From: Gammaproteobacteria bacterium
Lineage (GTDB): Bacteria; Pseudomonadota; Gammaproteobacteria; VBWC01
Assembly: GCA_023266115.1 (NCBI GenBank)
Contig: JAHFRU010000001.1
Coordinates: 1-64,000, forward strand
DNA: 64,000 nt
Reading direction: 5' to 3'
The position numbers were made by a program, and so were the translations under genes. How positions within the stretch are numbered: position 1 is the stretch's first letter; the number at the start of each line of letters is the position of its first letter. The notes under the pieces were generated by a model, which worked only from the letters and a program-made list of their open reading frames with translations, had not been told where the DNA came from and ran no database searches. Shown here piece after piece: positions 1 to 64,000 of this stretch.

Positions 1-2
1 GC

Positions 3-131
3 CGGATCATCGATTATGTACTCGGATACACCAGCCGATTCAGACCTCATGCACACAACAACGGTTTGCCGCCTGTGGCGGCTGAACAGCAGTACTGGAA
101 TGCCCAGAAAACCGTGGCCAAAATGACTTGA
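3..131 (+). mobile_element. 3' end of an IS3-family transposase (OrfB, integrase core)
   Basis: An open frame enters from the left edge and ends at TGA 129-131, giving about 42 C-terminal residues. The pattern (Asp-Tyr, a short hydrophobic stretch, Arg-Phe-Arg-Pro-His, then Leu-Pro-Pro-Val and Glu-Gln-Gln-Tyr-Trp) resembles the end of IS3-type integrase-core transposases. Only the C-terminus is in the window, so I cannot tell whether the element is intact. A REP-like palindrome and tRNA-Phe follow. Confidence 0.7.
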
Positions 132-139
132 CCACTACA

Positions 140-176
140 GTAGCCTGGGTTAGCCGCACAGCGGCGTAACCCGGGG
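140..176. repeat. REP-like palindrome
   Basis: The stretch reads as GGGTTAGCCGC, a 3-nt loop, then GCGGCGTAACCC, so it can fold into a near-perfect hairpin. Its outer part (GTAGCC ... CCGGG) resembles the palindromes at 8842-8910 and 25257-25292. It lies just 3' of the transposase fragment. Confidence 0.6.
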
Positions 177-278
177 ACGTGGATTGGGCTGACGCGTAGG
201 TCGTGCCCCTCGGTTGTTGCGTACGCGCTGAGTTAAGATCGTGGCAGGTGGGCAAACGGCGCTCGTCGTGACAAAATA

Positions 279-318
279 AAAAAGGCCCGCCTGTACAGAT
301 AACAGGCAGGCCTTTTGT
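279..318 (-). terminator. Rho-independent terminator of tRNA-Phe
   Basis: On the minus strand a GGCCTGCCTGT / ACAGGCGGGCC hairpin is followed by a run of T. It lies immediately 3' of tRNA-Phe. Confidence 0.8.
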
Positions 319-328
319 TTTATCCCGA

Positions 329-404
329 TGGTGGCCAGGGACGGAATCGAACCGCCGACACGGGGATTTTCAGTCCCCTGCTCTACCGACTGAGCTACCT
401 GGCC
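329..404 (-). tRNA. tRNA-Phe (GAA)
   Basis: The 76-nt minus-strand sequence forms a full cloverleaf: 5' GGCCAGG pairs with CCTGGCC, the D arm reads AGCTCAGTCGGTAGAGC, the anticodon loop CTGAAAA gives GAA, and the T arm holds GGTTCGATTCC. The 3' CCA is encoded in the DNA. Confidence 0.97.
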
Positions 405-510
405 GGGAGGGCGTATTAGACCGATCGCGCCGTCATGAGTCAAGCCGGCGGGCCGGACCGGGCGCGATCGTACCGCTGCCGGAACCGGTCGACAGGATGC
501 AAACAAGGGG

Positions 511-1488
511 GTGCGTATTATCAATCAACCAATTACTGTGGTGCTGCTGCTGGGGCTGCTGATTCTCGGATCATGCGGTGACCGCCCGGCCGCGAGCAAG
601 GCACCCGCCACGGCCGGGCCACCGGATGACACGATGGTACGGATTCCGGAATCTGAGTTCATCATGGGCAGTGACAAGACGGATGCACGGGACATCCGCA
701 AGGAATTCGGCTTTAAGCGTGAGTTGTATCTCGACGAACATCCGCAGCATCGCGTGACACTGCCCGCGTTCCTTATCGATAAATTTGAAGTCGCGAATGC
801 CGCATACAAAAAATTCGCCGTGGCGACCTCCACGCCCGAGCCGGCACAATGGATACAAAACGGTTATAATGTGCGTGACAACCGTTGGAGCAGTTTCGGA
901 GTCGACGGACTGCGTATGATCGCGACCGAATATTTCGATCTGGATATGGATACGTCGATGATAGACCGGGACAGCCTGCTGGCAGAGTTCGCAAAGATAC
1001 AGGCCTATCGCGACACCCTGGCGGTCACCGGCGTCAGCTGGTACGACGCGTACAGTTATTGCAAATGGGCCGGCAAGCGGCTGCCATCGGAGGCCGAATG
1101 GGAGCGCGCCGCACGCGGCACCGACGGCCGCGAGTTTCCGTGGGGTGATGAATGGGACGAACAGAAAACCAATATCGGCAAGACCGGCGATGAACGCTAT
1201 TTCGGCGTCGCAGCACCGGGCTCGTTCGAGACCGATCGTACGCCGGAGGGCGTCTATGATCTCGCCGGCAATGTGTCCGAATGGGTGAACGACTGGTATC
1301 AGGCCTATTCCGGCTCGGATTACCGGCACGAATCGTTCGGTGAATTGACCAAGGTGGTGCGTGGTGGTGGCGCCGGTATCGGGCATTACGCGTTGAGTTA
1401 TTTCTTCCGCGGCGCGCGCCGCGGCTATACCGATCCTTCCAGTCTCAGCACGGATGTCGGTTTCCGTTGCGCGATGGATGCCGGCTAG
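511..1488 (+). CDS. SUMF1/FGE-sulfatase-domain lipoprotein
   Basis: 325 aa from a GTG start. The first 22 residues form a lipoprotein signal ending in a lipobox (Leu-Gly-Ser-Cys), so the product is probably lipid-anchored outside the inner membrane. From residue about 40 the protein follows the formylglycine-generating-enzyme fold: a Pro-x-x-x-Phe-x-Met-Gly start, GVSWYDA, the WAGKRLPSEAEWERAARG core, a YDLAGNVSEW motif and a GFRCA end. The paired cysteines that catalyse Cys-to-formylglycine conversion are absent near the VVRGGG segment, so sulfatase activation is unlikely. A second family member is at 57674-58738. The function is unknown. The only nearby SD (AAGGGG) is tight against the GTG. 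Confidence 0.85.
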   Translation: MRIINQPITVVLLLGLLILGSCGDRPAASKAPATAGPPDDTMVRIPESEFIMGSDKTDARDIRKEFGFKRELYLDEHPQHRVTLPAFLIDKFEVANAAYKKFAVATSTPEPAQWIQNGYNVRDNRWSSFGVDGLRMIATEYFDLDMDTSMIDRDSLLAEFAKIQAYRDTLAVTGVSWYDAYSYCKWAGKRLPSEAEWERAARGTDGREFPWGDEWDEQKTNIGKTGDERYFGVAAPGSFETDRTPEGVYDLAGNVSEWVNDWYQAYSGSDYRHESFGELTKVVRGGGAGIGHYALSYFFRGARRGYTDPSSLSTDVGFRCAMDAG

Positions 1489-1520
1489 TGAAAATTATCT
1501 GTATGCCTGGCATGTTTGAA

Positions 1521-1620
1521 TGCCGTTATTCCCGTACCCTCCGGGTATAAAGTTCGCGGGAATCCAGTGCCATTCACAACCGCTGGATTCCGGGTCTTCG
1601 CTGCGCCCGGAATGACGGCA
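1521..1620. repeat. Dispersed GTCATTCC/GGAATGAC-type repeat, copy 1
   Basis: A palindromic intergenic element with an arm ending GGGAATCCAG, a central CTGGATTCC and a terminal GGAATGAC. It shares these blocks with copies at 3008, 7575, 8572, 12559, 23042, 24858 and 25303. It fills the gap between the SUMF1 lipoprotein and yggX. Confidence 0.75.
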
Positions 1621-1649
1621 TGAGAATGAATCAGGGTATCCAACGGCAA

Positions 1650-1922
1650 TCACTTCTTCGGCGCGACGTAGCCTTCGGGTGCAGCCGACCCGCCACCGAA
1701 GAAGAATTTTTCCATCTCGCCTTCAAGATAGCTGCGCGATTTCGGATCCATCGGCGACAGCCGGTACTCGTTGATCAGCATCGTCTGATGCTTGAGCCAC
1801 ATCTGCCAGGCTTCCTGCGACACGTTGTCGAAGATGCGCTTGCCAAGGTCGCCGGGGTAGGGTTGTCTGCGCAGACCCTCGGCTTCCTTGCGCAGCTTTA
1901 CACAGTTAACAGTGCGTGACAT
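1650..1922 (-). CDS. yggX: Probable Fe(2+)-trafficking protein YggX
   Basis: 90 aa. It begins [10 protein letters not shown], with the conserved Cys7, followed by the LPYPG-like segment (here QPYPGDLG) and [18 protein letters not shown], all typical of the YggX family. The family protects Fe-S enzymes against oxidative damage in the cytosol and is usually about 90 aa. The start lies 17 nt inside the 3' end of mutY, the usual gammaproteobacterial mutY-yggX arrangement, so the two are probably translationally coupled. The C-terminus is extended by a Gly/Ala/Pro-rich tail. Confidence 0.95.
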
Positions 1923-2982
1923 GGTTTTCTTTTTGGCCTTCAAGTTTATCGAGCAGACTCCGGACCGGAGCGGCCAGGCCGAGTCGTAGCGGCTGGCGGG
2001 CATTGTACCAGACGGTGCCGGGGCGCTCCATGACTGCCTGATCCTGGCGTGAGACACGCAGTATCAACGGCTGGATATCCAGACGAAAATGACTGAATAC
2101 ATGCGTCAGCGTCGGCCACGACTCCGTCGCGACAACCTTGCAATCCATGTGTTGATCACACCACGAAGCGATGTCGTCATGCGCGTCAGTTTCCGGAAAT
2201 CCCCATAGTCCGCCCCAGATTCCGGCGGGCGGCCGCTGTTGCAGCAGCACACTGCCTTGTTCGTCAACCAGTATCAGCATCGTCGTTGTGCGCAGCGGCG
2301 TCGACTGCCGCGGCCGCTTCACCGGGAATTTATCGGTGGCGTCCGACCGATACGCCGCGCAGTCGTCCATCACCGGGCAAGATACGCAGCGCGGCCGGGT
2401 GCGGGTACATACGGTGGCACCGATATCCATGATCGCCTGCGTATAGGCGGCGACGCGTTTATTCGGCGTGTAACGCTCGGCCAGTAACCACAGTAGTTTT
2501 TCCACCGCCGGACTTCCCGGCCAGCCGTCGACGGCATCGTGGCGCGCCAGCACGCGTTTGACGTTGCCATCGAGTATCGGATGACGCTGGTTGGCCGACA
2601 GCGCGAGGATCGCGCCGGCGGTTGACGGGCCGATACCCGGCAGGTTAACGGTATCGGCTATGTTCAGCGGAAATATCCCGTGGTGCTGCTGATGAACGAT
2701 ACCGGCGGTCTTGTGCAGATTGCGCGCGCGTGAGTAGTAACCCAGCCCGGACCACAGGTGCAACACCTCGTCGATACTCGCCCCGGCCAGCGTCTCGAGG
2801 TCAGGGAAGCGTTGCATGAATCGCTCAAAATAGGGGATGACCGTGGCCACCTGCGTCTGTTGCAACATGATCTCGGAAACCCACACGCGGTACGGTGTGG
2901 CGTCATGTTGCCATGGCAGATCCTGGCGGCCGTGCCGGTCGAACCACGCAAGCAGCCGTGAGCTGAAGGTCGGTACAGGCAT
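1906..2982 (-). CDS. mutY: A/G-specific adenine DNA glycosylase MutY
   Basis: 358 aa. It removes adenine mispaired with 8-oxoguanine. Visible features are the MLQQTQV motif near residue 40, the helix-hairpin-helix ([12 protein letters not shown]) followed by the catalytic-Asp region (ILDGNVKR), and a four-cysteine [4Fe-4S] loop with spacing C-x6-C-x2-C-x5-C at about residues 194-210. The C-terminal half is the NUDIX-like 8-oxoG recognition domain. MutM, its partner in the GO system, is at 44773. It is the first gene of the mutY-yggX operon. Confidence 0.97.
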
Positions 2983-3007
2983 CGCCTGGGGAACCTCTGA
3001 TTAGTTC

Positions 3008-3164
3008 GTCATTCCGGCCCCCCGCCTGCGCGGGGGCAGGCTGCGCGCAGCGGAGAGCCGGAATCCAGTGCTACAAATTCAACGGTTTACCGGATTCCTC
3101 GGCGGCCGTTCCCGACGCCGCTCTACCTCGCCCATCCATGGGCTCGCGCTTTCGCGGGAATGAC
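3008..3164. repeat. Dispersed GTCATTCC/GGAATGAC-type repeat, copy 2
   Basis: It starts GTCATTCCGG and ends GCGGGAATGAC, with internal GGAATCCAG and GGATTCCTCGGCGGC blocks also seen in other copies. It separates the AsmA gene's 3' end from the mutY promoter region. Confidence 0.8.
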
Positions 3165-3189
3165 AATATCAGAATAAATCAGCGCTTCC

Positions 3190-5370
3190 CTAGAACAATT
3201 TCTTTAGTTTGTCCTGGAGCTTGCCCTTCATCTCTTCACGCTTTTGTTCGGTTTGCTGTTTGACTTCTTCGCGTTTCTGTTCGATCTGCTGCTGTGCCTC
3301 GGCCTTTTTGGCATCAAGTTTGGCCTTCTCTTCGGCGCGCAGCTCCTCGACACGCTGCTTCGCCTTGTCCTTCAGCGCCTCGTCAAGCTCGACCTTGAAG
3401 GTCGGCTTGGTGAACGTGCCGCCGATGCGTAGCGGGATAGTCAGTCCCTTCAGCGAATCGAGGTCCTTGCCGGCCTGTCCCGTCTTGGAATCGACGAGCT
3501 TGATCATGGCGAGATAATCGAGCTCCTCGCTGACGAGGTTGGCAGTCCCCTTGCCGCCGACGCGCAACAACGGCGCCTTGACGCTCAGATCGTCGTTGCG
3601 CACCAGCCCGTTAGTGATTTGCAGCGAGCCGCTCATCTCCGAAAAATCCGTCTGACGCGGTTCTTTCTCGTCCGCCACCGGCTGTTTGTCGAAATGCGCC
3701 TTGGTATCGCGGATCATCTTCGCGATGTTGAGGCCCTTGACCGCGCCATCGGCAAACGAGAATGCGGCCGTGCCGTTGATGGTCTTGCGCGCCGCCTCGG
3801 GCGTGGTGCCGCGCAGCGTGATGTTTGCCTCGACGTTGGCGCGGCCGCTGACCATATCGTCGTTGATCATGTCCTTTAAAAGCGGTGCGGCCTGTACGCC
3901 GGTGAGCTTTTCGTTCAGCGACAACGCCAGCACGTTGCCGCGCGCATCGGCCTGGATATCACCGCTGTACTTACCGTCATAGAGCGTTGCGGACAAAGGA
4001 TGCAGCCGGATGACGCCGTCCTTTGCCAGCGTGGTGACGGTGATGTCGCTGCTGCGCATGTTCGACACCTTGACCTTGCCTAGCTTCAGCGTGCCGTCGA
4101 TATCGAGCTTGCGCAGTGTATCGAGCGGTACCGCGTCGGCGCCCGCCGCCGCCGCGCCGGCCGGTGTGCCGGCGACCGGTTGTTTGACCGGCGGCAGGTA
4201 GCGGTCGAGATCGATGTCGTTGACGTTCAGTTGGAAACGCAACGACTGCCTGGCGAAATCCTCGACCGACACCGCGCCATCCAGCTTTGTCGCATCAAGA
4301 TTTCCGCTCAGACGGCTGATCGCGACGCGCTTTGTTGTTCCGTTAAATTCGCTGTCGAGCGCGATATTCTGCAGCACCGCCGGATCGGCGGTTTCGATAA
4401 CGACATCCAGCAGGCCGAGCGTCTTTCGCGGTTCCGGTGCGGTGACCTTGAGTTGGCCGCGGTAATGCGGGTCGTCAATAAACGTGTCGGCATCGATCCG
4501 GCCCTGTATCGAAACGCCCATCGCCTGCACGCTTAACTTGTCCAGCGCCAGACGCTGCGTCGCCATATCGGCGTCGATGTCGGCTGCCAGATCCAGCTTC
4601 AGTTTTTTGCCTGGCAGGTCGTTGCCGCGCAGATTCGCACTGAATTGCAGGCCACCTATAGTGAACCGCTGCATCGTCTCGTCGATGCCGACCCGGGCCT
4701 TCATCGTCAGATTGCCGGCGATGGTTTCCGGTTTGCTGGCCACATCCAGCGCCATGCGTAGATCGAACGGTTTGCCGGGCGCAAGCGCGCCGGTCTCGAA
4801 CGAAAACTTGTCTACCGTGTAATGCTGATTGTTCTTGCGGTCGTCCCAGACCAGCCGTGCGTCCGTGATGCGCACGCCGCCGATGGCCAGTGCCGCCATC
4901 GCCGGCGCGGTACTGCCGGCGGTTTCTTTGGCGGGTTTCGCGGCCGCGGTATTGGCGGCGGGTTTGCCGCCGGCAAGATCTTCCCAGTTGGTCTTGCCGC
5001 TCTTGTCGGTGATCAGCTCCACTGCCAGGCCGCGCAGCGTGACCGTGTCCGTGCTGACCTTGCCGCGAAACAGCGGCAGTACCTCGACGCGGATCTCAGC
5101 GACGTCGAGTTTTGCGAAGGGAGCGGGACCGAAACCTGCGGCGTTGCCCAGTGCCATCTCGCCGACCGAGACGCCGAGCCACGGAAAAAACGACAGATCG
5201 ATACTGCCGCGTATGGCGAGATCACGGCCGGTGGACTCCTTGACCAGCACGCTGATTTCTCCCTTGTATTTGTCCGGATCAAACGTGGCGATGAATATCA
5301 CAACAGCGATCAGGAAGAGGGCCAGAAATCCGCCGACCGTCAGTAAGGAAATTTTCAGAATCTTGTTCAA
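3190..5370 (-). CDS. AsmA-family envelope protein
   Basis: 726 aa. It has an N-terminal membrane anchor (residues about 7-30) followed by a long periplasmic AsmA-type beta-rich region: FDPDKYKGEI near the start, then TGRDLAIRG and repeated motifs of the GxLxVxxxxLxGxxxS type. A Pro/Ala/Gly-rich low-complexity linker sits near residue 400. The C-terminal 60 residues are a Lys/Glu/Gln-rich coiled coil. AsmA-like proteins are linked to outer-membrane assembly and inter-membrane lipid transport; the specific role here is inferred only from family. It appears monocistronic. Confidence 0.9.
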   Translation of the reverse strand: MNKILKISLLTVGGFLALFLIAVVIFIATFDPDKYKGEISVLVKESTGRDLAIRGSIDLSFFPWLGVSVGEMALGNAAGFGPAPFAKLDVAEIRVEVLPLFRGKVSTDTVTLRGLAVELITDKSGKTNWEDLAGGKPAANTAAAKPAKETAGSTAPAMAALAIGGVRITDARLVWDDRKNNQHYTVDKFSFETGALAPGKPFDLRMALDVASKPETIAGNLTMKARVGIDETMQRFTIGGLQFSANLRGNDLPGKKLKLDLAADIDADMATQRLALDKLSVQAMGVSIQGRIDADTFIDDPHYRGQLKVTAPEPRKTLGLLDVVIETADPAVLQNIALDSEFNGTTKRVAISRLSGNLDATKLDGAVSVEDFARQSLRFQLNVNDIDLDRYLPPVKQPVAGTPAGAAAAGADAVPLDTLRKLDIDGTLKLGKVKVSNMRSSDITVTTLAKDGVIRLHPLSATLYDGKYSGDIQADARGNVLALSLNEKLTGVQAAPLLKDMINDDMVSGRANVEANITLRGTTPEAARKTINGTAAFSFADGAVKGLNIAKMIRDTKAHFDKQPVADEKEPRQTDFSEMSGSLQITNGLVRNDDLSVKAPLLRVGGKGTANLVSEELDYLAMIKLVDSKTGQAGKDLDSLKGLTIPLRIGGTFTKPTFKVELDEALKDKAKQRVEELRAEEKAKLDAKKAEAQQQIEQKREEVKQQTEQKREEMKGKLQDKLKKLF

Positions 5371-5595
5371 GTAAGCTCTCCGTAGCGGGTCGCCCGTTAT
5401 CAGGGAAGGTGCCGCGCGTCTTCGGTAGAAGAACGCATGTTGCAGAATTGCCTATAATCTAACACGATGGCCCCGTCGCTTACAGGTCGCGAGGTTGCCG
5501 AATGGATCATGCGGTGTGTATCCTGAGTGCTGACGTAACCGCGCATGTTCGCCAGCGGCGGCGTGCCGCCGCCGGTGCAGCCACGGCCAAACCCT

Positions 5596-6003
5596 ATGCC
5601 GACCTCAGCCGAACATAAAATCCGCGTTAACAGTGGCGACTATCCGGCCCGCGACGGACGGCTGCATACCCGCGTCTACAGCCAGAAGGAGCGGACCAGG
5701 CGCGCGGCACTGGCATGGCTCGGGTTCTGGTTGCTTGCCGCGCTGTCGATACCGATTGTCGTTGCGCACTTGATCCTGATCCCGGCGTTTTTGATTGCCG
5801 GACCGGTGGTTGCCTACCGGCGGTTGAAGATGCGGGAGGCCGCCGAAAAGGCCACCGGCTTCTGCCCGGTGCATGACGGCGAGTTCACCATGGAGTTGGA
5901 GGCCGGCGACACGCTGCCGATTTGGCAACCCTGCCCGGGATGTCATGCGCCGTTGCATCTGGTCGACGCGCTGGTAGACAATACGCGCTCCGAAAAACCC
6001 TGA
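5596..6003 (+). CDS. Membrane protein with a C-terminal Cys-rich (zinc-ribbon-like) motif
   Basis: 135 aa from ATG 5596; an upstream in-frame ATG at 5545 would add 17 residues. A basic N-terminus precedes a hydrophobic block (about residues 38-75) long enough for one or two membrane segments. The tail contains GFCPVHDGEF and WQPCPGCHAP, suggesting a Cys/His metal site. I do not recognise the family. No clear SD decides the start. Confidence 0.55.
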   Translation: MPTSAEHKIRVNSGDYPARDGRLHTRVYSQKERTRRAALAWLGFWLLAALSIPIVVAHLILIPAFLIAGPVVAYRRLKMREAAEKATGFCPVHDGEFTMELEAGDTLPIWQPCPGCHAPLHLVDALVDNTRSEKP

Positions 6004-6040
6004 ACCGGTCCTCGCGATACGACGAGGCAGAGGCCTGGCC

Positions 6041-6136
6041 ATGCGCGGAGCGTTCGCGATTTTTATATTGTTAATCATGATTGTATGCGGTATCGCGACG
6101 ATCCTGCTGATGCTGCGTTTGTTCGGCGTTCTGTGA
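6041..6136 (+). CDS. Possible 31-aa single-TM peptide
   Basis: ATG 6041 to TGA 6134-6136 encodes Met-Arg-Gly-Ala followed by an almost uninterrupted hydrophobic helix. AGAGG lies about 7 nt upstream. It is 37 nt downstream of the preceding membrane-protein gene. No family is recognised; it could be a chance ORF. Confidence 0.35.
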   Translation: MRGAFAIFILLIMIVCGIATILLMLRLFGVL

Positions 6137-6213
6137 GTACGCTCGCTGGCAACAGGTATTCAGGCCAACGCTTCGGCTGCGGCGGGGCCGTGGTACCATT
6201 CGCAGGCGGATAG

Positions 6214-6287
6214 TGGAGCGGGTGATGGGAATCGAACCCACGCTATCAGCTTGGGAAGCTGAAGTTCTACCATTGAACTACACCCGC
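6214..6287 (-). tRNA. tRNA-Gly (CCC)
   Basis: 74 nt on the minus strand including an encoded CCA. The acceptor GCGGGTG pairs with its 3' partner, the D arm is AGTTCAATGGTAGAACT, the anticodon loop TTCCCAA gives CCC, and the T arm contains GGGTTCGATTCCC. It closely follows the E. coli glyU pattern. Confidence 0.96.
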
Positions 6288-6435
6288 AGGGTGCATAACG
6301 CGGCACATTGTGACCGGTGGTCACGGGACGGTCAATCCTTGAAGGTGGTCCGGTTGCGGCGCACGTTATTGGCCTCGCGACCATTTTCCGGCCTGTTCTC
6401 GCGGTGGATCCGGTAGCTAACGACCGGACTCCATT

Positions 6436-6642
6436 ATGGAAATTATCGTCAATGGCGAAAAACGCCGCGCCGCCGACGGTCTGAATCTCGTCGGGTTGCT
6501 CGATGAACTGGGGTTCGGCGGAAAACGCGTGGCGGTTGAGCTGAATCTTGAGATCCTGCCACGCGATCGTCACGCCGGGTACCGCCTCCGCGACGGCGAC
6601 CGGCTGGAGATCGTCCAGGCCATAGGTGGTGGTGCCGATTGA
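6436..6642 (+). CDS. thiS: Sulfur carrier protein ThiS
   Basis: 68 aa, ubiquitin-like, beginning MEIIVNGEKR. It carries sulfur as a C-terminal thiocarboxylate for thiazole synthesis with ThiG. The C-terminus reads AIGGG followed by Ala-Asp rather than ending at the Gly-Gly that is activated, so two residues might have to be removed, or activation differs (see findings). It lies 81 nt upstream of thiG. I see no TPP riboswitch upstream. Confidence 0.9.
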   Translation: MEIIVNGEKRRAADGLNLVGLLDELGFGGKRVAVELNLEILPRDRHAGYRLRDGDRLEIVQAIGGGAD

Positions 6643-6723
6643 CCGGCCCGCCGCGTCGGGGTCTCTGATATATTCATAGGCTCCCGAGTTTTCGGCGTTA
6701 CACGTGTTGTCCAGGGAACCACA

Positions 6724-7539
6724 ATGCCGAGTGCCATCAAACCGAAAATCGTGAACGCCTCCGACGATGCGCTGGTCATCGCCGGCCGGCGTTATACCTC
6801 GCGCCTGCTGGTCGGCAGCGGAAAATACCGTGATCTGGAAGAGACCCGCCTGGCGACCGAGGCCAGCGGCGCCCAGATCGTGACCGTTGCGATACGCCGG
6901 TCGAACATCGGCCAGCAGCCGGGCGAGCCGAATCTGCTCGATGCCCTGCCGCCGGATCGTTACACCATCCTGCCGAACACCGCAGGCTGCTATACCGCCG
7001 AGGATGCGATACGCACCTGCCGTCTCGCGCGCGAACTTCTGGACGGCCACACTCTGGTGAAACTCGAAGTACTCGGTGACGAAAAGACGCTGTACCCGGA
7101 TGTGCCGGAGACGCTGAAGGCCGCGCAGATACTGATCAACGAGGGCTTCGACGTGATGGTCTACACCAGCGACGACCCGGTGGCCGCGCGCCGTTTCGAG
7201 GAGATGGGTTGTGTCGCGGTGATGCCGCTCGCGGCGCCTATCGGTTCCGGTCTCGGTATCCGCAATCCGTATAACATCCGCATCATTCTGGAAAACGCCA
7301 GGGTACCGATCCTGGTCGATGCCGGCGTCGGTACCGCCTCGGACGCGGCGATTGCGATGGAACTCGGCTGTGACGGCGTGCTGATGAACACCGCGATCGC
7401 GGCGGCGAAAAATCCGGTGCTGATGGCGTCGGCGATGAAAAAGGCCATTGAGGCCGGTCGCGAGGCATATCTCGCCGGCCGCATGCCGCGCAAGCTGTAC
7501 GCCAACGCGTCATCGCCGCTGGACGGCACGTTTTTCTGA
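6724..7539 (+). CDS. thiG: Thiazole synthase ThiG
   Basis: 271 aa (beta/alpha)8-barrel protein that makes the thiazole phosphate of thiamine from DXP, dehydroglycine or iminoglycine, and ThiS thiocarboxylate. Family signatures are RLLVGSGKY, the Schiff-base lysine in [23 protein letters not shown] and [11 protein letters not shown], with LMNTAIA near the end. The start ATG follows a CCAGGGAACC leader. The gene after it is trmB, beyond a repeat element. Confidence 0.97.
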
Positions 7540-7574
7540 TTCTCCCGATTGGGGCCCTGATCAGGTCACGTGTC

Positions 7575-7747
7575 GTCATTCCCGCGCATGCGCGACTGCA
7601 TGGATGCAGGAAATACGAGCCCAGGGACGGGCGAGGTAGAGTCCTGCCGGGAGCAAGGACCGAGAGCGGCGTCTGGAACAGCCGCCGGGGAATCCAGTCC
7701 TCTGGTAATTTTCAGCAACTGGATTCCGGGTCTGTGCCCGGAATGAC
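7575..7747. repeat. Dispersed GTCATTCC/GGAATGAC-type repeat, copy 3
   Basis: It begins GTCATTCCCGCG and ends CCCGGAATGAC. It contains a segment (GGTAGAGTCCTGCCGGGAGC) whose reverse complement occurs in copies 4 and 7. It occupies most of the thiG-trmB gap. Confidence 0.85.
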
Positions 7748-7834
7748 GCGCTAGCAAGAAATTCCCTGCGGTATTCCGAAAGCGGTTTTTTAACGAGGCG
7801 GTTTACTCCTCACGGCACTATATTCGCATCACTA

Positions 7835-8518
7835 ATGAACGACGCAACACCCAGACGAACGGTCCGCAGCTTCGTGCGCCGCGAAGGGCGCATGACGGAG
7901 GCGCAACGGCGCGCGCTCGAGCAGTACTGGCCGCGCTATGGCGTTGACGTCGCCGGTCCGCTGGAACTCGCTGTCATTTTCGATCGCCCGGCACCGTGCA
8001 TCGTCGAAATCGGTTTCGGTATGGGCGACACGCTTATCGAGATGGCGCGCTGCCATCCCGATCCCAACTATCTGGGCATCGAGGTCTACCGGCCGGGCAT
8101 AGGCAGCGTGTTGCGGCAACTGGATGCCGCCGACATGCATAACGTGCGCGTCATCGCCGGCGATGCGATGGAGGTATTGCGCAACGCGCTGGCCGACGCG
8201 TCGCTGGACGCGATACACGTGTTCTTCCCGGACCCGTGGCCGAAGAAACGCCATCACAAACGCCGCATTATCCAGCCGGATTCAGTCGCGTTGTTTGCGC
8301 GCAAGCTGAGACCCGGCGGATTGCTGCATCTGGCGACCGACTGGCAGGAGTACGCGCAGCATATGCTTGCGGTAGTGACGGCTGAACCGGCATTGGTGAA
8401 TCGTGCGGGTGACGGTGGGTTTTCCGAGCGGCCGGCGTATCGGCCGCTGACCAAGTTCGAGCAGCGCGGCCAGCGGCTTGGTCACCAGGTTCGGGATTTA
8501 ATACTCGAACGACGATAG
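7835..8518 (+). CDS. trmB: tRNA (guanine-N7)-methyltransferase TrmB
   Basis: 227 aa. It methylates G46 of tRNA using SAM. It shows the Rossmann SAM motif EIGFGMGD (about residue 53), NYLGIEVY, the TrmB signature FFPDPWPKKRHHKRR, and an ATDWQEYA motif followed by the C-terminal TKFEQRGQRLGH. Length is normal for the family. thiG-trmB adjacency is common in related gammaproteobacteria. Confidence 0.96.
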   Translation: MNDATPRRTVRSFVRREGRMTEAQRRALEQYWPRYGVDVAGPLELAVIFDRPAPCIVEIGFGMGDTLIEMARCHPDPNYLGIEVYRPGIGSVLRQLDAADMHNVRVIAGDAMEVLRNALADASLDAIHVFFPDPWPKKRHHKRRIIQPDSVALFARKLRPGGLLHLATDWQEYAQHMLAVVTAEPALVNRAGDGGFSERPAYRPLTKFEQRGQRLGHQVRDLILERR

Positions 8519-8571
8519 TGGGTATCGTATGCTATTTTCAAAACGTGGTTGATATTCGGTAACTCCGCCTT

Positions 8572-8801
8572 GTCATTCCCGCGAGAGCGCGACTGCATGG
8601 AGGCAGGAGGTAGGGCGGCGGCGGGAACAGCCGCCGAGGAATCCAGTAATGCACTGCTTTAAAAGCACTGGATTCCGGGTCTCGACCATACGTTCCCGAC
8701 ATGGTCTCGGTCCTTGCTCCCGGCAGGACTCTACCTCGTCCATCCATGGACTCGTCCGCTACGCGCAGCCTGCCCCTGCGAAGGCGGGGGCCCGGAATGA
8801 C
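8572..8801. repeat. Dispersed GTCATTCC/GGAATGAC-type repeat, copy 4
   Basis: 230 bp, from GTCATTCCCGCG to CCCGGAATGAC. Its right part (TTCCCGACATGGTCTCGGTC, CTCTACCTCGTCCATCC, then CGCAGCCTGCCCCTGCGAA) is nearly identical to the right part of copy 7 at 24858-25039. Confidence 0.88.
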
Positions 8802-8841
8802 GATCGCCATGTGTTGTCACGTCATTTGGTCATTCTCAATA

Positions 8842-8910
8842 GTAGCCCGGATGAAGCACGGCGGAATCCGGGACAAAGGCGTGAATCCCCGGGTTGCGCC
8901 CGTGCTACAA
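8842..8910. repeat. GTAGCCCGGAT-type palindrome
   Basis: It runs from GTAGCCCGGATGAAGC through GCGGAATCCGGG to CCCCGGGTTGCGCCCGTGCTAC, so the ends are inverted. A shorter copy is at 25257-25292. Confidence 0.65.
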
Positions 8911-8918
8911 CAGAATAG

Positions 8919-9770
8919 TTATTTCGCCGCCACAGGAATATTGAGCAGGCCGAGCACGCCTTCCAGTCCGCAATGATTCAGTACGGCATGTGCCTGCGCC
9001 TGGACCTTCGGTTTCGCGTGATAGGCAATGCTCAATCCGGCCTTCGCCATCATCGGCAGATCGTTTGCGCCATCGCCGATCGCGACGGCCTGGCGGGTGT
9101 TGATGCCGAGCGTCCGGCAGGTTTCTTCCAGAAACGCCGCCTTGGTGTCGGCGCCGACGATACTGCCGACGACGCGGCCGGTCAGTTTGCCGTCGGTAAT
9201 GTCGAGTACGTTCGCCAGGGTGAAGTCCAGCAGGTGACGCTGTTTCAGCTGCTCGGTGAAAAACGTAAAGCCACCGGACACCAGCGCGATCTTGATGTGC
9301 TGGCGGTGCAGGCCGATGAGCATCTCCTTGCCGCCCGGGTTCAGCTGCAGGCGTTCGGTATAGACCTGGTCGAGCGTATCCTCGCTCAGGCCGGCGAGCA
9401 GATTCACGCGCTGCGTCAGCGATTGCTCGAAGTTGACTTCGCCACGCATCGCCGCCGCGGTAATCGCCCCCACCTGGGATTTCAGGCCGGCGAAGTCGGC
9501 GATCTCGTCGACACACTCAATATTGATGAACGTCGAGTCCATATCGGTGACGAGCAAGCGTACGTCGCCGACAACAAAACCATCGGGCAGCAGGTTGATG
9601 TCGAATGCTGCCGCCGCGCGCAACGCGGCCACCTGTTGCGCGGAAACCGGTTGCGACGTGACCACGCGCCAGTAACCGCTGCAGGCCTGCAGCTCGCCGT
9701 TCAGATCGTGCGCGACGGATACCGCGCGTTGCGGGTTCAGGCCGGGGCCCTGTATGACGACGACTGACAT
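8919..9770 (-). CDS. serB: Phosphoserine phosphatase SerB
   Basis: 283 aa HAD phosphatase catalysing the last step of serine synthesis. The nucleophile motif DMDST has Asp76 and Asp78; then ALVSGGFTFF gives the HAD motif II serine, and GDGANDLPM is motif IV. The N-terminal 70 residues are an ACT-like regulatory region, as in other long SerB proteins. The ATG shares one base with the hemW stop (TAATG), so the two genes are translationally coupled. Confidence 0.96.
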   Translation of the reverse strand: MSVVVIQGPGLNPQRAVSVAHDLNGELQACSGYWRVVTSQPVSAQQVAALRAAAAFDINLLPDGFVVGDVRLLVTDMDSTFINIECVDEIADFAGLKSQVGAITAAAMRGEVNFEQSLTQRVNLLAGLSEDTLDQVYTERLQLNPGGKEMLIGLHRQHIKIALVSGGFTFFTEQLKQRHLLDFTLANVLDITDGKLTGRVVGSIVGADTKAAFLEETCRTLGINTRQAVAIGDGANDLPMMAKAGLSIAYHAKPKVQAQAHAVLNHCGLEGVLGLLNIPVAAK

Positions 9771-10954
9771 TACCGGATACCCTCGCGTTGTGTTGTGCTC
9801 CCGTGATCCGGTATCAGAAACAACTGCACCAGATCGTTCAGAAAATTCATACCGAACGCCGTCGGCCGTATATTATAGCCATCCCATTCGATCATGCCGC
9901 GGATTTTCGCCGCCTCCAGCGCCGCGCCGATCCAATCGGGCGGCAGGCCGGTGCGTTCGGTAAACAGTTCGGTGGTGAAGCCGCCGGTCAGGCGCAGCGC
10001 ATTCATCATGAATTCGAGTGCCGCATCGTCCGGCGTCAGCACCTTTTCGCCCGCCGGGCCGGGCTGGTCCAGATACTCACGCGGATGCCGCCGTTTCCAC
10101 ACGCGCGTAATGGTCTGCGTATGCGCATCGGTGATCTTGCCATGCGCACCGGCGCCGATACCGAGATAGTCGCCGAACGTCCAGTAGTTCAGGTTGTGCC
10201 GGCTGGTACTACCGGCCCTGGCATAGGCGGAGACCTCGTAACGTGCGTAACCGTGTTGGGCCAGCAGCGCTATCCCGCGTGTCTGCATCTCCCAGCAGGC
10301 GTCGTCATCGGGCAATACCGGCGGCGTATGCGCAAACGCCGTGTTGGGTTCGAGCGTCAGCTGATAGAGCGAAATATGCCGCGGTTGCAGGCCGATCGCC
10401 GTCGCGATATCGGCAAGCGCCTCTTCAACGGACTGACCGGGCAGGCCGAACATCAGATCGAGATTGAAATTATCGAAGCCGGCGCGCAGCGCGGCCTCGA
10501 CCGCGCGCCGCGACTGCGCGCCATCGTGGATACGGCCGATGCGCTCTAACAGCGGCGACGAAAAACTCTGTATGCCCACGGACAAACGGTTGACTCCCGC
10601 CTCGCGAAATCCGGTGAAGCGTTGCTCGTCGACGGTGCCCGGGTTTGCTTCCAGCGTAATCTCCGCGCCGGCGCTGACCGGCAGGCGTGCCCGCACGCCG
10701 GTTAGCAGCGTGTCGATGGCCTCCGGCGAAAACAGGCTGGGCGTACCGCCGCCGATGAACACGCTGTATATCGTCCGTCCCCAGACGCGCGGCAGCGATT
10801 CTTCCAGATCACGCAACAGCGCGTCGACATAGGCGCGTTCCGGCAATTCGTGTTTCGCTTCGTGTGAGTTGAAATCGCAGTAGGGACATTTGCGCACGCA
10901 CCAGGGCAGGTGTATGTACAGCGCGAGCGGCGGCAGGGCAGTGAATTCGAACAT
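9770..10954 (-). CDS. hemW: Radical-SAM heme chaperone HemW
   Basis: 394 aa. The radical-SAM cluster motif is C-x3-C-x2-C (CVRKCPYC, residues about 19-26) preceded by YIHLPW. It continues with FIGGGTPSLF, EANPGT, GVNRLSVGIQSF and DLMFGLPGQ, all HemW/HemN-like. Because the first motif lacks the fourth cysteine typical of HemN, HemW is the better call: a haem-binding chaperone that inserts haem into respiratory enzymes. That fits the cytochrome-rich island in the same window, though the two are unlinked. Confidence 0.93.
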   Translation of the reverse strand: MFEFTALPPLALYIHLPWCVRKCPYCDFNSHEAKHELPERAYVDALLRDLEESLPRVWGRTIYSVFIGGGTPSLFSPEAIDTLLTGVRARLPVSAGAEITLEANPGTVDEQRFTGFREAGVNRLSVGIQSFSSPLLERIGRIHDGAQSRRAVEAALRAGFDNFNLDLMFGLPGQSVEEALADIATAIGLQPRHISLYQLTLEPNTAFAHTPPVLPDDDACWEMQTRGIALLAQHGYARYEVSAYARAGSTSRHNLNYWTFGDYLGIGAGAHGKITDAHTQTITRVWKRRHPREYLDQPGPAGEKVLTPDDAALEFMMNALRLTGGFTTELFTERTGLPPDWIGAALEAAKIRGMIEWDGYNIRPTAFGMNFLNDLVQLFLIPDHGSTTQREGIR

Positions 10955-11028
10955 CGCGACGGCTACTTAAGGGGGGTTGCCGGAACACGTGACGATGTGC
11001 GGTTCGTGATGAGACTGCATTACCCTTG

Positions 11029-11077
11029 GGCCCTCCCCCTGAGGGAGAGGGCAACAAGCGCTTCTCCCTTCGGGAGA
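11029..11077. repeat. CCCTCTCCC-type REP-like palindrome
   Basis: It contains CCCTCCCCCTGAGGGAGAGGG and a second small palindrome CTCCCTTCGGGAGAAGG. Related elements lie at 22366-22403 and 25151-25190. It occupies the hemW-rdgB gap. Confidence 0.6.
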
Positions 11078-11099
11078 AGGGATGGGATGCGGGAATATG

Positions 11100-11714
11100 T
11101 TACGCAAGCCAATCACCCTCAACCGACCAGCCGATCGCGGCGACCAGTCCGCGCAACGCCTGGCCGCGGTGACTGAGCCGGTTCTTGTCAGCGGGCGCCA
11201 GCTCGGCCGAGGCGCAGTCATGCGTGGGTACATAAAAAAGCGGGTCATAGCCGAAACCGCCGGTGCCGCGCGGTGCGAGCAGGATGCGTCCTTCCCAGGT
11301 GCCCTGACTGATGATCGGGGTCGGGTCGGTGGCTGACTCGAGCAGCACCATCAGGCATTGAAAGCGCGCATGGCGCTCGGGCTCGGCAACGTCGCGCAGG
11401 TTTTCGAGCAGCTTGCGGCAGTTGTCCTGGTCCGTCGCCTCATGGCCGGCGTAACGCGACGAATAGATACCCGGCGCGCCGTGCAGCGCATCGACCTCCA
11501 GCCCCGAATCGTCGGCTATTGCCGGCAGCCCGCAATGGCGCGCGGCATTGCGGGCCTTGATCAGCGCGTTCTCGACAAACGTCAGGCCGGTTTCCGCGGC
11601 CTCCGGCACGCCAAATTCCGCCTGTGTCCTGACCTCGATACCCAGCGGCGCGAGCAGCGCGCGGAGCTCGGCGAGTTTGCCGTGATTACTGGTGGCGAGT
11701 ACGACGGTGTTCAC
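11100..11714 (-). CDS. rdgB: dITP/XTP pyrophosphatase RdgB (HAM1 family)
   Basis: 204 aa. It hydrolyses non-canonical purine NTPs. Signatures are the start VLATSNHGKLAELRALL, then FVENALIKARNA, ADDSGLEVDAL, GAPGIYSSRYAG, GTGGFGYDPLFY and SHRGQALRGL. It lies 16 nt downstream of rph on the minus strand, a common pairing. Confidence 0.97.
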   Translation of the reverse strand: MNTVVLATSNHGKLAELRALLAPLGIEVRTQAEFGVPEAAETGLTFVENALIKARNAARHCGLPAIADDSGLEVDALHGAPGIYSSRYAGHEATDQDNCRKLLENLRDVAEPERHARFQCLMVLLESATDPTPIISQGTWEGRILLAPRGTGGFGYDPLFYVPTHDCASAELAPADKNRLSHRGQALRGLVAAIGWSVEGDWLA

Positions 11715-11730
11715 GCGGCGGATGTCCGGT

Positions 11731-12447
11731 TCAATCGTTGAGCGCCGTTCTCTGCTTGGCGATCAGTTTTCCGATGCCGTGTCCGGCCAGATCGAGCATT
11801 GCGTCGAATTCTTCGCGGCGGAACGCGTGGCCTTCGGCGGTACCCTGGACCTCGACGAATGCGCCGGCCTCGTTCATCACGACGTTCATATCGGTTTCGG
11901 CCTCGGAGTCCTCGGCGTAATCCAGGTCGAGCACCGGCACGCCATTGTGGATGCCGACGGACACCGACGCGAGGTAGCCATGCAGCGGATTCTTGCTGAT
12001 CAGCTTGCGCGACAGCATGTGGCGCACGGCGTCGGCCAGCGCGACGTAGCCGCCGGTAATCGAGGCGGTGCGCGTGCCGCCGTCGGCCTGTATCACGTCA
12101 CAGTCGATGGTGATCGAGTGCTCGTTCAGCGCCTCGAGATTGACGACGGCGCGCAGCGAGCGGCCGATCAGCCGCTGGATTTCCATGGTGCGGCCGCCCT
12201 GCCGGCCGCGCGCCGCCTCGCGATTCATGCGCGACCCCGTCGAGCGCGGCAACATGCCGTACTCGGCCGTCACCCAGCCCTTGCCGGTACCCTTCAGCCA
12301 CGGTGGCGGGCGGCTTTCGATCGACGCGTTACAGATCACCTTGGTGTCGCCGAATTCGACCAATACAGAACCTTCGGCATGTTTGATATAGTTCCGGGTC
12401 AGGCGGATCTCGCGTAACTCGTCGGGGGAACGTCCACTGGGGCGCAT
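11731..12447 (-). CDS. rph: Ribonuclease PH
   Basis: 238 aa phosphorolytic 3'-5' exoribonuclease that trims tRNA 3' ends. It starts [12 protein letters not shown] at ATG 12447 with AAGGAT upstream; a longer frame upstream lacks support. Conserved segments are [60 protein letters not shown] and DLDYAEDS. It is divergent from yicC across a repeat element. Confidence 0.97.
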
Positions 12448-12750
12448 GAGGTATCCTTGGGTGCGATTGAAAAGAGCTCGATTATACCCGCACGGACGAA
12501 GGCGGGCGCGACAATGGTTGTCGGGGATCACGAGGCGACCTGACCCGATATGGCGACCGTCATTCCGGGCGGAGCGCAGCGAAGACCCGGAATCCAGCGG
12601 TTGTTCTCGTGACTGGATTCCTCGGCGCCTGTTCCCGACGCCGCCCTACCTCCTGCATCCATGCAGTCGCGCATACGCGGGAATGACGGCTTAAAAACGT
12701 TTGATGGAAACCGGTATTAGAAGACTCATGACGAGCAAGAAAGGCAACGA
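12448..12750. other. rph-yicC divergent intergenic region
   Basis: 303 nt that should hold both divergent promoters. The centre is repeat copy 5 (12559-12687). No gene or RNA motif is recognised. Confidence 0.6.
12559..12687. repeat. Dispersed GTCATTCC/GGAATGAC-type repeat, copy 5
   Basis: It starts GTCATTCCGGGC and ends GCGGGAATGAC, with internal GGAATCCAGCGG and GGATTCCTCGGCG. It sits between the divergent rph and yicC starts. Confidence 0.82.
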
Positions 12751-13617
12751 ATGATTCACAGCATGACGGCATTCGCGCGGCAAAGCCGCGACAAACCCTG
12801 GGGGCAGTTGAGCTGGGAGCTGCGCACGGTCAATCACCGCTATCTGGACGTCAGCCTGCGCGTGCCCGACGAACTGCGCGTGCAGGAAACGCAGCTGCGC
12901 GAACTGGTCGGCGCCTACGTCAAGCGCGGCAAGGTCGACTGCCGGCTGCGCTTCCAGCCGGCCGCCGGCGCCACCGCGCAGATCCACCTGAACCGCGAGC
13001 TGATCGCGCGCCTTAGCGAAGCCATCGGCGCGGTGACCGCACAGGTGCCGTCGACGGCGCCGGTCAGCGCACTGGAGATTCTGCGCTGGCCAGGTGTGAT
13101 CGAAGGCGTTGACACGAACCTCGAAGAGATTCAGGCCGAAGCGGTCTTCATTCTGGAAGACGCACTGAAGGAGCTGGTCGCCACGCGCGCGCGCGAAGGC
13201 GCGCGGTTGCAGGAATTTCTCGAACAGCGTTGCGCGACGCTGGCCCAACTGGTCGACGAGGCCCGCACGCGCCTGCCAGATATCAAGACGCACTGGCGCG
13301 AACGCCTGCTGGCGCGGCTCGCCGAGGTCAAGGCCGAGCTGGACGCGACGCGGCTGGCGCAGGAGATGGTGTTTTTCGCGCAGAAGATCGATATCGAGGA
13401 AGAGCTCGAGCGTCTTGCCACGCACCTCGATGAAGTACGCCGCGTGTTGAACCAGGACGAGCCGGTCGGACGGCGGCTCGACTTTCTGATGCAGGAGCTC
13501 AACCGCGAGGCCAACACGCTTGGCTCGAAATCGGTGGACGCCCATACCACGCGCATCTCGGTGGATATGAAGGTGCAGCTGGAACAGATGCGCGAGCAGA
13601 TCCAGAATATCGAATAA
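12751..13617 (+). CDS. yicC: YicC-family endoribonuclease
   Basis: 288 aa. It starts MIHSMTAFAR with an AAAGGCAACG leader. Family features are the N-terminal SMTGF-like motif, a QLSWELRTVNHRYLDV segment, a coiled-coil middle and the highly conserved C-terminus GRRLDFLMQELNREANTLGSKS followed by EQMREQIQNIE. Family members are metal-dependent endoribonucleases. It is the first gene of the yicC-gmk-rpoZ-spoT run. Confidence 0.94.
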   Translation: MIHSMTAFARQSRDKPWGQLSWELRTVNHRYLDVSLRVPDELRVQETQLRELVGAYVKRGKVDCRLRFQPAAGATAQIHLNRELIARLSEAIGAVTAQVPSTAPVSALEILRWPGVIEGVDTNLEEIQAEAVFILEDALKELVATRAREGARLQEFLEQRCATLAQLVDEARTRLPDIKTHWRERLLARLAEVKAELDATRLAQEMVFFAQKIDIEEELERLATHLDEVRRVLNQDEPVGRRLDFLMQELNREANTLGSKSVDAHTTRISVDMKVQLEQMREQIQNIE

Positions 13618-13689
13618 CAGGGGGCGCGCACGACGGCTGTGCCGGGGTGTCGCCGCGGGCGGGCAGATAACGGCGGGGAGGATCTCACG

Positions 13690-14304
13690 ATGAAAACAGG
13701 TACGTTGTACGTAATCGCCGCACCATCCGGTGCGGGCAAGACCAGCCTGGTCGCGGCGCTGATTGATTCAATGAGCGACATCGCCGTGTCCGTGTCGCAC
13801 ACCACGCGTGCACCGCGATCCGGCGAACAGAACGGCGCCGATTATCATTTCATCGATCAGCAAGGTTTTGACGAGATGGCCGGTGCCGGTGTGTTTCTCG
13901 AGCATGCGCGCGTATTCGATCACAGTTACGGAACGTCGCGCGTCGAAGTTGTGCGGCGCTTGTCGCAAGGCTGCGACGTCATACTGGAGATTGACTGGCA
14001 GGGCGCGCGTCAGGTCAAACAGGCGATGCCGGTCAGCGTCGGCATCTTCATCCTGCCGCCGTCGCGTGCAGCGCTGGAGCAGCGCCTGAGAGGTCGCGGC
14101 CAGGACAGCGACGAGGTGATCGCGCGGCGTATGCGCGATGTGGTCGCCGAGTTGTCGCATTACAACGAGTTCGATTATCTGGTCGTCAACGACAGCTTCG
14201 AAACGGCGCGGAACGATCTGCGCGCGATTGTCCGGTCGCACCGCCTCAAGCGCGCCGCCCGGGAGACGGAACTCGCCGCACTGATGAATGATCTGCTGAA
14301 ATAA
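13690..14304 (+). CDS. gmk: Guanylate kinase
   Basis: 204 aa. It phosphorylates GMP to GDP. The P-loop is APSGAGKTSL (residues 9-18). Other signatures are SVSHTTRAPRSGEQNGADYHFI, FLEHARVFDHSYGTS, DVILEIDWQGARQ and IFILPPS. The start is ATG 13690, with GGGGAGG upstream; a longer upstream frame is not supported. Confidence 0.97.
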   Translation: MKTGTLYVIAAPSGAGKTSLVAALIDSMSDIAVSVSHTTRAPRSGEQNGADYHFIDQQGFDEMAGAGVFLEHARVFDHSYGTSRVEVVRRLSQGCDVILEIDWQGARQVKQAMPVSVGIFILPPSRAALEQRLRGRGQDSDEVIARRMRDVVAELSHYNEFDYLVVNDSFETARNDLRAIVRSHRLKRAARETELAALMNDLLK

Positions 14305-14430
14305 ACTCCTGCCGGATCAGGCAGATATTGTGGAATAACCACCATGCCGCGGGCGGGTCCCGCCGCGTCGTGCGTACTTCGTAGTATACTTTTTCGGTTT
14401 CTGGACAATAGGTTGGGAGATTTTTAAATT

Positions 14431-14706
14431 ATGGCACGTGTCACTGTAGAAGATTGCCTCGAAAATGTGGCGAACCGTTTTGAACTGGTGCTGGTCGCAA
14501 CCAAGCGCGCACGCCAGCTCGCCTCCGGTCGCGAACCGCTGATACCGTGGGAGAACGACAAGCCGACGGTCGTCGCGCTGCGTGAAATCGCAGAAGGCAA
14601 GATCGGTCCGGAGATTCTCAACGAGGTGGCTGCCAGAGAGCATGTCGCCCACACAACCGTATCGGAGGAAGAGTTGCAGGAGGAAATGTCAACGCCCGCA
14701 GCTTGA
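14431..14706 (+). CDS. rpoZ: RNA polymerase omega subunit
   Basis: 91 aa, [13 protein letters not shown] then [16 protein letters not shown], the canonical omega start, with [13 protein letters not shown] after it. It assists assembly of RNA polymerase and contributes to the ppGpp site, which fits its position 8 nt upstream of spoT. A TATACT-like -10 occurs just upstream of the leader. Confidence 0.97.
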
Positions 14707-14714
14707 TGTAAACG

Positions 14715-16940
14715 TTGAGTACCACACACCCGGACCTGCCGGTTTCAGCGCGTGAACCGGACACGCTCATCGGTGATCTGTGTTCCCTGCTCGAGAAATA
14801 TCTCGACAAGGAACAGGTAGACGTAGTTTACAAGGCCTATCTCTACGGCGCTGAAGCCCACATGGATCAGCGCCGTATGTCCGGCGAACCCTATATCCAC
14901 CATCCGCTCGCGGTCGCCAGAATCCTGGCCGACATGCGTCTCGATTATCAAAGCATCGCCGCGGCGCTGCTGCATGATGTTATCGAAGATACCCTGATCC
15001 CGAAGGAGCATCTGATCGACGATTTTGGCGAGGAAGTCGCCGAGCTGGTCGACGGCGTTACCAAGCTGACGCAGATCAAATTCAAGAGCCGCGCGACGGC
15101 CGAAGCAGAGAACTTCCGCAAGATGATCCTGGCGATGGTGCGCGACATTCGCGTCATCATCATCAAGCTTGCCGACCGGCTGCATAACCTGCGCACGCTC
15201 GGCGTGCTGCCGCCGAAGAAGCGCCGGCGCATCGCGCGCGAAACGCTGGAGATCTACGCGCCGATCGCCAACCGTCTCGGCATGAACAGCTTTCGTACCG
15301 AGATGCAGGAGATCGGGTTTGCAGCGCTGTACCCGATGCGTTACCGGATACTCGCCGAATCGGTGCGCAAGGCGCGCGGTAATCGCAAGGAGGTCGTGCA
15401 GAAGATCGAAAATGCGATCAACCAGCGCCTGTTGCAGGAGGGGCTCAACGGCCGGGTCGTCGGCCGCGAAAAAAATCTCTACAGCATCTATCAGAAGATG
15501 CTGACCAAACATCTGTCGTTTTCGGAAGTATTCGATGTCTACGCGTTTCGTATTATCGTCGACAGCGTCGACGCGTGTTATCGCGTGCTTGGCGCGATCC
15601 ACAATCTCTACAAACCGGTGCCGGGCAAGTTCAAGGACTACATCGCGATTCCGAAGGCCAACGGCTACCAGTCCCTGCACACCATATTGTTCGGGCCCTA
15701 CGGCGTGCCCATCGAGGTGCAGATACGCACCGAGGAAATGAACAAGGTCGGCGAGATCGGGGTGGCGGCGCACTGGCTGTACAAGTCAGGCGATGGCGGC
15801 TCCGGCGGCACGCAGATGCGCGTGCGCGAGTGGCTGCGCGAACTGCTCGAGATGCAGCGCAAGGCCGGAAACTCGCTGGAGTTTCTTGAGAACGTCAAGA
15901 TCGATCTGTTCCCGGACGAGGTCTACGTGTTCACGCCGAAAGGCAAGATCATGCAGCTGCCGCTCGGTTCGACCGCGGTCGATTTCGCCTACGCCGTGCA
16001 TACCGATGTAGGCAATTCCTGCGTCGCCGCCAAGATCGACCGGCGGCTGGCGCCGCTGAGCACGATACCGTTGAACGGCCAGACCGTGGAGATCATCACC
16101 GCACCCGGCGCGAAACCGAATCCGGTATGGCTCAATTTTGTCGTCACCGGCAAGGCGCGCGGCCACATCCGGCACTTCCTCAAGAACCTGCGGCGCGACG
16201 AGTCCGTTGAACTCGGTAAACGCATGCTGGATACGGCGCTGGCGGCGTACTCGATGTCGCTCAAGGATCTGCCCGACGAACGCCGGCAGGCACTGATCGC
16301 CGAATATAAGGTTACCGATGTTGAAGACCTGTACGCCGACATCGGTCTCGGCAACCGGCTCGCGCCGCTGGTCGCGCGATGGTTGTCGGAGGGCGTACCG
16401 TCGGCACCGAGGACGCCACGCCGCCAGCGCGGCATCAAGAATGTCTGGACGCGTTACGCGCCCGGCTGGCTGGGCGGCGAGCAGCGCCTGCCCGGGCGGC
16501 CGCTGGCCATCAAGGGTACCGAGGGCATGGTGGTCAGCTATGCCAAGTGCTGCCGGCCGATCCCCGGCGATTCGATTCTGGGTCTGGTGACGGCCGGGCG
16601 CGGCATCGTCGTGCACGTCGACTCCTGCAAGAACGTTGCCTCCTACAGCAACGCTTCGGAACGGCGTATCGACGTGCAGTGGGAACCGAATATCGACCAC
16701 GATTTTCCGGTGGATATCCGTGTCGAGGCGATCAACCAGCGTGGCGTGCTCGCGACAGTGGCGGCGACCATCGCCGATATGAAAGCGAATATCGAGAACG
16801 TCGCGATCGAGGAGCGCGACGGTCGTTACAGCGTGCTGAATATTACCCTGACCGTACGCGACCGCCAGCACCTCGCCAATATTATCCGCCGGCTGCGCTC
16901 GGTCGACGCAGTCGCGCGCATCAGCCGCACCAAGAGCTGA
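14715..16940 (+). CDS. spoT: Bifunctional (p)ppGpp synthetase/hydrolase SpoT
   Basis: 741 aa from a TTG start 8 nt after rpoZ. Domains in order are the HD hydrolase (SGEPYIHHPLAVA, HDVIEDT, residues about 55-200), the synthetase (FDVYAFRIIVDS, GKFKDYIAIPKANGYQSLHT, about 230-360), TGS (DEVYVFTPKGKIMQLP), a helical/conserved-Cys region (YAKCCRPIPGD) and a C-terminal ACT. The intact HDxxED indicates active ppGpp hydrolysis. No in-frame ATG gives a better start, and the TTG should keep translation low. Confidence 0.95.
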   Translation: MSTTHPDLPVSAREPDTLIGDLCSLLEKYLDKEQVDVVYKAYLYGAEAHMDQRRMSGEPYIHHPLAVARILADMRLDYQSIAAALLHDVIEDTLIPKEHLIDDFGEEVAELVDGVTKLTQIKFKSRATAEAENFRKMILAMVRDIRVIIIKLADRLHNLRTLGVLPPKKRRRIARETLEIYAPIANRLGMNSFRTEMQEIGFAALYPMRYRILAESVRKARGNRKEVVQKIENAINQRLLQEGLNGRVVGREKNLYSIYQKMLTKHLSFSEVFDVYAFRIIVDSVDACYRVLGAIHNLYKPVPGKFKDYIAIPKANGYQSLHTILFGPYGVPIEVQIRTEEMNKVGEIGVAAHWLYKSGDGGSGGTQMRVREWLRELLEMQRKAGNSLEFLENVKIDLFPDEVYVFTPKGKIMQLPLGSTAVDFAYAVHTDVGNSCVAAKIDRRLAPLSTIPLNGQTVEIITAPGAKPNPVWLNFVVTGKARGHIRHFLKNLRRDESVELGKRMLDTALAAYSMSLKDLPDERRQALIAEYKVTDVEDLYADIGLGNRLAPLVARWLSEGVPSAPRTPRRQRGIKNVWTRYAPGWLGGEQRLPGRPLAIKGTEGMVVSYAKCCRPIPGDSILGLVTAGRGIVVHVDSCKNVASYSNASERRIDVQWEPNIDHDFPVDIRVEAINQRGVLATVAATIADMKANIENVAIEERDGRYSVLNITLTVRDRQHLANIIRRLRSVDAVARISRTKS

Positions 16941-17207
16941 TTACGCTTTCTGGCGCGGCAGCAGGCGATACACCTCCGCTTCGCTCAGGCCATCGATCTC
17001 GATCACTTTCCGCGCGGCAGACTTGCCGGTAACAATCCGCACGTGCCCGGCCGGTATGCCCAGCACGTCCGCGACGATCTCCTCTACCGCCGTATTCGCC
17101 TTGCCCTGCTCGGGCGGCGCGGTTACGCGCACCTTGAGCGCATCGCCGAGCCAGCCGGCGATACCGTCGCGCGATGCGCCCGGCACTACTTTAACCGCCA
17201 GTTTCAC
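16941..17207 (-). CDS. DUF167 (YggU-family) protein
   Basis: About 88 aa, taking GTG 17207 with an AAGG upstream as start; the open frame extends further into the upstream gene. The family pattern KVVPGASRDGIAG, LKVRVTAPPEQGKAN, VTGKSAARKVIEI is clear. Function is unknown. It lies 14 nt downstream of the membrane-protein gene at 17222-17755, is convergent with spoT, and abuts the spoT stop. Confidence 0.85.
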   Translation of the reverse strand: MKLAVKVVPGASRDGIAGWLGDALKVRVTAPPEQGKANTAVEEIVADVLGIPAGHVRIVTGKSAARKVIEIDGLSEAEVYRLLPRQKA

Positions 17208-17221
17208 CGGGCAACCTTGCG

Positions 17222-17755
17222 CTACGCCGCCGGTGTGGCGCGCGGCATGAAACACGCGACGGCAAGTCCCGCCAGCGTCCAGCCGATCAGGTAATCCATA
17301 ACGATCACGGCGACATAAGGCGTCGAAAAACCGAACCAGTTCCAGTACGGCGCGTGGCTGACGAAGCCGATGATCAACCCGGTCAGCGCAAAAAAGCCGA
17401 CCCGCGCCCGGCAGCCCGGCGTGCCGCCAATACGCATCAACGAGAGCACCAGAAATACCGATGCAATCTGTGTGACCAGTGCCACTGTCATTTGCCTGCC
17501 CATGTTCATCGCGGTGCCGTCGGGCAATACATTGGCAAACGCGCCGACCTTGTCCGGGCCGTGGTCCTGTTCGGAAAACGGCAGGAAGTACACGCCCCGC
17601 TGCGGCGCGTTCTCCTTCAGCACCTGCGCGACCGCCGCCTCGTCGGTAAATTTATTTGCCGCCATGTGATGCCACGGCAGTACCGCCCACGACATGAACC
17701 CCCAGACGAACAGCACGATACCGCCGGCAACGCTAAGCACGATAACCCTGGCCAT
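17222..17755 (-). CDS. Conserved membrane protein, function unknown
   Basis: 177 aa from ATG 17755 with a strong GGAGAG site. It has an N-terminal TM helix (residues about 3-25), a soluble segment of about 60 residues containing GVYFLPF, and three more hydrophobic helices to the C-terminus. I do not recognise the family. It probably forms a two-gene unit with the downstream DUF167 gene. Confidence 0.75.
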   Translation of the reverse strand: MARVIVLSVAGGIVLFVWGFMSWAVLPWHHMAANKFTDEAAVAQVLKENAPQRGVYFLPFSEQDHGPDKVGAFANVLPDGTAMNMGRQMTVALVTQIASVFLVLSLMRIGGTPGCRARVGFFALTGLIIGFVSHAPYWNWFGFSTPYVAVIVMDYLIGWTLAGLAVACFMPRATPAA

Positions 17756-17843
17756 GATGTCTCTCCTTAAATTGGTGCGCGACCGGGACACATACGCGAT
17801 GAACAGCGTAGTGCGGGACGATGCGATGCGCGACCCGGTCAGC

Positions 17844-18167
17844 TCACATCAAAAATTCGTAAACCGCATACAGCAGCCCTGCCAGCAGCAGGGGCCACAG
17901 CCACCACGAGGTACGTGCCCGCGGCGGTTCCGGCAGCCGGGAGCCGGGCGGCAGGCGCGAGGCCTGTTGGTCGATATGGCGGGCGCGCTCCATGCGCTTG
18001 CGTGTCGCCGCATCGAACCGCGTAATGTCGTCAAACGATGCCCGTTGTATCAGCGCGCCGGAGGACTTCTGTTCGCGCTCGAGTTTGGCGATTTCCAGAT
18101 CCGTCTTCTTCGCGTCCTTGCGCAGCTTGAGCAGATCGATGATCGCTTTCAGCGCCTCGTTGAACAT
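17844..18167 (-). CDS. Hypothetical protein with C-terminal TM anchor
   Basis: 107 aa from ATG 18167; GTG 18200 would add 11 residues. It is a charged, probably helical N-terminus (Lys/Glu-rich, residues 5-45), a Pro/Arg-rich linker, then a single TM helix (WWLWPLLLAGLLYAVYEF) at the very C-terminus, the layout of a tail-anchored protein. No known family. Confidence 0.6.
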   Translation of the reverse strand: MFNEALKAIIDLLKLRKDAKKTDLEIAKLEREQKSSGALIQRASFDDITRFDAATRKRMERARHIDQQASRLPPGSRLPEPPRARTSWWLWPLLLAGLLYAVYEFLM

Positions 18168-18206
18168 GATGTCATCCGCACGTTTGTTGGCCCGGGCCAC
18201 AGAGGC

Positions 18207-18254
18207 GCACTCTACGTCCGGCTGGCAGCGGAACGCAATAGGGCGGATGTGTGG
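18207..18254. repeat. 48-bp dispersed repeat, copy A
   Basis: GCACTCTACGTCCG, then GCGGAACGCAATAGGGCGGA. It matches 19451-19498 at most positions. Both copies lie just upstream of short minus-strand accessory genes. Confidence 0.65.
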
Positions 18255-18431
18255 CGGGGCTGCTCGCGCGGCCGGTGAAATCGACGGACGGCGCCGTTTA
18301 AAAACAGTTGCTGCGTGATGCTCAGCCCACCCGGAAATGGGCTCGGGGCGGAATTTTCCGGATGTCTGTCCAATCGGCAGGTAACGAACCGATAAAAAAT
18401 CGACTCTAACCTCCGTCTTTTTCTTCCTGCT

Positions 18432-18620
18432 TTAGCAATAAATACACTTGCCACTGCCGTGGCATAGCGTGCAATTGGTGCTGCCCTTGCACTTTTCACA
18501 GACATCCGGATAAGGATGAATCCCGGTGCCTGCACAGGTTCTGCATTTCCCGTTGCCGGGGTTGGCATCGGCATGGCACTTCTTGGAGCCGCCACATTGC
18601 GGGCAGGGATAGTGAGTCAT
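18432..18620 (-). CDS. Small CxxC-rich zinc-finger-like protein
   Basis: 62 aa with eleven cysteines, most in CxxC pairs (CPQCGG, CRTCAGTG, CEKCKG, CTLCHGSG, CIYC). The CxxCxGxG pattern is that of the DnaJ central zinc domain, but there is no J-domain. It probably binds two zinc ions and may act in protein binding or redox; this is inference from the motif. The GC-rich neighbourhood and single-gene layout say nothing more. Confidence 0.7.
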   Translation of the reverse strand: MTHYPCPQCGGSKKCHADANPGNGKCRTCAGTGIHPYPDVCEKCKGSTNCTLCHGSGKCIYC

Positions 18621-18775
18621 ATAGGTTGTGTTCTCTTATATGTTTAATGGTTGACGAGGATTAACGGCCAGGCAAAAGGTCAAACTACTTATCACGCCGG
18701 GCGCCACTTTGCTCCGTGCAACAAAAATGCCCGAGTCCATACAAAAAACAATCCGGTACACGGCGGCGCGCGGGC

Positions 18776-18827
18776 CTAGCAGGATGCTGAAAAAGGCCAT
18801 GGACGGACTTTTTCAGCATCCTGCTAG
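18776..18827. repeat. 20-bp perfect inverted repeat (hairpin) abutting a gene end
   Basis: The left arm 18776-18795 (CTAGCAGGATGCTGAAAAAG) and right arm 18808-18827 are exact reverse complements around a 12-nt loop with CCATGG. The right arm supplies the TAG stop of the minus-strand gene at 18824-19267. It could act as a terminator, but the ends look like those of a small mobile palindrome. Confidence 0.85.
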
Positions 18828-19267
18828 AGTAACTTGTTAATCCCGTTGGCCTGGCTCCGGTGTTGATCGATGCGTTCGTCGATCAGATCCTTGCGCTGAC
18901 CGGTCAGTTCCGCCTGGGCCCTGGCAAGGTCGGCAGCGTCGGCGCGATTCGCGGTCGCCAGCACGCCAAGCGTCTTGGCCAGCGTCGCCCGCGCCGCCGT
19001 GAGGTCATTGATGACGGCCATCAGGCGATCGTCGGCCGCGGCGCGCCCGCGTTCTTTCAGGCGCCGGGCCTCTCTACGCAGCGCCTGCAGCAGGCCGATC
19101 GCCCGATCGATGCCCGCCAGTGAACTTGCGTCAGGCCAGTTCAGCGCATGTCTGACCGCCGTGGTGGCGGCGCCGACGCAAAGGCCGATCTGCGCGTCCA
19201 GCGCGCTTTCGGCGCGCCGCAAGGTTGCGTCGTCATCGACCGCTTTGCTCTTGTCAGAATCCGGCAT
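18824..19267 (-). CDS. Hypothetical helical protein
   Basis: 147 aa from ATG 19267 with an AAGGAAT site. It is Ala/Arg/Asp-rich and mostly helical, with no membrane segment or cysteine motif and no recognised family. Its last residues run into the inverted repeat at 18776-18827, which provides the stop codon, so the original C-terminus may have been replaced. Confidence 0.6.
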   Translation of the reverse strand: MPDSDKSKAVDDDATLRRAESALDAQIGLCVGAATTAVRHALNWPDASSLAGIDRAIGLLQALRREARRLKERGRAAADDRLMAVINDLTAARATLAKTLGVLATANRADAADLARAQAELTGQRKDLIDERIDQHRSQANGINKLL

Positions 19268-19606
19268 GGCACATTCCTTTCGTGTTAACACGGCTGGCGA
19301 AAACAGTAACCCGGATACCCCGCGCTTATAAAATCCGCGTACGCATCTGCGTACGTAGCGCATTCGTTCACGGTTGTCGCGCACAGCGCAGGGAGCGAAT
19401 CAGATTACGCCAGACGGACCACCGATGTTCCGGCAGAGTCTGGAAAAGCAGCACTCTACGTCCGCGTGATGGCGGAAGGCAATAGGGCGGATATGTGCAA
19501 ACGAGAATGTCAGAAATTGCCGGGTGCCGGCGCGGCATGGCACCAACCGTCGCAACCGGCCGAAGCCGTCACGGTTCGCCTGATCAATACTCCGCTACAG
19601 GTGCGC
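19268..19606. other. Gene-free interval
   Basis: 339 nt between two minus-strand genes. It contains the repeat copy at 19451-19498 and presumably the promoter of the upstream-facing gene. No other structure is seen. Confidence 0.5.
19451..19498. repeat. 48-bp dispersed repeat, copy B
   Basis: GCACTCTACGTCCG then GCGGAAGGCAATAGGGCGGA; see copy A at 18207-18254. Confidence 0.65.
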
Positions 19607-20014
19607 CTAGAACCTCGTGTTACCCGGGATGCCCAGATTATTGATTCTGGTTTTACCGAGTATCTTGAGCAGCAGATTGCGGCAGGCACGCAGCACAGGA
19701 TAAAGCAGGCCCGCCCGGGTCTTCGATTTAAACAGCCAATAGTTAACGCGGTTAAACACGCCTGAACGGCGGCTGATCAACGCCAGCGCATGAATGGCAT
19801 CCGCGCCATAATAAAGCGCATCGCCCATTTTCAGCACCATGCCCTGATCGATATCCATCTCTTGCGCGGTAATTTCTTTCATCACGGCGCTGTCGTCACG
19901 CGCATTAATGATTGTTAACTTGCCCACGCCCTCGTTGATACGAACGACCCGGCAATAGTTGTCGCAGGCCGGACATTCCTTATCGTAAACCAGCAATATC
20001 TCTTTTCGTCTCAT
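19607..20014 (-). CDS. DCC-family thiol-disulfide oxidoreductase-like protein
   Basis: 135 aa. The N-terminus has VYDKECPACDNYC, the DxxCxxC pattern of the DUF393/DCC family (YuxK-like). A helical C-terminal half contains a conserved-looking YWLFKSKTRAGLLYP. The family has a predicted thioredoxin-like fold; substrates are not established. Its start region is followed by a 140-nt gap to the next gene. Confidence 0.8.
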   Translation of the reverse strand: MRRKEILLVYDKECPACDNYCRVVRINEGVGKLTIINARDDSAVMKEITAQEMDIDQGMVLKMGDALYYGADAIHALALISRRSGVFNRVNYWLFKSKTRAGLLYPVLRACRNLLLKILGKTRINNLGIPGNTRF

Positions 20015-20152
20015 CGCTGGCTATAGTGTAGCTAACGACCGGCTCGCGGGCCGCCATGAATTTCACGGTCGTAATTGGTCGCTGCAAGTGACAACAATAC
20101 GGACCGGCGCCTGAACTTGGCGCACTGTCAGAACGACGGGGATTCGGCGCGG

Positions 20153-20512
20153 CTAGCCAAATGTCTCGAACATTTCGCACGCACGCACCTCAACAGCAAA
20201 ACCGAGGTGTTCACCGAAATTGGCGGCGGCATGTCGGGACGCGACGCGTTGCGCCGCTTCGATCAGAAGAAAGGCCCGCGCCTGCCGGTTACCGGAGAGG
20301 TACGGTCCTTTCGATAAAACCGGCTTGCCGTCTTTCAGCACGAAATAGACCCATGACTCCGGCAACGACATCGAGCCCTGCGCAAACAGTTGGCCGGTCG
20401 CCTTCAATGCAGTGTCGTGCGGCTGGCAGGCTTCGCCGGTTGCTTGCTGCGCGTTCGCCGTCAAACCGGCGAACGCGCCGGTGTCGTAGTAACAGAGGCA
20501 TAGATATTTCAT
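20153..20512 (-). CDS. YCII-domain protein
   Basis: 119 aa. The start MKYLCLCYYD, the SKGPYLSG turn and the LIEAAQR segment with a terminal VEVR match YCII/DGPF-domain proteins, small ferredoxin-like-fold proteins of uncertain function. GGAGAT precedes the ATG. It lies in a run of small accessory genes. Confidence 0.7.
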   Translation of the reverse strand: MKYLCLCYYDTGAFAGLTANAQQATGEACQPHDTALKATGQLFAQGSMSLPESWVYFVLKDGKPVLSKGPYLSGNRQARAFLLIEAAQRVASRHAAANFGEHLGFAVEVRACEMFETFG

Positions 20513-20570
20513 CAGCGATCTCCTCGTTGGTCAGTGGCGCTGACGCGATCCGGCGTTTTCATAGCTCCGG

Positions 20571-20879
20571 TCAGCGCTGTTGCGGTGGTATCGCGCGAAT
20601 GGCGGCGGCGAAACGCGCATGGGCCTCCGGGTCGACGGGCCGGTGTTTGATCGTGGTGCCCGCCGGGTGTTTGCCCAGATAGTTATCGCCGCGCCAGTTT
20701 CGTGCCGGGCGGACCGGTCGTGGCGCAAACCCGCCGCCGCAGTTCGGGCAGACATTGCCGAGTACAGTCTCCACGCAGCGTGCGCAGAACGTACATTCAT
20801 AGGAGCAGATGCGCGCGTCAAGGCTGGCGGGCGGCAATGGCGTGTTGCAATGTTCGCAGCCGGGTCTGAGTTCGAGCAC
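20571..20879 (-). CDS. DUF1272-domain zinc-binding protein
   Basis: 102 aa. It starts MLELRPGCEHCN and continues ARICSYECTFCARC and CPNCGGG, giving eight cysteines in the DUF1272 pattern. The C-terminal 50 residues (Arg/Pro-rich) go beyond the usual domain. It probably binds zinc; function is unknown. GGAGGCACC lies upstream of the start. Confidence 0.85.
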   Translation of the reverse strand: MLELRPGCEHCNTPLPPASLDARICSYECTFCARCVETVLGNVCPNCGGGFAPRPVRPARNWRGDNYLGKHPAGTTIKHRPVDPEAHARFAAAIRAIPPQQR

Positions 20880-20980
20880 GGTGCCTCCTTCGTTACGGAC
20901 TGGCGTTAAACGCTGGAGCGAAAATCGGGTTCATGGAGATCGTCCCGCCATCTTTTAAGGAGCTCAATGGGCGACGGCTG

Positions 20981-21292
20981 TTACGTTGCGTCCGGCCAGA
21001 TATCCCGGATTTCGCTCGCCTGCTGCTCTGCGCTGAAGTACTCCCACAGAATACCGTTGACGTCTTTTTCAGTGCTATAACCGTCGCATGCGGCATCTTC
21101 CCACCCCAGGTGTCGTAGTTGCCCGGATTCCTGAGCGGGCACTTTTCGTACCGAGAAATTCACAGTATCGGTCCGCCACAACGCGTATTCGTCCGGCACG
21201 ACCACTTCGGGACCGCGACCCAGACGAACAGAATAATCCGCAACGGAGGCATCAATGTCGCCGGTGCCTATAGCGATATGTAGTTTTCGCAT
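20981..21292 (-). CDS. VOC/glyoxalase-like protein
   Basis: 103 aa. MRKLHIAIGTGDIDASVADY is the first beta-alpha unit of a VOC-superfamily fold, and the end (DVNGILWEYF) has the usual Asp-Pro/Asn-Gly-x-x-x-Glu ligand strand. It has one VOC half-length, so it would act as a homodimer. The substrate is unknown. Confidence 0.65.
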   Translation of the reverse strand: MRKLHIAIGTGDIDASVADYSVRLGRGPEVVVPDEYALWRTDTVNFSVRKVPAQESGQLRHLGWEDAACDGYSTEKDVNGILWEYFSAEQQASEIRDIWPDAT

Positions 21293-21424
21293 GACCCGGC
21301 TTATCCAGTACCAATGCCGGAACGCGGCGCGGGATTACCGATCGAGAGTCGATGCCCCGTGCGGCGCTCCCGCTTGACTTTGTAGTTGCTCAAAATAGTC
21401 GATACCGATCGCATCTGCTTGCGG

Positions 21425-21631
21425 TTACTTTTTGATTGCTTCCTGCCGCTGCGCTTCATACTGGCCGTATGATCGATTCACGCTTTCGATACATTTCTCA
21501 TCGGCCTCCTGAGGAAGCTTCAGGCACTCGTTTTTCTGATTGATTTGTATAGTGTCATACATCTGCTGATGGCTGCATGCGCCTATCAATACAGAGGCAA
21601 TTAAAATAAGTCTGATTGATAGGATATTCAT
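21425..21631 (-). CDS. Small lipoprotein
   Basis: 68 aa from ATG 21631. A hydrophobic signal ends in a lipobox (Leu-Ile-Gly-Ala-Cys near residue 19), followed by a charged mature part of about 49 residues with two further cysteines. Not recognised. Base composition is lower in GC than that of its neighbours. Confidence 0.6.
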   Translation of the reverse strand: MNILSIRLILIASVLIGACSHQQMYDTIQINQKNECLKLPQEADEKCIESVNRSYGQYEAQRQEAIKK

Positions 21632-21949
21632 AATGGCTCTTGTCGATCTTGCAGTGTACGTAACGTTTGACCTAATCGGCTTACCGTAGGTTATAGCGAA
21701 CCCTGATGACGGAAACAATCAGGGGCCTTATAAATCCGGAACTTGTTGCCGTGATAATGGAGTGACAGCGGTTGAATGTCACCAGCCAGCGTTATGAGGA
21801 CCGCGGGGAAACACACCAAAGTGTCCTCTATCACGCGCCGCCATGCGGTAGCCGTGATGGGTGATGATTCATGCCGGCTGCAAGGCCGGTCCATGGAAAT
21901 GTAGTATTCTCCCCGTAGATTCACGAACGGTGCACTCAGGGAGTATAGA
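21632..21949. other. Gene-free interval upstream of ridA
   Basis: 318 nt between divergent genes. I see no convincing gene, repeat or RNA motif in it. Confidence 0.5.
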
Positions 21950-22339
21950 ATGACGAAGCAGATTATCAGCACGGCCGATGCGCCGCAGGCGATCGGCACG
22001 TATTCGCAGGCGATGAAGGTGGGCGGTACCGTGTATTTGTCCGGACAGATTCCGCTTGATCCGAAGACGATGGCGATGGTGGGCGGTACTATGGAAGCGC
22101 AGATCGTGCGGGTGTTCGATAACCTGCGCGCGGTGGCGCGCGCGGCGGGTGGCGATCTGGCGGATGTCGTGAAGCTGAATGTGTTCCTGACCGATCTTGC
22201 GCATTTCCCGTTGGTGAATGAAGTGATGGCGCGTTACTTCACCGAGCCGTATCCGGCGCGCGCGGCGATAGGGGTGGCGTCGTTGCCGAAGGGCGCGGCG
22301 GTGGAGGTGGATGCGGTGATGCATCTGGGCGGCAACTGA
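21950..22339 (+). CDS. ridA: 2-iminobutanoate/2-iminopropanoate deaminase RidA
   Basis: 129 aa. It hydrolyses reactive enamines/imines made by PLP enzymes. Hallmarks are [23 protein letters not shown], the [23 protein letters not shown] stretch, and [22 protein letters not shown] with the substrate-binding Arg. AGGGAG precedes the ATG. In related genomes ridA often neighbours spoT or recG; here recG follows after a REP-like element. Confidence 0.97.
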
Positions 22340-22365
22340 TGCCGGCAAGGTTTTCTGTTATTTAT

Positions 22366-22403
22366 TCCCTCACCCCTGCCCCTCTCCCGGATGGGAGAGG
22401 GGC
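22366..22403. repeat. CCCTCTCCC-type REP-like palindrome
   Basis: The core CCCCTCTCCCGGATGGGAGAGGGG is a near-perfect palindrome; CCCTCACCCC precedes it. It lies between ridA and recG and is related to 11029-11077 and 25151-25190. Confidence 0.7.
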
Positions 22404-22420
22404 ATAAGCCCGCGCGACAA

Positions 22421-24826
22421 ATGACTGAGTCCGCCGTACAACATCGTTCTGCCAGCACATCCGACCGCGCGATGCGCGCGCACGTGACCGCGGATCAACC
22501 GCTGACCGCGCTTAAAGGTGTCGGGCCACGGATCGCGGGCAAGCTGGTGCAGCGCGGTGTGCGGGATTGTCACGATCTGTTGTTTCTGTTGCCCGCGCGG
22601 TATCAGGATCGCACGCGCGTGACGCCGTTGCTGCAACTGCAACCGGGTGCCGAGGCGCTGGTCGAGGGCGCGGTGGTCAGTTGCGCGATACGGTTTGGCC
22701 GACGCCGGCGGCTGGAGGTGGTGATCGAGGACGACACCGGCGCGTTGACGCTGCGTTTCTTTCACTTCTCGGCGCAACAGCAGGCGGGTTTGGAACAGGG
22801 TACGCGTATCCGCTGTTTTGGTATGGTGCGCGCCGGCAAGCATGTGCTGGAGATGATCCATCCGGAGTACCGGCATGTCGGGATGGATGATCAGCCGTCG
22901 CTCGATGCGCGGCTGACGCCGGTGTACCCGGCGATCGAGGGCATTAGTCAGGCGTTGTTGCGCTCGCTGATCCGGCAGGCGCTGGCGCAGGGGCAGGCGG
23001 ACGAGCCCATATATATAGATAGCGGGCCTGGCCGGGAGGCTGTCATTCCGGACGCGGGCCGCAATCCAGTGGGGGCGGGTGAGGCTCTGGATTCCTCGGC
23101 GGCCGTTCCCGACGCAACCCGCAGTCGTAGCGCTCGTCAGGACTGTGCCTCGCCGCGCCATGGGCTCGACCCTTCTGCGCCCCTGGATTCCCGCGAGTTT
23201 ATACCCGGAGGGTCCGGAAACGACCGATACGGCGATGATCCGCGCGACCACGGTATCGAGATCAGCGGGCGCGACGCCGATGACCGCGCTGTCTGGCGCG
23301 GCGACATGCTGCGTCAGTTCCCGTCGCTGCTCGATGCCGTCCGCTATCTGCACACGCCGCCGGCCGATGTGTCGGTTGCCTTACTCAACAGCGGCCGCCA
23401 TCCGGCGCAACGGCGGCTGGTGTTCGACGAGCTGCTCGCGCATTACCTGAGTCTGCGTCAGGCGCGCGCGCATTATCAGGCGCTGGCCGCGCCGTCGTGT
23501 CTATCCGATGGAAAACTCGTACAGGCGTTCCTGCGGCAACTGCCGTTTACGCTGACCGGCGCGCAAGGCCGCGCGCTGGGCGAAATTGCACACGATCTGA
23601 CCGGCGAGCAGCCGATGCAGCGCCTGTTGCAGGGCGATGTCGGCTGCGGCAAGACCGTCATTGCAGCGGCGGCGATCGCACAGGTAATTGCCGCCGGTTA
23701 CCAGGTCGCGTTGATGGCGCCGACCGAGCTGCTGGCCGAGCAGCATGTCCAAAGTCTGCGTGACTGGTTCGTACCGCTGAATGTGCCGGTGCTGTGGTTG
23801 ACCGGCAGCACGCCCGCGAAGGAACGCCATGCGACGATGCAGCGTCTCGCCTCGACCGAGGCCGTGGTCGTCGTCGGCACGCATGCGCTGTATCAGGACG
23901 ACGTGGTGTTCGGCAACATCGGCTTTGTGATTATCGATGAGCAGCATCGCTTCGGCGTGCATCAACGCCTTGCGCTGCGTAACAAGGGCGGCGCCGGCGG
24001 CCGCTTGCCGCATCAGCTGATCATGACCGCGACACCGATACCGCGCACGCTGGCGATGACGATCTATGCCGATCTCGATGTCAGTATTATCGACGAGCTG
24101 CCGCCCGGCCGCACGCCGGTGGCGACGGTGGTGGTACCGGACGCGAGGCGCGCCGAGATCCATGAGCGGGTGCGCACGATCTGTGCCGCTGGCCCTCAGG
24201 TGTACTGGGTCTGCACATTGATCGACGAATCCGAGGTGTTGCAATGCCAGGATGCGACGCGCACCGCCGAAGAGATCGCCGCCGCGCTGCCGGACATCCG
24301 GGTCGGGCTGGTGCACGGGCGCATGAGCAGCACCGACAAGGAGGCGGTGATGCGCGCGTTCAAGCAGGGCGAGATACAATTGCTGGTCGCGACCACGGTG
24401 ATCGAGGTCGGTGTCGACGTGCCGAACGCCACGCTGATGGTCATCGAGAATTCGGAACGGCTGGGGTTGGCGCAGCTGCATCAGCTGCGCGGCCGGGTCG
24501 GGCGCGGCGCACAGGCGAGTCATTGCGTATTGCTGTACGGCGGCAAGCTGTCGCAGACGGCGCGGGCGCGGCTGGCGATACTGCGCGAATCGAACGACGG
24601 CTTTGCAATCGCCGCCGAGGACATGCGGCTGCGCGGGCCCGGCGAGGTGCTTGGTGCGCGCCAGACCGGCACACTGGAGTTTCGCATTGCCGATCTGATC
24701 CGCGATCAGGACATGTTCGCGCTGGTCCGGCAGACCGGCGACCGCATCAATGCACGCCAGCCGGATTTGATCGAGCCGATTGTGCAACGCTGGGTCGGCG
24801 GCAAGATACACTGCGCGGTAGTGTAG
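22421..24826 (+). CDS. recG: ATP-dependent DNA helicase RecG with an in-frame repeat insertion
   Basis: 801 aa from ATG 22421; RecG is normally about 690 aa. It reverses stalled replication forks and migrates branched DNA. The N-terminal wedge domain (KGVGPRIAGKLVQRG, then LLFLLPARYQDRT) is followed by motor domains: Walker A GDVGCGKTVIAAAA, DEQHRFGV, TATPIPRTLAM, and ATTVIEVGVDVPNA with QLRGRVGRG. Residues about 208-268 are encoded by repeat copy 6 (23042-23224), which keeps the frame. The insert sits between wedge and motor domains; whether the enzyme works is untested. Confidence 0.93.
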   Translation: MTESAVQHRSASTSDRAMRAHVTADQPLTALKGVGPRIAGKLVQRGVRDCHDLLFLLPARYQDRTRVTPLLQLQPGAEALVEGAVVSCAIRFGRRRRLEVVIEDDTGALTLRFFHFSAQQQAGLEQGTRIRCFGMVRAGKHVLEMIHPEYRHVGMDDQPSLDARLTPVYPAIEGISQALLRSLIRQALAQGQADEPIYIDSGPGREAVIPDAGRNPVGAGEALDSSAAVPDATRSRSARQDCASPRHGLDPSAPLDSREFIPGGSGNDRYGDDPRDHGIEISGRDADDRAVWRGDMLRQFPSLLDAVRYLHTPPADVSVALLNSGRHPAQRRLVFDELLAHYLSLRQARAHYQALAAPSCLSDGKLVQAFLRQLPFTLTGAQGRALGEIAHDLTGEQPMQRLLQGDVGCGKTVIAAAAIAQVIAAGYQVALMAPTELLAEQHVQSLRDWFVPLNVPVLWLTGSTPAKERHATMQRLASTEAVVVVGTHALYQDDVVFGNIGFVIIDEQHRFGVHQRLALRNKGGAGGRLPHQLIMTATPIPRTLAMTIYADLDVSIIDELPPGRTPVATVVVPDARRAEIHERVRTICAAGPQVYWVCTLIDESEVLQCQDATRTAEEIAAALPDIRVGLVHGRMSSTDKEAVMRAFKQGEIQLLVATTVIEVGVDVPNATLMVIENSERLGLAQLHQLRGRVGRGAQASHCVLLYGGKLSQTARARLAILRESNDGFAIAAEDMRLRGPGEVLGARQTGTLEFRIADLIRDQDMFALVRQTGDRINARQPDLIEPIVQRWVGGKIHCAVV
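23042..23224. repeat. Dispersed repeat copy 6, inside recG
   Basis: It begins GTCATTCCGG, has GCAATCCAGTGGG, GGATTCCTCGGCGGCCGTTC and CCATGGGCTCG blocks shared with copy 2, and ends GGAAACGAC (a decayed GGAATGAC). The length is 183 nt, exactly 61 codons, with no stop in the recG frame. Confidence 0.85.
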
Positions 24827-24857
24827 CTCCAGGGAAGATCTGATGAATGCCTTTGAT

Positions 24858-25039
24858 GTCATTCCGGCAAAAGCCGGAATCCAGCCGCTAGCGGAACAGG
24901 GGGCGCTGGATTCCGGGCCTCGACCATTTGTTCCCGACATGGTCTCGGTCCTTGCTCCCGGCAGAACTCTACCTCGTCCATCCGTGGGCTCGTCCGCTAC
25001 GCGCAGCCTGCCCCTGCGAAAGCAGGGGCCCGGAATGAC
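24858..25039. repeat. Dispersed GTCATTCC/GGAATGAC-type repeat, copy 7
   Basis: It runs from GTCATTCCGGC to CCCGGAATGAC. The right 100 nt matches copy 4 with only a few differences. Confidence 0.88.
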
Positions 25040-25150
25040 GGATTATTCACGGCGTCACCCGTTCGAAGTCCTTTATTTCTTCTGCCCGCAGGGTAATCGT
25101 TTTGGAAGTGGGCGAGGATGAGGGGGTATTAAATAGTGGATGTTGTTTGA

Positions 25151-25190
25151 TCCCCTCACCCCAACCCTCTCGCTGTGGGAGAGGAAGTTT
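25151..25190. repeat. CCCTCTCCC-type REP-like element
   Basis: CCCCTCACCCCAACCCTCTC, a short loop, then GTGGGAGAGG. Third member of the family at 11029 and 22366. Confidence 0.6.
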
Positions 25191-25256
25191 TTCAGAGACG
25201 CATCCTGAATACAGTGAAGCGGCAGCCACGCGACATGGCCGACGTTCAAATTCCCC

Positions 25257-25292
25257 GTAGTCCCGGATTTCGCTGTGCTGCCTCCGGGCTAC
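25257..25292. repeat. GTAGCCCGGAT-type palindrome, short copy
   Basis: GTAGTCCCGGATTTCGC then GCCTCCGGGCTAC; the reverse complement resembles the start of 8842-8910. Confidence 0.65.
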
Positions 25293-25302
25293 ATTGGTAC
25301 AT

Positions 25303-25350
25303 GTCATTCCCGCCCCCTTGCGGGTGTAAACGCCGTGGGAATCCAGTAAT
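25303..25350. repeat. Partial dispersed repeat, copy 8
   Basis: GTCATTCCCGCC to GTGGGAATCCAGTAAT, the left half of the GTCATTCC family. The right half is degenerate or missing. Confidence 0.65.
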
Positions 25351-25428
25351 CTACGGCACGATTAACACGGCTTCCGGGCGGGCGCGGTGCGCCGCCGGAA
25401 GCGAACGAATATTCCGGGGTTTCTTGCG

Positions 25429-26010
25429 TTGAAACTGGACATAGGCAGTTACCGCGCCGAACCGTCGTGGGTTGCGGCCAGCGATCTGGCGTCATGGCCG
25501 GTCGATGCGCGCGTGTTCGACTGGTTGCTGGACCCGACGTCGCTGACGCGGCGGCTGATCGGTTGCTGCGGGCAGGGTTTTCGCGTGCGTGTCGACAGTC
25601 AGTGCTGGGCACGGCCGCTGCGCGACGAGCGCTTTGTGCTTGGCATCCGCGATGATCGCTATGCGCTGGTGCGTCAGGTGTATCTGTTGTGCGCCGGGCA
25701 GCCGAAGGTGTTCGCGCGTACCATCGTGCCGGCGTTTACGCTGACCGGCAAGGAAAAGCGTCTCGCGGCGCTGGGCAGCAAGCCGCTCGGGGCCTGGCTG
25801 TTTTCCGGGCGCGACGTGACGCGTCAGCGGATAGAATTCACGCGCCTTTGGCCGGGGCAGGGGTTATTCGATGCGGCAGTGCGCGATCTCAAGCACAAGC
25901 CGGATGAAATCTGGGGGCGGCGCACACTGTTTTCGGTGGCCGGCAAGCCGCTGCTGGTCAGCGAGATATTTCTGCCGGATATTCTGGCGCTGACGCCGCG
26001 ATCCGCATAA
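25429..26010 (+). CDS. ubiC: Chorismate pyruvate-lyase UbiC
   Basis: 193 aa from TTG 25429; the frame opens back to GTG 25387, but that lies in repeat-like sequence with no SD. UbiC converts chorismate to 4-hydroxybenzoate plus pyruvate, the first step of ubiquinone synthesis. Family features are [12 protein letters not shown], the active-site-lining region [30 protein letters not shown] and [15 protein letters not shown]. ubiA follows directly. Exact start is uncertain. Confidence 0.9.
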
Positions 26011-26038
26011 CGATGGGCGATCCGGCGCGGGCACGGCG

Positions 26039-26932
26039 ATGAGTAATACCGGAACCCGCCGGATATCCATGCGCGAACGCGTCCGTTCGTATGTCGCGCT
26101 GACCCGCCTCGACCGGCCGATCGGTATTTTCCTGCTGCTGTGGCCGACCTGGTCGGCGCTCTGGATCGCCGCGGAAGGCGCGCCGGATGCGCTGGTGCTG
26201 CTGGTGTTTACCGCCGGCGTGGTGCTGATGCGCTCGGCCGGTTGCGTGGTCAACGACTACGCGGATCGGCACATCGATATCCATGTGGGACGCACGCTGA
26301 ACCGGCCGCTCGCGTCCGGCAAGGTGTCGACGCGCGAAGCCGCAGTGCTTTTTATATTGCTGGCCGGGCTCGCGTTCCTGCTGGTGCTGTTGATGAACCG
26401 GCTGACGATACTGCTGTCGCTGGCCGCGGTTGGCATTGCCGTCGTCTATCCGTTCATGAAACGCATCACCCATCTGCCGCAGGTCGTGCTCGGTATCGCG
26501 TTCGGCTGGGCCGTGCCGATGGCGTTCGCCGCGCAGGGCGGCGCGGTGCCGCAGGTGGCCTGGCTGCTGATGCTTGCGACGGTGCTGTGGACGGTGGCCT
26601 ACGATACGATGTATGCGATGGTCGATCGCGACGACGACCGGCGCATCGGCGTCAAGTCGACGGTGATCCTGTTCGGCGAGGCCGATCGGCTGGTGATCGG
26701 ACTGTTGCAGGCGACGGTGTTGCTGATCCTGTTGCTGATCGGGCATCGTCTCGAGCTGAGTTATTTCTATAATCTGGGGCTGGGCGTCGCCGCCGTGCTG
26801 GCGCTGTACCAGCAGTATCTGATCCGGCACCGGCAGCCCGACCAATGTTTTGCGGCGTTCCTCAACAACAATTATTTCGGCATGGCGGTGTTCGCCGGCA
26901 TCTTTCTGCATTTTCAGGCGTCTGGCCACTGA
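26039..26932 (+). CDS. ubiA: 4-hydroxybenzoate polyprenyltransferase UbiA
   Basis: 297 aa integral membrane prenyltransferase (about eight or nine TM helices). The two Asp-rich motifs are NDYADRHID (near residue 77) and the second around [21 protein letters not shown]. It attaches the polyprenyl tail to 4-hydroxybenzoate. It is 28 nt after ubiC, giving the classical ubiCA operon. Confidence 0.97.
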
Positions 26933-26964
26933 ACCACGCGTCGGTGTAATACAATCGAACCACT

Positions 26965-27930
26965 ATGTTGACCTCTATCGCGGCTATTGTCGGCGGCTTT
27001 TTTTTGCTGGTGCTTGGCGCCGATCGTTTCGTCACCGGCGCGGCGGCGATGGCGCGCAATGTCGGCGTGGCGCCACTGATCATCGGCCTGACCATCGTCG
27101 GTATCGGCACATCGGCACCGGAGATGATGGTCTCGGCAATAGCCGCGTGGGAAGGCAATCCGGGCCTGGCGATCGGTAACGCGATCGGCTCGAACATCAC
27201 CAATATCGCGCTGGTAATGGGCGTGACGGCACTGGTCGCGCCGCTCGCTGTCCACTCCGACGTGCTGCGCCGCGAATTGCCATTGTTGCTGGTCATTATG
27301 CTGGCCACGCTGGCGCTGATGCTGGATGGCGAGCTAAGCCGGCTCGACGGAACGGCGCTCGGCGTCGGCATGCTGCTGCTGATCGTCCGGATTGTGCAGC
27401 TCGGCATCAAGACCCGCGCCGACCCGATGGGCGGCGAGTTCGCTGCCGAGATACCGCGGACGATGAAGACCACAGCGGCCTTTTTCTGGTTATTGCTCGG
27501 CCTGGCGGTATTGCTCGGCAGTTCGAAGATCCTGGTGTGGGGGGCGGTCAACATCGCCTCCATGCTGGGGGTCGGCGACGAGGTTATCGGTCTCAGCATC
27601 GTTGCCATCGGCACCAGCCTACCGGAGCTGGCCGCGTCGCTCATGAGCGCACTGAAAAACGAGCACGATATCGCCGTCGGCAACGTCATCGGCTCCAACA
27701 TGTTTAACCTGCTGGGCGTGATGGCGATGCCGGGGTTGATCGCCCCTGGTGTGTTCGCGCCGGAAATCCTGGTGCGCGATTTCCCCGTGATGATCGGCCT
27801 GACAGTCGCGTTTTTCGTGATGGCGGCCGGTTATGGCAGCGCCGGCGGCGGCCGGATAAGCCGGATCGAGGGTGCAGTACTGGTGGCGGTATTCACCGGT
27901 TACATGGTATTTCTTTACTATAGTCCGTAA
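26965..27930 (+). CDS. CaCA-family Na+/Ca2+ antiporter-like protein (YrbG type)
   Basis: 321 aa, about ten TM helices in two homologous halves. Each half has an alpha-repeat: GLTIVGIGTSAPEM with GNAIGSNITN in the first, and GLSIVAIGTSLPEL with GNVIGSNMFN in the second. These glutamates and asparagines bind the transported cation. The yrbG-kdsD-kdsC-lptCAB order is standard in enterobacteria, so the context supports the call. Ion specificity is inferred. Confidence 0.93.
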   Translation: MLTSIAAIVGGFFLLVLGADRFVTGAAAMARNVGVAPLIIGLTIVGIGTSAPEMMVSAIAAWEGNPGLAIGNAIGSNITNIALVMGVTALVAPLAVHSDVLRRELPLLLVIMLATLALMLDGELSRLDGTALGVGMLLLIVRIVQLGIKTRADPMGGEFAAEIPRTMKTTAAFFWLLLGLAVLLGSSKILVWGAVNIASMLGVGDEVIGLSIVAIGTSLPELAASLMSALKNEHDIAVGNVIGSNMFNLLGVMAMPGLIAPGVFAPEILVRDFPVMIGLTVAFFVMAAGYGSAGGGRISRIEGAVLVAVFTGYMVFLYYSP

Positions 27931-27952
27931 TGTGGACACACAAGGAGTCAGT

Positions 27953-28207
27953 ATGCAGACCGAAAAGATCGATGTGATGAACGTGACCTGCGGCGGTTGC
28001 GCCAGCAAGATCAAGAAAGGCCTCGGCGAACTGCCGGGCATCGCCGGCGTCGAGGTCGAGATCGCCAGTGGCGCCGTCACGGTGACCGGCGCAACCCTGT
28101 CGCGCGATGCGCTGAAGGCGAAGCTTGCGGTGCTGGGGTATCCCGAGAAATCGGCCGGGCTGTTCGGCCGGATCAAGAACGCTTTCGCTCCCAAGAGCTG
28201 CGGCTAG
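27953..28207 (+). CDS. Heavy-metal-associated (HMA) domain protein
   Basis: 84 aa from ATG 27953 with a strong AAGGAG. The HMA motif is NVTCGGCASKIKKGL, a MxCxxC-like site in which the usual Met is Val. The ferredoxin-like fold is complete by residue 66, and a basic tail ends in Ser-Cys-Gly. It may carry Cu(I), which the oxidase island would need, but its operon position between yrbG and kdsD gives no direct link. Confidence 0.85.
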   Translation: MQTEKIDVMNVTCGGCASKIKKGLGELPGIAGVEVEIASGAVTVTGATLSRDALKAKLAVLGYPEKSAGLFGRIKNAFAPKSCG

Positions 28208-28216
28208 GCATTGCGC

Positions 28217-29188
28217 ATGAATGACGCCAACCTGCAGCGCCTCGGTCTGGCGGTGATCGAAACCGAGGCGGCGGCGGTCAAGGCACTGGCGTCGCGCATC
28301 GACGCGCGCTTCGTGCAGGCGTGCGAGTTCATGTTGCAGTGCGCCGGCCGCATCGTTGTGCTGGGCATGGGCAAGTCGGGGCATATCGGCGGCAAGATCG
28401 CGGCGACGCTGGCCAGTACCGGCAGTCCGGCATTTTTTGTTCATCCGGGCGAGGCGAGTCACGGCGATCTCGGCATGATCACGCCCGGCGATGTCGTGCT
28501 GGCCTTGTCGAATTCTGGCGAGACCGAGGAAATACTGACGATACTGCCGCTGATCAAGCGGCTGAACGTGCCGTTGATTTCGTTGACCGGCAATCCGCAG
28601 TCGACGCTGGCGCGTGCCGCGAACGTCAATATCGATGTCAGCGTCGAGCAGGAGGCCTGTCCGCTGGGGCTCGCGCCGACGTCGAGCACGACGGCGCTGC
28701 TGGCGATGGGTGATGCGATTGCCGTGGCGCTGCTCGATGTGCGCGGCTTTACCGCGGAGGATTTTGCGCGCTCGCATCCCGGCGGGCGGCTGGGCCGGCG
28801 CCTGCTGCTGTTGATCGAGGATGTCATGCACCGCGGTGACGAGATACCCAGAGTGCACGAGCAGGCGCCTTTGACAGCCGCGCTGGTAGAGATGAGCAAG
28901 AAGGGCCTGGGCATGACCACGGTAGTCGATGCCCGGGGCCGTCTGGCTGGCGTCTTCACCGATGGCGATCTGCGTCGCATATTCGACCGCGCGGTGGACG
29001 TGCATAACACGAAAATCGACGACGTGATGACGCGCAACTGCAAGACTGCACGCCCGGACATGCTGGCAGCCGAGGCCTTGCAACTGATGGAGCAGCACCG
29101 GATCAATGCGCTGCCGGTGACAGACGGCGACGGCAATCTGGTTGGCGCGTTCAACATGCACGACCTGCTGCGCGCCGGCGTGGTCTGA
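28217..29188 (+). CDS. kdsD: Arabinose-5-phosphate isomerase KdsD
   Basis: 323 aa. It interconverts ribulose-5-P and arabinose-5-P for Kdo synthesis. It has an N-terminal SIS domain (VVLGMGKSGHIGGKIAATLASTG, ALSNSGET, APTSSTTALLAMGDA) and two CBS domains in the C-terminal 120 residues. The ATG at 28217 is preferred to the upstream TTG. Confidence 0.96.
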   Translation: MNDANLQRLGLAVIETEAAAVKALASRIDARFVQACEFMLQCAGRIVVLGMGKSGHIGGKIAATLASTGSPAFFVHPGEASHGDLGMITPGDVVLALSNSGETEEILTILPLIKRLNVPLISLTGNPQSTLARAANVNIDVSVEQEACPLGLAPTSSTTALLAMGDAIAVALLDVRGFTAEDFARSHPGGRLGRRLLLLIEDVMHRGDEIPRVHEQAPLTAALVEMSKKGLGMTTVVDARGRLAGVFTDGDLRRIFDRAVDVHNTKIDDVMTRNCKTARPDMLAAEALQLMEQHRINALPVTDGDGNLVGAFNMHDLLRAGVV

Positions 29189-29208
29189 TTATAGAACGGC
29201 GGGGTTTC

Positions 29209-29748
29209 ATGCAGACGATACCAGAGGAAGTTCGCAAACGGGCCGCGCGCATCAAAATGGTGGTGTTCGATGTCGACGGCGTGTTGACTGACGGCAGCCT
29301 GTTGTATGGTGACGACGGACTCGAATACAAGGCGTTCAACTCACGCGACGGCCACGGCATGAAGATGCTGATGGCCACGGGTGTCGGCATTGCGATCATT
29401 ACCGGGCGCAGTTCGCCGACGGTGATGTATCGCATGACCGGTCTGGGGATTACCGACGTCTATCAGGGGCAGCACGACAAGCGGCCGGCGTTCGAGAAGT
29501 TGTTAAAGAAGCACACGCTGCGCAGTGAGCAGGCGGCCTATGTCGGCGACGACGTCGTCGATCTGTCGGTGATGTTGCAGTGCGGCCTCGCGGTCGCGAC
29601 CGGCGACGCGCACCGGCTGGTGCAACAGCATGCGCACTGGAGCACGCCGAGCGCCGGTGGTCGGGGCGCGGCGCGCGACGTTTGCGAAATGATCATGACC
29701 GCGCAAGGCACGCTGCAGGCGCAGTTCGACAAGTACCTCGGCGGTTGA
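29209..29748 (+). CDS. kdsC: 3-deoxy-D-manno-octulosonate 8-phosphate phosphatase KdsC
   Basis: 179 aa HAD-family (C0) phosphatase acting as a tetramer. Motif I is FDVDGVLTDG, then IITGRSS, and the motif IV region is YVGDDVVDLSVM. It removes phosphate from Kdo-8-P. It lies 20 nt from kdsD and 30 nt before lptC. Confidence 0.96.
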   Translation: MQTIPEEVRKRAARIKMVVFDVDGVLTDGSLLYGDDGLEYKAFNSRDGHGMKMLMATGVGIAIITGRSSPTVMYRMTGLGITDVYQGQHDKRPAFEKLLKKHTLRSEQAAYVGDDVVDLSVMLQCGLAVATGDAHRLVQQHAHWSTPSAGGRGAARDVCEMIMTAQGTLQAQFDKYLGG

Positions 29749-29778
29749 CCGCATGCCGCCACGCGGAGAACAAGATCG

Positions 29779-30351
29779 ATGTCGTTGTTAGTTGACCGCC
29801 GCCTGCTGGCCGCACTGGCGGCGGCCGTGATCGCGGCATTGAGCTGGTGGCTGGCCAGCAAGGTGGAGACCACGCCTCCGCAGGCGGCAGGCGGCGGGCC
29901 GCGCGTCGTGGATTATTATCTGAAGAATTTTACCTTGACGGCGATGGACGCCGACGGCCAGCCCGGGCACCGGCTGGTGGCCGAGTCGCTGCAGCACTAC
30001 GCCGACGACGATACCGCCGAGATCGACCGGCCACATATGACGGTGTTCCGCCGCGGCGAAACACCCTGGCTGGTGACCGCCACGGCCGGGCGCTTGTCGA
30101 TGCCGGACGAGATATTGCGGTTGCAGGGCAATGTCCGCATCGCGCGCGACGACGGCCCGAACAATGCGGGTCTCGAACTGCAGACGCGCGACGTCACCGT
30201 GCGATTGAACGATGAGTACGCCGAAACCGCGCAGCCGGTCACGATTCATCATCAACAAGGCGTGACCGAAGCGATCGGCATGACGGCGAACCTGCGGGAT
30301 GGCCATTTTGAATTGTTACAGCAGGTCAGGGGTACCTATGTATTGCAGTAG
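29779..30351 (+). CDS. lptC: LPS export protein LptC
   Basis: 190 aa with a single N-terminal TM helix (residues about 6-24) and a periplasmic beta-jellyroll starting near YYLKNFTLTAMDADG. LptC passes LPS from LptBFG to LptA. It overlaps lptA by 14 nt. lptF and lptG are not in this cluster. Confidence 0.92.
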   Translation: MSLLVDRRLLAALAAAVIAALSWWLASKVETTPPQAAGGGPRVVDYYLKNFTLTAMDADGQPGHRLVAESLQHYADDDTAEIDRPHMTVFRRGETPWLVTATAGRLSMPDEILRLQGNVRIARDDGPNNAGLELQTRDVTVRLNDEYAETAQPVTIHHQQGVTEAIGMTANLRDGHFELLQQVRGTYVLQ

Positions 30352-30904
30352 AACTTCGCAGGTTTTCCGTCTGGCGGCACTCGTCTGTTGCCTGGTCGTG
30401 CCGGCCGAACTTTGGGCGCTCGATCGCGACCGCGAACAGCCGGTGGCGATCGAGGCCGACAGTCTGGCTATCGACGACAAGCAGGGCATCAGTACCTATC
30501 ATGGCAACGTGCGCGTGACGCAGGGCAGTATCGAGATCATTGCCGAAACGGTCACCGTGCGCAGTCCGCGGCGCGAGCTCAAGGAGGTGGTCAGCCTCGG
30601 CAAACCGGCGAGCTTCCGGCAGTTGCTCGAGGGAGACGACGGCGAGGTGCGCGCCACGGCCGCGACGATTGCGATTTATCCGGATGACAATCGCGTGGTG
30701 CTGACCGGCGATGCGCATCTGTGGCGCGGCAAGAACGAGTTCTCCGGCAACCGTATCGAATACGATTCCGCGCGGGATATCGTCCGGGCCAATGCCGCGG
30801 CGTCCGGCGATCAGCGCGTCAAGGTCATCATCCAGCCGCAGAACGGTGGCGCCGCCAGGGGTGGTGTGGCAGCGCCGTCGGCCGGGAAAGCGCCGTCGCC
30901 GTGA
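30338..30904 (+). CDS. lptA: LPS transport periplasmic protein LptA
   Basis: 188 aa from ATG 30338, with a Sec signal peptide ending around Leu-Trp-Ala-Leu-Asp. The OstA-type beta-jellyroll has [24 protein letters not shown] and later [21 protein letters not shown]. It bridges the periplasm between LptC and LptD. The C-terminus is Ala/Pro/Gly-rich. Overlaps lptB by 4 nt (GTGA). Confidence 0.94.
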
Positions 30905-31626
30905 ACGTCCTGAGTGCGACAGATGTGGCGAAGCGCTATCGTTCGCGTAACGTGGTCGACGGCGTGTCGCTGGAGGTCAAAAGCGGCGAGGTGGTCGGCC
31001 TGCTCGGGCCCAACGGCGCCGGCAAGACGACCTGCTTTTACATGATCGTCGGCCTGATACAGTGCGACCGCGGCACGATAGCCGTGAACGGGCACGACAT
31101 CACCAAATACCCGATGCATGCCCGCGCCCGCATGGGTATCAGTTACCTGCCGCAGGAGGCGTCGGTGTTCCGCAAGCTGACGGTGGCCGACAACATCATG
31201 GCGATACTGGAAGTGGTGCCCGGCTTCGATCGGCCGCAGCGGGAACAGCGGCTCGACGAGCTGCTTGGCGAGCTGCATATCACCCATCTGCGCGACAGCC
31301 TCGGCATGAGCCTGTCCGGTGGCGAACGGCGCCGGCTGGAAATTGCCCGGGCGCTGGCGACCAATCCGCATTTTATGTTGCTGGATGAACCTTTCGCCGG
31401 CGTGGATCCGATCTCGGTACTTGATATTCAGGGGATTATTGCGCATTTACGCAGCAGGGACATCGGCGTGCTGATCACCGACCATAACGTTCGGGAAACG
31501 CTCGGTATCTGTGAACGTGCCTATATAGTCAGCGAAGGTAAGGTCATCGCCGAGGGGATGCCTGCCGCTATCCTGCAAAACGAACGTGTCCGCGACGTCT
31601 ATCTTGGCAAGGACTTCCGGCTATAA
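30901..31626 (+). CDS. lptB: LPS export ABC transporter ATP-binding protein LptB
   Basis: 241 aa from GTG 30901. It has Walker [11 protein letters not shown]-loop YLPQEASVF, signature LSGGERRR, and Walker [14 protein letters not shown] with the H-loop [10 protein letters not shown]. It powers LPS extraction from the inner membrane. The last gene of the kdsDC-lptCAB run; a sigma-54-like promoter follows. Confidence 0.97.
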
Positions 31627-31637
31627 CAGGACTGCAG

Positions 31638-31652
31638 TGGCATGAAATTTGC
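31638..31652 (+). promoter_or_regulatory. Sigma-54 (-24/-12) promoter motif upstream of rpoN
   Basis: TGGCATGAAATTTGC has the GG (31639-31640), exactly 10 nt, then GC (31651-31652), a good fit to TGGCAC-N5-TTGC. It is 12 nt past the lptB stop and would place transcription start about 45 nt before the rpoN ATG. No activator-binding site was identified. Confidence 0.55.
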
Positions 31653-31708
31653 GGTAAACTCGGAACCAGCCCACAAGCAAAGAGCCGCAAGATGATGGCG
31701 TGGCTGGA

Positions 31709-33253
31709 ATGAAACAAACCCTGCAACTGCGTCTTGGTCAGCATCTGACCATGACACCACAACTGCAACAGGCGATACGCCTGCTGCAGCTGTCGACCGT
31801 CGACCTGGCGGCCGAGGTTCAGGAAGCCATCGAGTCCAATCCGCTGCTGGAAATCGCTGACGACAATAGTGATGCCGACAGCGGCAGGCTCGATGGGGAC
31901 TGGGAAAACGGCGGCGATGAAGCCGGCGACCTGTCGGTCGAGCCGGTCGACAAGATTACCGCCGAGATCGCCGCCGATCTTGCCGAGCGCATCACGCCGG
32001 CCACCGAGACGGAACCGCGTGATGGCGTGCTGGACATGCAGGGGCAGGATATCCCGGACGATCTGCCGGTCGACAGCGTCTGGGAAGACGTATACGACAT
32101 CGCGGCGCCGGCGACAGCGCCGGGGCAGCAGTCCGAGCGGCAGTTCGAAAGCCAAAGCGGTGCGGCGGAGAGCCTCTACGATCGTTTGATGTGGCAGATG
32201 GAACTCACGCCGTTTTCCGACAAAGATCGCGCGATCGCCTCCGCCATCATCGATTCCATCAATGACGACGGTTACCTGGACGTGTCCGTCGACGAGCTGT
32301 TTGAGGGCATCAAGAACAACCTGGATATCGAGGTCGACGAAATCGAGGCGGTGATGCACCGTATCCAGAATTTCGATCCGCCGGGCGTCGCCGCGCGCGA
32401 CCTGCGCGAGTGCCTGTTGCTGCAACTGCAACAGTTCGATCCGGCGCTGCCATGGCGAGACGAGGCGCGGCAGCTGGTGTCCGACCATCTCGACCTGCTC
32501 GGTAACTGCGATTTCAATCAGTTGATGCGGCGGCTGAAGCTGTCGAAGGACGACCTGCAGCAGGTGATCTCCGTGGTGCGTACCTTGAATCCGCGGCCCG
32601 GTAACGCGGTGTCCACCACGCATACCGAGTATGTCGTGCCGGACGTCGTCGTGAAAAAGGTTAAAGGCAAGTGGCAGGTGGAACTAAATCACGAAGCCAT
32701 CCCCAAACTGCGTATCAACCGCCAGTATGCCGGCATGATCCGGCGCGCCGAGAACAGCAGCGACAATCAGTATCTGAAAAACCAGATGAAAGAGGCGCGC
32801 TGGTTCATCAAGAGCCTGCAGAGCCGGCACGAGACGCTGCTGAAGGTGGCGACGTGCATCGTCGAGCGGCAGCGCGGGTTTCTCGAGCACGGCGAGGAAG
32901 CGATGAAGCCGCTGGTGCTGCACGATGTTGCCGGGACCGTGGCTATGCATGAGTCGACCATCTCGCGAGTCACGACCAAGAAATACATGCACACGCCGCG
33001 CGGTGTGTTCGAGCTCAAGTACTTTTTTTCCAGCCATGTTTCTACCGCCGCCGGCGGCGTCTGCTCGGCGACCGCGATACGCGCATTGATCAGAAAACTG
33101 GTCGCCGCGGAGCATGCCTCCAAGCCGCTCAGCGACAGCAAGCTCGCGACGATTCTTTCCGAACAGGGGATCAACGTGGCGCGCCGCACCGTGGCCAAAT
33201 ACCGGGAGGCGATGTCGATACCGCCTTCCAATGAACGCAAGCGTTTAACTTGA
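31709..33253 (+). CDS. rpoN: RNA polymerase sigma-54 factor RpoN
   Basis: 514 aa from ATG 31709 (MKQTLQLRLGQHLTMTPQLQQAIRLLQLS, the standard activator-interacting region I); the GTG at 31700 adds three residues. An acidic region II (residues about 50-140) is followed by the core-binding domain, helix-turn-helix and the RpoN box ARRTVAKYRE at the C-terminus. It directs transcription at -24/-12 promoters. Hpf and PtsN follow, as usual. Confidence 0.97.
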   Translation: MKQTLQLRLGQHLTMTPQLQQAIRLLQLSTVDLAAEVQEAIESNPLLEIADDNSDADSGRLDGDWENGGDEAGDLSVEPVDKITAEIAADLAERITPATETEPRDGVLDMQGQDIPDDLPVDSVWEDVYDIAAPATAPGQQSERQFESQSGAAESLYDRLMWQMELTPFSDKDRAIASAIIDSINDDGYLDVSVDELFEGIKNNLDIEVDEIEAVMHRIQNFDPPGVAARDLRECLLLQLQQFDPALPWRDEARQLVSDHLDLLGNCDFNQLMRRLKLSKDDLQQVISVVRTLNPRPGNAVSTTHTEYVVPDVVVKKVKGKWQVELNHEAIPKLRINRQYAGMIRRAENSSDNQYLKNQMKEARWFIKSLQSRHETLLKVATCIVERQRGFLEHGEEAMKPLVLHDVAGTVAMHESTISRVTTKKYMHTPRGVFELKYFFSSHVSTAAGGVCSATAIRALIRKLVAAEHASKPLSDSKLATILSEQGINVARRTVAKYREAMSIPPSNERKRLT

Positions 33254-33274
33254 TAGAAGCAGGAGAGTTCATCA

Positions 33275-33568
33275 ATGCAAATCAATCTGACCGGCCATCA
33301 CATCGAAATCACCTCCGCGTTGCGCGATTACGTGACCAGCAAGCTGGAGCGCATCGATCGGCACTTCGACAACATCGGTAACCTGCATGTCATACTGACC
33401 GTCGAAAAATTGCGGCAGAAGGCCGAAGCGACGCTGCACGTCAGTGGCGCAGATCTGTTCGCCGATGCCGAGGCGGAGAATATGTACGCGGCGATCGACG
33501 CGCTGGTCGACAAGCTGGGCCGTCAGGTCAAGAAGCACAAGGAAAAGCACGCGGATCACCGCAGGTAG
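33275..33568 (+). CDS. hpf: Ribosome hibernation-promoting factor (short Hpf/YhbH)
   Basis: 97 aa, MQINLTGHHIEITSALRDYV, then MYAAIDALVDKLGRQVKKHKEKH, the short HPF form. It binds the 30S decoding channel and promotes 100S dimers in stationary phase. It starts 21 nt after rpoN; a GCAGGAG site precedes the ATG. Confidence 0.96.
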   Translation: MQINLTGHHIEITSALRDYVTSKLERIDRHFDNIGNLHVILTVEKLRQKAEATLHVSGADLFADAEAENMYAAIDALVDKLGRQVKKHKEKHADHRR

Positions 33569-33642
33569 GGATTCCTGTCGAACAAGCTGGCTGGCGTGCC
33601 GCCGCCCGCATTGAGTCGCCGCAGTAAACCTAGAGAACCGCC

Positions 33643-34128
33643 ATGACACAATTAGCAGATAGTATTTCGCCGGAGCGTATCGGCTGCCGTTTGCAGGTAA
33701 ACAGCAAGAAGCGGGCGCTGGAAAGCATCGGGGAGATGATCGCGTCGCAGCATTCCGGCCTGCTGGCGACCGAGGTGTTCGACAGCCTGATCGCCCGCGA
33801 GCGGCTCGGCAGCACCGGCATCGGTCACGGTATCGCGATCCCGCACGGTCGTTTGCCGACGCTCGATACCGCGGTCTGCGCGTTCATGAGCCTCGCACAG
33901 GGCGTCGACTTCGACGCCGTCGACAGCCAGCCGGTCGACCTGGTGATGGCGTTGCTGGTTCCCTCGGAATCGACCGAACAGCATCTGCAATTGTTGTCGC
34001 AACTGGCCGAAATGTTCGGCGACGAGGATTTGCGACGTCGTTTGCGCGAAGCGCGCAGCCAGGACGACCTCTATCGTCTGTTGACCGGCTGGCAGCCGGC
34101 GCGACCGCGCCGGTCCGCTGCTACCTAG
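33643..34128 (+). CDS. ptsN: PTS IIA-like nitrogen-regulatory protein PtsN (EIIA-Ntr)
   Basis: 161 aa. The phosphorylated His is in GIGHGIAIPHGRL near residue 65. LLVPSESTEQHLQLLSQLAEMF is a typical C-terminal segment. It accepts phosphate from the Ntr PTS and acts as a regulatory switch. Located between hpf and hprK. Confidence 0.96.
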   Translation: MTQLADSISPERIGCRLQVNSKKRALESIGEMIASQHSGLLATEVFDSLIARERLGSTGIGHGIAIPHGRLPTLDTAVCAFMSLAQGVDFDAVDSQPVDLVMALLVPSESTEQHLQLLSQLAEMFGDEDLRRRLREARSQDDLYRLLTGWQPARPRRSAAT

Positions 34129-34134
34129 CGGCCG

Positions 34135-35097
34135 ATGGCCGGGCCTTTGACAGCAGCCGGACTGTTCGAGGCGCGCGGCGAGGTGCTCGGGCTGGCGTGG
34201 CTGGCCGGCCGCAACGGCGCGGATCGCGCGCTGCAGCTGGATAGCGTCGACCTCGATCACACGCCGATCGAGAAGTCAGCGCTGGTGGGGCAACTGGATC
34301 TGGCGCATCCGAATCAAGTGCAGGTTATCGGCCCGCCCGAACTGGATAACCTGCAGGGACTCAGCGGGAACTCGCGCCGCGACGCGATCAGGCAGCTGTT
34401 TTCTCCCCAAGGCGTTGCCGTCATCGTTGCGCAGGGCGCGCACACGACCGACGAACTGACCGGCCACGCCGAAAAAACCGCCACGCCGCTTTTTTCATCG
34501 TCACTGTCCAGTGACCAGGTCGTGCGTCATTTGCATCATTATTTGACCGACTTCCTGTCGGTCAAGACCACGCTGCACGGCGTGTTTCTCGAAGTTCTGG
34601 GTGCCGGCGTGCTGATCACCGGTGCGAGCGGTATCGGCAAAAGCGAACTGGCGCTGGAACTGATCAGTCGCGGCCACCGGCTGATCGCGGACGATGTCAC
34701 CGAGTTTCACCGCGTCGACGCCGGAGTGCTGCGCGGCACCTGTCCGGCGGCGTTGCGCGATTTTCTCGAAGTGCGCGGGCTAGGCGTGCTGAATATCCGC
34801 GCGATGTTTGGCGACAGCGCGATCAAACGCGCGAAGAATTTGCGACTGATCATTTGCCTGAAGCAACTGGCCGGCGATACGCTGCATGATATGGACCGTC
34901 TGCGCGGCAGCCGCACGACGCGTCATCTGCTCGATATCGCGGTACCCGAGATCACGCTGCCGGTAGCACCGGGACGCAATCTCGCCGTGCTGGTCGAGGC
35001 GGCGGTGCGCAATCACGTGCTGTCGCTGCGCGGCTATAACGCACCGGAAGACTTCATCACGAAACAACGGCAGTATATGCAGCAGGGAGAACAATGA
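34135..35097 (+). CDS. hprK: HPr kinase/phosphorylase HprK
   Basis: 320 aa. It phosphorylates and dephosphorylates Ser46 of HPr. The P-loop is GASGIGKSELAL, the capping region LEVRGLGVLNIRAMFG is the signature, and DDV plus RGTCP lie between. The start is ATG 34135, six nt after ptsN; no strong SD is visible. Its partners HPr and EI are a few genes downstream. Confidence 0.96.
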   Translation: MAGPLTAAGLFEARGEVLGLAWLAGRNGADRALQLDSVDLDHTPIEKSALVGQLDLAHPNQVQVIGPPELDNLQGLSGNSRRDAIRQLFSPQGVAVIVAQGAHTTDELTGHAEKTATPLFSSSLSSDQVVRHLHHYLTDFLSVKTTLHGVFLEVLGAGVLITGASGIGKSELALELISRGHRLIADDVTEFHRVDAGVLRGTCPAALRDFLEVRGLGVLNIRAMFGDSAIKRAKNLRLIICLKQLAGDTLHDMDRLRGSRTTRHLLDIAVPEITLPVAPGRNLAVLVEAAVRNHVLSLRGYNAPEDFITKQRQYMQQGEQ

Positions 35098-35954
35098 AAC
35101 TGTTGATCGTCAGCGGGTTGTCCGGTTCGGGCAAGACCATTGCCCTGCAGGTGCTGGAAGATCTCGAGTATTACTGCGTCGATAACCTGCCGGCCGCATT
35201 ACTGCCGGCATTCGCCGTGCAGATCAATGACACGCGCAAGCACCGCGTTTATGACAAGGTTGCCGTGGGTATTGATGCGCGGAACATTCCTGAAGAACTG
35301 CGCGAGTTTCCGAGGTTTCTCGAGGACATCCGCAAGCTGGGTCTGGCCACCGAAATCATTTTCCTTGAGGCCGACGAGAATACGCTGCTGATGCGCTTCA
35401 GCGAAACACGCCGCAAACACCCGTTGAGCACCAAAAAGGTTGCGCTGGTGGAGGCGATGCAGCAGGAGCGGGCGCTACTGCAGCCGATCCGGGCCTGTGC
35501 CGATCTGCATATCGACACCAGTTTCACCAACGTGCACGAGCTGCGCGATCTGATCCGCGAGCGCGTTGTCAGGGAAAGTTCGTCGCCGATCTCGTTGTCG
35601 TTCCTGTCTTTTGGTTACAAGCACGGCATCCCGGCGGATGCGGACTTTGTGTTCGATCTGCGCTGTTTGCCGAATCCGCACTGGGTGCCGCAGTTGCGGG
35701 CGCTGACCGGCGCCGATCCGCAGGTCAAGGCGTTCCTTGATGAGCAGACGCCGGCGCTGGAGATGTACGAACAGATACGCGGCTTCCTCGACAAGTGGTT
35801 GCCGGCGTTCGAGGCGGAGAATCGCAGTTATCTCACGGTTGCCATCGGCTGCACCGGCGGACAGCACCGCTCGGTATATATGGTCGAGCGCCTTGCGGAC
35901 CATTTTCGGCAACGCTACGAAAACGTGTTGGCGCGTCACCGGGAGCTGCCGTGA
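35094..35954 (+). CDS. rapZ: RNase adapter protein RapZ
   Basis: 286 aa. Walker A GLSGSGKTIALQ, then EDLEYYCVDNLPAALL, and the C-terminal IGCTGGQHRSVYMVERL. RapZ binds RNA and in enterobacteria tunes GlmS through sRNA decay. Overlaps hprK by 4 nt (ATGA). Confidence 0.96.
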   Translation: MKLLIVSGLSGSGKTIALQVLEDLEYYCVDNLPAALLPAFAVQINDTRKHRVYDKVAVGIDARNIPEELREFPRFLEDIRKLGLATEIIFLEADENTLLMRFSETRRKHPLSTKKVALVEAMQQERALLQPIRACADLHIDTSFTNVHELRDLIRERVVRESSSPISLSFLSFGYKHGIPADADFVFDLRCLPNPHWVPQLRALTGADPQVKAFLDEQTPALEMYEQIRGFLDKWLPAFEAENRSYLTVAIGCTGGQHRSVYMVERLADHFRQRYENVLARHRELP

Positions 35955-36358
35955 CGGTCGGATTGCTGCTGATTACCCACGGACGGGTCGGCGCGGCGCT
36001 GCTGGATGCCGCGGCCGGTGTGCTCGGCGCGCAGCCGCTGCCGGCGGAGGCGATTGCCGTGTTCCACGACAGCGATCCGGAGGTGATCGCCGCCGCCGCG
36101 CGCCGGCGCATTGCCGCCCTGGGCGAAGACGGGGGAGTGCTGGTGTTGACCGACATGTATGGCTCGACGCCAAGCAATATCGCCTGCCGTCTCGGCGAAG
36201 CCGCTGACGTGGTGGTGGTGACCGGTGTCAATCTGCCGATGCTGGTGCGCGTCATGAATTATCCGCGCCTGAGCCTTGCCCAGCTGGCCACCAAGGCCGT
36301 CAGCGGCGGCAGCGACGGCGTATTTCAGTGTCATCGCAGCGAGCTCCTCAAATCGTGA
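35951..36358 (+). CDS. PTS mannose-family EIIA protein
   Basis: 135 aa from GTG 35951. It is an EIIA-Man/ManX N-terminal-type domain; the phospho-His is in LLITHGRVG (residue 10). LVLTDMYGSTPSNIA and VVVVTGVNLPMLVRVM are family segments. No IIB, IIC or IID genes are in the window, so this IIA is probably regulatory. Start overlaps rapZ (GTGA), and its stop overlaps ptsH. Confidence 0.94.
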   Translation: MTVGLLLITHGRVGAALLDAAAGVLGAQPLPAEAIAVFHDSDPEVIAAAARRRIAALGEDGGVLVLTDMYGSTPSNIACRLGEAADVVVVTGVNLPMLVRVMNYPRLSLAQLATKAVSGGSDGVFQCHRSELLKS

Positions 36359-36624
36359 TTCGCCGCCGCATCACCATCAGCAACAAGCTCGGGCTGCATG
36401 CGCGTGCGGCGGCGAAGCTTGTGCAGACCGCGTCGGGGTTTGCCGCCGAGATTGAACTGGTACGGGACCATCAGTGCGTTAACGGCAAGAGCATCATGGG
36501 CGTCATGATGCTCGCGGCGAGTCGGGGCAGCAGCCTGGATATCGTCGCCGACGGTGCCGATGAGGCGCAGGCGGTGGCCGCACTGGAAGGTTTGATAAAC
36601 GACCGGTTTGGTGAGGGAGAATGA
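36355..36624 (+). CDS. ptsH: Phosphocarrier protein HPr
   Basis: 89 aa from GTG 36355. His15 lies in NKLGLHARAA, and the regulatory Ser46 in NGKSIMGVMML; both target residues of EI and HprK are present. Starts inside the EIIA stop (GTGA). Confidence 0.96.
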   Translation: MIRRRITISNKLGLHARAAAKLVQTASGFAAEIELVRDHQCVNGKSIMGVMMLAASRGSSLDIVADGADEAQAVAALEGLINDRFGEGE

Positions 36625-36697
36625 CGCGGTGCGTCGCCAGCCAGGCCTGTCACCGGTGCCGGCGCACGCCGGCGCGTAATTTGACGGCGTTGTTGTC

Positions 36698-38440
36698 ATG
36701 ACGTTCGCCCTGACTGGCATTGGCGTTTCGCGCGGTATTGTCGCCGGCAGTGCCTACGTACAGCGCGCCAGTCATCTTGAGGTGACCGAGTATTCGATTA
36801 TTGCGGAGCGCGTTGAAGACGAGGTTGCCAGGTTCGAGCAGGCGCTCACTACCGCACGGCAACAGTTGCAGACGATCCGCAGCCGTATACCGGCATCCAC
36901 GCCGGCCGATATCGCGGCGTTCATCGATACCCATCTGCTGATGCTGGACGACGGCGCGCTGTCGCGGGCGCCGGTCGATATTATCCGGCGCCGGCGGTGC
37001 AACGCGGAGTGGGCGCTCAAGGTGCAATGCGATGAACTGGTCAGCGTCTTCGACGAAATGGATGACGCCTACCTCAGCACCCGCAAGGACGATGTCAACC
37101 ACGTCGTCAACCGCGTGCTCGCGATCCTGCTCCGGCAACCGGGCCGCTCCACCGACCACGACGATGTCGAGCTCGGCGGCTGTATCGTGATCGCCGACGA
37201 CCTGACGCCGGCGGATACGATCCTGATGAAGCATCAGGGTATCGCGGCATTCGTTACCGAGCATGGCGGGGTGAATTCGCACTCGGCGATACTCGCGCGC
37301 AGCCTGGGCATCCCGGCCATCGTCGCGGCGCATCACGTGCGCCGCTACATCCGGCAGGGCGAGCTGGTGATCGTCGATGCCGAGCACGGCGTGATTCTGG
37401 CCGATGCCGACAGCCGCGTGCTCGAGCACGTCCGTGAGCGGCAACGGGCCGAGCAACGGGCGCGCGCGCGTCTGGGCAGGCTCAGGACGCAACCGACCGT
37501 GACCCGCGATGGGCACGAGATTCGCCTGATGGCGAACGTCGAGACGCCCGACGATGTGCTCGCAATGAAACAGTATTCCGCGGACGGTATCGGCCTGTAC
37601 CGCACCGAGCTGCTATACATGAATCGCGCTGACCTGCCGACCGAAGAAGAGCAGTATCGTACCTATCTGGAAGTGCTGCAGGCGCTCGACGGCGCGCCGC
37701 TGACGATCCGCACCGTCGATCTGGGCGCCGACAAACAGGTCGATGGCGGGCGTATCGGCGGTGCCGTCGCGACCAATCCGGCGCTGGGACTGCGTGCAAT
37801 CCGTTTGTGTCTGCGCGACCCGAAACTTTTTTTTCCGCAGCTCTACGCGATACTGCGCGTGTCGGCGCACGGGCCGGTGCGCATGATGTTGCCGATGCTG
37901 ACCAGTATTCATGAGCTGTCCCAGGTCCTGCAGATGATCGCGGAAGCGCGGCTGACGCTGGTCAGGCGGGGCGAGGCGTTTGACGCGGCGATGCCGGTCG
38001 GCGGCATGATCGAGGTGCCCGCCGCCGCTTTGGCGGCAGATCTGTTCGCGGATCAGCTCGATTTCCTGTCGCTGGGTACCAACGACCTGATCCAGTACAC
38101 CCTCGCGGTGGACCGTCTCGAGGAGGAAGTAAGTTATCTGTACGAACCGTTGCACCCAGCGGTGTTGCGGCTGATACAGATGACCATCGCCGCCGGCGAA
38201 CGCAAGGGTATTCCGGTATCGATGTGCGGCGAGATGGCCGGCGAGACGGACTACATTCCGTTGCTGCTGGGACTGGGGCTGCGCGAGTTCAGCATGCATC
38301 CTTCGTTGATACTCGAAGCCAGGCGCGTCATCCGTGACGCCGATGTCGGCCGCTTGTCCGCGGTGGCCGGCAAGATCGTCGCGAGCCGCAGCCACGACGA
38401 GATCGTCCGCCTGACGGAACAGCTGACCGGCCTGCGCTAG
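36698..38440 (+). CDS. ptsI: Phosphoenolpyruvate-protein phosphotransferase (EI) PtsI
   Basis: 580 aa. It autophosphorylates from PEP at the His in HGGVNSHSAILAR, then donates to HPr. The PEP-binding barrel has YRTELLYMNR, LTSIHELSQV, VPAAALAADLFADQLDFLSLGTNDL and SMCGEMAG. Complete for the family; 73 nt after ptsH. Confidence 0.97.
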   Translation: MTFALTGIGVSRGIVAGSAYVQRASHLEVTEYSIIAERVEDEVARFEQALTTARQQLQTIRSRIPASTPADIAAFIDTHLLMLDDGALSRAPVDIIRRRRCNAEWALKVQCDELVSVFDEMDDAYLSTRKDDVNHVVNRVLAILLRQPGRSTDHDDVELGGCIVIADDLTPADTILMKHQGIAAFVTEHGGVNSHSAILARSLGIPAIVAAHHVRRYIRQGELVIVDAEHGVILADADSRVLEHVRERQRAEQRARARLGRLRTQPTVTRDGHEIRLMANVETPDDVLAMKQYSADGIGLYRTELLYMNRADLPTEEEQYRTYLEVLQALDGAPLTIRTVDLGADKQVDGGRIGGAVATNPALGLRAIRLCLRDPKLFFPQLYAILRVSAHGPVRMMLPMLTSIHELSQVLQMIAEARLTLVRRGEAFDAAMPVGGMIEVPAAALAADLFADQLDFLSLGTNDLIQYTLAVDRLEEEVSYLYEPLHPAVLRLIQMTIAAGERKGIPVSMCGEMAGETDYIPLLLGLGLREFSMHPSLILEARRVIRDADVGRLSAVAGKIVASRSHDEIVRLTEQLTGLR

Positions 38441-38532
38441 CCAGCGCTTGCCCGGCACGCTGCTATTTGTGCGGCGGGCGTTTTCAATCGCATGACCGTT
38501 ACATATACTGCTGCCAGACAAACCCACCCCGG

Positions 38533-39900
38533 ATGACCGCGATGGCCGCGCCCGACGAATCGGAGAAAAACCAGGATCGGCTCGGCAGCTGTATCGCCGC
38601 GCTGCACGACGGCGCGCTGGAAGCCGTGCGCGCCATGCTCGAGCAGATGCATCCGGCGGAGATCGCGCAACTGCTCGAATCGCTGTCGCATGACGAGCGG
38701 CAGGTCGTTTGGGAGATGGTCGATCCGGAGGTCGAGGGCGACGTGCTGGCGCACGTCAACGACGATGTGCGCGCCAGTCTTATCCGCGGCATGGAGATCG
38801 CCGAGCTGGTCGCTGCCGCCGGCGCGCTGGATACCGATGATCTCGCCGACCTTCTGCCCGATCTGCCCGACGCCGCGATCAACGAAGTGTTGCTGTCGCT
38901 GGATGCGCAGGACCGGCAGCGGCTGGAGGCGGTGCTCTCCTATCCGGAGGACACGGCCGGCGGCCTGATGAATGTCGACACGATCACGGTGCGGCCCAAT
39001 GTGACGCTGGATGTCGTGTTGCGCTATCTGCGCTGGCGAGGCGAACTGCCGGACGCGACCGACCAGCTGATCGTGGTGGATCGCGATGATCACTACCTCG
39101 GGCTGCTGCCGATCACCACGCTGCTGACGAAGCCGCCGACATTGTCGGTGACCGAAGCGATGATCAGCGATGAGCCGGCGATCGACGCGAACAAACCGGC
39201 CAGCGAGGTTGCCAAGCTGTTCGAACAGCGCGATCTGGTGTCCGCGCCGGTCGTCAACGACGCCGGCAAGCTGGTCGGGCGTATCACGATCGACGACGTC
39301 GTTGATGTCATCCGCGACAGCGCCGACCATTCGTTGCTCGGCCTGGCGGGTCTCGATGAACACGACGACATGTTCGCGCCCGTCATGGTGACGTCACGTA
39401 ACCGAGCCGGCTGGCTGGGCATCAACCTGCTGACGGCGTTGCTCGCCTCGTGGGTCATCGGTCTGTTTGCAACGACTATCGACAAGATCGTGGTGCTGGC
39501 GGTATTGATGCCGATAGTGGCGAGCATGGGCGGTATCGCCGGCAGTCAGACGCTCACCATCGTCATCCGCGGTATCGCGCTGGGCCGTGTCGGCAGCGCC
39601 AACGCGCGGCGGCTGATGGCCAAGGAGGTTGCGGTAGGTCTGCTCAATGGCGTGTTGTGGGCATTCGTTGTCGCCGGCGTGACCATCCTCTGGTTCAGGG
39701 ACTATCAGATCGGCGCAATCCTCGGTGTCGCGATCGTCATCAATCTGGTGTTCGCCGCGTTCGCCGGTGCGGTGATCCCGCTGTTGCTGCGCCGGTTCGG
39801 CGCCGACCCGGCGCTGGGCGGCGGTGTGATATTGACGACCATCACCGATGTGGTCGGCTTCATTGCCTTTCTCGGGCTGGCGACGCTGTTTTTGCTGTAG
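38533..39900 (+). CDS. mgtE: Magnesium transporter MgtE
   Basis: 455 aa from ATG 38533. An N-terminal helical MgtE domain (MHPAEIAQLLESL), two CBS domains (about residues 135-255) and a five-TM channel domain with RNRAGWLGINLLTALLAS, MPIVASMGGIAGSQT and DVVGFIAFLGLA. It is a Mg2+-gated channel. mgtE after ptsI is usual in related proteobacteria. Confidence 0.95.
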   Translation: MTAMAAPDESEKNQDRLGSCIAALHDGALEAVRAMLEQMHPAEIAQLLESLSHDERQVVWEMVDPEVEGDVLAHVNDDVRASLIRGMEIAELVAAAGALDTDDLADLLPDLPDAAINEVLLSLDAQDRQRLEAVLSYPEDTAGGLMNVDTITVRPNVTLDVVLRYLRWRGELPDATDQLIVVDRDDHYLGLLPITTLLTKPPTLSVTEAMISDEPAIDANKPASEVAKLFEQRDLVSAPVVNDAGKLVGRITIDDVVDVIRDSADHSLLGLAGLDEHDDMFAPVMVTSRNRAGWLGINLLTALLASWVIGLFATTIDKIVVLAVLMPIVASMGGIAGSQTLTIVIRGIALGRVGSANARRLMAKEVAVGLLNGVLWAFVVAGVTILWFRDYQIGAILGVAIVINLVFAAFAGAVIPLLLRRFGADPALGGGVILTTITDVVGFIAFLGLATLFLL

Positions 39901-39912
39901 GATAGCCACGCG

Positions 39913-40434
39913 ATGGCGCATTTCATAATCCGGACCGGTGTGGTGTTGTGCGTGTTGCTGCTGGCGTCGTGCAGCCGCTCGCATGACGTCACGGTGCTGC
40001 TGGAGTCCGGTCAATGCGGCCGGCAACTGACGTCCGCGGCGCTCGACTGGCTGACAACGCCGGCGCAGCTCGAACGTCTGATCCAGTACATCAACAAACA
40101 CAAGGCCGGCGGCGCCATGCTGATCGGCGGGCCTTTCGACAGTTCGCCCGAAGTGCTGCCGGTGGTCGATTTCGGGCGGTCCGGCGTGCTGCTGGTGGAG
40201 ATGGGACGGCGGCCAACGGGCGGATACCGTCTCGGGCTGGTCGAGAATTCGCTTGCAGTGCGCGACGGGATCGCTCAGTTGTCCGTCGACTGGCAGGAAC
40301 CCGGCGACGACGACGTGGTGACGCAGGTCGTGACCAGCCCCTGTCTGTTGCTCGCGTTACCGCATGCCGGTTATCGCGAGATCGTCGTCGTCGATCAGCA
40401 CGAACAGCCGCGCGCGCGCCTGCCGCTGCGCTAG
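39913..40434 (+). CDS. PrcB-like lipoprotein
   Basis: 173 aa. The signal has a lipobox (Leu-Leu-Ala-Ser-Cys at about residue 20). The mature part has a VVDFGRSGVLLVEMGRRPTGGY segment typical of the PrcB C-terminal (protease-complex) domain, ending in PHAGYREIVVVD. An AGGATA site precedes the ATG. Function is unknown; it is 12 nt after mgtE. Confidence 0.75.
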   Translation: MAHFIIRTGVVLCVLLLASCSRSHDVTVLLESGQCGRQLTSAALDWLTTPAQLERLIQYINKHKAGGAMLIGGPFDSSPEVLPVVDFGRSGVLLVEMGRRPTGGYRLGLVENSLAVRDGIAQLSVDWQEPGDDDVVTQVVTSPCLLLALPHAGYREIVVVDQHEQPRARLPLR

Positions 40435-40680
40435 CCACCGCCGGTGCGAGCGACGCCGTCGGTCCGGTGCGACCAGCGTCGACGAACCCCTGCCACTCGG
40501 CTCGCCGGCCGGGGGGTGTCAGTCCCGGCGCATGAACTATTCCATATGGCGGCGGTCTTTGATAGGTCGCGCAGTGTGCGGGAGGCCAGGATCACTGCCG
40601 TTGTTCCGGCCGCTGTCCCGGGGTGCGGGAATGACGCTGGCAAGCAGAAACAGGTTGAATTCCGTCAACGAGTCTGAATA

Positions 40681-41640
40681 ATGACCGCCATGAACGGCGA
40701 TACACTGGTCAAGGTAGAACATCTGTCGCGCTATTACGGCGACACGCGCGCCGTGCATGACGTGAGTTTCAGCGTCAGCCGCGGCGAAGTGCTCGGTTTT
40801 CTCGGGCCGAACGGCGCGGGCAAGTCGACCACGATGCAGATCATCAGCGGCAACCTGGCGCCGAGTGCCGGACAGGTCTGGATCGACGGCCACGACATAC
40901 TGGACGAGCCCAAGGCCGCCAAGGCGAAGCTCGGGTTTCTGCCGGAACACCCGCCATTGTACCGCGACTTTACCGTCGACGAATATCTGACTTATTGCGC
41001 GCGGATCAACCGTATCCCCGCCGCCCGGCGCCGCCCGGCGCTAAACACCGCCAAGGAGCGTTGCGGCCTGACCGACGTCGGCCGCCGTCTGATCGGCAAT
41101 CTCTCCAAGGGCTACCAGCAGCGCGTCGGTATTGCGCAGGCGATCATCCATTCACCACCGGTGGTGATACTCGACGAGCCGACGGTCGGTCTCGATCCGA
41201 TCCAGATCCGCGAGATCCGCGCGTTGATACGTGAACTGGGCGGCGATCACAGTGTGATCCTGTCGACGCACATTCTGCCGGAGGTGCAGGCGATCTGCGA
41301 TCGCGTGCAGATCATCAGCAAGGGCGAGCTGGTGTTGAACGATACCATTGAAGGGTTGTTGTTGCGCATGCAGGCGTCGAGTCTGCTGGCGGCTATGCGC
41401 GTCATGCCCGGCAAGGCCGAGCTGCTGGCGATTGCCGGTGTGCGCGCCGTCGAAATGCTGGATGCCAACCGCGTCCGGCTGCATTACCTGCCGGAGCATA
41501 ATCCCGCCGAACAGCTGGTCGAGAAAGCGGTGCAGCACGGCTGGGGCTTGTTCGAGCTGACGCCGGAGCGCATCTCGCTCGAGCAGGTCTTCGTCGATAT
41601 CACCTGCGACGAGCCGCATGTCGCGGAGGCCGCTGCATGA
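40681..41640 (+). CDS. ABC transporter ATP-binding protein (GldA-type)
   Basis: 319 aa. Walker A GPNGAGKSTT, LSKGYQQRVG signature, Walker B VVILDEPTVGLDPIQ, and H-loop STHILPEV. It has a GldA-like C-terminal extension of about 90 residues. It energises the adjacent permease. First gene of a four-gene unit; ATG overlaps with the next gene by 4 nt. Gliding is not implied: such systems occur in many non-gliding proteobacteria. Confidence 0.93.
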   Translation: MTAMNGDTLVKVEHLSRYYGDTRAVHDVSFSVSRGEVLGFLGPNGAGKSTTMQIISGNLAPSAGQVWIDGHDILDEPKAAKAKLGFLPEHPPLYRDFTVDEYLTYCARINRIPAARRRPALNTAKERCGLTDVGRRLIGNLSKGYQQRVGIAQAIIHSPPVVILDEPTVGLDPIQIREIRALIRELGGDHSVILSTHILPEVQAICDRVQIISKGELVLNDTIEGLLLRMQASSLLAAMRVMPGKAELLAIAGVRAVEMLDANRVRLHYLPEHNPAEQLVEKAVQHGWGLFELTPERISLEQVFVDITCDEPHVAEAAA

Positions 41641-42392
41641 TTTTCACAATCGCCGGCCGCGAAATGCGCAGTCTGTTCCTGTCGCCGCTGGCGTGGTCGG
41701 TGCTCGCCGTGGTGCAGTTTATTCTCGCCTATATGTTCCTCAGCCAGATAGAGGTGTTTTTGTCGGTGCAGGCGCGGCTGGTCAGTGTGCCGGGCGCGCC
41801 GGGGTTGACGGAAATTGTGGCGGTGCCGCTGCTGGCCAATGCGGCAATCGTGTTATTGCTCGTCGTACCGCTGTTGACGATGCGTCTGATCAGCGAGGAG
41901 CGGCGCAGCCAGACCCTCAGCCTGTTGTTCAGCGCGCCGGTGTCGATGACCGAGATCGTCGTCGGCAAGTATTGCGGGGTCATGGGGTTTCTGCTGGTCA
42001 TGCTCGGCATGATCGCGCTGATGCCGTTGTCGTTGCAGAGCGGCGGCAATCTCGATTTCTCGCTGTGCGCCGCCGGGCTGCTCGGTTTGCTGCTGTTGCT
42101 CGGCAGTTTCGCCGCAGCCGGCTTATATGTTTCAACGCTGACGGTGCAGCCGGTGGTTGCCGCGGTCGCAACCTTCGGCCTGCTGTTGCTGTTGTGGATC
42201 CTGGACTGGAGCGGCACGGCCGCCGACGGCCGGCTGAGCGGGCTGTTCCCGTATCTGTCCGTGCTGCGGCATTACGAATCGCTGTTGAAGGGTGTGTTCG
42301 ATACTAGCGACGTGGTGTATTACCTGTTGTTCATCGGTCTGTTCCTGATACTCAGCATCCGGCGCCTCGATGCGGACCGGTTGCAGCACTGA
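41637..42392 (+). CDS. ABC-2 type permease (GldF-type)
   Basis: 251 aa with about six TM helices. It starts MIFTIAGREMRSLFLSP, with RLISEERRSQTLSLLFSAPV being the conserved ABC-2 cytoplasmic loop. It is the membrane partner of the preceding ATPase. Overlaps its gene by 4 nt. Confidence 0.92.
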   Translation: MIFTIAGREMRSLFLSPLAWSVLAVVQFILAYMFLSQIEVFLSVQARLVSVPGAPGLTEIVAVPLLANAAIVLLLVVPLLTMRLISEERRSQTLSLLFSAPVSMTEIVVGKYCGVMGFLLVMLGMIALMPLSLQSGGNLDFSLCAAGLLGLLLLLGSFAAAGLYVSTLTVQPVVAAVATFGLLLLLWILDWSGTAADGRLSGLFPYLSVLRHYESLLKGVFDTSDVVYYLLFIGLFLILSIRRLDADRLQH

Positions 42393-42424
42393 TTCGCCAT
42401 TCATTGATCCACTGGAAGTGACGC

Positions 42425-43831
42425 ATGGAAGTTACGCGCAAATCACGCCGTAGAATACGTCTGCAGAACGCGCTGTTCATGCTGTTGCTGCTGGCGGTGG
42501 CCGGGGTGCTGGCGTGGCTGAGCACGGTTTACCATTACCAGGCGGACTGGACCGCGGCCAGCCGCAATACGCTGTCCGACAGCAGCCGTTTGTTGCTCGG
42601 CAAGATCGACGGCCCGGTGACGCTGACGGCGTTCGTCCGCGAGACACCGGCGCTGCGCAAAGGCATTCGCGAGCTGGTCGCGAAGTATCAACGCTACAAG
42701 CAGGACATTGTGCTGGACTTCGTTAATCCCGATCTCGAGCCGCAACGCGTGCGCGAACAGGGCGTGACGATGGAGGGCGAGGTCCTCGTCGGGTACCGCG
42801 AACGCACCGAGAAACTGACCGAGCTCGCGGAGGAGACCTTCACCAACGCGCTACAACGCCTGTCGCGCGGCGGCGAGCGCTGGGTCGTCGCGCTCACCGG
42901 CCACGGCGAACGCGATTTGCTCGGGCAGGCGAACCACGATCTGGGCGTGTGGGGTCAGGAGCTCAAGGCCAAGGGCATCCATCTCAAGGGCCTGAATCTG
43001 GCCGAGAACCCGCAGATCCCCGCTAACACGACGGTGCTGGTCATCGCCGATCCGCAGATCAGGCTGTTCCCCGGCGAGGTCGAGGTGGTGGTGGATTACC
43101 TGCGCCGCGGCGGCAATCTGCTGTGGCTCGCCGAGCCGGGTGCCGGCGATGGTCTTGATGCGGTGGCGGCGTATCTCGGCCTGCGCTTTTATCCGGGCAC
43201 GGTGGTTGATCCGACCGGCAGGCTGTTCGGCATCGCCAACCCGACGTTCAGCGTGATCTCACGGTATCCGGACCATCCGGTGACGCGGGATTTCAATGTC
43301 ATTACGCTGTTCCCCGGCAGCGCCGGCATCGAGACGCTTGCGAGCACTACATGGAATGCGCAGCCCTTGCTGCGTACCGCCGACAACACCTGGGTGGAGT
43401 CCGGGCTGGTCGCTGGCACGATCCGTTTCGACGACGGTGCCGATACCCGTGGGCCGGTGACGATCGGCGTCGCCTTGACGCGTCGCGATAGTGCGGCCGG
43501 TGATTCCGACAAAGCGAACGATGATGCCGGGGCAAGCGCCGAACAGCCGGAAAAATTACGGAACCAGCGTGTCGTCGTGATCGGCGACGGTGACTTTCTC
43601 GCCAACACGCACCTGGGTAACGGCGGCAATCTCGATTTCGGCATGAAGCTCGTCAACTGGCTGACCAGTGACGACTCGTTTATTGCCATTCCGGCGCGGA
43701 CCGCGGAAGATCTGACGCTGGACCTGTCTGATATGGCGAGACTGGTGATCGGCGGCGGCTTTCTGCTGGTATTGCCGGTCGCATTACTCGGCAGCGGGCT
43801 GCTGATCTGGTGGCGGCGGCGCAAGCGTTAG
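42425..43831 (+). CDS. GldG-type ABC auxiliary protein
   Basis: 468 aa. An N-terminal TM helix (residues about 15-37) and a C-terminal TM helix followed by a basic tail frame a large periplasmic region. The latter has NTLSDSSRLLLGKIDGPV, RYKQDIVLDFVNPD and later NLLWLAEPG, typical of the DUF4350/GldG-like family. It lies downstream of the ATPase and permease and is the third subunit. Confidence 0.88.
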   Translation: MEVTRKSRRRIRLQNALFMLLLLAVAGVLAWLSTVYHYQADWTAASRNTLSDSSRLLLGKIDGPVTLTAFVRETPALRKGIRELVAKYQRYKQDIVLDFVNPDLEPQRVREQGVTMEGEVLVGYRERTEKLTELAEETFTNALQRLSRGGERWVVALTGHGERDLLGQANHDLGVWGQELKAKGIHLKGLNLAENPQIPANTTVLVIADPQIRLFPGEVEVVVDYLRRGGNLLWLAEPGAGDGLDAVAAYLGLRFYPGTVVDPTGRLFGIANPTFSVISRYPDHPVTRDFNVITLFPGSAGIETLASTTWNAQPLLRTADNTWVESGLVAGTIRFDDGADTRGPVTIGVALTRRDSAAGDSDKANDDAGASAEQPEKLRNQRVVVIGDGDFLANTHLGNGGNLDFGMKLVNWLTSDDSFIAIPARTAEDLTLDLSDMARLVIGGGFLLVLPVALLGSGLLIWWRRRKR

Positions 43832-43858
43832 CGCGATTTTCCTTCAGGTGACCGGCAG

Positions 43859-44719
43859 ATGAACCAGCGCACACTACTGAATCTCGGCCTGTTGGTGTTG
43901 CTGGCCGGACTGGCCCTGATTGCCTGGTACCGGCCGGGGCAGCCGCCGCCCACGGTGGCGGCGAAGCTGAATCTGTTTGACGCGAAAGCGATCGCGCGCA
44001 TCGACGTTTTGCGCGCCGGCAAGGACACGGTGTCGCTGGTCAAGGCCGGCGATGAGTGGCGCATGATGGCGCCGCTGCAGGCGCCGGCGGACCGGTTTCT
44101 TGTCGATACCCTGCTCGGTATGACGAAGGCAACGAGTTACGCGCAGTTTGACGCAGGCAGTGTCCAGCGGGGCGACTTCCGGCTGGACGCGCCGCCTCTG
44201 ACGGTGCGTTTCGATGATGTCGAGATCGCGTTCGGTGATACGGAAACGCTCAGCGGGCACCGCTACGTTATGGCCGGCAAGACCATTTATCTGGTCGACG
44301 ATGCCGTATTCCACCGCTTGACCGGCGGCGCGCATACCTTTGTTTCGCGGCTGTTGTTGCCGCCCGACAGCCGGATCGAATCGCTCGCGTTGCCGGGTCA
44401 CGCCATTGCGCGCGGCGCCGACGGTCGCTGGGTAGTGACGCCGGAGCAGCCCGGTATTTCGTCGGACGATGTTGTGGCGCTGGTCGATGAATGGAGTCAC
44501 GCACAGGCGATCCGCATCAGTCTTGCCGACAGTGTAGCGACTGACCGGTCGGTGACCGTGCGGTTGAAAGGCGAGACGTCGCCGTGGCGCTTCGGCCTGC
44601 TGCGGCATGAATCCGAGTGGCTGCTGGTGCGGCCCGATCTGGGAATACAGTATCACTTCACCGAGAATCAATACGCGCGTCTGACGACGCTGACCAGCGG
44701 TCCGCCCCATGGCGAATAG
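43859..44719 (+). CDS. DUF4340-domain protein
   Basis: 286 aa. An N-terminal TM helix (residues about 5-22), then repeated DUF4340 units such as ARIDVLRAGKDTVSLVKAGDEWRMMAPL and IESLALPG. It usually accompanies GldFG-type ABC genes. Probably anchored in the inner membrane facing the periplasm; role unknown. Confidence 0.85.
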   Translation: MNQRTLLNLGLLVLLAGLALIAWYRPGQPPPTVAAKLNLFDAKAIARIDVLRAGKDTVSLVKAGDEWRMMAPLQAPADRFLVDTLLGMTKATSYAQFDAGSVQRGDFRLDAPPLTVRFDDVEIAFGDTETLSGHRYVMAGKTIYLVDDAVFHRLTGGAHTFVSRLLLPPDSRIESLALPGHAIARGADGRWVVTPEQPGISSDDVVALVDEWSHAQAIRISLADSVATDRSVTVRLKGETSPWRFGLLRHESEWLLVRPDLGIQYHFTENQYARLTTLTSGPPHGE

Positions 44720-44772
44720 CCCGGTCGGCGAGGCTGTTGGCGTGACGCCGCACGGACATCACCCGGTTCGCC

Positions 44773-45588
44773 ATGCCCGAACTGCCCGAGGTTGAGACGA
44801 CCTGCCGCGGCATCGCGCCGCATATCTCCGGCCAGCAGATTGTGCAGGTGATCGTCCGCGAAAAGCGCCTGCGTTACCCGGTGGCGTCGCGCCTCACGGG
44901 CCATCTTGCCGGCCAGACGGTGCACGCCGTCACGCGGCGCGGCAAATATCTGCTGTTGGCGTGCGACACGGGTACGATCATCATCCATCTCGGCATGTCG
45001 GGCAGCCTGTTTGTCGGTAGCGCGACCGACCGTCCGCAGAAACACGATCACCTCGACATTCTGTTTGGCAGCGGCCGCTGCCTGCGGTTACGCGATCCGC
45101 GCCGCTTCGGCGCCGTGCTATGGACGACGCGCGATCCAGAGCGCCACAAGCTGTTGCAACATCTTGGCGTCGAGCCGCTGTCATCCAGCCTGGACGGCGA
45201 CTATTTTTTTCAGCGGTCGCGTGACCGGCGCGTTGCGATTAAGCAGTTCATCATGGACAGCCGGATCGTTGTCGGTGTCGGCAATATCTATGCGAGTGAG
45301 GCGCTGTTTATCGCCGGGATTCATCCGTCGCGCGCCGCCGGACGGATCGCGCTTGCCCGTTACCTGCAGCTCGCGGCGGCGATCAAGCAGGTGTTGGGCG
45401 ACGCGATCGACGCCGGTGGCACGACGCTGCGTGATTTTCTCAACGCCGAAGGTCGTCCCGGTTACTTCCAGCAACGGTTGCGCGTTTACCAGCGCGCCGG
45501 TATGCCGTGCGATCGCTGCGGCAGTGTGCTCAGGCAGGTGAGGATGGGGCAGCGCTCAACCTATTACTGTTGTCAGTGCCAGGTTTGA
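44773..45588 (+). CDS. mutM: Formamidopyrimidine-DNA glycosylase MutM (Fpg)
   Basis: 271 aa. The catalytic N-terminus is MPELPEVETTCRGI, with Pro1 as nucleophile after Met removal. The helix-two-turn-helix has GVGNIYASEALF. The C-terminal zinc finger is CDRCGS then CCQCQV. It excises 8-oxoG and Fapy lesions. The last 58 nt lie in a 25-bp inverted repeat (see 45530-45613). Confidence 0.97.
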   Translation: MPELPEVETTCRGIAPHISGQQIVQVIVREKRLRYPVASRLTGHLAGQTVHAVTRRGKYLLLACDTGTIIIHLGMSGSLFVGSATDRPQKHDHLDILFGSGRCLRLRDPRRFGAVLWTTRDPERHKLLQHLGVEPLSSSLDGDYFFQRSRDRRVAIKQFIMDSRIVVGVGNIYASEALFIAGIHPSRAAGRIALARYLQLAAAIKQVLGDAIDAGGTTLRDFLNAEGRPGYFQQRLRVYQRAGMPCDRCGSVLRQVRMGQRSTYYCCQCQV

Positions 45589-45613
45589 CGCTGCCCCATC
45601 CTCACCTGCCTGA
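45530..45613. repeat. 25-bp perfect inverted repeat across the mutM stop codon
   Basis: The left arm 45530-45554 (within the mutM zinc-finger coding region, TCAGGCAGGTGAGGATGGGG...) and the right arm 45589-45613, beginning directly after the mutM stop, are exact reverse complements. The loop is 34 nt and includes the last four cysteine-region codons and the stop. It could act as terminator for mutM or be a duplicated inverted segment. Confidence 0.9.
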
Positions 45614-45652
45614 TGAATACGATGTGGTGTTTGCAGCGGCGCGCCTGCGGTG

Positions 45653-47095
45653 TCATTGCTCCGCATTACCGGTTGCCGGCGGGTCGGGCGGCGGCGGGGA
45701 GTCGGCGTTGACGACCTGCACGATTACGCCGCCGTCCTGGATCGTCAGCGTGCGCGTCATGCCCGCCAGCAATGCGAGTTGTTGGCCCAGCGTGCGGTTG
45801 TTCGGGTCGAGATGATCGAACACCAGGTAGGTCATGCGGGAAATCATTGCCAGGAGTTGCTGCTCGTCGGCGGCGGGCGGCGGCAATGGATAGACTTCAC
45901 GCTTGGTGACGATCATCGTGCGTCCGGGCCACTGGCTGGCTGCCCGAAAGGGTTTTTCGGGATCGACGGATTCCTCGGCCAGCATCCGTATCAGCTGGTC
46001 CGTCGGGCTGAGCTGCGCGTTTTCTACCGCGAGTGCGCGCGTTTTGTCCGTCAGCATGAAACTCGTTGCGAGCAGCAGCCCGACGGCAAAGGCGATGCCT
46101 TTTGACAGCGCCGGCGGCAAGGTGGAGCGCCGATTCCAGCGGACCAGATATGCCGTGCCGCGATACAGGACCAGCGTCACGACCAGCGTTGCCCAGGCCA
46201 TGTCGGCTACCGCTAGCCCGGTGATGATGCCGATCAGCAGCACCGTGCCGATGAAATCCGTAACGAGGAAGCGTCGGTCCGCCCAGATAATCGATAACGC
46301 GAGCAGTGCCAGTCCGGCGCCGCCAACCCAGCCGCTCTCGGTGGCTTGCAGCGGGTAGAAATTATATATCTGCGACAGCGACGTAAATGGATCCTGGAGC
46401 CACTCGACGAAATGCCAGCCGCCGCGAATTCCCAGCACCAGGGCCGTTACCACCAGCAGGCCGATAAACATCTGCCGCTGCTGCGTCGCGTCGGCCGGAT
46501 TTCTGTACCAGTACCAGGCCAGCGCCAGTGTCAGGGCCAGTCCCGCCGGATGCAGCGTCATGGTGGCGCCGGCCCAGAACAGCTGAATGAAGAACCATCC
46601 TCCCATCGGGAGGTTTGCTTCCCGGTGACGTTTTTCGATCCAGCCTCCCAGTGCGAAAGCGCACAGCAGGAAAACGCCGGCGTGCAGCGCATCAATCTGA
46701 TCGATCAGCAACGGTGCAACCAGTAGCAGTCCGGTAGCGACGCTGGCGGTTTCGGCATCGACAGTACGTTTGCACCACGCGTAAAGCAATGTGCCGGCGC
46801 CAAACGCGATGAGTAGTGTAAATACCTTGGCAGCGACGATGCTGCCCGGCCAATACAGCCCCACTGGAATAAACAGCAGTGCCCGGATATCGGGAATACC
46901 CAGCGGTATAAGCGGGTTGAGAACCCGGTCGGCGACCGACCAACTCAACACCAGGCTGCGCGCGGCGCCCTCGTCGAGGCCGAAACTGTCGGTGCGGATG
47001 ACATCGAGTCCGAGCAGCGCGGTTCCCCATGCCAACAGTACCAGCCAGCCCCAATAGCGGCTCAACAATTGTGACGATGTGTCGGTGATATTCAT
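45653..47095 (-). CDS. Polytopic membrane protein, GT-C glycosyltransferase-like
   Basis: 480 aa from ATG 47095; the frame extends upstream without support. About ten TM helices. An FGLDEGAARS segment in the first periplasmic loop gives an Asp-Glu pair in the position used by GT-C transferases (ArnT/PMT type). The C-terminal 90 residues are soluble, ending in a Pro-rich tail. The GT-C assignment is inference; the donor and acceptor are unknown. Confidence 0.7.
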   Translation of the reverse strand: MNITDTSSQLLSRYWGWLVLLAWGTALLGLDVIRTDSFGLDEGAARSLVLSWSVADRVLNPLIPLGIPDIRALLFIPVGLYWPGSIVAAKVFTLLIAFGAGTLLYAWCKRTVDAETASVATGLLLVAPLLIDQIDALHAGVFLLCAFALGGWIEKRHREANLPMGGWFFIQLFWAGATMTLHPAGLALTLALAWYWYRNPADATQQRQMFIGLLVVTALVLGIRGGWHFVEWLQDPFTSLSQIYNFYPLQATESGWVGGAGLALLALSIIWADRRFLVTDFIGTVLLIGIITGLAVADMAWATLVVTLVLYRGTAYLVRWNRRSTLPPALSKGIAFAVGLLLATSFMLTDKTRALAVENAQLSPTDQLIRMLAEESVDPEKPFRAASQWPGRTMIVTKREVYPLPPPAADEQQLLAMISRMTYLVFDHLDPNNRTLGQQLALLAGMTRTLTIQDGGVIVQVVNADSPPPPDPPATGNAEQ

Positions 47096-47748
47096 CGTGT
47101 CAGTGACCTGTAAAAAGCTTGTTCCAGCGACGTGGCAGAGGCCAGCAGGGATTATCCGGCGCGTATGATTCGGATCCGCAGCCGGCCTCTGGCACAGGCT
47201 TGCGGCGGTCGCGAAGTAACAGCGGCCGCAAATTATAACGAAGCGCTGGCCGGGCGTCATGTTGTCCGGTGCGGTCGTTTCGGCTCGATGGGTTAAATGC
47301 GCGCGGTGCCTGCCGCCATCGCCGTGGCCGAATTCAATGATTCTTGTCAGCCAGGTGTCTCGCGGTAATAGCGGTCGCCGGTTGATGGAAATAGTAACGC
47401 CGGCTTATTGCGCGTGATGTTCAGGACGGCTGCTACCGCGCGGCGATTGAAAAATCGATTAAAAACAGAAAATACCCCGGTTTGATTCTCGGCAATCTGT
47501 GGGTATCGGCGATGGCAGTCCACGGGACGGTTCCCACGGCGGTTCTCGTCGTCGAGGTGGTGCCGGATCGACACACTGTTCGGATACTTGCGTTGAACGT
47601 CACCGATGTGTTAAATATTATTCTCACGGGGTATTCATGGTTATGAATGGTCAATGGCTTCAGGGGTAGGCTTACCGACTTCTGGGTCCTGACATCGGTG
47701 TAACCGGTCACGACGGGCAACAGATAGCCCGATAACTGGAGGTATGCG
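47096..47748. other. Gene-free interval at the left edge of the oxidase island
   Basis: 653 nt between divergent genes. A 154-aa minus-strand frame crosses it, but it has no SD and reads like anti-sense of low-complexity sequence. Base composition is lower in GC than the flanks. No repeat or RNA motif is recognised. Confidence 0.5.
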
Positions 47749-47841
47749 GTGTTAGATACGGGAGAAGTGGTTATACTGTACGTGTTGTGGTTTACGCTGG
47801 TCTTCACCATGGCAGCGGTCTTTTTAAAGATGAATTCCTGA
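47749..47841 (+). CDS. 30-aa single-TM peptide
   Basis: GTG 47749 to TGA 47839-47841, with GGAGG eight nt upstream. The product is MLDTGEVVI, then a hydrophobic helix (LYVLWFTLVFTMAAVFL), then KMNS. It resembles the tiny subunits seen in terminal oxidases in size and layout, but not in any family I can name. It is 187 nt before the dihaem cytochrome. Confidence 0.5.
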   Translation: MLDTGEVVILYVLWFTLVFTMAAVFLKMNS

Positions 47842-48017
47842 TAGTTTAAGATCCTGCGGCAAGATAGGCGGCGTACGTCGCAAACGGTACAGGGCACGGG
47901 TTAAGCGTGGTCGTGGTAGAGACGGTGCTTCGAATCATGAGAAGCAGCTGTGCTGCGGGCGGGGTTTTGGTTTAACGGAAAAGGCGAGTTACGCGGCCTT
48001 TCTGTGAATTCGAAAAA

Positions 48018-48026
48018 GGGGGGGGG
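48018..48026 (+). promoter_or_regulatory. G9 homopolymer at the ribosome-binding site of the dihaem cytochrome
   Basis: Nine G in a row directly before the ATG at 48029; it stands where an SD should be. Three other G8-G9 tracts occur in this island and upstream of small membrane genes. Confidence 0.6.
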
Positions 48027-48028
48027 CG

Positions 48029-48808
48029 ATGCGACACGTTTTAGCAGTTATTTCACTATTTTCCGCGGTGACCATGGTTGCCACGTCGGCTCACGCTTCG
48101 GGGATGTTTCCCAAGGGCAACGGCAACAAGGCCAACGGCGAGAAGATTTTTCAGCAGGGTAAAGGGGACGTCCCCGCCTGTCTCAGCTGTCACGGCGAAG
48201 ACGGGTCCGGTAACGATGATCTGGGGACCCCGGCTATTGCAGGTCAGGGTTTTTCGTTCCTCCGGAAGCAGCTCGAAGATTTCGCGACCGATCGTCGGCA
48301 GGATACGACGATGTTTGTGATGAACGCCAACGCCAAGGGGTTGACGCCTGAGGATCGCGACGATGTCGCAACGTATCTGACGAGCCGGAAAGGTGGTTTC
48401 AAGGGATCTGATCTGGACGAGCTGAAAAAAGGCGGAAGCGTCGAGGTCGGCATGGTCTATAAAGGCAAGGCCCTTGTAGAGTACGGCAGTCCCGTGCGAA
48501 ACGACGGTTTCCCGAAAGAGTTGGGCAGCAAGGGGGCGGGTGTGCCAGCTTGCAAATCCTGTCACGACTTTGCGGGAAGAGGGGCTCCGCCGGTTTATCC
48601 CCAGATCGGACAGCAGCGCTATGTATACCTGGTCAATCAGCTGAAGAAATGGCGTGACGGGAGCCGGGCAAATGACCCCAAGGGGCAGATGCAGGCGGTA
48701 GCCCGTAAGTTGTCGGATGATGATATCCATAATGCGGCCGCGTATCTGACGAATGCGAGCCCGTATACCGTCGGCAATACCCGCACACCGTACGATCATG
48801 CGCACTAA
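48029..48808 (+). CDS. Dihaem cytochrome c (c4-like)
   Basis: 259 aa. A Sec signal (to about residue 24, AHASG) precedes two cytochrome c domains with haem motifs CLSCH (near residue 53) and CKSCH (near residue 175). Possible axial methionines lie in the MFVMNANAKG and GQMQAV segments. The overall layout is that of c4 cytochromes, periplasmic electron donors to oxidases. A strong hairpin (48864-48898) follows. Confidence 0.93.
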   Translation: MRHVLAVISLFSAVTMVATSAHASGMFPKGNGNKANGEKIFQQGKGDVPACLSCHGEDGSGNDDLGTPAIAGQGFSFLRKQLEDFATDRRQDTTMFVMNANAKGLTPEDRDDVATYLTSRKGGFKGSDLDELKKGGSVEVGMVYKGKALVEYGSPVRNDGFPKELGSKGAGVPACKSCHDFAGRGAPPVYPQIGQQRYVYLVNQLKKWRDGSRANDPKGQMQAVARKLSDDDIHNAAAYLTNASPYTVGNTRTPYDHAH

Positions 48809-48863
48809 AACGGTGACTTGATCTTTTTTTGCTACGTTGCAGGGTTTTTTATTAGTCTGCATG

Positions 48864-48898
48864 ACGCATAAGGGCGGGAAATTCCCGCCCTTATGCGT
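48864..48898 (+). terminator. Hairpin downstream of the dihaem cytochrome gene
   Basis: ACGCATAAGGGCGGGAA, one nt, then the exact reverse complement: a 17-bp perfect stem. A T run (TTT) follows. It is 56 nt after the stop codon. Confidence 0.7.
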
Positions 48899-49274
48899 TT
48901 CTGGCGCTCTCAAGTACGATTTTCTCTCGCGGCAATTCATTAAGCCCTGACAGGCGAGAGTGGCCAATTCGTCGCCTCATGCGTTGGCGTGTGATTTTTT
49001 CGAAACGGGGCGGACCTGCTTTGCTGGCGTGGACCGGTGCGTGGGGGCGAAGTTGCCCGATCTTATGGTAGTATGAACCGGTCGTGTTGGGGCTGGCGCC
49101 TGAAAGAGCCAGAGACGACAGGAAACGTTCGCCTTGTCCGTTAGATGTGTTGGAACTCGTGCGCATGTATTAGTATCCACAGCGATTCGCACTATTGCGC
49201 GTTAGGCAGTATCCTCGCACCCCCACCGTATTCGCCGCAATTAATCAACGTTTGTGTTGAATGGATGAAAAGCT
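48899..49274. other. Interval upstream of the first membrane cytochrome
   Basis: 376 nt without a convincing gene; it should hold the promoter of the 49275 operon. TCAAC-N6-GTTGA at 49245-49260 is a weak inverted repeat. No activator site can be named. Confidence 0.5.
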
Positions 49275-49865
49275 ATGGGCAAGCAGCCGCTTAAAAAAGG
49301 TGAAAAGGTTTTGTTCATGATGTTCGGCCTTTTTTTGCTGGTCGTCATGATAGGTTATGCGGCGCTTGAAACGATCAGAATCAGGTCTGACAAGCCGATT
49401 TTTGTCCAGCGTACCCATTTCGATTTTTCCCCGGAAGGAAAAAAAGGTTCAGAGTTGTATCGCACGGCACAGTGCAACACCTGCCACCGCGCGGTGCGCT
49501 CCGGGACCAGCATGGGCTTGTCCCTTGACGGCATCGGATCGAAGCGCACCCTGGAATGGATCCAGAGCTTCCTGATCCATCCTGAAGACATTTACGGTGC
49601 GCCCACGATTGATCATGGTACGCGGCCCAAGGAAGCGGCCTACGTCGCCGATCTGCCGAAGGAGAATCTGCGCCTGATTTCGATATTTTTGTCGGAGCTC
49701 CGGGCAGATCCGGGTTCGTCAGTGGCCAAGGCGCCGCCGCCTGGCCGATCGCCGTTTATTGATACGATGATTGGCAATTTTGCACCGGACAACTGGAAAG
49801 AGAAATATCAGGATATCCGGGAAAAGATGCCATCGGATCCAGCCCAGCAGGATGCGCACGAATGA
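49275..49865 (+). CDS. Membrane-anchored monohaem cytochrome c
   Basis: 196 aa. N-terminal TM anchor (residues about 12-33), then a single haem motif CNTCH (near residue 73), MGLSLDGIGSKRT, and a proline-rich tail. The arrangement resembles the paralogue at 56668 (haem motif, then LDGIGS, then a Trp-phe segment). It probably faces the periplasm. Overlaps the next gene by 4 nt (ATGA). Confidence 0.88.
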   Translation: MGKQPLKKGEKVLFMMFGLFLLVVMIGYAALETIRIRSDKPIFVQRTHFDFSPEGKKGSELYRTAQCNTCHRAVRSGTSMGLSLDGIGSKRTLEWIQSFLIHPEDIYGAPTIDHGTRPKEAAYVADLPKENLRLISIFLSELRADPGSSVAKAPPPGRSPFIDTMIGNFAPDNWKEKYQDIREKMPSDPAQQDAHE

Positions 49866-50389
49866 ACGAGCCATGGGTGCACGCAGAGGAAACGGCATAC
49901 CGTCAGTACACGTTGTATTTTATATACGCGTGTATTATCTATAGCTTGATCGGTTTTTCGTGGGGCGCATTGATGGGCGGCATAGCGGAGTTTCGCTATT
50001 TTGTCGATCATCGCCTGCATGGCGACCTTATTGTCCGCGCCCACACTCACATCAATTTGCTGGGCTGGGTGGAGATGGCGATTTTTGCGGCGGTTTATTA
50101 CATCGTGCCGCGCCTGGTTCATCGGCCGATTTATAGCCTGAAGCTGGTGCGCTGGCACTTCTGGATACATAACTTCGGATTGATCGGCATGGTCGTGTTT
50201 TTTTCGTTGGCCGGATTACTCGGGGGCATGGAAAGCCAGCACTCGGCCCCGGAGCAGGTTGAGGTGATCATCCGTCCGCTGCTCGCCAGCGTCGGCATAT
50301 TCGGCAGCTTCGTGCTGCTCGCCAACGGTATCTGGGCATTTAATTTGTTTCGTACCTGTTCGGGCTGGAAGCGTGGCTATGAGGCCTAG
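49862..50389 (+). CDS. Mini haem-copper-oxidase-subunit-I-like membrane protein
   Basis: 175 aa with about four TM helices. Residues 58-72 (RAHTHINLLGW) and the following YYIVPR resemble the helix II low-spin haem region of the CcoN/NorB superfamily; then KLVRWHFWIHNFGL looks like helix III. There are too few helices for a catalytic subunit and no CuB ligands. It may bind haem b as a dimer (inference). A similar protein is at 63151-63663. Confidence 0.8.
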   Translation: MNEPWVHAEETAYRQYTLYFIYACIIYSLIGFSWGALMGGIAEFRYFVDHRLHGDLIVRAHTHINLLGWVEMAIFAAVYYIVPRLVHRPIYSLKLVRWHFWIHNFGLIGMVVFFSLAGLLGGMESQHSAPEQVEVIIRPLLASVGIFGSFVLLANGIWAFNLFRTCSGWKRGYEA

Positions 50390-50891
50390 TGGATTTTTTT
50401 CCGGGTTCCTCGCCGTATCGTTGTTGCTGCTGGGCGGCTGTACGGAATCTCTCGAGGGTACCTTGCATGTCGGTGCCAAGGCCCCGAGTCTGCGTACCAA
50501 GACCCTGGCAGATGTCGGTGGCGATTTCAGCCGACTGACCACGTATCGATATCCGGATGAGCGCATGTACCAGTATTCGCTCGACCAGGCGCTGCTCACT
50601 GGCAAGCCGATCCTGGTGGAGTTTGCGACGCCGGGCCATTGCACGGTCTGTGACAGCCAGTTGCAGATGCTCAAAGGGATGTTGACGAAATACGAATCGG
50701 AGGTGTTGTTTGTCCACCTGGATCAATACCAGAATCCTGGTGCGTTTATCGCCTACAAGGTGAAAGGCGATCCCTGGACATTCCTGATCGACCGGGACGG
50801 CGTTGTGCGCTTCAAGCGACCAGGCCGTCTGCTGTACAACGAGCTGGAAGCGGCGATCTCACATTTCTTGCCGGACAAAGACGCAGGATAA
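50379..50891 (+). CDS. Thioredoxin-fold lipoprotein
   Basis: 170 aa from ATG 50379. Lipobox Leu-Gly-Gly-Cys near residue 20; the mature part has a thioredoxin-like fold with EFATPGHCTVCDSQL as the CxxC centre (near residue 83). FLIDRDGVVRFKRPG is the usual C-terminal beta strand pair. It could reduce haem-cysteines or act on Cu sites during oxidase assembly (inference). Overlaps the mini-oxidase gene by 11 nt. Confidence 0.85.
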   Translation: MRPSGFFSGFLAVSLLLLGGCTESLEGTLHVGAKAPSLRTKTLADVGGDFSRLTTYRYPDERMYQYSLDQALLTGKPILVEFATPGHCTVCDSQLQMLKGMLTKYESEVLFVHLDQYQNPGAFIAYKVKGDPWTFLIDRDGVVRFKRPGRLLYNELEAAISHFLPDKDAG

Positions 50892-50892
50892 G

Positions 50893-51351
50893 ATGTCCCA
50901 GCAGGAGGCACGATATACGCTGGCTCAGGATAAAAAGGGTATGGCCTGGGACCTGCTGCTGTATGTGTCAACCGTCATTTTTCTTGTCTCCATAGCTATG
51001 AAATTGTGGTACACAGCGGACAAGAACTGGTCGTATCTGCTGATGTTTCTCGGCAGTTTCTTTTTTTTCGTCGGTGCCAACAGGATTTTGAAGACGCGCC
51101 TGATGATACTGCCGTCGGCGCCGGTCGCGCTTGCCGTGGACAAGCAGCGTGTGCGAGTAGAACTGCGCAGCGGCGATATCGTCGATCTGGTCAAGGATCT
51201 GCGTTTTTTCGCTGATTTTTCCGGTAAAAGCTTGGCCCTCACCGGGATGGATATGTCCGGACAAAAGCACCAGTATGTGTTTCATCGCGGACAATTCAGC
51301 GTTGGCGGATCGTTCGATGACGCCAAGTCCCGCTTGCAGATATACCGCTAG
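50893..51351 (+). CDS. Two-TM membrane protein of unknown function
   Basis: 152 aa from ATG 50893, one nt after the thioredoxin gene. Two TM helices (residues about 18-35 and 44-62) precede a soluble beta-rich region of about 85 residues. Resembles PH-like or YcxB-like domains in layout but no family is certain. Confidence 0.6.
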   Translation: MSQQEARYTLAQDKKGMAWDLLLYVSTVIFLVSIAMKLWYTADKNWSYLLMFLGSFFFFVGANRILKTRLMILPSAPVALAVDKQRVRVELRSGDIVDLVKDLRFFADFSGKSLALTGMDMSGQKHQYVFHRGQFSVGGSFDDAKSRLQIYR

Positions 51352-51383
51352 CCGCGCGAGCGGTCGCACCGTTACCAATCCAT

Positions 51384-51402
51384 GCGCCCGTGTCACGGGC
51401 GC
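51384..51402. terminator. Bidirectional hairpin between convergent genes
   Basis: GCGCCCGTG T CACGGGCGC, a 9-bp perfect palindrome between the 50893 gene and the minus-strand 51406 gene. Few T residues follow. Confidence 0.55.
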
Positions 51403-51405
51403 CGT

Positions 51406-51633
51406 TTATTGATTGTCAGCTGTGCCTGTCGCGCCATATCGGGCAAGCCGACGGCGCTTGACCACATCGCGTGCCATCAACCCGATGACGATCGCCCAGA
51501 TGATTGTTAACGCCACCATGATAACGCGCTCGGCCTGATCGCTGACCAGCCCGCCAATAAACATATGCACGGTATACGCGAACGTCACCAATGAACTCAG
51601 GGCGATAACGCCGTAAATTATAGTTTCCTTCAT
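51406..51633 (-). CDS. Small two-TM membrane protein
   Basis: 75 aa from ATG 51633; a TTG 24 nt upstream is an alternative start. Two hydrophobic helices (residues about 5-25 and 35-55) and a basic C-terminus (KRRRLARYG). Not recognised. It is on the opposite strand to the surrounding oxidase genes. Confidence 0.6.
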   Translation of the reverse strand: MKETIIYGVIALSSLVTFAYTVHMFIGGLVSDQAERVIMVALTIIWAIVIGLMARDVVKRRRLARYGATGTADNQ

Positions 51634-51982
51634 ACTTTCAGTAATCTTGCCAAGCAAACCGACGCATGGAGTGAGCCGATTAACAGACGAAAGCGCCTGT
51701 TGCCCCCTTCGTGAAAGCTCGGAAACAAGTATAGCACCGGATGAATCGCCTTTAATTTCAGAGAACTGTTGTTAAGTGAAAGCGATTGATCGGACGCGAT
51801 TGCACAGGCCGTTACAATCGCGCCCACCGCACGCGTTAATTGCCGTTGCATTTGATATTGCGTCCGGCAGAAATTAGTGCTATTAATTACCGCCAATACC
51901 GTTTTGTTTTGGGGAATGTGCAGGGTTCCTTTGGCACGATCAGGGGAATCTTCAGCGGCTGCAACATCTGGGGGGGGGAAGG
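51634..51982. other. Divergent intergenic region
   Basis: 349 nt between the minus-strand small gene and the 51983 gene; it should contain the promoter of the main oxidase operon. It is relatively AT-rich. No regulatory palindrome could be named with confidence. Confidence 0.5.
51970..51978 (+). promoter_or_regulatory. G9 homopolymer before a small membrane gene
   Basis: Nine G, then AAGG, then ATG at 51983. Part of the SD region. Confidence 0.6.
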
Positions 51983-52273
51983 ATGGATAACAAGCTCACA
52001 CTTAATCGGTTGTTCTTCGTATTATTGATTCCTGCGTTCACGACCGGCATGGGTAACGGCAGCGTGTTTGGTGCCGCGGTCATGTGCGCGGTCGGGCGCG
52101 GCAATTACGAAAACTGGGGTGGCTGGGGCATGCAGGCTTACGACCCAGCGACTTTTTCGGGTTTTGTTGACTGGGTCATGCTTTTGTTCGGGCTTGCCTT
52201 CGCGATAATCACCTTCCTGGCGATGCGCCGGCACGGTGAAATCGAGATACAGCGCGACAATACGGGTTGGTAA
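51983..52273 (+). CDS. Small membrane protein, first in the CcoN-like cluster
   Basis: 96 aa. Two hydrophobic segments (residues about 8-35 and 63-82), the first interrupted by Gly/Asn-rich turns and a cysteine; the middle GRGNYENWGGWG is striking. The C-terminus is charged. Not recognised; context suggests an accessory subunit of the oxidase (inference). G9 tract upstream. Confidence 0.6.
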   Translation: MDNKLTLNRLFFVLLIPAFTTGMGNGSVFGAAVMCAVGRGNYENWGGWGMQAYDPATFSGFVDWVMLLFGLAFAIITFLAMRRHGEIEIQRDNTGW

Positions 52274-52308
52274 CATTTTTTGTGATCGAGACGATTCAGG
52301 AAAAAATA

Positions 52309-52316
52309 GGGGGGGG
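52309..52316 (+). promoter_or_regulatory. G8 homopolymer before a 29-aa ORF
   Basis: Eight G, then CTTGAG and ATG 52323. Confidence 0.55.
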
Positions 52317-52322
52317 CTTGAG

Positions 52323-52412
52323 ATGGCTGCATTTGCAGGAACCTGTGGGATAGTGTTGGCGTTTTCGAGCATGTGGCTCACTTGGTACTTGTTGAACAAG
52401 ATGTCCGAGTGA
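52323..52412 (+). CDS. 29-aa single-TM peptide
   Basis: ATG 52323 to TGA 52410-52412: MAAFAGTCGIVLAFSSMWL, then TWYLLNKMSE. One TM helix, short charged tail. The G8/AG-rich stretch serves as SD. Located 88 nt before the catalytic-subunit gene, like a CcoM/CcoQ-size oxidase peptide. Confidence 0.5.
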   Translation: MAAFAGTCGIVLAFSSMWLTWYLLNKMSE

Positions 52413-52500
52413 TACAGGTACTCGTCAGCCTCTTGGGGGTTTGCATTTAAAGACAGATTTATACACTGTCTGGCAGGGAAAAAATTAGGAGGGTTTGGAC

Positions 52501-53910
52501 ATGCTGTTTAAATATCTCTTCGCGAAAAATGAAGATATCCCGGCCGGTTCGGCGACGATATTCTTCGGTTTTTCGTCCATTCTCTGGTTCATCGTCGGTA
52601 CGGGCCTCGGCTCGTTTAACGCCGCCAAGCTGGCGTTCCCCGATTTTGTGACCGGTGTCGAAATGTTCGCCTTCGGCCATATGCGGCAGGTGCATGTGCT
52701 CGCCGTGATTCTTGGATGGATCTCGATGGCCTTCGCCATGACCATGATGTACATGACGCCGGCGCTGGGCAACACCAAGCTATGGTCTGAGAAACTGGGC
52801 CTGTGGACCGCGTTCCTGTGGAATGTCGGGCTGGGTACCGGTCTGACGTTGTTGTGGTGCGGCATTACTTCCGGGCGTGAATATTCTGACTTGATCTGGC
52901 CCGTCGACCTTGTCGTTATCTTCGGCGTGTTATTGCCGCTGGGGATCAATGTGTGGATGACTATTGCACAACGGCGAACGCAGGGTATCTACATTACCAA
53001 CTGGTTCTTCGGCGCCTGCATCTTCATGCTTATCACTACATTCCTGGTCGGGAATTCACCGGAACTGTTCAACCTGACCGGGTTGACGGAGGCGTACCTC
53101 ACGTTCTGGTTTGCGCATAACGTGCTCGGCTTGTGGATTACGCCGGTGGCGGCGGGGATTGCGTATTACGTGTTGCCGAAGCTGACAGGAAATCCGTTGT
53201 ACTCGCATCGCATTGGCCATTTGCATTTCTGGTCGATCATTGCGTTCTACTCGACACCTGCTTCTCACCACCTGTTGTCCGCCCCGTTGCCGGAGTGGCT
53301 GAAGTCATTCGCGTCGGTTGAAGGCGTGCTGATTCTGATTCCTGCAGTAGCATTTGTCGCCAACATCCTGTTGACGATGAAAGGGCGTTGGAGCATGTTC
53401 GTCGAAAACGTCGAGACGAAGTTCACCATCACCGGCGTTTTGCTGGCCATACCGTTGAACATGCAGGGCGGATTCCAGCAGACCCGCGCCATCAACTGGT
53501 ACATACACGGTACCGGCTGGATCGTAGCGCATGCGCACCTCGCGCTGCTTGGGATGTCGAGCTTCCTGGAAGTCGCGGCGGTGTACTTCGGTTTGCAGCA
53601 GATGATGAGAAGAAAGTTGTATTCGCTGGCCCTCGCCAACGTTCACTACTGGTTCTTCATCATCGGCTTCTGCACCTACTGGATATCTATGACCATTGCC
53701 GGATTGATTCAGGGAGCCGGCAAGATCTATGAGGTTCCGTATATCGACGTTGTCATTGCCGAGCACCCATACATGATCGCCCGCTGGGTCGGTGGCACTA
53801 TGGTCTTCACCGGCAACATGATCTGGCTGTACAACATGTACATGACTGCCAGAGAGGGTACGCTGGTACCGAAGGGCCGCTACGCTCACGAACTGGCCTA
53901 CGAGCGGTAA
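52501..53910 (+). CDS. Catalytic subunit I of a C-family (cbb3-type) haem-copper oxidase, CcoN-like
   Basis: 469 aa from ATG 52501, preceded by TAGGAGGG. About 12 TM helices. Ligands seen: His65 and His346 for the low-spin haem, His344 for the high-spin haem, His206 (FAHNVLG), His256 and His257 for CuB. Tyr250 is six residues before His256, the position of the cross-linked tyrosine of cbb3 enzymes, and numbering agrees with P. stutzeri CcoN within one. REYSDLIWPVD resembles the conserved helix III glutamate region. These features indicate an O2 reductase rather than NO reductase. It reduces oxygen to water and pumps protons (family knowledge). Confidence 0.93.
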   Translation: MLFKYLFAKNEDIPAGSATIFFGFSSILWFIVGTGLGSFNAAKLAFPDFVTGVEMFAFGHMRQVHVLAVILGWISMAFAMTMMYMTPALGNTKLWSEKLGLWTAFLWNVGLGTGLTLLWCGITSGREYSDLIWPVDLVVIFGVLLPLGINVWMTIAQRRTQGIYITNWFFGACIFMLITTFLVGNSPELFNLTGLTEAYLTFWFAHNVLGLWITPVAAGIAYYVLPKLTGNPLYSHRIGHLHFWSIIAFYSTPASHHLLSAPLPEWLKSFASVEGVLILIPAVAFVANILLTMKGRWSMFVENVETKFTITGVLLAIPLNMQGGFQQTRAINWYIHGTGWIVAHAHLALLGMSSFLEVAAVYFGLQQMMRRKLYSLALANVHYWFFIIGFCTYWISMTIAGLIQGAGKIYEVPYIDVVIAEHPYMIARWVGGTMVFTGNMIWLYNMYMTAREGTLVPKGRYAHELAYER

Positions 53911-53956
53911 GAAATACTCGGGAGTTAGTTGCTCGTGAATGAAGTCTAGGTTGTGC

Positions 53957-53981
53957 GTCCCCCGGTCACAGGCCGGGGGAC
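53957..53981 (+). terminator. Intercistronic hairpin between CcoN-like and CcoO-like genes
   Basis: GTCCCCCGG, seven nt, CCGGGGGAC: 9-bp GC-rich stem without a T tract. Probably attenuates or stabilises the message rather than fully terminating it. Confidence 0.6.
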
Positions 53982-54006
53982 TTCGAAACCAGAGGAGGGA
54001 GGCTAA

Positions 54007-54963
54007 GTGGCATTTCAAAATTATAGATGGGGTACTGCGGGCATAGGGGGGATGTTTGGTCTGTCCATGACCATCACGCTTTTTTTCCCGAGTTTCGACT
54101 TCAGATCGGCGGAGTCGACCTGGGTTGGTCTGGACAAGTCGATGTCGAACGGCAGGACGATCGGTTTCAGTTACGAAGATCCTACCGTAACGGGCCAGGG
54201 CAAACCGCTGACTGTGATCCTGAACAAGGATCCGAAGACCGGCGCCACCATCGATCCGCCGGTGCGTGCCTACGTTTACCGGCCCGGCACGCCGTTTGCG
54301 TCACCGCTCAATCATCCGGATAACCTTGGACCGACGGTCAAGCGGCTTAGCATCGACAAGGGGAAGATTGATCAGGCCGTCAAGGCGCAAGGCGCCGTGT
54401 TCACGATTAATCACGCGGACGTCAATGGTGAAGAATGGGCCTATGCCGAGAATGCCAGCGTAACCCGCGGCTGGACCGTGGATGCGGCGTTGTCGACAGC
54501 GGGCGACGCGAACACCAAGTACGTAGGACGTGGCAAGTCGATATACATCCACGAGGGTTGCTGGTGGTGCCATACCCTGCTGCCCGAGCATACGCAGGAC
54601 TGGCAGGTCTTCGGTACCCCGCCTTATCTGGGCGACTTCAACGGTGAGATGCCCACGGCATTCGGTTCTGACCGTAAGGCACCGGATATCCTGCACGTTG
54701 CATCGCGAAACTCCTCACGTGAATGGATGATGATGCATTTTTTCAACCCGCGTCTGGTGCAGCCAAATTCCATCATGCCGCGCTTCGACTATTTGTGGGG
54801 GAGGGTTGACGTCAACGGCAATCCGATTGACTTCAGTACGTGGCGGAAAGAGTATACGGCATATCGGAAGGGTGAACGCCCGTACCCGCCGGAAGTTCCG
54901 GAGTATGCGAGGAATGCGGAAATTCGTGCATTGATCGATTGGGTATTGACCAGTTTGAAATAA
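54007..54963 (+). CDS. CcoO-like monohaem cytochrome c subunit with large insertion
   Basis: 318 aa from GTG 54007, SD GAGGAGGGAGG. N-terminal TM helix (residues about 10-30). The haem motif lies in IYIHEGCWWCHTLL near residue 184. It is followed by GSDRKAPDILHVASRNSSREW and NPRLVQPNSIMPRFDYLW, which are the typical CcoO elements including the axial Met. CcoO is usually about 200 aa; here about 110 extra residues separate the anchor from the haem domain. It passes electrons to CcoN (family role). Confidence 0.9.
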   Translation: MAFQNYRWGTAGIGGMFGLSMTITLFFPSFDFRSAESTWVGLDKSMSNGRTIGFSYEDPTVTGQGKPLTVILNKDPKTGATIDPPVRAYVYRPGTPFASPLNHPDNLGPTVKRLSIDKGKIDQAVKAQGAVFTINHADVNGEEWAYAENASVTRGWTVDAALSTAGDANTKYVGRGKSIYIHEGCWWCHTLLPEHTQDWQVFGTPPYLGDFNGEMPTAFGSDRKAPDILHVASRNSSREWMMMHFFNPRLVQPNSIMPRFDYLWGRVDVNGNPIDFSTWRKEYTAYRKGERPYPPEVPEYARNAEIRALIDWVLTSLK

Positions 54964-54983
54964 TCGTAGGGGGAGGATTTCAG

Positions 54984-55631
54984 ATGGCTTGGAAGTTTGA
55001 TAACCCGTTGTACAGTTTGTCCGATGAAGAACAGAACAAGCGGGCAATCACATTGTGGGAAGCAGAACGGCACGGCGACCTTTGGGCCGCAAATAACAGG
55101 CTGCCGTTTCCGGTCACGCTCCTTATTGCGTTGATCGTGTTGACAGCGTTTATGATGACGATGCCAATCTGGGGCCAACGGCCAACGGCGGAGCTTTATG
55201 CGCCGATGGTACAGCTGATGGACAGCCCGCAGGTTAAAGGCATGGCGACCAACAAGGAAAAGATAGCCTATTTGACGACGGAGGCGATGAAGGCACATGA
55301 GCAGGCGAAGGACTCCCGCCTGCCCGGCTTGCTGGAGCGGCATCCCATCACTTGGTCGGACCTGCAATTGATGGCACCGGCGATCAGGGAAATCCAGTCC
55401 AGCGGCGGAACGTATGGTCTGGAAAGCTATACGGTGGTCGGCGACCAGGTGGTACTCGCTAACTTCGAGGGTATGCGGCGTCCGGATGGCAAGCGCCTCC
55501 GCACTCAGCCGTGGTTTGACACAGGGTTCATTATCGATATGTTTTATGTGACTTACTTCATCATCGTAATGGTGCTCGTGTGCAAACGGTTGCCGCACTT
55601 CAGCCAGAAAGCGAACCCGAAGAAGAACTAG
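54984..55631 (+). CDS. Two-TM membrane protein in the CcoP position
   Basis: 215 aa from ATG 54984 with a GGGGGAGG site. The N-terminus WKFDNPLYSLSDEEQN resembles the start of CcoP in its Asn-Pro-Leu motif. TM helices at about residues 42-62 and 183-203 flank a soluble loop with no CxxCH. It may replace CcoP structurally but cannot carry haem c; this is inference. Confidence 0.65.
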   Translation: MAWKFDNPLYSLSDEEQNKRAITLWEAERHGDLWAANNRLPFPVTLLIALIVLTAFMMTMPIWGQRPTAELYAPMVQLMDSPQVKGMATNKEKIAYLTTEAMKAHEQAKDSRLPGLLERHPITWSDLQLMAPAIREIQSSGGTYGLESYTVVGDQVVLANFEGMRRPDGKRLRTQPWFDTGFIIDMFYVTYFIIVMVLVCKRLPHFSQKANPKKN

Positions 55632-55693
55632 ATTGTTCGGCAGTTCGTTGCCGAGGCAGGCGGTTTCTGCGGTTTAGGACAGAAGGAGGACGT

Positions 55694-55846
55694 ATGTTAG
55701 ACATAGATTACGCACCGGCGGTGTTTGCGATGTGGATCATAATGGTGTTGGTTTGCCCGGCAATATATGGTCTTTTCGTGGTAGACAAATACTGGAAACG
55801 GAACAAGGAAGACCAGGCGCAAAAAAATGCAAACGTCTTCAATTGA
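55694..55846 (+). CDS. CcoQ-like 50-aa single-TM protein
   Basis: 50 aa from ATG 55694, AAGGAGGA upstream. One TM helix (residues about 8-29), then VDKYWKRNKEDQAQKN, a typical positively charged CcoQ-like tail. Last gene before a strong terminator. Confidence 0.7.
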   Translation: MLDIDYAPAVFAMWIIMVLVCPAIYGLFVVDKYWKRNKEDQAQKNANVFN

Positions 55847-55867
55847 CGCAAGCAGTCGATGAATAAA

Positions 55868-55902
55868 AGAGATGCCGCTGCAACAGCGGCATCTCTTTTT
55901 TT
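55868..55902 (+). terminator. Rho-independent terminator of the CcoN/O-like operon
   Basis: AGAGATGCCGCTG, CAA loop, CAGCGGCATCTCT then TTTTT: 13-bp perfect stem with U tract, 21 nt after the CcoQ-like gene. Confidence 0.93.
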
Positions 55903-56046
55903 GTAGGGGTGTATCACTACGGCAGGAAACCTCCAACGCTATATCATTCGGGTAACCGACATCTATTTCACTTTTTTCCGTTTTGTCCTCTGGTAGAGCA
56001 GTGCCGGTCCAAGGCGCTCGATCAGTAGTTTCTGGATTTCGAAGAT

Positions 56047-56382
56047 ATGCTTGAACCGTTGCTTTTTCTGGCCGCTTACGGCGGCCATATCGACCTCGTG
56101 AACCAACTGCTTCCGTTGCTGGTCGAAAGTACTGATAGTACTACGAGATTCGGTATCGACCTGAGCGTTGAAGGATTACGATCCCAGCACTACAGCGTCG
56201 GCATCTTCGTCTTCCTGGTGGTTTCCCTGGTCGTATTTGGGGCGATTATCTATATCTATTTGCCCAAAGATGGGAAACGGTTGAAACTGGGCGAACGGAT
56301 CATGTTTGGCGCGATAATATTGGGCATGGTGTGCGCGGTAATCATGGGTTGGCTGCAGTTAATTGACGGTTTCCTGTTATAG
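56047..56382 (+). CDS. Small membrane protein
   Basis: 111 aa. Two TM helices (residues about 50-72 and 84-107); the first 45 residues are poorly supported as the start codon has only a weak SD (CGAAGA). Short charged loop LPKDGKRLKLGER. Not recognised. Starts the second oxidase-related operon. Confidence 0.55.
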   Translation: MLEPLLFLAAYGGHIDLVNQLLPLLVESTDSTTRFGIDLSVEGLRSQHYSVGIFVFLVVSLVVFGAIIYIYLPKDGKRLKLGERIMFGAIILGMVCAVIMGWLQLIDGFLL

Positions 56383-56393
56383 GAGTGATGACA

Positions 56394-56681
56394 ATGAAGA
56401 GTTGGATAGAATCGCTACCGGACGGATGGACGATTTATGTATGGATGGTGGTCGGCGTGGCAATTCTGATCGCGGTGGTGATCGGACTGCGCTGGGCCGC
56501 ACGCAACGCCCAATTTGATGAGGACATCAAATACGTTGTTTTCGACGAGAATGACAAGGAACGGATGGATCCGGAGGAGTATGCGAAGTACAAGCAGGTG
56601 ATGGAACAACAGGAAACGTCACGTAAGGAATACCTGAAGCACAAGGCCGAGGAACGTGCCGCGAAACATGCGAACCGGTGA
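56394..56681 (+). CDS. CcoS-like protein with a C-terminal extension
   Basis: 95 aa from ATG 56394 with AGGAG 8 nt upstream. One TM helix (residues about 14-34) followed by RWAARNAQFDEDIKYVVFDEND, similar to the QFDD segment of CcoS, the cbb3 maturation protein. CcoS is normally about 50-70 aa; the remaining 45 residues form a charged helix. The similarity is by eye only. Confidence 0.6.
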   Translation: MKSWIESLPDGWTIYVWMVVGVAILIAVVIGLRWAARNAQFDEDIKYVVFDENDKERMDPEEYAKYKQVMEQQETSRKEYLKHKAEERAAKHANR

Positions 56682-57165
56682 GAAACGCATTATCGCCGTT
56701 ATTATCGCGCTGCCGCTGCTCGCGATTGGCTATCAGTTGTTGATGTTCCCTCAGCGGGAAGCAGATCCGGGCATCCCGTTTTATCTGGCGGCTTCACCGG
56801 AGATCAAACAGCAGGCCGAGCATATCTACGCGCGTAATAAATGTTCTGACTGTCACTCGTTGTGGATGGTGCGCAATATGATGGAGAGCGTACCGGCGCC
56901 GCGGCTGGACGGGATCGGCTCATTACGCGATGAGCAGTGGTTTTTTGAATATTTTTCCGCGCCGGACCCTCAGCGAATTCTTCCTTCGCGCCTGAAGCAA
57001 GAGTACCGGATGCCCTCCTATGCCCATTTGCCGGTGGAAGAGCGCCGGACGCTCGCTGCGTATATGGCCGGATTAAAGGTTGAGGACTGGTATCTCGAGG
57101 ACGTCAGAAAGTCCGAGTACGAAAAACTTACCGGTAAGCCATATCGGACTGATCGGCCCGAATGA
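56668..57165 (+). CDS. Membrane-anchored monohaem cytochrome c
   Basis: 165 aa from ATG 56668 (overlaps the previous gene by 14 nt). TM anchor at residues about 6-25. Haem motif CSDCH near residue 58, then RLDGIGS as in the 49275 protein, and a probable axial Met in YRMPSY. The periplasmic face is expected. Confidence 0.88.
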   Translation: MRTGEKRIIAVIIALPLLAIGYQLLMFPQREADPGIPFYLAASPEIKQQAEHIYARNKCSDCHSLWMVRNMMESVPAPRLDGIGSLRDEQWFFEYFSAPDPQRILPSRLKQEYRMPSYAHLPVEERRTLAAYMAGLKVEDWYLEDVRKSEYEKLTGKPYRTDRPE

Positions 57166-57674
57166 CCGCGAGCTTCAAAAGCAGGCTTCAGGATCTTGGT
57201 ATGGCGCTGGTGGCAATCAGTGCCGGTGCCGTCATCGTTTATTTTGGCGACCGATTGCTCGGCGTCAAACTTGAACTGTTCTGGGGTGTATCGACGTTTA
57301 GTCCGCCATGGGTGCTGGATCTGTTTTTCGTGCCGTTTCTCGCCGGCATCGTGGTGTCCTGTATTTACGGATTAGGTGGCAAGATAGTGGCTCATTTTTC
57401 GCCGCTGATCGTGAGAATCGAGAGTTACTACGAGCTCAATTCAGTACCCGCGGACGCGCTGCCGGACTATTCGGTTTTATTGCCGTTGAGTTACTGGTTG
57501 CTGGTCATGATCGTATCTGTCGAATTTGCAGCGATCGGCGGAGTGGTCGGCGAGATACTTATCAAGCGGGTCTACGGCCGATCTCCGAAATCGCTGCTGC
57601 ACAAGAAGTACGCTAAAACCAGCGACGCACCTGTAGCCACCGCTGCCGAGCTGCCGTCGAGAGAGGCTGACTGA
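57162..57674 (+). CDS. Multi-TM membrane protein
   Basis: 170 aa, starts MTASFKSRLQDLG. About four TM helices (residues 12-30, 45-70, 105-122, 123-140). Not recognised. Overlaps both neighbours by 4 and 1 nt, so it is cotranscribed with the cytochrome and the SUMF1 gene. Confidence 0.65.
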   Translation: MTASFKSRLQDLGMALVAISAGAVIVYFGDRLLGVKLELFWGVSTFSPPWVLDLFFVPFLAGIVVSCIYGLGGKIVAHFSPLIVRIESYYELNSVPADALPDYSVLLPLSYWLLVMIVSVEFAAIGGVVGEILIKRVYGRSPKSLLHKKYAKTSDAPVATAAELPSREAD

Positions 57675-58738
57675 TGAAAGCTGGTTTCGCAGGTCCGCCC
57701 CGGATCACGAAGGCGCAGGTCACTACCAGGAAGCGATATCTTTCCGCGACGCTGGTTACCTGCGTTGTCCTCGCGTTTCTCGGTGGCACGATACACGTGC
57801 TTACTCTGGGCGAGAACCGTATGCGTGACATGCGTAGCAAGATCGCCTACGACGAGAACCAGGTAAAAGATAAACTTCGGGCGGCCGGTCAGGACCTGTT
57901 TATTCAGACCGAACACGAACTTCGACTGACGTCTACGGAATCCTACAGCGTCGCCGAGGCGGAGGCGTTGCTCACCGCTGGCGAGTGGCAGGAGCTCGAT
58001 ACAATGATCACCGTGCCGGGTGGGAAATTTGTTATGGGTACCGATTTTGGGCGGGCCGATGTGCAGGACAAGCCACAACACATGCAGACGGTGTCGGCCT
58101 TCCAGATCGATAAATATCCGGTGACCAACGCCCAGTACGCGCGGTTCGTGGCGGCTACCGGCCGTCGACCCCCGCTGCACTGGAAGAACGGGCGGATACC
58201 GGCGCGGCTGGAGAAACACCCGGTGACGATGGTGTCGTGGTTCGACGCAAAGAAATACGCCGAATGGGCAGGCAAGCGCCTGCCGACGGAAGCAGAGTGG
58301 GAGCGGGCTGCACGCGGTACCGATGGCAGGCGCTGGCCGTGGGGGAATAATATGGATCCTGAACGGCTCAATACTTACTATCAGGTCGGTTCAACCACCA
58401 TGGTCGGTTCCTATACGAATGGCGCCAGCGCGGAAGGTGTTATGGATCTGGCGGGGAATGTCAGTGAGTGGGTTGCCGATGACTTTCTGCCCTATCCTGA
58501 AACCGAGGCGCCAAAGGAGATGTTCCAGGCAAAGGTTGCCCAGGTTCCCGCGTCGGCTGCGGACCGCTCCAAGCAGGTAGCCGAATTTGTCGAGACTGAA
58601 GAGCGCTACAAGGCCATGCGCGGCGGCTCTTGGAAGAGCGACCCGTTTTCGACGTCGGCATATCACCGGAATTTTTCCTGGCCAAATTTTGCATCGGATT
58701 TCTTTGGATTCCGGTGCGCGAAATCGGCTGGTACGTGA
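57674..58738 (+). CDS. Membrane-anchored SUMF1/FGE-domain protein
   Basis: 354 aa. TM anchor at residues about 21-47, then a 55-residue helical stalk and the FGE-like domain: ITVPGGKFVMGTD, VTMVSWFDAKKYAEWAGKRLPTEAEWERAARG, MDLAGNVSEW and a MRGGSWKSD end segment. The catalytic cysteine pair after RGGSW is missing. A paralogue is the lipoprotein at 511-1488. Translated from an overlapping TGATG. Role is unknown; operon position suggests oxidase assembly or a haem/metal-binding scaffold (inference). Confidence 0.85.
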   Translation: MKAGFAGPPRITKAQVTTRKRYLSATLVTCVVLAFLGGTIHVLTLGENRMRDMRSKIAYDENQVKDKLRAAGQDLFIQTEHELRLTSTESYSVAEAEALLTAGEWQELDTMITVPGGKFVMGTDFGRADVQDKPQHMQTVSAFQIDKYPVTNAQYARFVAATGRRPPLHWKNGRIPARLEKHPVTMVSWFDAKKYAEWAGKRLPTEAEWERAARGTDGRRWPWGNNMDPERLNTYYQVGSTTMVGSYTNGASAEGVMDLAGNVSEWVADDFLPYPETEAPKEMFQAKVAQVPASAADRSKQVAEFVETEERYKAMRGGSWKSDPFSTSAYHRNFSWPNFASDFFGFRCAKSAGT

Positions 58739-58739
58739 T

Positions 58740-58991
58740 ATGCGATATTATCTGACAGCATTGTCATGTCTACTCGGCGCGTTGCCGCTTCAGGCATCGG
58801 CGGCGGACAGTTATCGCTGGTTGACGGTAACGATCGATACGCCGTGGGCGATCTTCATATTCCTGTTACCAATGGTACTGACTCCCATTATACTGATGGC
58901 GGTCTTGTACTGGCGTTATGCAATACGGCCCTCCGACAAGGCGAAGAACGAAGAAAAGCAGCGGGAAATCGCCGAAAAACAATCCCCGTAG
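58740..58991 (+). CDS. Small protein with signal peptide and TM segment
   Basis: 83 aa from ATG 58740, one nt after the SUMF1 stop. A Sec-like N-terminus (LQASAADS) is followed by a TM helix (residues about 35-58) and a charged, Lys/Glu-rich tail. Not recognised. Confidence 0.6.
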   Translation: MRYYLTALSCLLGALPLQASAADSYRWLTVTIDTPWAIFIFLLPMVLTPIILMAVLYWRYAIRPSDKAKNEEKQREIAEKQSP

Positions 58992-59148
58992 CTGGACGTT
59001 TTTACACAAGGGTGAGAGCGGTAATCGAGTTGTCCGTCGACCGTGGTTTGATAGCGACCCCGCGGATTGGCGGCACCCGCAGCAGTCCGCAATATTGTTT
59101 CAATGTTTCTGTGTAGGCTTGCTGTTTTCGTTAACAGGGGGAACCTGG

Positions 59149-59538
59149 ATGCCGGTTGGACATAGTATTAACTCTGGCGGAATCTTGTTGCTGACACTGC
59201 GCCGGCTCAGCTGCGTATTGCTGGTCGGGGTTTGCCTGGCAGTCGGCGGACAGGCCATCGCCGAGGTCGAACAGGCGGAGGCGGTAATCCATGCCTTTAC
59301 CTCTAGGGAGCCGGTCGAAAGTGACGTCGTCAAAATTTCCGACAAGAAAAAGCATACGGTACTGTTCGCGATGGGTATCGCCTTGTTGATATTCATCATC
59401 ACCACCGCCGTGCTGGGAATTTCCATGGTGTTGTTCGGCAAACAGGTTTTTGTAGCGCACATGATTTTCGCCGGCTTCAGTGTCTTCCTGGCGATCGCTC
59501 ATGCGGTCGTGGCGATCGTGTGGTTCTTTCCATTCTGA
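59149..59538 (+). CDS. Membrane protein with three hydrophobic segments
   Basis: 129 aa from ATG 59149 (CAGGGGGAACC upstream). A signal-like helix (residues about 10-32) is followed by a soluble segment and two further TM helices in the C-terminal half. Not recognised. An upstream frame from 58918 is not supported because its first 77 residues are arginine-rich anti-frame sequence. Confidence 0.5.
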   Translation: MPVGHSINSGGILLLTLRRLSCVLLVGVCLAVGGQAIAEVEQAEAVIHAFTSREPVESDVVKISDKKKHTVLFAMGIALLIFIITTAVLGISMVLFGKQVFVAHMIFAGFSVFLAIAHAVVAIVWFFPF

Positions 59539-59553
59539 AATCAGCGACCGGCA

Positions 59554-62223
59554 GTGGAATCCCAGCTCGCGTCCGATGAGCAGCTGACGGTGTCCGGGGG
59601 CAAACACCGGTCTGACCGTGGCTGGGCACGGTCACTGGTTCTGATCTATTTCTTCTCCGGTGTCGCCAGCGTGGCCTACGAAATTCTGTGGGTGCGCATG
59701 TTGTCGCTGCAGTTCGGCGTCGGCATTTTCTCGGTCATCGTTACTGTCGTTGCGTTCATGGCCGGACTGGGCGCCGGGAGTCTGGCCGGCACCGTGTTGT
59801 CGCGCCGGACTTCGCGGCCGCTGGTTATCTTCGCCGGCCTGGAAGCCGCGGTGGCGATATTCGCGCTCTGCATGCCGCTGCTGTTCCAGCAGCTCGATAC
59901 GTGGCTGGGCGCAATGTCCGCTGCCGGCGGGCTGGATAGCTGGTTCGTCGTCCAGGCTGGCGCGGCATTTCTGATCCTGGTGCTGCCGGCGACTGCGATG
60001 GGGGCAGGTTTCCCGTTGATATTGCGAGCGCTGTCGCCGGCATCGGTGTCGCTTGCCCGGGTTTACGGGGTGAACACACTGGGTGGCGCGACCGGTGCGC
60101 TGTTACCGCTGGCACTGCTTCCCGCTATCGGCTGGACTCACGCTGTTCAGGTCGTGGCAGCCACCGGCATCGGTATCGCCGTGAGCGCCGTGTTGCTGGG
60201 GCGGTGGGCACCGACGACGGATGCCGCGCCGGCGCCGGTGGATGCCGATGCGGGACGGCCATCGTTGACCACGTTATTCGCCTATGCCGGTATCGGGCTG
60301 GCGGCGTTGATGTTGCAGATCGGGTGGACGCGTTTGTTTGGCATGTTCATGCTGCGCACGGAATACGTGCTCGCGATCGTGCTGGCGGTATTTCTTGTCG
60401 GCATCGGGCTCGGCAGTCTGTGCGCTCGCTGGCGACCGGCTAACGCGCTGTTTGCATGGTTCCCCCCGTTGGCGTCGCTCGCGGCACTCGTGACGCTGTG
60501 GCTGTTGCCGGTGTTGGCGGCGTGGGCCGATCAGGCGCAGTTTGGATCGATGTACGGCGCATTGATTTCGCAGGGCCTGGTGATCGCCTGTCTGACATTG
60601 CCGGTGACGTTGATCATGGGCGCGTGGTTGCCCCTTTTGACCGGCCGGCTGGGCGGCAGCGCCGGTTCGATGAGCGGCGCGTGGCTATACGGCGTGAATT
60701 CGCTGGGTGCGGCAGGCGGGGCGTTGCTGGCTGGACTGGTCCTGGTGCCGTGGCTGGGGACCGCTGCAACGATCGTTATTGCGGCGCTGCTGTTGTTTCT
60801 GTTTGGCATGTGGTGGGCGACATCACGGCAGATGTGGTTCGTCGGCGCGGCGTTGCTGGTGGCCGCCGTTCCCGTGACGAGATTGCCGGACATCGATATT
60901 CTGTTGCCGGTTACGCAGGCCGGCAGCCATCAACTCGACGTCCATGAAGATGCGTTGTCGATCACCCATGTCGTCGAACAACCGGACGGGCAGCGACTGC
61001 TATTGTCGGATCTGCGCCGCATGGATGCCTCGAGCGACCCGGTGGCGGTGGTTGCTCAACAGAATCAGGCCAGACTACCGCTTCTGCTGCATCGTGAGCC
61101 GCACACCGTATTGTATCTGGGGCTTGGTACCGGAATTTCTGCCGCTGGCGCAAGCGATCTACCCGACCTCTCTGTAGTCGCCGTAGAGCTGACACAGGGT
61201 GCAATCAATGCCGCGGCGAACTGGTTTGCCCCGGTCAACGGAGATATCACGCAAACGATAGACGTGGTGCGTGATGACGCCCGTCGCTTTCTGCGCATTA
61301 CGCCACAGCGATACGACGTGATTATCGGCGACCTGTTTCACCCCGACCTGGTAGGCCGCAGTAATCTGCTGTCGATACAACAGTTCCGGCGTGCCAAAGA
61401 TCGTCTCGAACACGACGGTGTTTTTACGCAGTGGCTGGCGTTGAACCAGTTCGACACCACCTCGCTCGCGATTGTGCTGCGCAGCTTCAAAGAGGTTTTC
61501 GCCGATCATATGCTGTTCGTCGACGGCTTTCGCCTGGCGTTGGTCGGGTTCAAGGAGCCGTGGCCGGGTGTGCCGGATATTCTGGATAAGTTGCAGCGCC
61601 TGAACGAGCATCAACGGGCGTCGCTTACCGGTGGCGAAGGTGTGTGGACGTGGTTAGGCCGGTATTGGGGAAGAATCCCCGAAACTACCGGGCCGGTGCA
61701 GGATGACTGGGTGCCAAAAATTGAATTTCGCCTGCCGCGAGCCCGGTATACCAGGGAGTTTGACCTGTCGATCTTGCTGGAACAACTGCTGCCACAGAGG
61801 CCATCGGTCGAGGAAGCCGTATCGGCATTGAACATCCCGCCGCTCTATCTGCCGGAATTTGACCGCGCCTATATTGCATCGGAACTCGCGATACGTAGCT
61901 GGCTGGCTTCGTTGCACCAGCAGTCACAGGAGTCGCAGCGTCTGTTGCGTATCGCGTATCAGGCCAATTCCCGGGATCGCTGGATCACGACGGATCTGGC
62001 GGACAGAATGCTGGCGTCGCTGCCGCAGGCGATCGCGCAGGGAATCGACAAGAGAAGCGCGCTGGAGGAGATTCTGACGGCGTCCCCGGACCATGTCGCG
62101 GCGCTGAAGGCCCTGCGCGCGGCGGAATTCGAGCGAGGCAACACCCGTCGGGCGGACGAATTACGCGCTCACATCGTGACGCTGGCGCCGCTCGATAAGG
62201 AGATAAAGGAGTTTGTGCGCTGA
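59554..62223 (+). CDS. MFS-spermidine-synthase fusion (SpeE-like)
   Basis: 889 aa from GTG 59554. About 14 TM helices (residues 30-470) in the pattern of fused spermidine-synthase transporters (ERYxxxxLWVRMLSLQFGV-like start), then a Rossmann methyltransferase/PAPT domain around VLYLGLGTGISAAGASD and VVAVELTQGAINAA, ending in a TPR-like helical tail. Active-site Asp residues typical of SpeE are only partly visible (DVVRDDARRFL), so the reaction is uncertain. Last gene of the operon. Confidence 0.85.
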   Translation: MESQLASDEQLTVSGGKHRSDRGWARSLVLIYFFSGVASVAYEILWVRMLSLQFGVGIFSVIVTVVAFMAGLGAGSLAGTVLSRRTSRPLVIFAGLEAAVAIFALCMPLLFQQLDTWLGAMSAAGGLDSWFVVQAGAAFLILVLPATAMGAGFPLILRALSPASVSLARVYGVNTLGGATGALLPLALLPAIGWTHAVQVVAATGIGIAVSAVLLGRWAPTTDAAPAPVDADAGRPSLTTLFAYAGIGLAALMLQIGWTRLFGMFMLRTEYVLAIVLAVFLVGIGLGSLCARWRPANALFAWFPPLASLAALVTLWLLPVLAAWADQAQFGSMYGALISQGLVIACLTLPVTLIMGAWLPLLTGRLGGSAGSMSGAWLYGVNSLGAAGGALLAGLVLVPWLGTAATIVIAALLLFLFGMWWATSRQMWFVGAALLVAAVPVTRLPDIDILLPVTQAGSHQLDVHEDALSITHVVEQPDGQRLLLSDLRRMDASSDPVAVVAQQNQARLPLLLHREPHTVLYLGLGTGISAAGASDLPDLSVVAVELTQGAINAAANWFAPVNGDITQTIDVVRDDARRFLRITPQRYDVIIGDLFHPDLVGRSNLLSIQQFRRAKDRLEHDGVFTQWLALNQFDTTSLAIVLRSFKEVFADHMLFVDGFRLALVGFKEPWPGVPDILDKLQRLNEHQRASLTGGEGVWTWLGRYWGRIPETTGPVQDDWVPKIEFRLPRARYTREFDLSILLEQLLPQRPSVEEAVSALNIPPLYLPEFDRAYIASELAIRSWLASLHQQSQESQRLLRIAYQANSRDRWITTDLADRMLASLPQAIAQGIDKRSALEEILTASPDHVAALKALRAAEFERGNTRRADELRAHIVTLAPLDKEIKEFVR

Positions 62224-62285
62224 ATGGCGGGTTGCGCTGCGGGGATTCACAGGCGCCCGTTTATTCCGATCGGACTGAAACGAAA

Positions 62286-62307
62286 AAGGGCGCGTTACCG
62301 CGCCCTT
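62286..62307 (-). terminator. Rho-independent terminator for the minus-strand 45-aa gene
   Basis: On the minus strand AAGGGCGCG, GTAA loop, CGCGCCCTT then TTT: a 9-bp stem and a short U tract, 30 nt after the stop of the 62337-62474 gene. It also faces the end of the fusion gene. Confidence 0.8.
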
Positions 62308-62336
62308 CGTACGAACAGCCCAAGGACAACGTCGTG

Positions 62337-62474
62337 TTACTTGCCGCTTTCTTCGCGACGGCGTTTCAGAACATCCTGGAAAGTGCTGTCAGCAAGCCAA
62401 TAGGCACCCCCGACAATCACGCCAAAAAACACCAGGATGGGGACCAGAATTCTTATGCCAATTTCTTCGACCAT
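62337..62474 (-). CDS. 45-aa single-TM protein
   Basis: ATG 62474 to TAA 62337-62339. The upstream GGGAGGCG is a good SD. Product: MVEEIGIRILVPILVFFGV, IVGGAYWLADSTFQD, then a basic tail KRRREESGK. It has its own terminator. It resembles CcoM/CcoQ-type helices in size; family not identified. Confidence 0.7.
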   Translation of the reverse strand: MVEEIGIRILVPILVFFGVIVGGAYWLADSTFQDVLKRRREESGK

Positions 62475-62920
62475 GTTGAATACGCCTCCCTAAACTTGCG
62501 TTGCCCCGAGCAATCGCCGGATTAACCTTAGAATCCTAAATATAGTCAAATTCTCCGGGAAAGACAATATCTCGTACGGATCGCACAGCGTGACTCGTCA
62601 GACCAAGGCGGGTGGCCGCAGAAGGCAATTTATAAGATATTGTTTATAGATGCTTTAAGTCTCGGTTGTGAGGGTGTCCGCGTTTAAATTCAGCCCCCCG
62701 AGCCGACGCGCGCCCTGGAATTGCCGCGCGACAGTGCGGGCACCGCGAAATCATGATGAAATACGCTGGTCTGACATCGGCAACGTGTTGCATCTGCAGC
62801 ATTGCTCCGATACTCTGTATGCGAATAGGTCCGGCGCGGATTACACCGCGCTTAGTCTGTCGATGACGCTGCGCGGGGGGGGCCTACGCTGGCCGAATAA
62901 CCAACGAGAGGAGTGCGGTA
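62475..62920. other. Interval with a G8 tract, no clear gene
   Basis: 446 nt between the minus-strand small gene and the 25-aa ORF. It carries divergent promoters presumably, and the G8 homopolymer at 62875-62882. Nothing else is recognised. Confidence 0.5.
62875..62882 (+). promoter_or_regulatory. G8 homopolymer upstream of a 25-aa ORF
   Basis: Eight G, 38 nt before ATG 62921. Unlike the other tracts it is not at the SD. Confidence 0.5.
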
Positions 62921-62998
62921 ATGAAGATGAGATTTCTTGCTATTCTGTTTGGTACAGCCATGTTTTTCGTCGTTGTATTGCCGTTGTTGGCTGACTAA
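62921..62998 (+). CDS. 25-aa single-TM peptide
   Basis: ATG 62921 to TAA 62996-62998, with GAGAGGAG 9 nt upstream. MKMRFLAILFGTAMFFVVV then LPLLAD. One hydrophobic helix. Tiny but with an excellent SD. Confidence 0.5.
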   Translation: MKMRFLAILFGTAMFFVVVLPLLAD

Positions 62999-63026
62999 AA
63001 TCACCAGGACATTACGTTCCGCGAGT

Positions 63027-63055
63027 CGGGCGCATCGCGTCACAGCGTGCGCCCG
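63027..63055 (+). terminator. Hairpin downstream of the 25-aa ORF
   Basis: CGGGCGCA ... TGCGCCCG with an inner CGC/GCG pair; no U tract. Possible terminator or stabiliser. Confidence 0.45.
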
Positions 63056-63150
63056 GTTAGACGTTATGGCCGTTATGCCTGTCAGCGCTGGCCGTTAAGC
63101 ATCGTTGATTGTCGGTTTTCGTTATCCCCCTTTGATATCTACCGGACTAT

Positions 63151-63663
63151 ATGCCGCCTGAGTCGCAACACCGTCGCCTGACGAAGTTTTTGCTGGGCGC
63201 GGCGATTTTCTTTTTTGTGGGAACGGTGCAAGGTGTGGTCCAGGTCCTGCCGCCGATTCGGGCATGGCTGGACGCCGTCGGCAGCCCGATCAGCGGACCG
63301 GGTCACATGATAGATCCGCTGGCGCACGCCCATATCAATGTGGTCGGTGGTCTCGTTATTCTCGGGATGGCTTTTACCTATTATCTGTTCCCGACCATTA
63401 CCGGTAAGCCCGTCTGGTCGCAGCGGTTGGTCGATCACTCGTTCTGGTGGACGGCGACCGGTGTCAGCTGTTTCTACACGACCTTGCTGGTGTTTGGCCT
63501 GATCGAAGGGAAGCTGATGCTCAGCGACCCGCAGGCGGTGCACGATGTGCACAAGTATTACGCCCCCGTCATCAGTGTCGTGGCGACTGTCATGGGTATG
63601 GGTTTCTGGATCTACTTCGCCAACGTTCTGATGACGGTGAGACAGTCAGCCCGAAAATCATGA
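63151..63663 (+). CDS. Mini haem-copper-oxidase-subunit-I-like membrane protein (second copy)
   Basis: 170 aa, about four TM helices. LAHAHINVVGG at residues about 58-68 followed by YYLFPTITGKPVWSQRLV matches the helix II/III layout of the 49862 protein. N-terminal MPPESQHRRL is charged and cytoplasmic. No CuB histidine cluster. Overlaps the next gene (ATGA). Confidence 0.8.
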   Translation: MPPESQHRRLTKFLLGAAIFFFVGTVQGVVQVLPPIRAWLDAVGSPISGPGHMIDPLAHAHINVVGGLVILGMAFTYYLFPTITGKPVWSQRLVDHSFWWTATGVSCFYTTLLVFGLIEGKLMLSDPQAVHDVHKYYAPVISVVATVMGMGFWIYFANVLMTVRQSARKS

Positions 63664-64000
63664 CGCTGTCATGCGGTTGTCCGGAACAGTACCCTGACTG
63701 GCATGAACAGGACATGGATCTTGGTGGACAACCGGTGCATACCTTGTCCATTCCGACCTTGATCCACATGCCGCTCGCTTATGAAGCCTACATCGCACGC
63801 CAGCAGCGGCTGATCGAAAGTCTCGGGCTCGACGAGCAGTGGCCGTGTCTGGTGCTGACGCGCACTGGAATTTTTCGCGGCGCCATAATGCGCCTGCTCA
63901 AGCCGACCACCTCGCCGGCCCCGCGTATCACGATCATGCCACGGCCATTCAACGTGCGGGCCGTACTGCATCATGGCGATATCGGTACGATTCGAAAAAC
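63660..64000 (+). CDS. Partial gene of unknown function (runs off the window)
   Basis: At least 113 aa from ATG 63660: MTLSCGCPEQYPDWHEQD, then LGGQPVHTLSIPTLIHMP and RLIESLGLDEQWP. Soluble-looking, with Cys5/Cys7 near the start and no TM helix so far. Not recognised. Coupled to the mini-oxidase gene by a 4-nt overlap. The 3' end is outside the window. Confidence 0.6.
   Translation, partial: MTLSCGCPEQYPDWHEQDMDLGGQPVHTLSIPTLIHMPLAYEAYIARQQRLIESLGLDEQWPCLVLTRTGIFRGAIMRLLKPTTSPAPRITIMPRPFNVRAVLHHGDIGTIRK

Follow-up and report, generated by a model that had tools for sequence, protein, structure and literature searches.

A haem-less homologue of the CcoP membrane anchor lies in the CcoP position of a divergent clade of putative cbb3-type oxidases

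Introduction

In cbb3 oxidases, electrons normally enter through CcoP, whose N-terminal membrane anchor has been assigned a part in proton uptake. The DNA analyzed here, a stretch of 64,000 nucleotides from a gammaproteobacterium (assembly GCA_023266115.1, contig JAHFRU010000001.1, positions 1 to 64,000; hereafter the window), contains an oxidase operon in which a haem-less protein, designated X, lies where CcoP would be expected. An earlier note made from the sequence alone had read this operon as a cbb3-type oxidase without CcoP, and had regarded the haem-less protein as a dedicated replacement. This raises the question of what X is, and how electrons and protons would reach the catalytic center of such an enzyme.

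Results

The operon consisted of the following features:

51983-52273, plus strand: S1, a small conserved membrane protein, present in 27/27 full-length related loci; no Pfam match over the cut-off
52323-52412, plus strand: S2, a 29-residue single-TM ORF between S1 and CcoN, with a homologue in 27/27 full-length loci
52501-53910, plus strand: CcoN, catalytic subunit of the divergent clade, with an ATG start and 469 amino acids; COX1 match at 8e-75, ligands all conserved
54007-54963, plus strand: CcoO, a mono-haem c subunit with an extra domain of ~100 residues; FixO match at 4.5e-17 over residues 175-297
54984-55631, plus strand: X, a haem-less CcoP-anchor homologue with a FixP_N-like helix, a helical periplasmic domain, and a C-terminal TM helix
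55694-55846, plus strand: a 50-residue single-TM protein in the CcoQ position, present in 27/27 full-length loci
55865-55902, plus strand: an intrinsic terminator with a 16-bp stem and a T-run (-31 kcal/mol, z -7)

The strong hairpin and T-run lay after the stop codon of the 50-residue protein, in agreement with the clean terminator described in the earlier note. The note had also called the 50-residue protein CcoQ-like; its position and size fitted this description, but there was no FixQ match. The S2 ORF was missing from that description of the operon. The proposed Pfam searches of the ORFs gave COX1 for CcoN, FixO for CcoO, and nothing for X.

When the window CcoN was compared with the CcoN of Pseudomonas stutzeri (PDB ID: 3MK7), the two sequences aligned over their full length (1e-59), and His65, His206, Tyr250, His256/257, His344, and His346 corresponded in the alignment to H60, H207, Y251, H257/258, H345, and H347 of the P. 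stutzeri protein. The six histidine ligands and the active-site tyrosine in helix VII were invariant in 25/25 members of the clade. The ligands named in the earlier note were thus all found at their positions, and these residues support its view that the protein looks like an active C-family oxidase. The window CcoN scored 222.6 bits against the NCBIfam equivalog model TIGR00780 (ccoN) and did not reach the cut-off of 583, which at the sequence level places it as a divergent relative of ccoN and not an equivalog. Clade members matched the window CcoN with 790-1064 bits, whereas canonical CcoNs matched it with 185-226 bits. In two phylogenetic trees the clade formed one side of a branch, with SH-aLRT values of 99 and 92; the second tree was built without two sequences of the first, namely L203, an incorrect antisense ORF, and a long CcoNO fusion. 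Compared with canonical CcoN, all 25 clade members carried the substitutions S240G, Y317A, and E323Q (P. stutzeri numbering), while E122, Y223, H243, and T293 were retained. We take S240 and Y317 to be part of the enzyme's only proton channel, which is of the K type, and Glu323 presumably lies on the proximal side of haem b3. If these assignments hold, the three replacements would be expected to change proton uptake and to raise the potential of haem b3, which would suit high-potential donors.

CcoO had one CXXCH motif and matched the FixO Pfam model with 62.7 bits (cut-off 29.6), and the haem ligands C185, C188, H189, and M257 were invariant in 41 sequences. The TM helix and the haem domain were separated by an extra domain that is absent from canonical CcoO models. 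It covered residues ~61-170 (nucleotides 54187-54500 correspond to residues ~61-165), and was predicted to consist of mixed strand and helix with a pLDDT of ~87-97. With the CcoO model as query, Foldseek found no PDB entry below an E value of 0.001.

The window X had two predicted TM helices (residues 42-59 and 180-200) and, searched alone, matched no family in Pfam or NCBIfam and no PDB sequence. The CXXCH motif was found in none of 98 X proteins (69 + 29), and the description of X as a haem-less protein with two TM helices in the CcoP position therefore stood. Among 38 diverse X proteins, FixP_N was the only Pfam family that recurred (14/38, best E value 1.4e-4), and in a second set of X proteins, 9/10 of which came from another class, it was matched by 10/10 at 1e-4 to 2e-3. 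One X scored 27.2 bits against FixP_N as a genome ORF, above the cut-off of 24.9, and 23.8 as a protein in hmmscan. Single X proteins mostly remained under the Pfam cut-off, and the homology was visible only through the family profile. When X was compared with 29 CcoP sequences by hhalign, the first X set gave 79%, and the combined set matched the anchor at 91.8%. In the controls, the value was 0.8% for reversed CcoP, 20% for the highest-scoring of 60 column-shuffled anchors, 3% for the CcoP haem domains, and no more than 0.3% for the remaining membrane proteins encoded in the locus. The homologous stretch comprised the first ~65 residues of X, in which X and the CcoP anchor shared the motif GG(I/L)xExNN(P/R)LP followed by a TM helix. 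At the level of the family, these sequence comparisons clearly show homology between the N-terminus of X and FixP_N, the membrane anchor of CcoP, and X does not appear to be an unrelated newcomer.

Thus, X was haem-less and dedicated, as the earlier note had proposed, but not unrelated to CcoP. The note had also considered a CcoP match with degenerate haem sites; the anchor did match, but the haem domains were absent from X rather than degenerate. In ordinary cbb3 oxidases the FixP_N segment packs against CcoN and, according to published work, supplies a glutamate at the mouth of the proton channel. A glutamate two residues ahead of NN(P/R)LP was present in 58/67 X proteins. Since the window X has alanine at this position, a role of that glutamate in proton entry cannot be universal. 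Residues ~70-140 of X were predicted to form a helical domain with a pLDDT of about 88-96, followed by the C-terminal TM helix, and Foldseek found nothing in the PDB below an E value of 0.001 for the X model. According to this model, X has, instead of the haem domains of CcoP, a helical periplasmic domain without haem and an additional TM helix.

The earlier note had found no two-haem CcoP in the operon and had left room for a CcoP gene elsewhere. We searched the whole genome to which the window belongs (3.10 Mb, 98.3% complete) for CcoP. The ccoP model gave only generic cytochrome c matches, the best with 51 bits against a cut-off of 180, and FixP_N gave one chance match and none above the cut-off. 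The absence of CcoP thus extended from the operon to the whole genome. The window CcoN was the only full-length haem-copper oxidase in this genome, and no cytochrome bd oxidase was found there. The genome contained RuBisCO; neither a decahaem MtrA-type cytochrome nor NarG/NxrA was found in it. On contig C6, at about 89000-92500 (L077-L081), there was a cluster of multi-haem cytochrome ORFs, one of them with five CXXCH motifs, reminiscent of clusters for extracellular electron uptake.

One scan for relatives of the window CcoN gave 46 loci, of which 27 were full-length enough to judge the gene order. The 46 loci belonged to gammaproteobacterial MAGs, one of them obtained from a biocathode, and to Candidatus Nitrotoga, Gallionellales, and further betaproteobacteria including a MAG of the Ferrovaceae; relatives of bacteria that oxidise iron, nitrite, or electrodes thus have this type of locus. 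The order S1, S2, CcoN, CcoO, X, 50-residue protein was found in 27/27 full-length loci, and in the shorter loci X followed CcoO in all but L039, whose contig ends at CcoO. X was found in 22/274 genomes of its own class and in 43/399 genomes of the phylum. Almost all of these 43 belonged to two families of another class, which we infer to be Zetaproteobacteria; in the divergent genomes of that class X likewise followed CcoO, beside CcoO/CcoN. X was not found on plasmids. These results bore out the proposal that the X family accompanies this CcoN clade. Among 21 X-bearing genomes of its own class, 18 had no other full-length COX1 match, and CcoP rose above the cut-off in three (G009, G101, and G241), exactly those with a second, canonical CcoN. 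CcoP therefore tracks the canonical enzyme, and X is strictly linked to the divergent CcoN.

Two modules flanked the oxidase genes, one at 48029-51657, which accompanied the oxidase in 23/27 loci, and one at 56047-62223, which did so in 27/27. They included the following genes:

48029-48808, plus strand: a di-haem periplasmic cytochrome c with two CXXCH motifs; Cytochrom_C twice at 2e-16, weak ccoP haem-domain match at 6e-8; 23/27 loci
49275-49865, plus strand: a membrane-anchored mono-haem cytochrome c; Cytochrom_C at 9e-5; 23/27 loci
49862-50389, plus strand: mini-CcoN, ~175 amino acids, homologous to the C-terminal part of CcoN, with the helix-X histidine pair; COX1 at 8.6e-18; 23/27 loci
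56047-56382, plus strand: a conserved small membrane protein of module 3; FixQ only at E 0.56; 27/27 loci
56385-56681, plus strand: a FixS/CcoS-like small membrane protein; FixS at E 0.0014, below the cut-off; 27/27 loci
56656-57165, plus strand: a membrane-anchored mono-haem cytochrome c with one CXXCH in 63/63 sequences and M119 conserved; 27/27 loci

In locus L067 the order was rearranged to module 3, the oxidase, and then module 1, but all of them stayed together, and this persistence despite rearrangement supports a functional linkage. The 56656 cytochrome is a candidate for the direct donor to CcoO, and the 48029 cytochrome is a candidate electron donor and perhaps the equivalent of Cyc1 of iron oxidisers. 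While the core of the operon was as the earlier note had read it, the changes in CcoN, the extra domain of CcoO, and these conserved cytochrome modules had been missed.

In the mini-CcoN encoded at 49862-50389, H61, H63, H99, and H103 were invariant in 29/29 sequences. A second mini-CcoN was encoded at 63151-63663; both proteins were ~170-175 amino acids long, were homologues of the C-terminal third of CcoN, and had the histidine pair of helix X but not the CuB histidines, and two short COX1 matches of this type occurred in nearly every X-bearing genome. The upstream module also encoded a thioredoxin-fold lipoprotein (50373-50891), possibly a maturation protein. In the downstream module, a protein like the formylglycine-generating enzyme (57674-58738; SUMF1-type, as judged by eye) was kept in 27/27 full-length loci, with a similar protein at 511-1488, and a spermidine-synthase-like membrane protein (59554-62223, by eye) lay in the same locus in 27/27. 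Just past the window, at 64218-66466 of contig C35 (L103:2219-4467), there were genes for a CcoG-like polyferredoxin, a short X paralogue designated X2 (64723-65154), and a CcoH-like lipoprotein, assigned by position and by eye. X2 had an anchor-type region and one further TM helix. In hhalign, X2 matched X at 93.7%; X2 alone against CcoP gave 0.5%, which was not significant with five sequences. Similar sets were present in L027 and L028.

Discussion

We consider it probable, from the sequence comparisons above, that the operon encodes an oxygen reductase of the C family (cbb3 type) whose CcoP is cut down to the membrane anchor X. As a presumed stoichiometric subunit, X would retain the structural role of CcoP and hold its place in the membrane. 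With the haem domains of CcoP replaced, electrons would enter directly at the haem c of CcoO and reach CuB by way of haem b and haem b3. The donor would be a separate cytochrome, either one of the mono-haem proteins encoded at 49275 and 56656 or the di-haem protein encoded at 48029, and redox and proton-pump properties would presumably be affected. Compared with canonical CcoNOQP (P. stutzeri, 3MK7), the enzyme has the same CcoN fold, metal ligands, active-site tyrosine, and mono-haem CcoO, and a FixP_N-type anchor in X, but differs in its haem-less third subunit, the S240G/Y317A/E323Q changes, the extra domain of CcoO, and the additional genes for small subunits.

A 'distal' cbb3 (Ducluzeau et al. 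2008) has been reported in Zetaproteobacteria and Gallionellaceae as a second type of cbb3 oxidase of iron oxidisers, with a reportedly different set of subunits (PMC7029218, PMC8788666, PMC10734462). The CcoN clade of the window is probably this distal cbb3. In Ca. Tenderia electrophaga, expression of the canonical ccoNOPQ is weak, whereas a non-canonical 'complex IV-2' ranks with the genes of highest expression (PMC5371394); compared by this description only, complex IV-2 resembles the window enzyme as a non-canonical terminal oxidase of a biocathode gammaproteobacterium. The cbb3 of the zetaproteobacterium M. ferrooxydans PV-1 is annotated as ccoNOP without CcoQ, and, compared by annotation only, its putative CcoP would set it apart from the window operon (PMC3179512). 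Our search of the literature on CcoP-less and distal cbb3 oxidases found no text describing X or tying it to CcoP.

The anchor of X could instead bind the 48029 protein, or the mono-haem 56656 protein, as a detached haem module, so that a CcoP-like relay would persist. That the 48029 gene is linked in 23/27 loci and the haem domain of its product matches the ccoP model (6e-8) agrees with this arrangement, as does the association of a cyc1 homologue with the cbb3 gene cluster in Sideroxydans ES-1 (PMC8788666). However, the 48029 protein looks like a soluble periplasmic carrier, its gene is unlinked in 4/27 loci, and many class I cytochromes c would be expected to match the ccoP model as weakly as this. 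We regard a split CcoP of this kind as possible but rather unlikely; it is a special case of the reduced CcoP proposed above and not a full alternative.

It is somewhat less likely still that X is an assembly factor, or a copper- or haem-insertion factor, for CcoNO, the working enzyme consisting of CcoNO and small peptides. X lacks any cofactor motif, and its homologue X2 overlaps ccoG and precedes the CcoH-like lipoprotein, a setting that suits such a role. Nevertheless, X itself lies between ccoO and the gene in the CcoQ position, within the structural operon, X2 already fills the accessory locus, and the anchor of X resembles the structural subunit CcoP and no known assembly factor.

An enzyme working mainly on a substrate other than oxygen, for example in NO reduction, is very improbable and was set aside: although every clade member has other residues in place of S240, Y317, and Glu323, the three CuB histidines, both sets of haem ligands, and the tyrosine are invariant and are those of an oxidase, the CcoN clade groups away from NOR-like sequences, and the protein is the only full-length haem-copper oxidase in 18/21 genomes, with no bd oxidase to substitute for it in its own genome.

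Returning to the reduction of CcoP to an anchor, a more far-reaching reading can be offered only tentatively. The clade may represent a distinct cbb3 branch in which CcoP was dismantled, with its anchor kept as the haem-less X and its haem relay moved to detachable cytochromes; its proton channel may have been rebuilt (S240G, Y317A) and the surroundings of haem b3 changed (E323Q), and these changes might adapt the enzyme to donors of high potential, for example Fe(II), nitrite, or electrodes.

By retaining the anchor without the haems, this clade would separate the two roles of CcoP in a natural experiment. X is also a precise marker gene for the divergent cbb3 oxidase. Because this enzyme is the only full-length haem-copper oxidase in most X-bearing genomes, it is probably the route of O2 respiration in many autotrophs that oxidise iron or nitrite or take electrons from electrodes, and its electron donor and proton yield would bear on the livelihood of these organisms.
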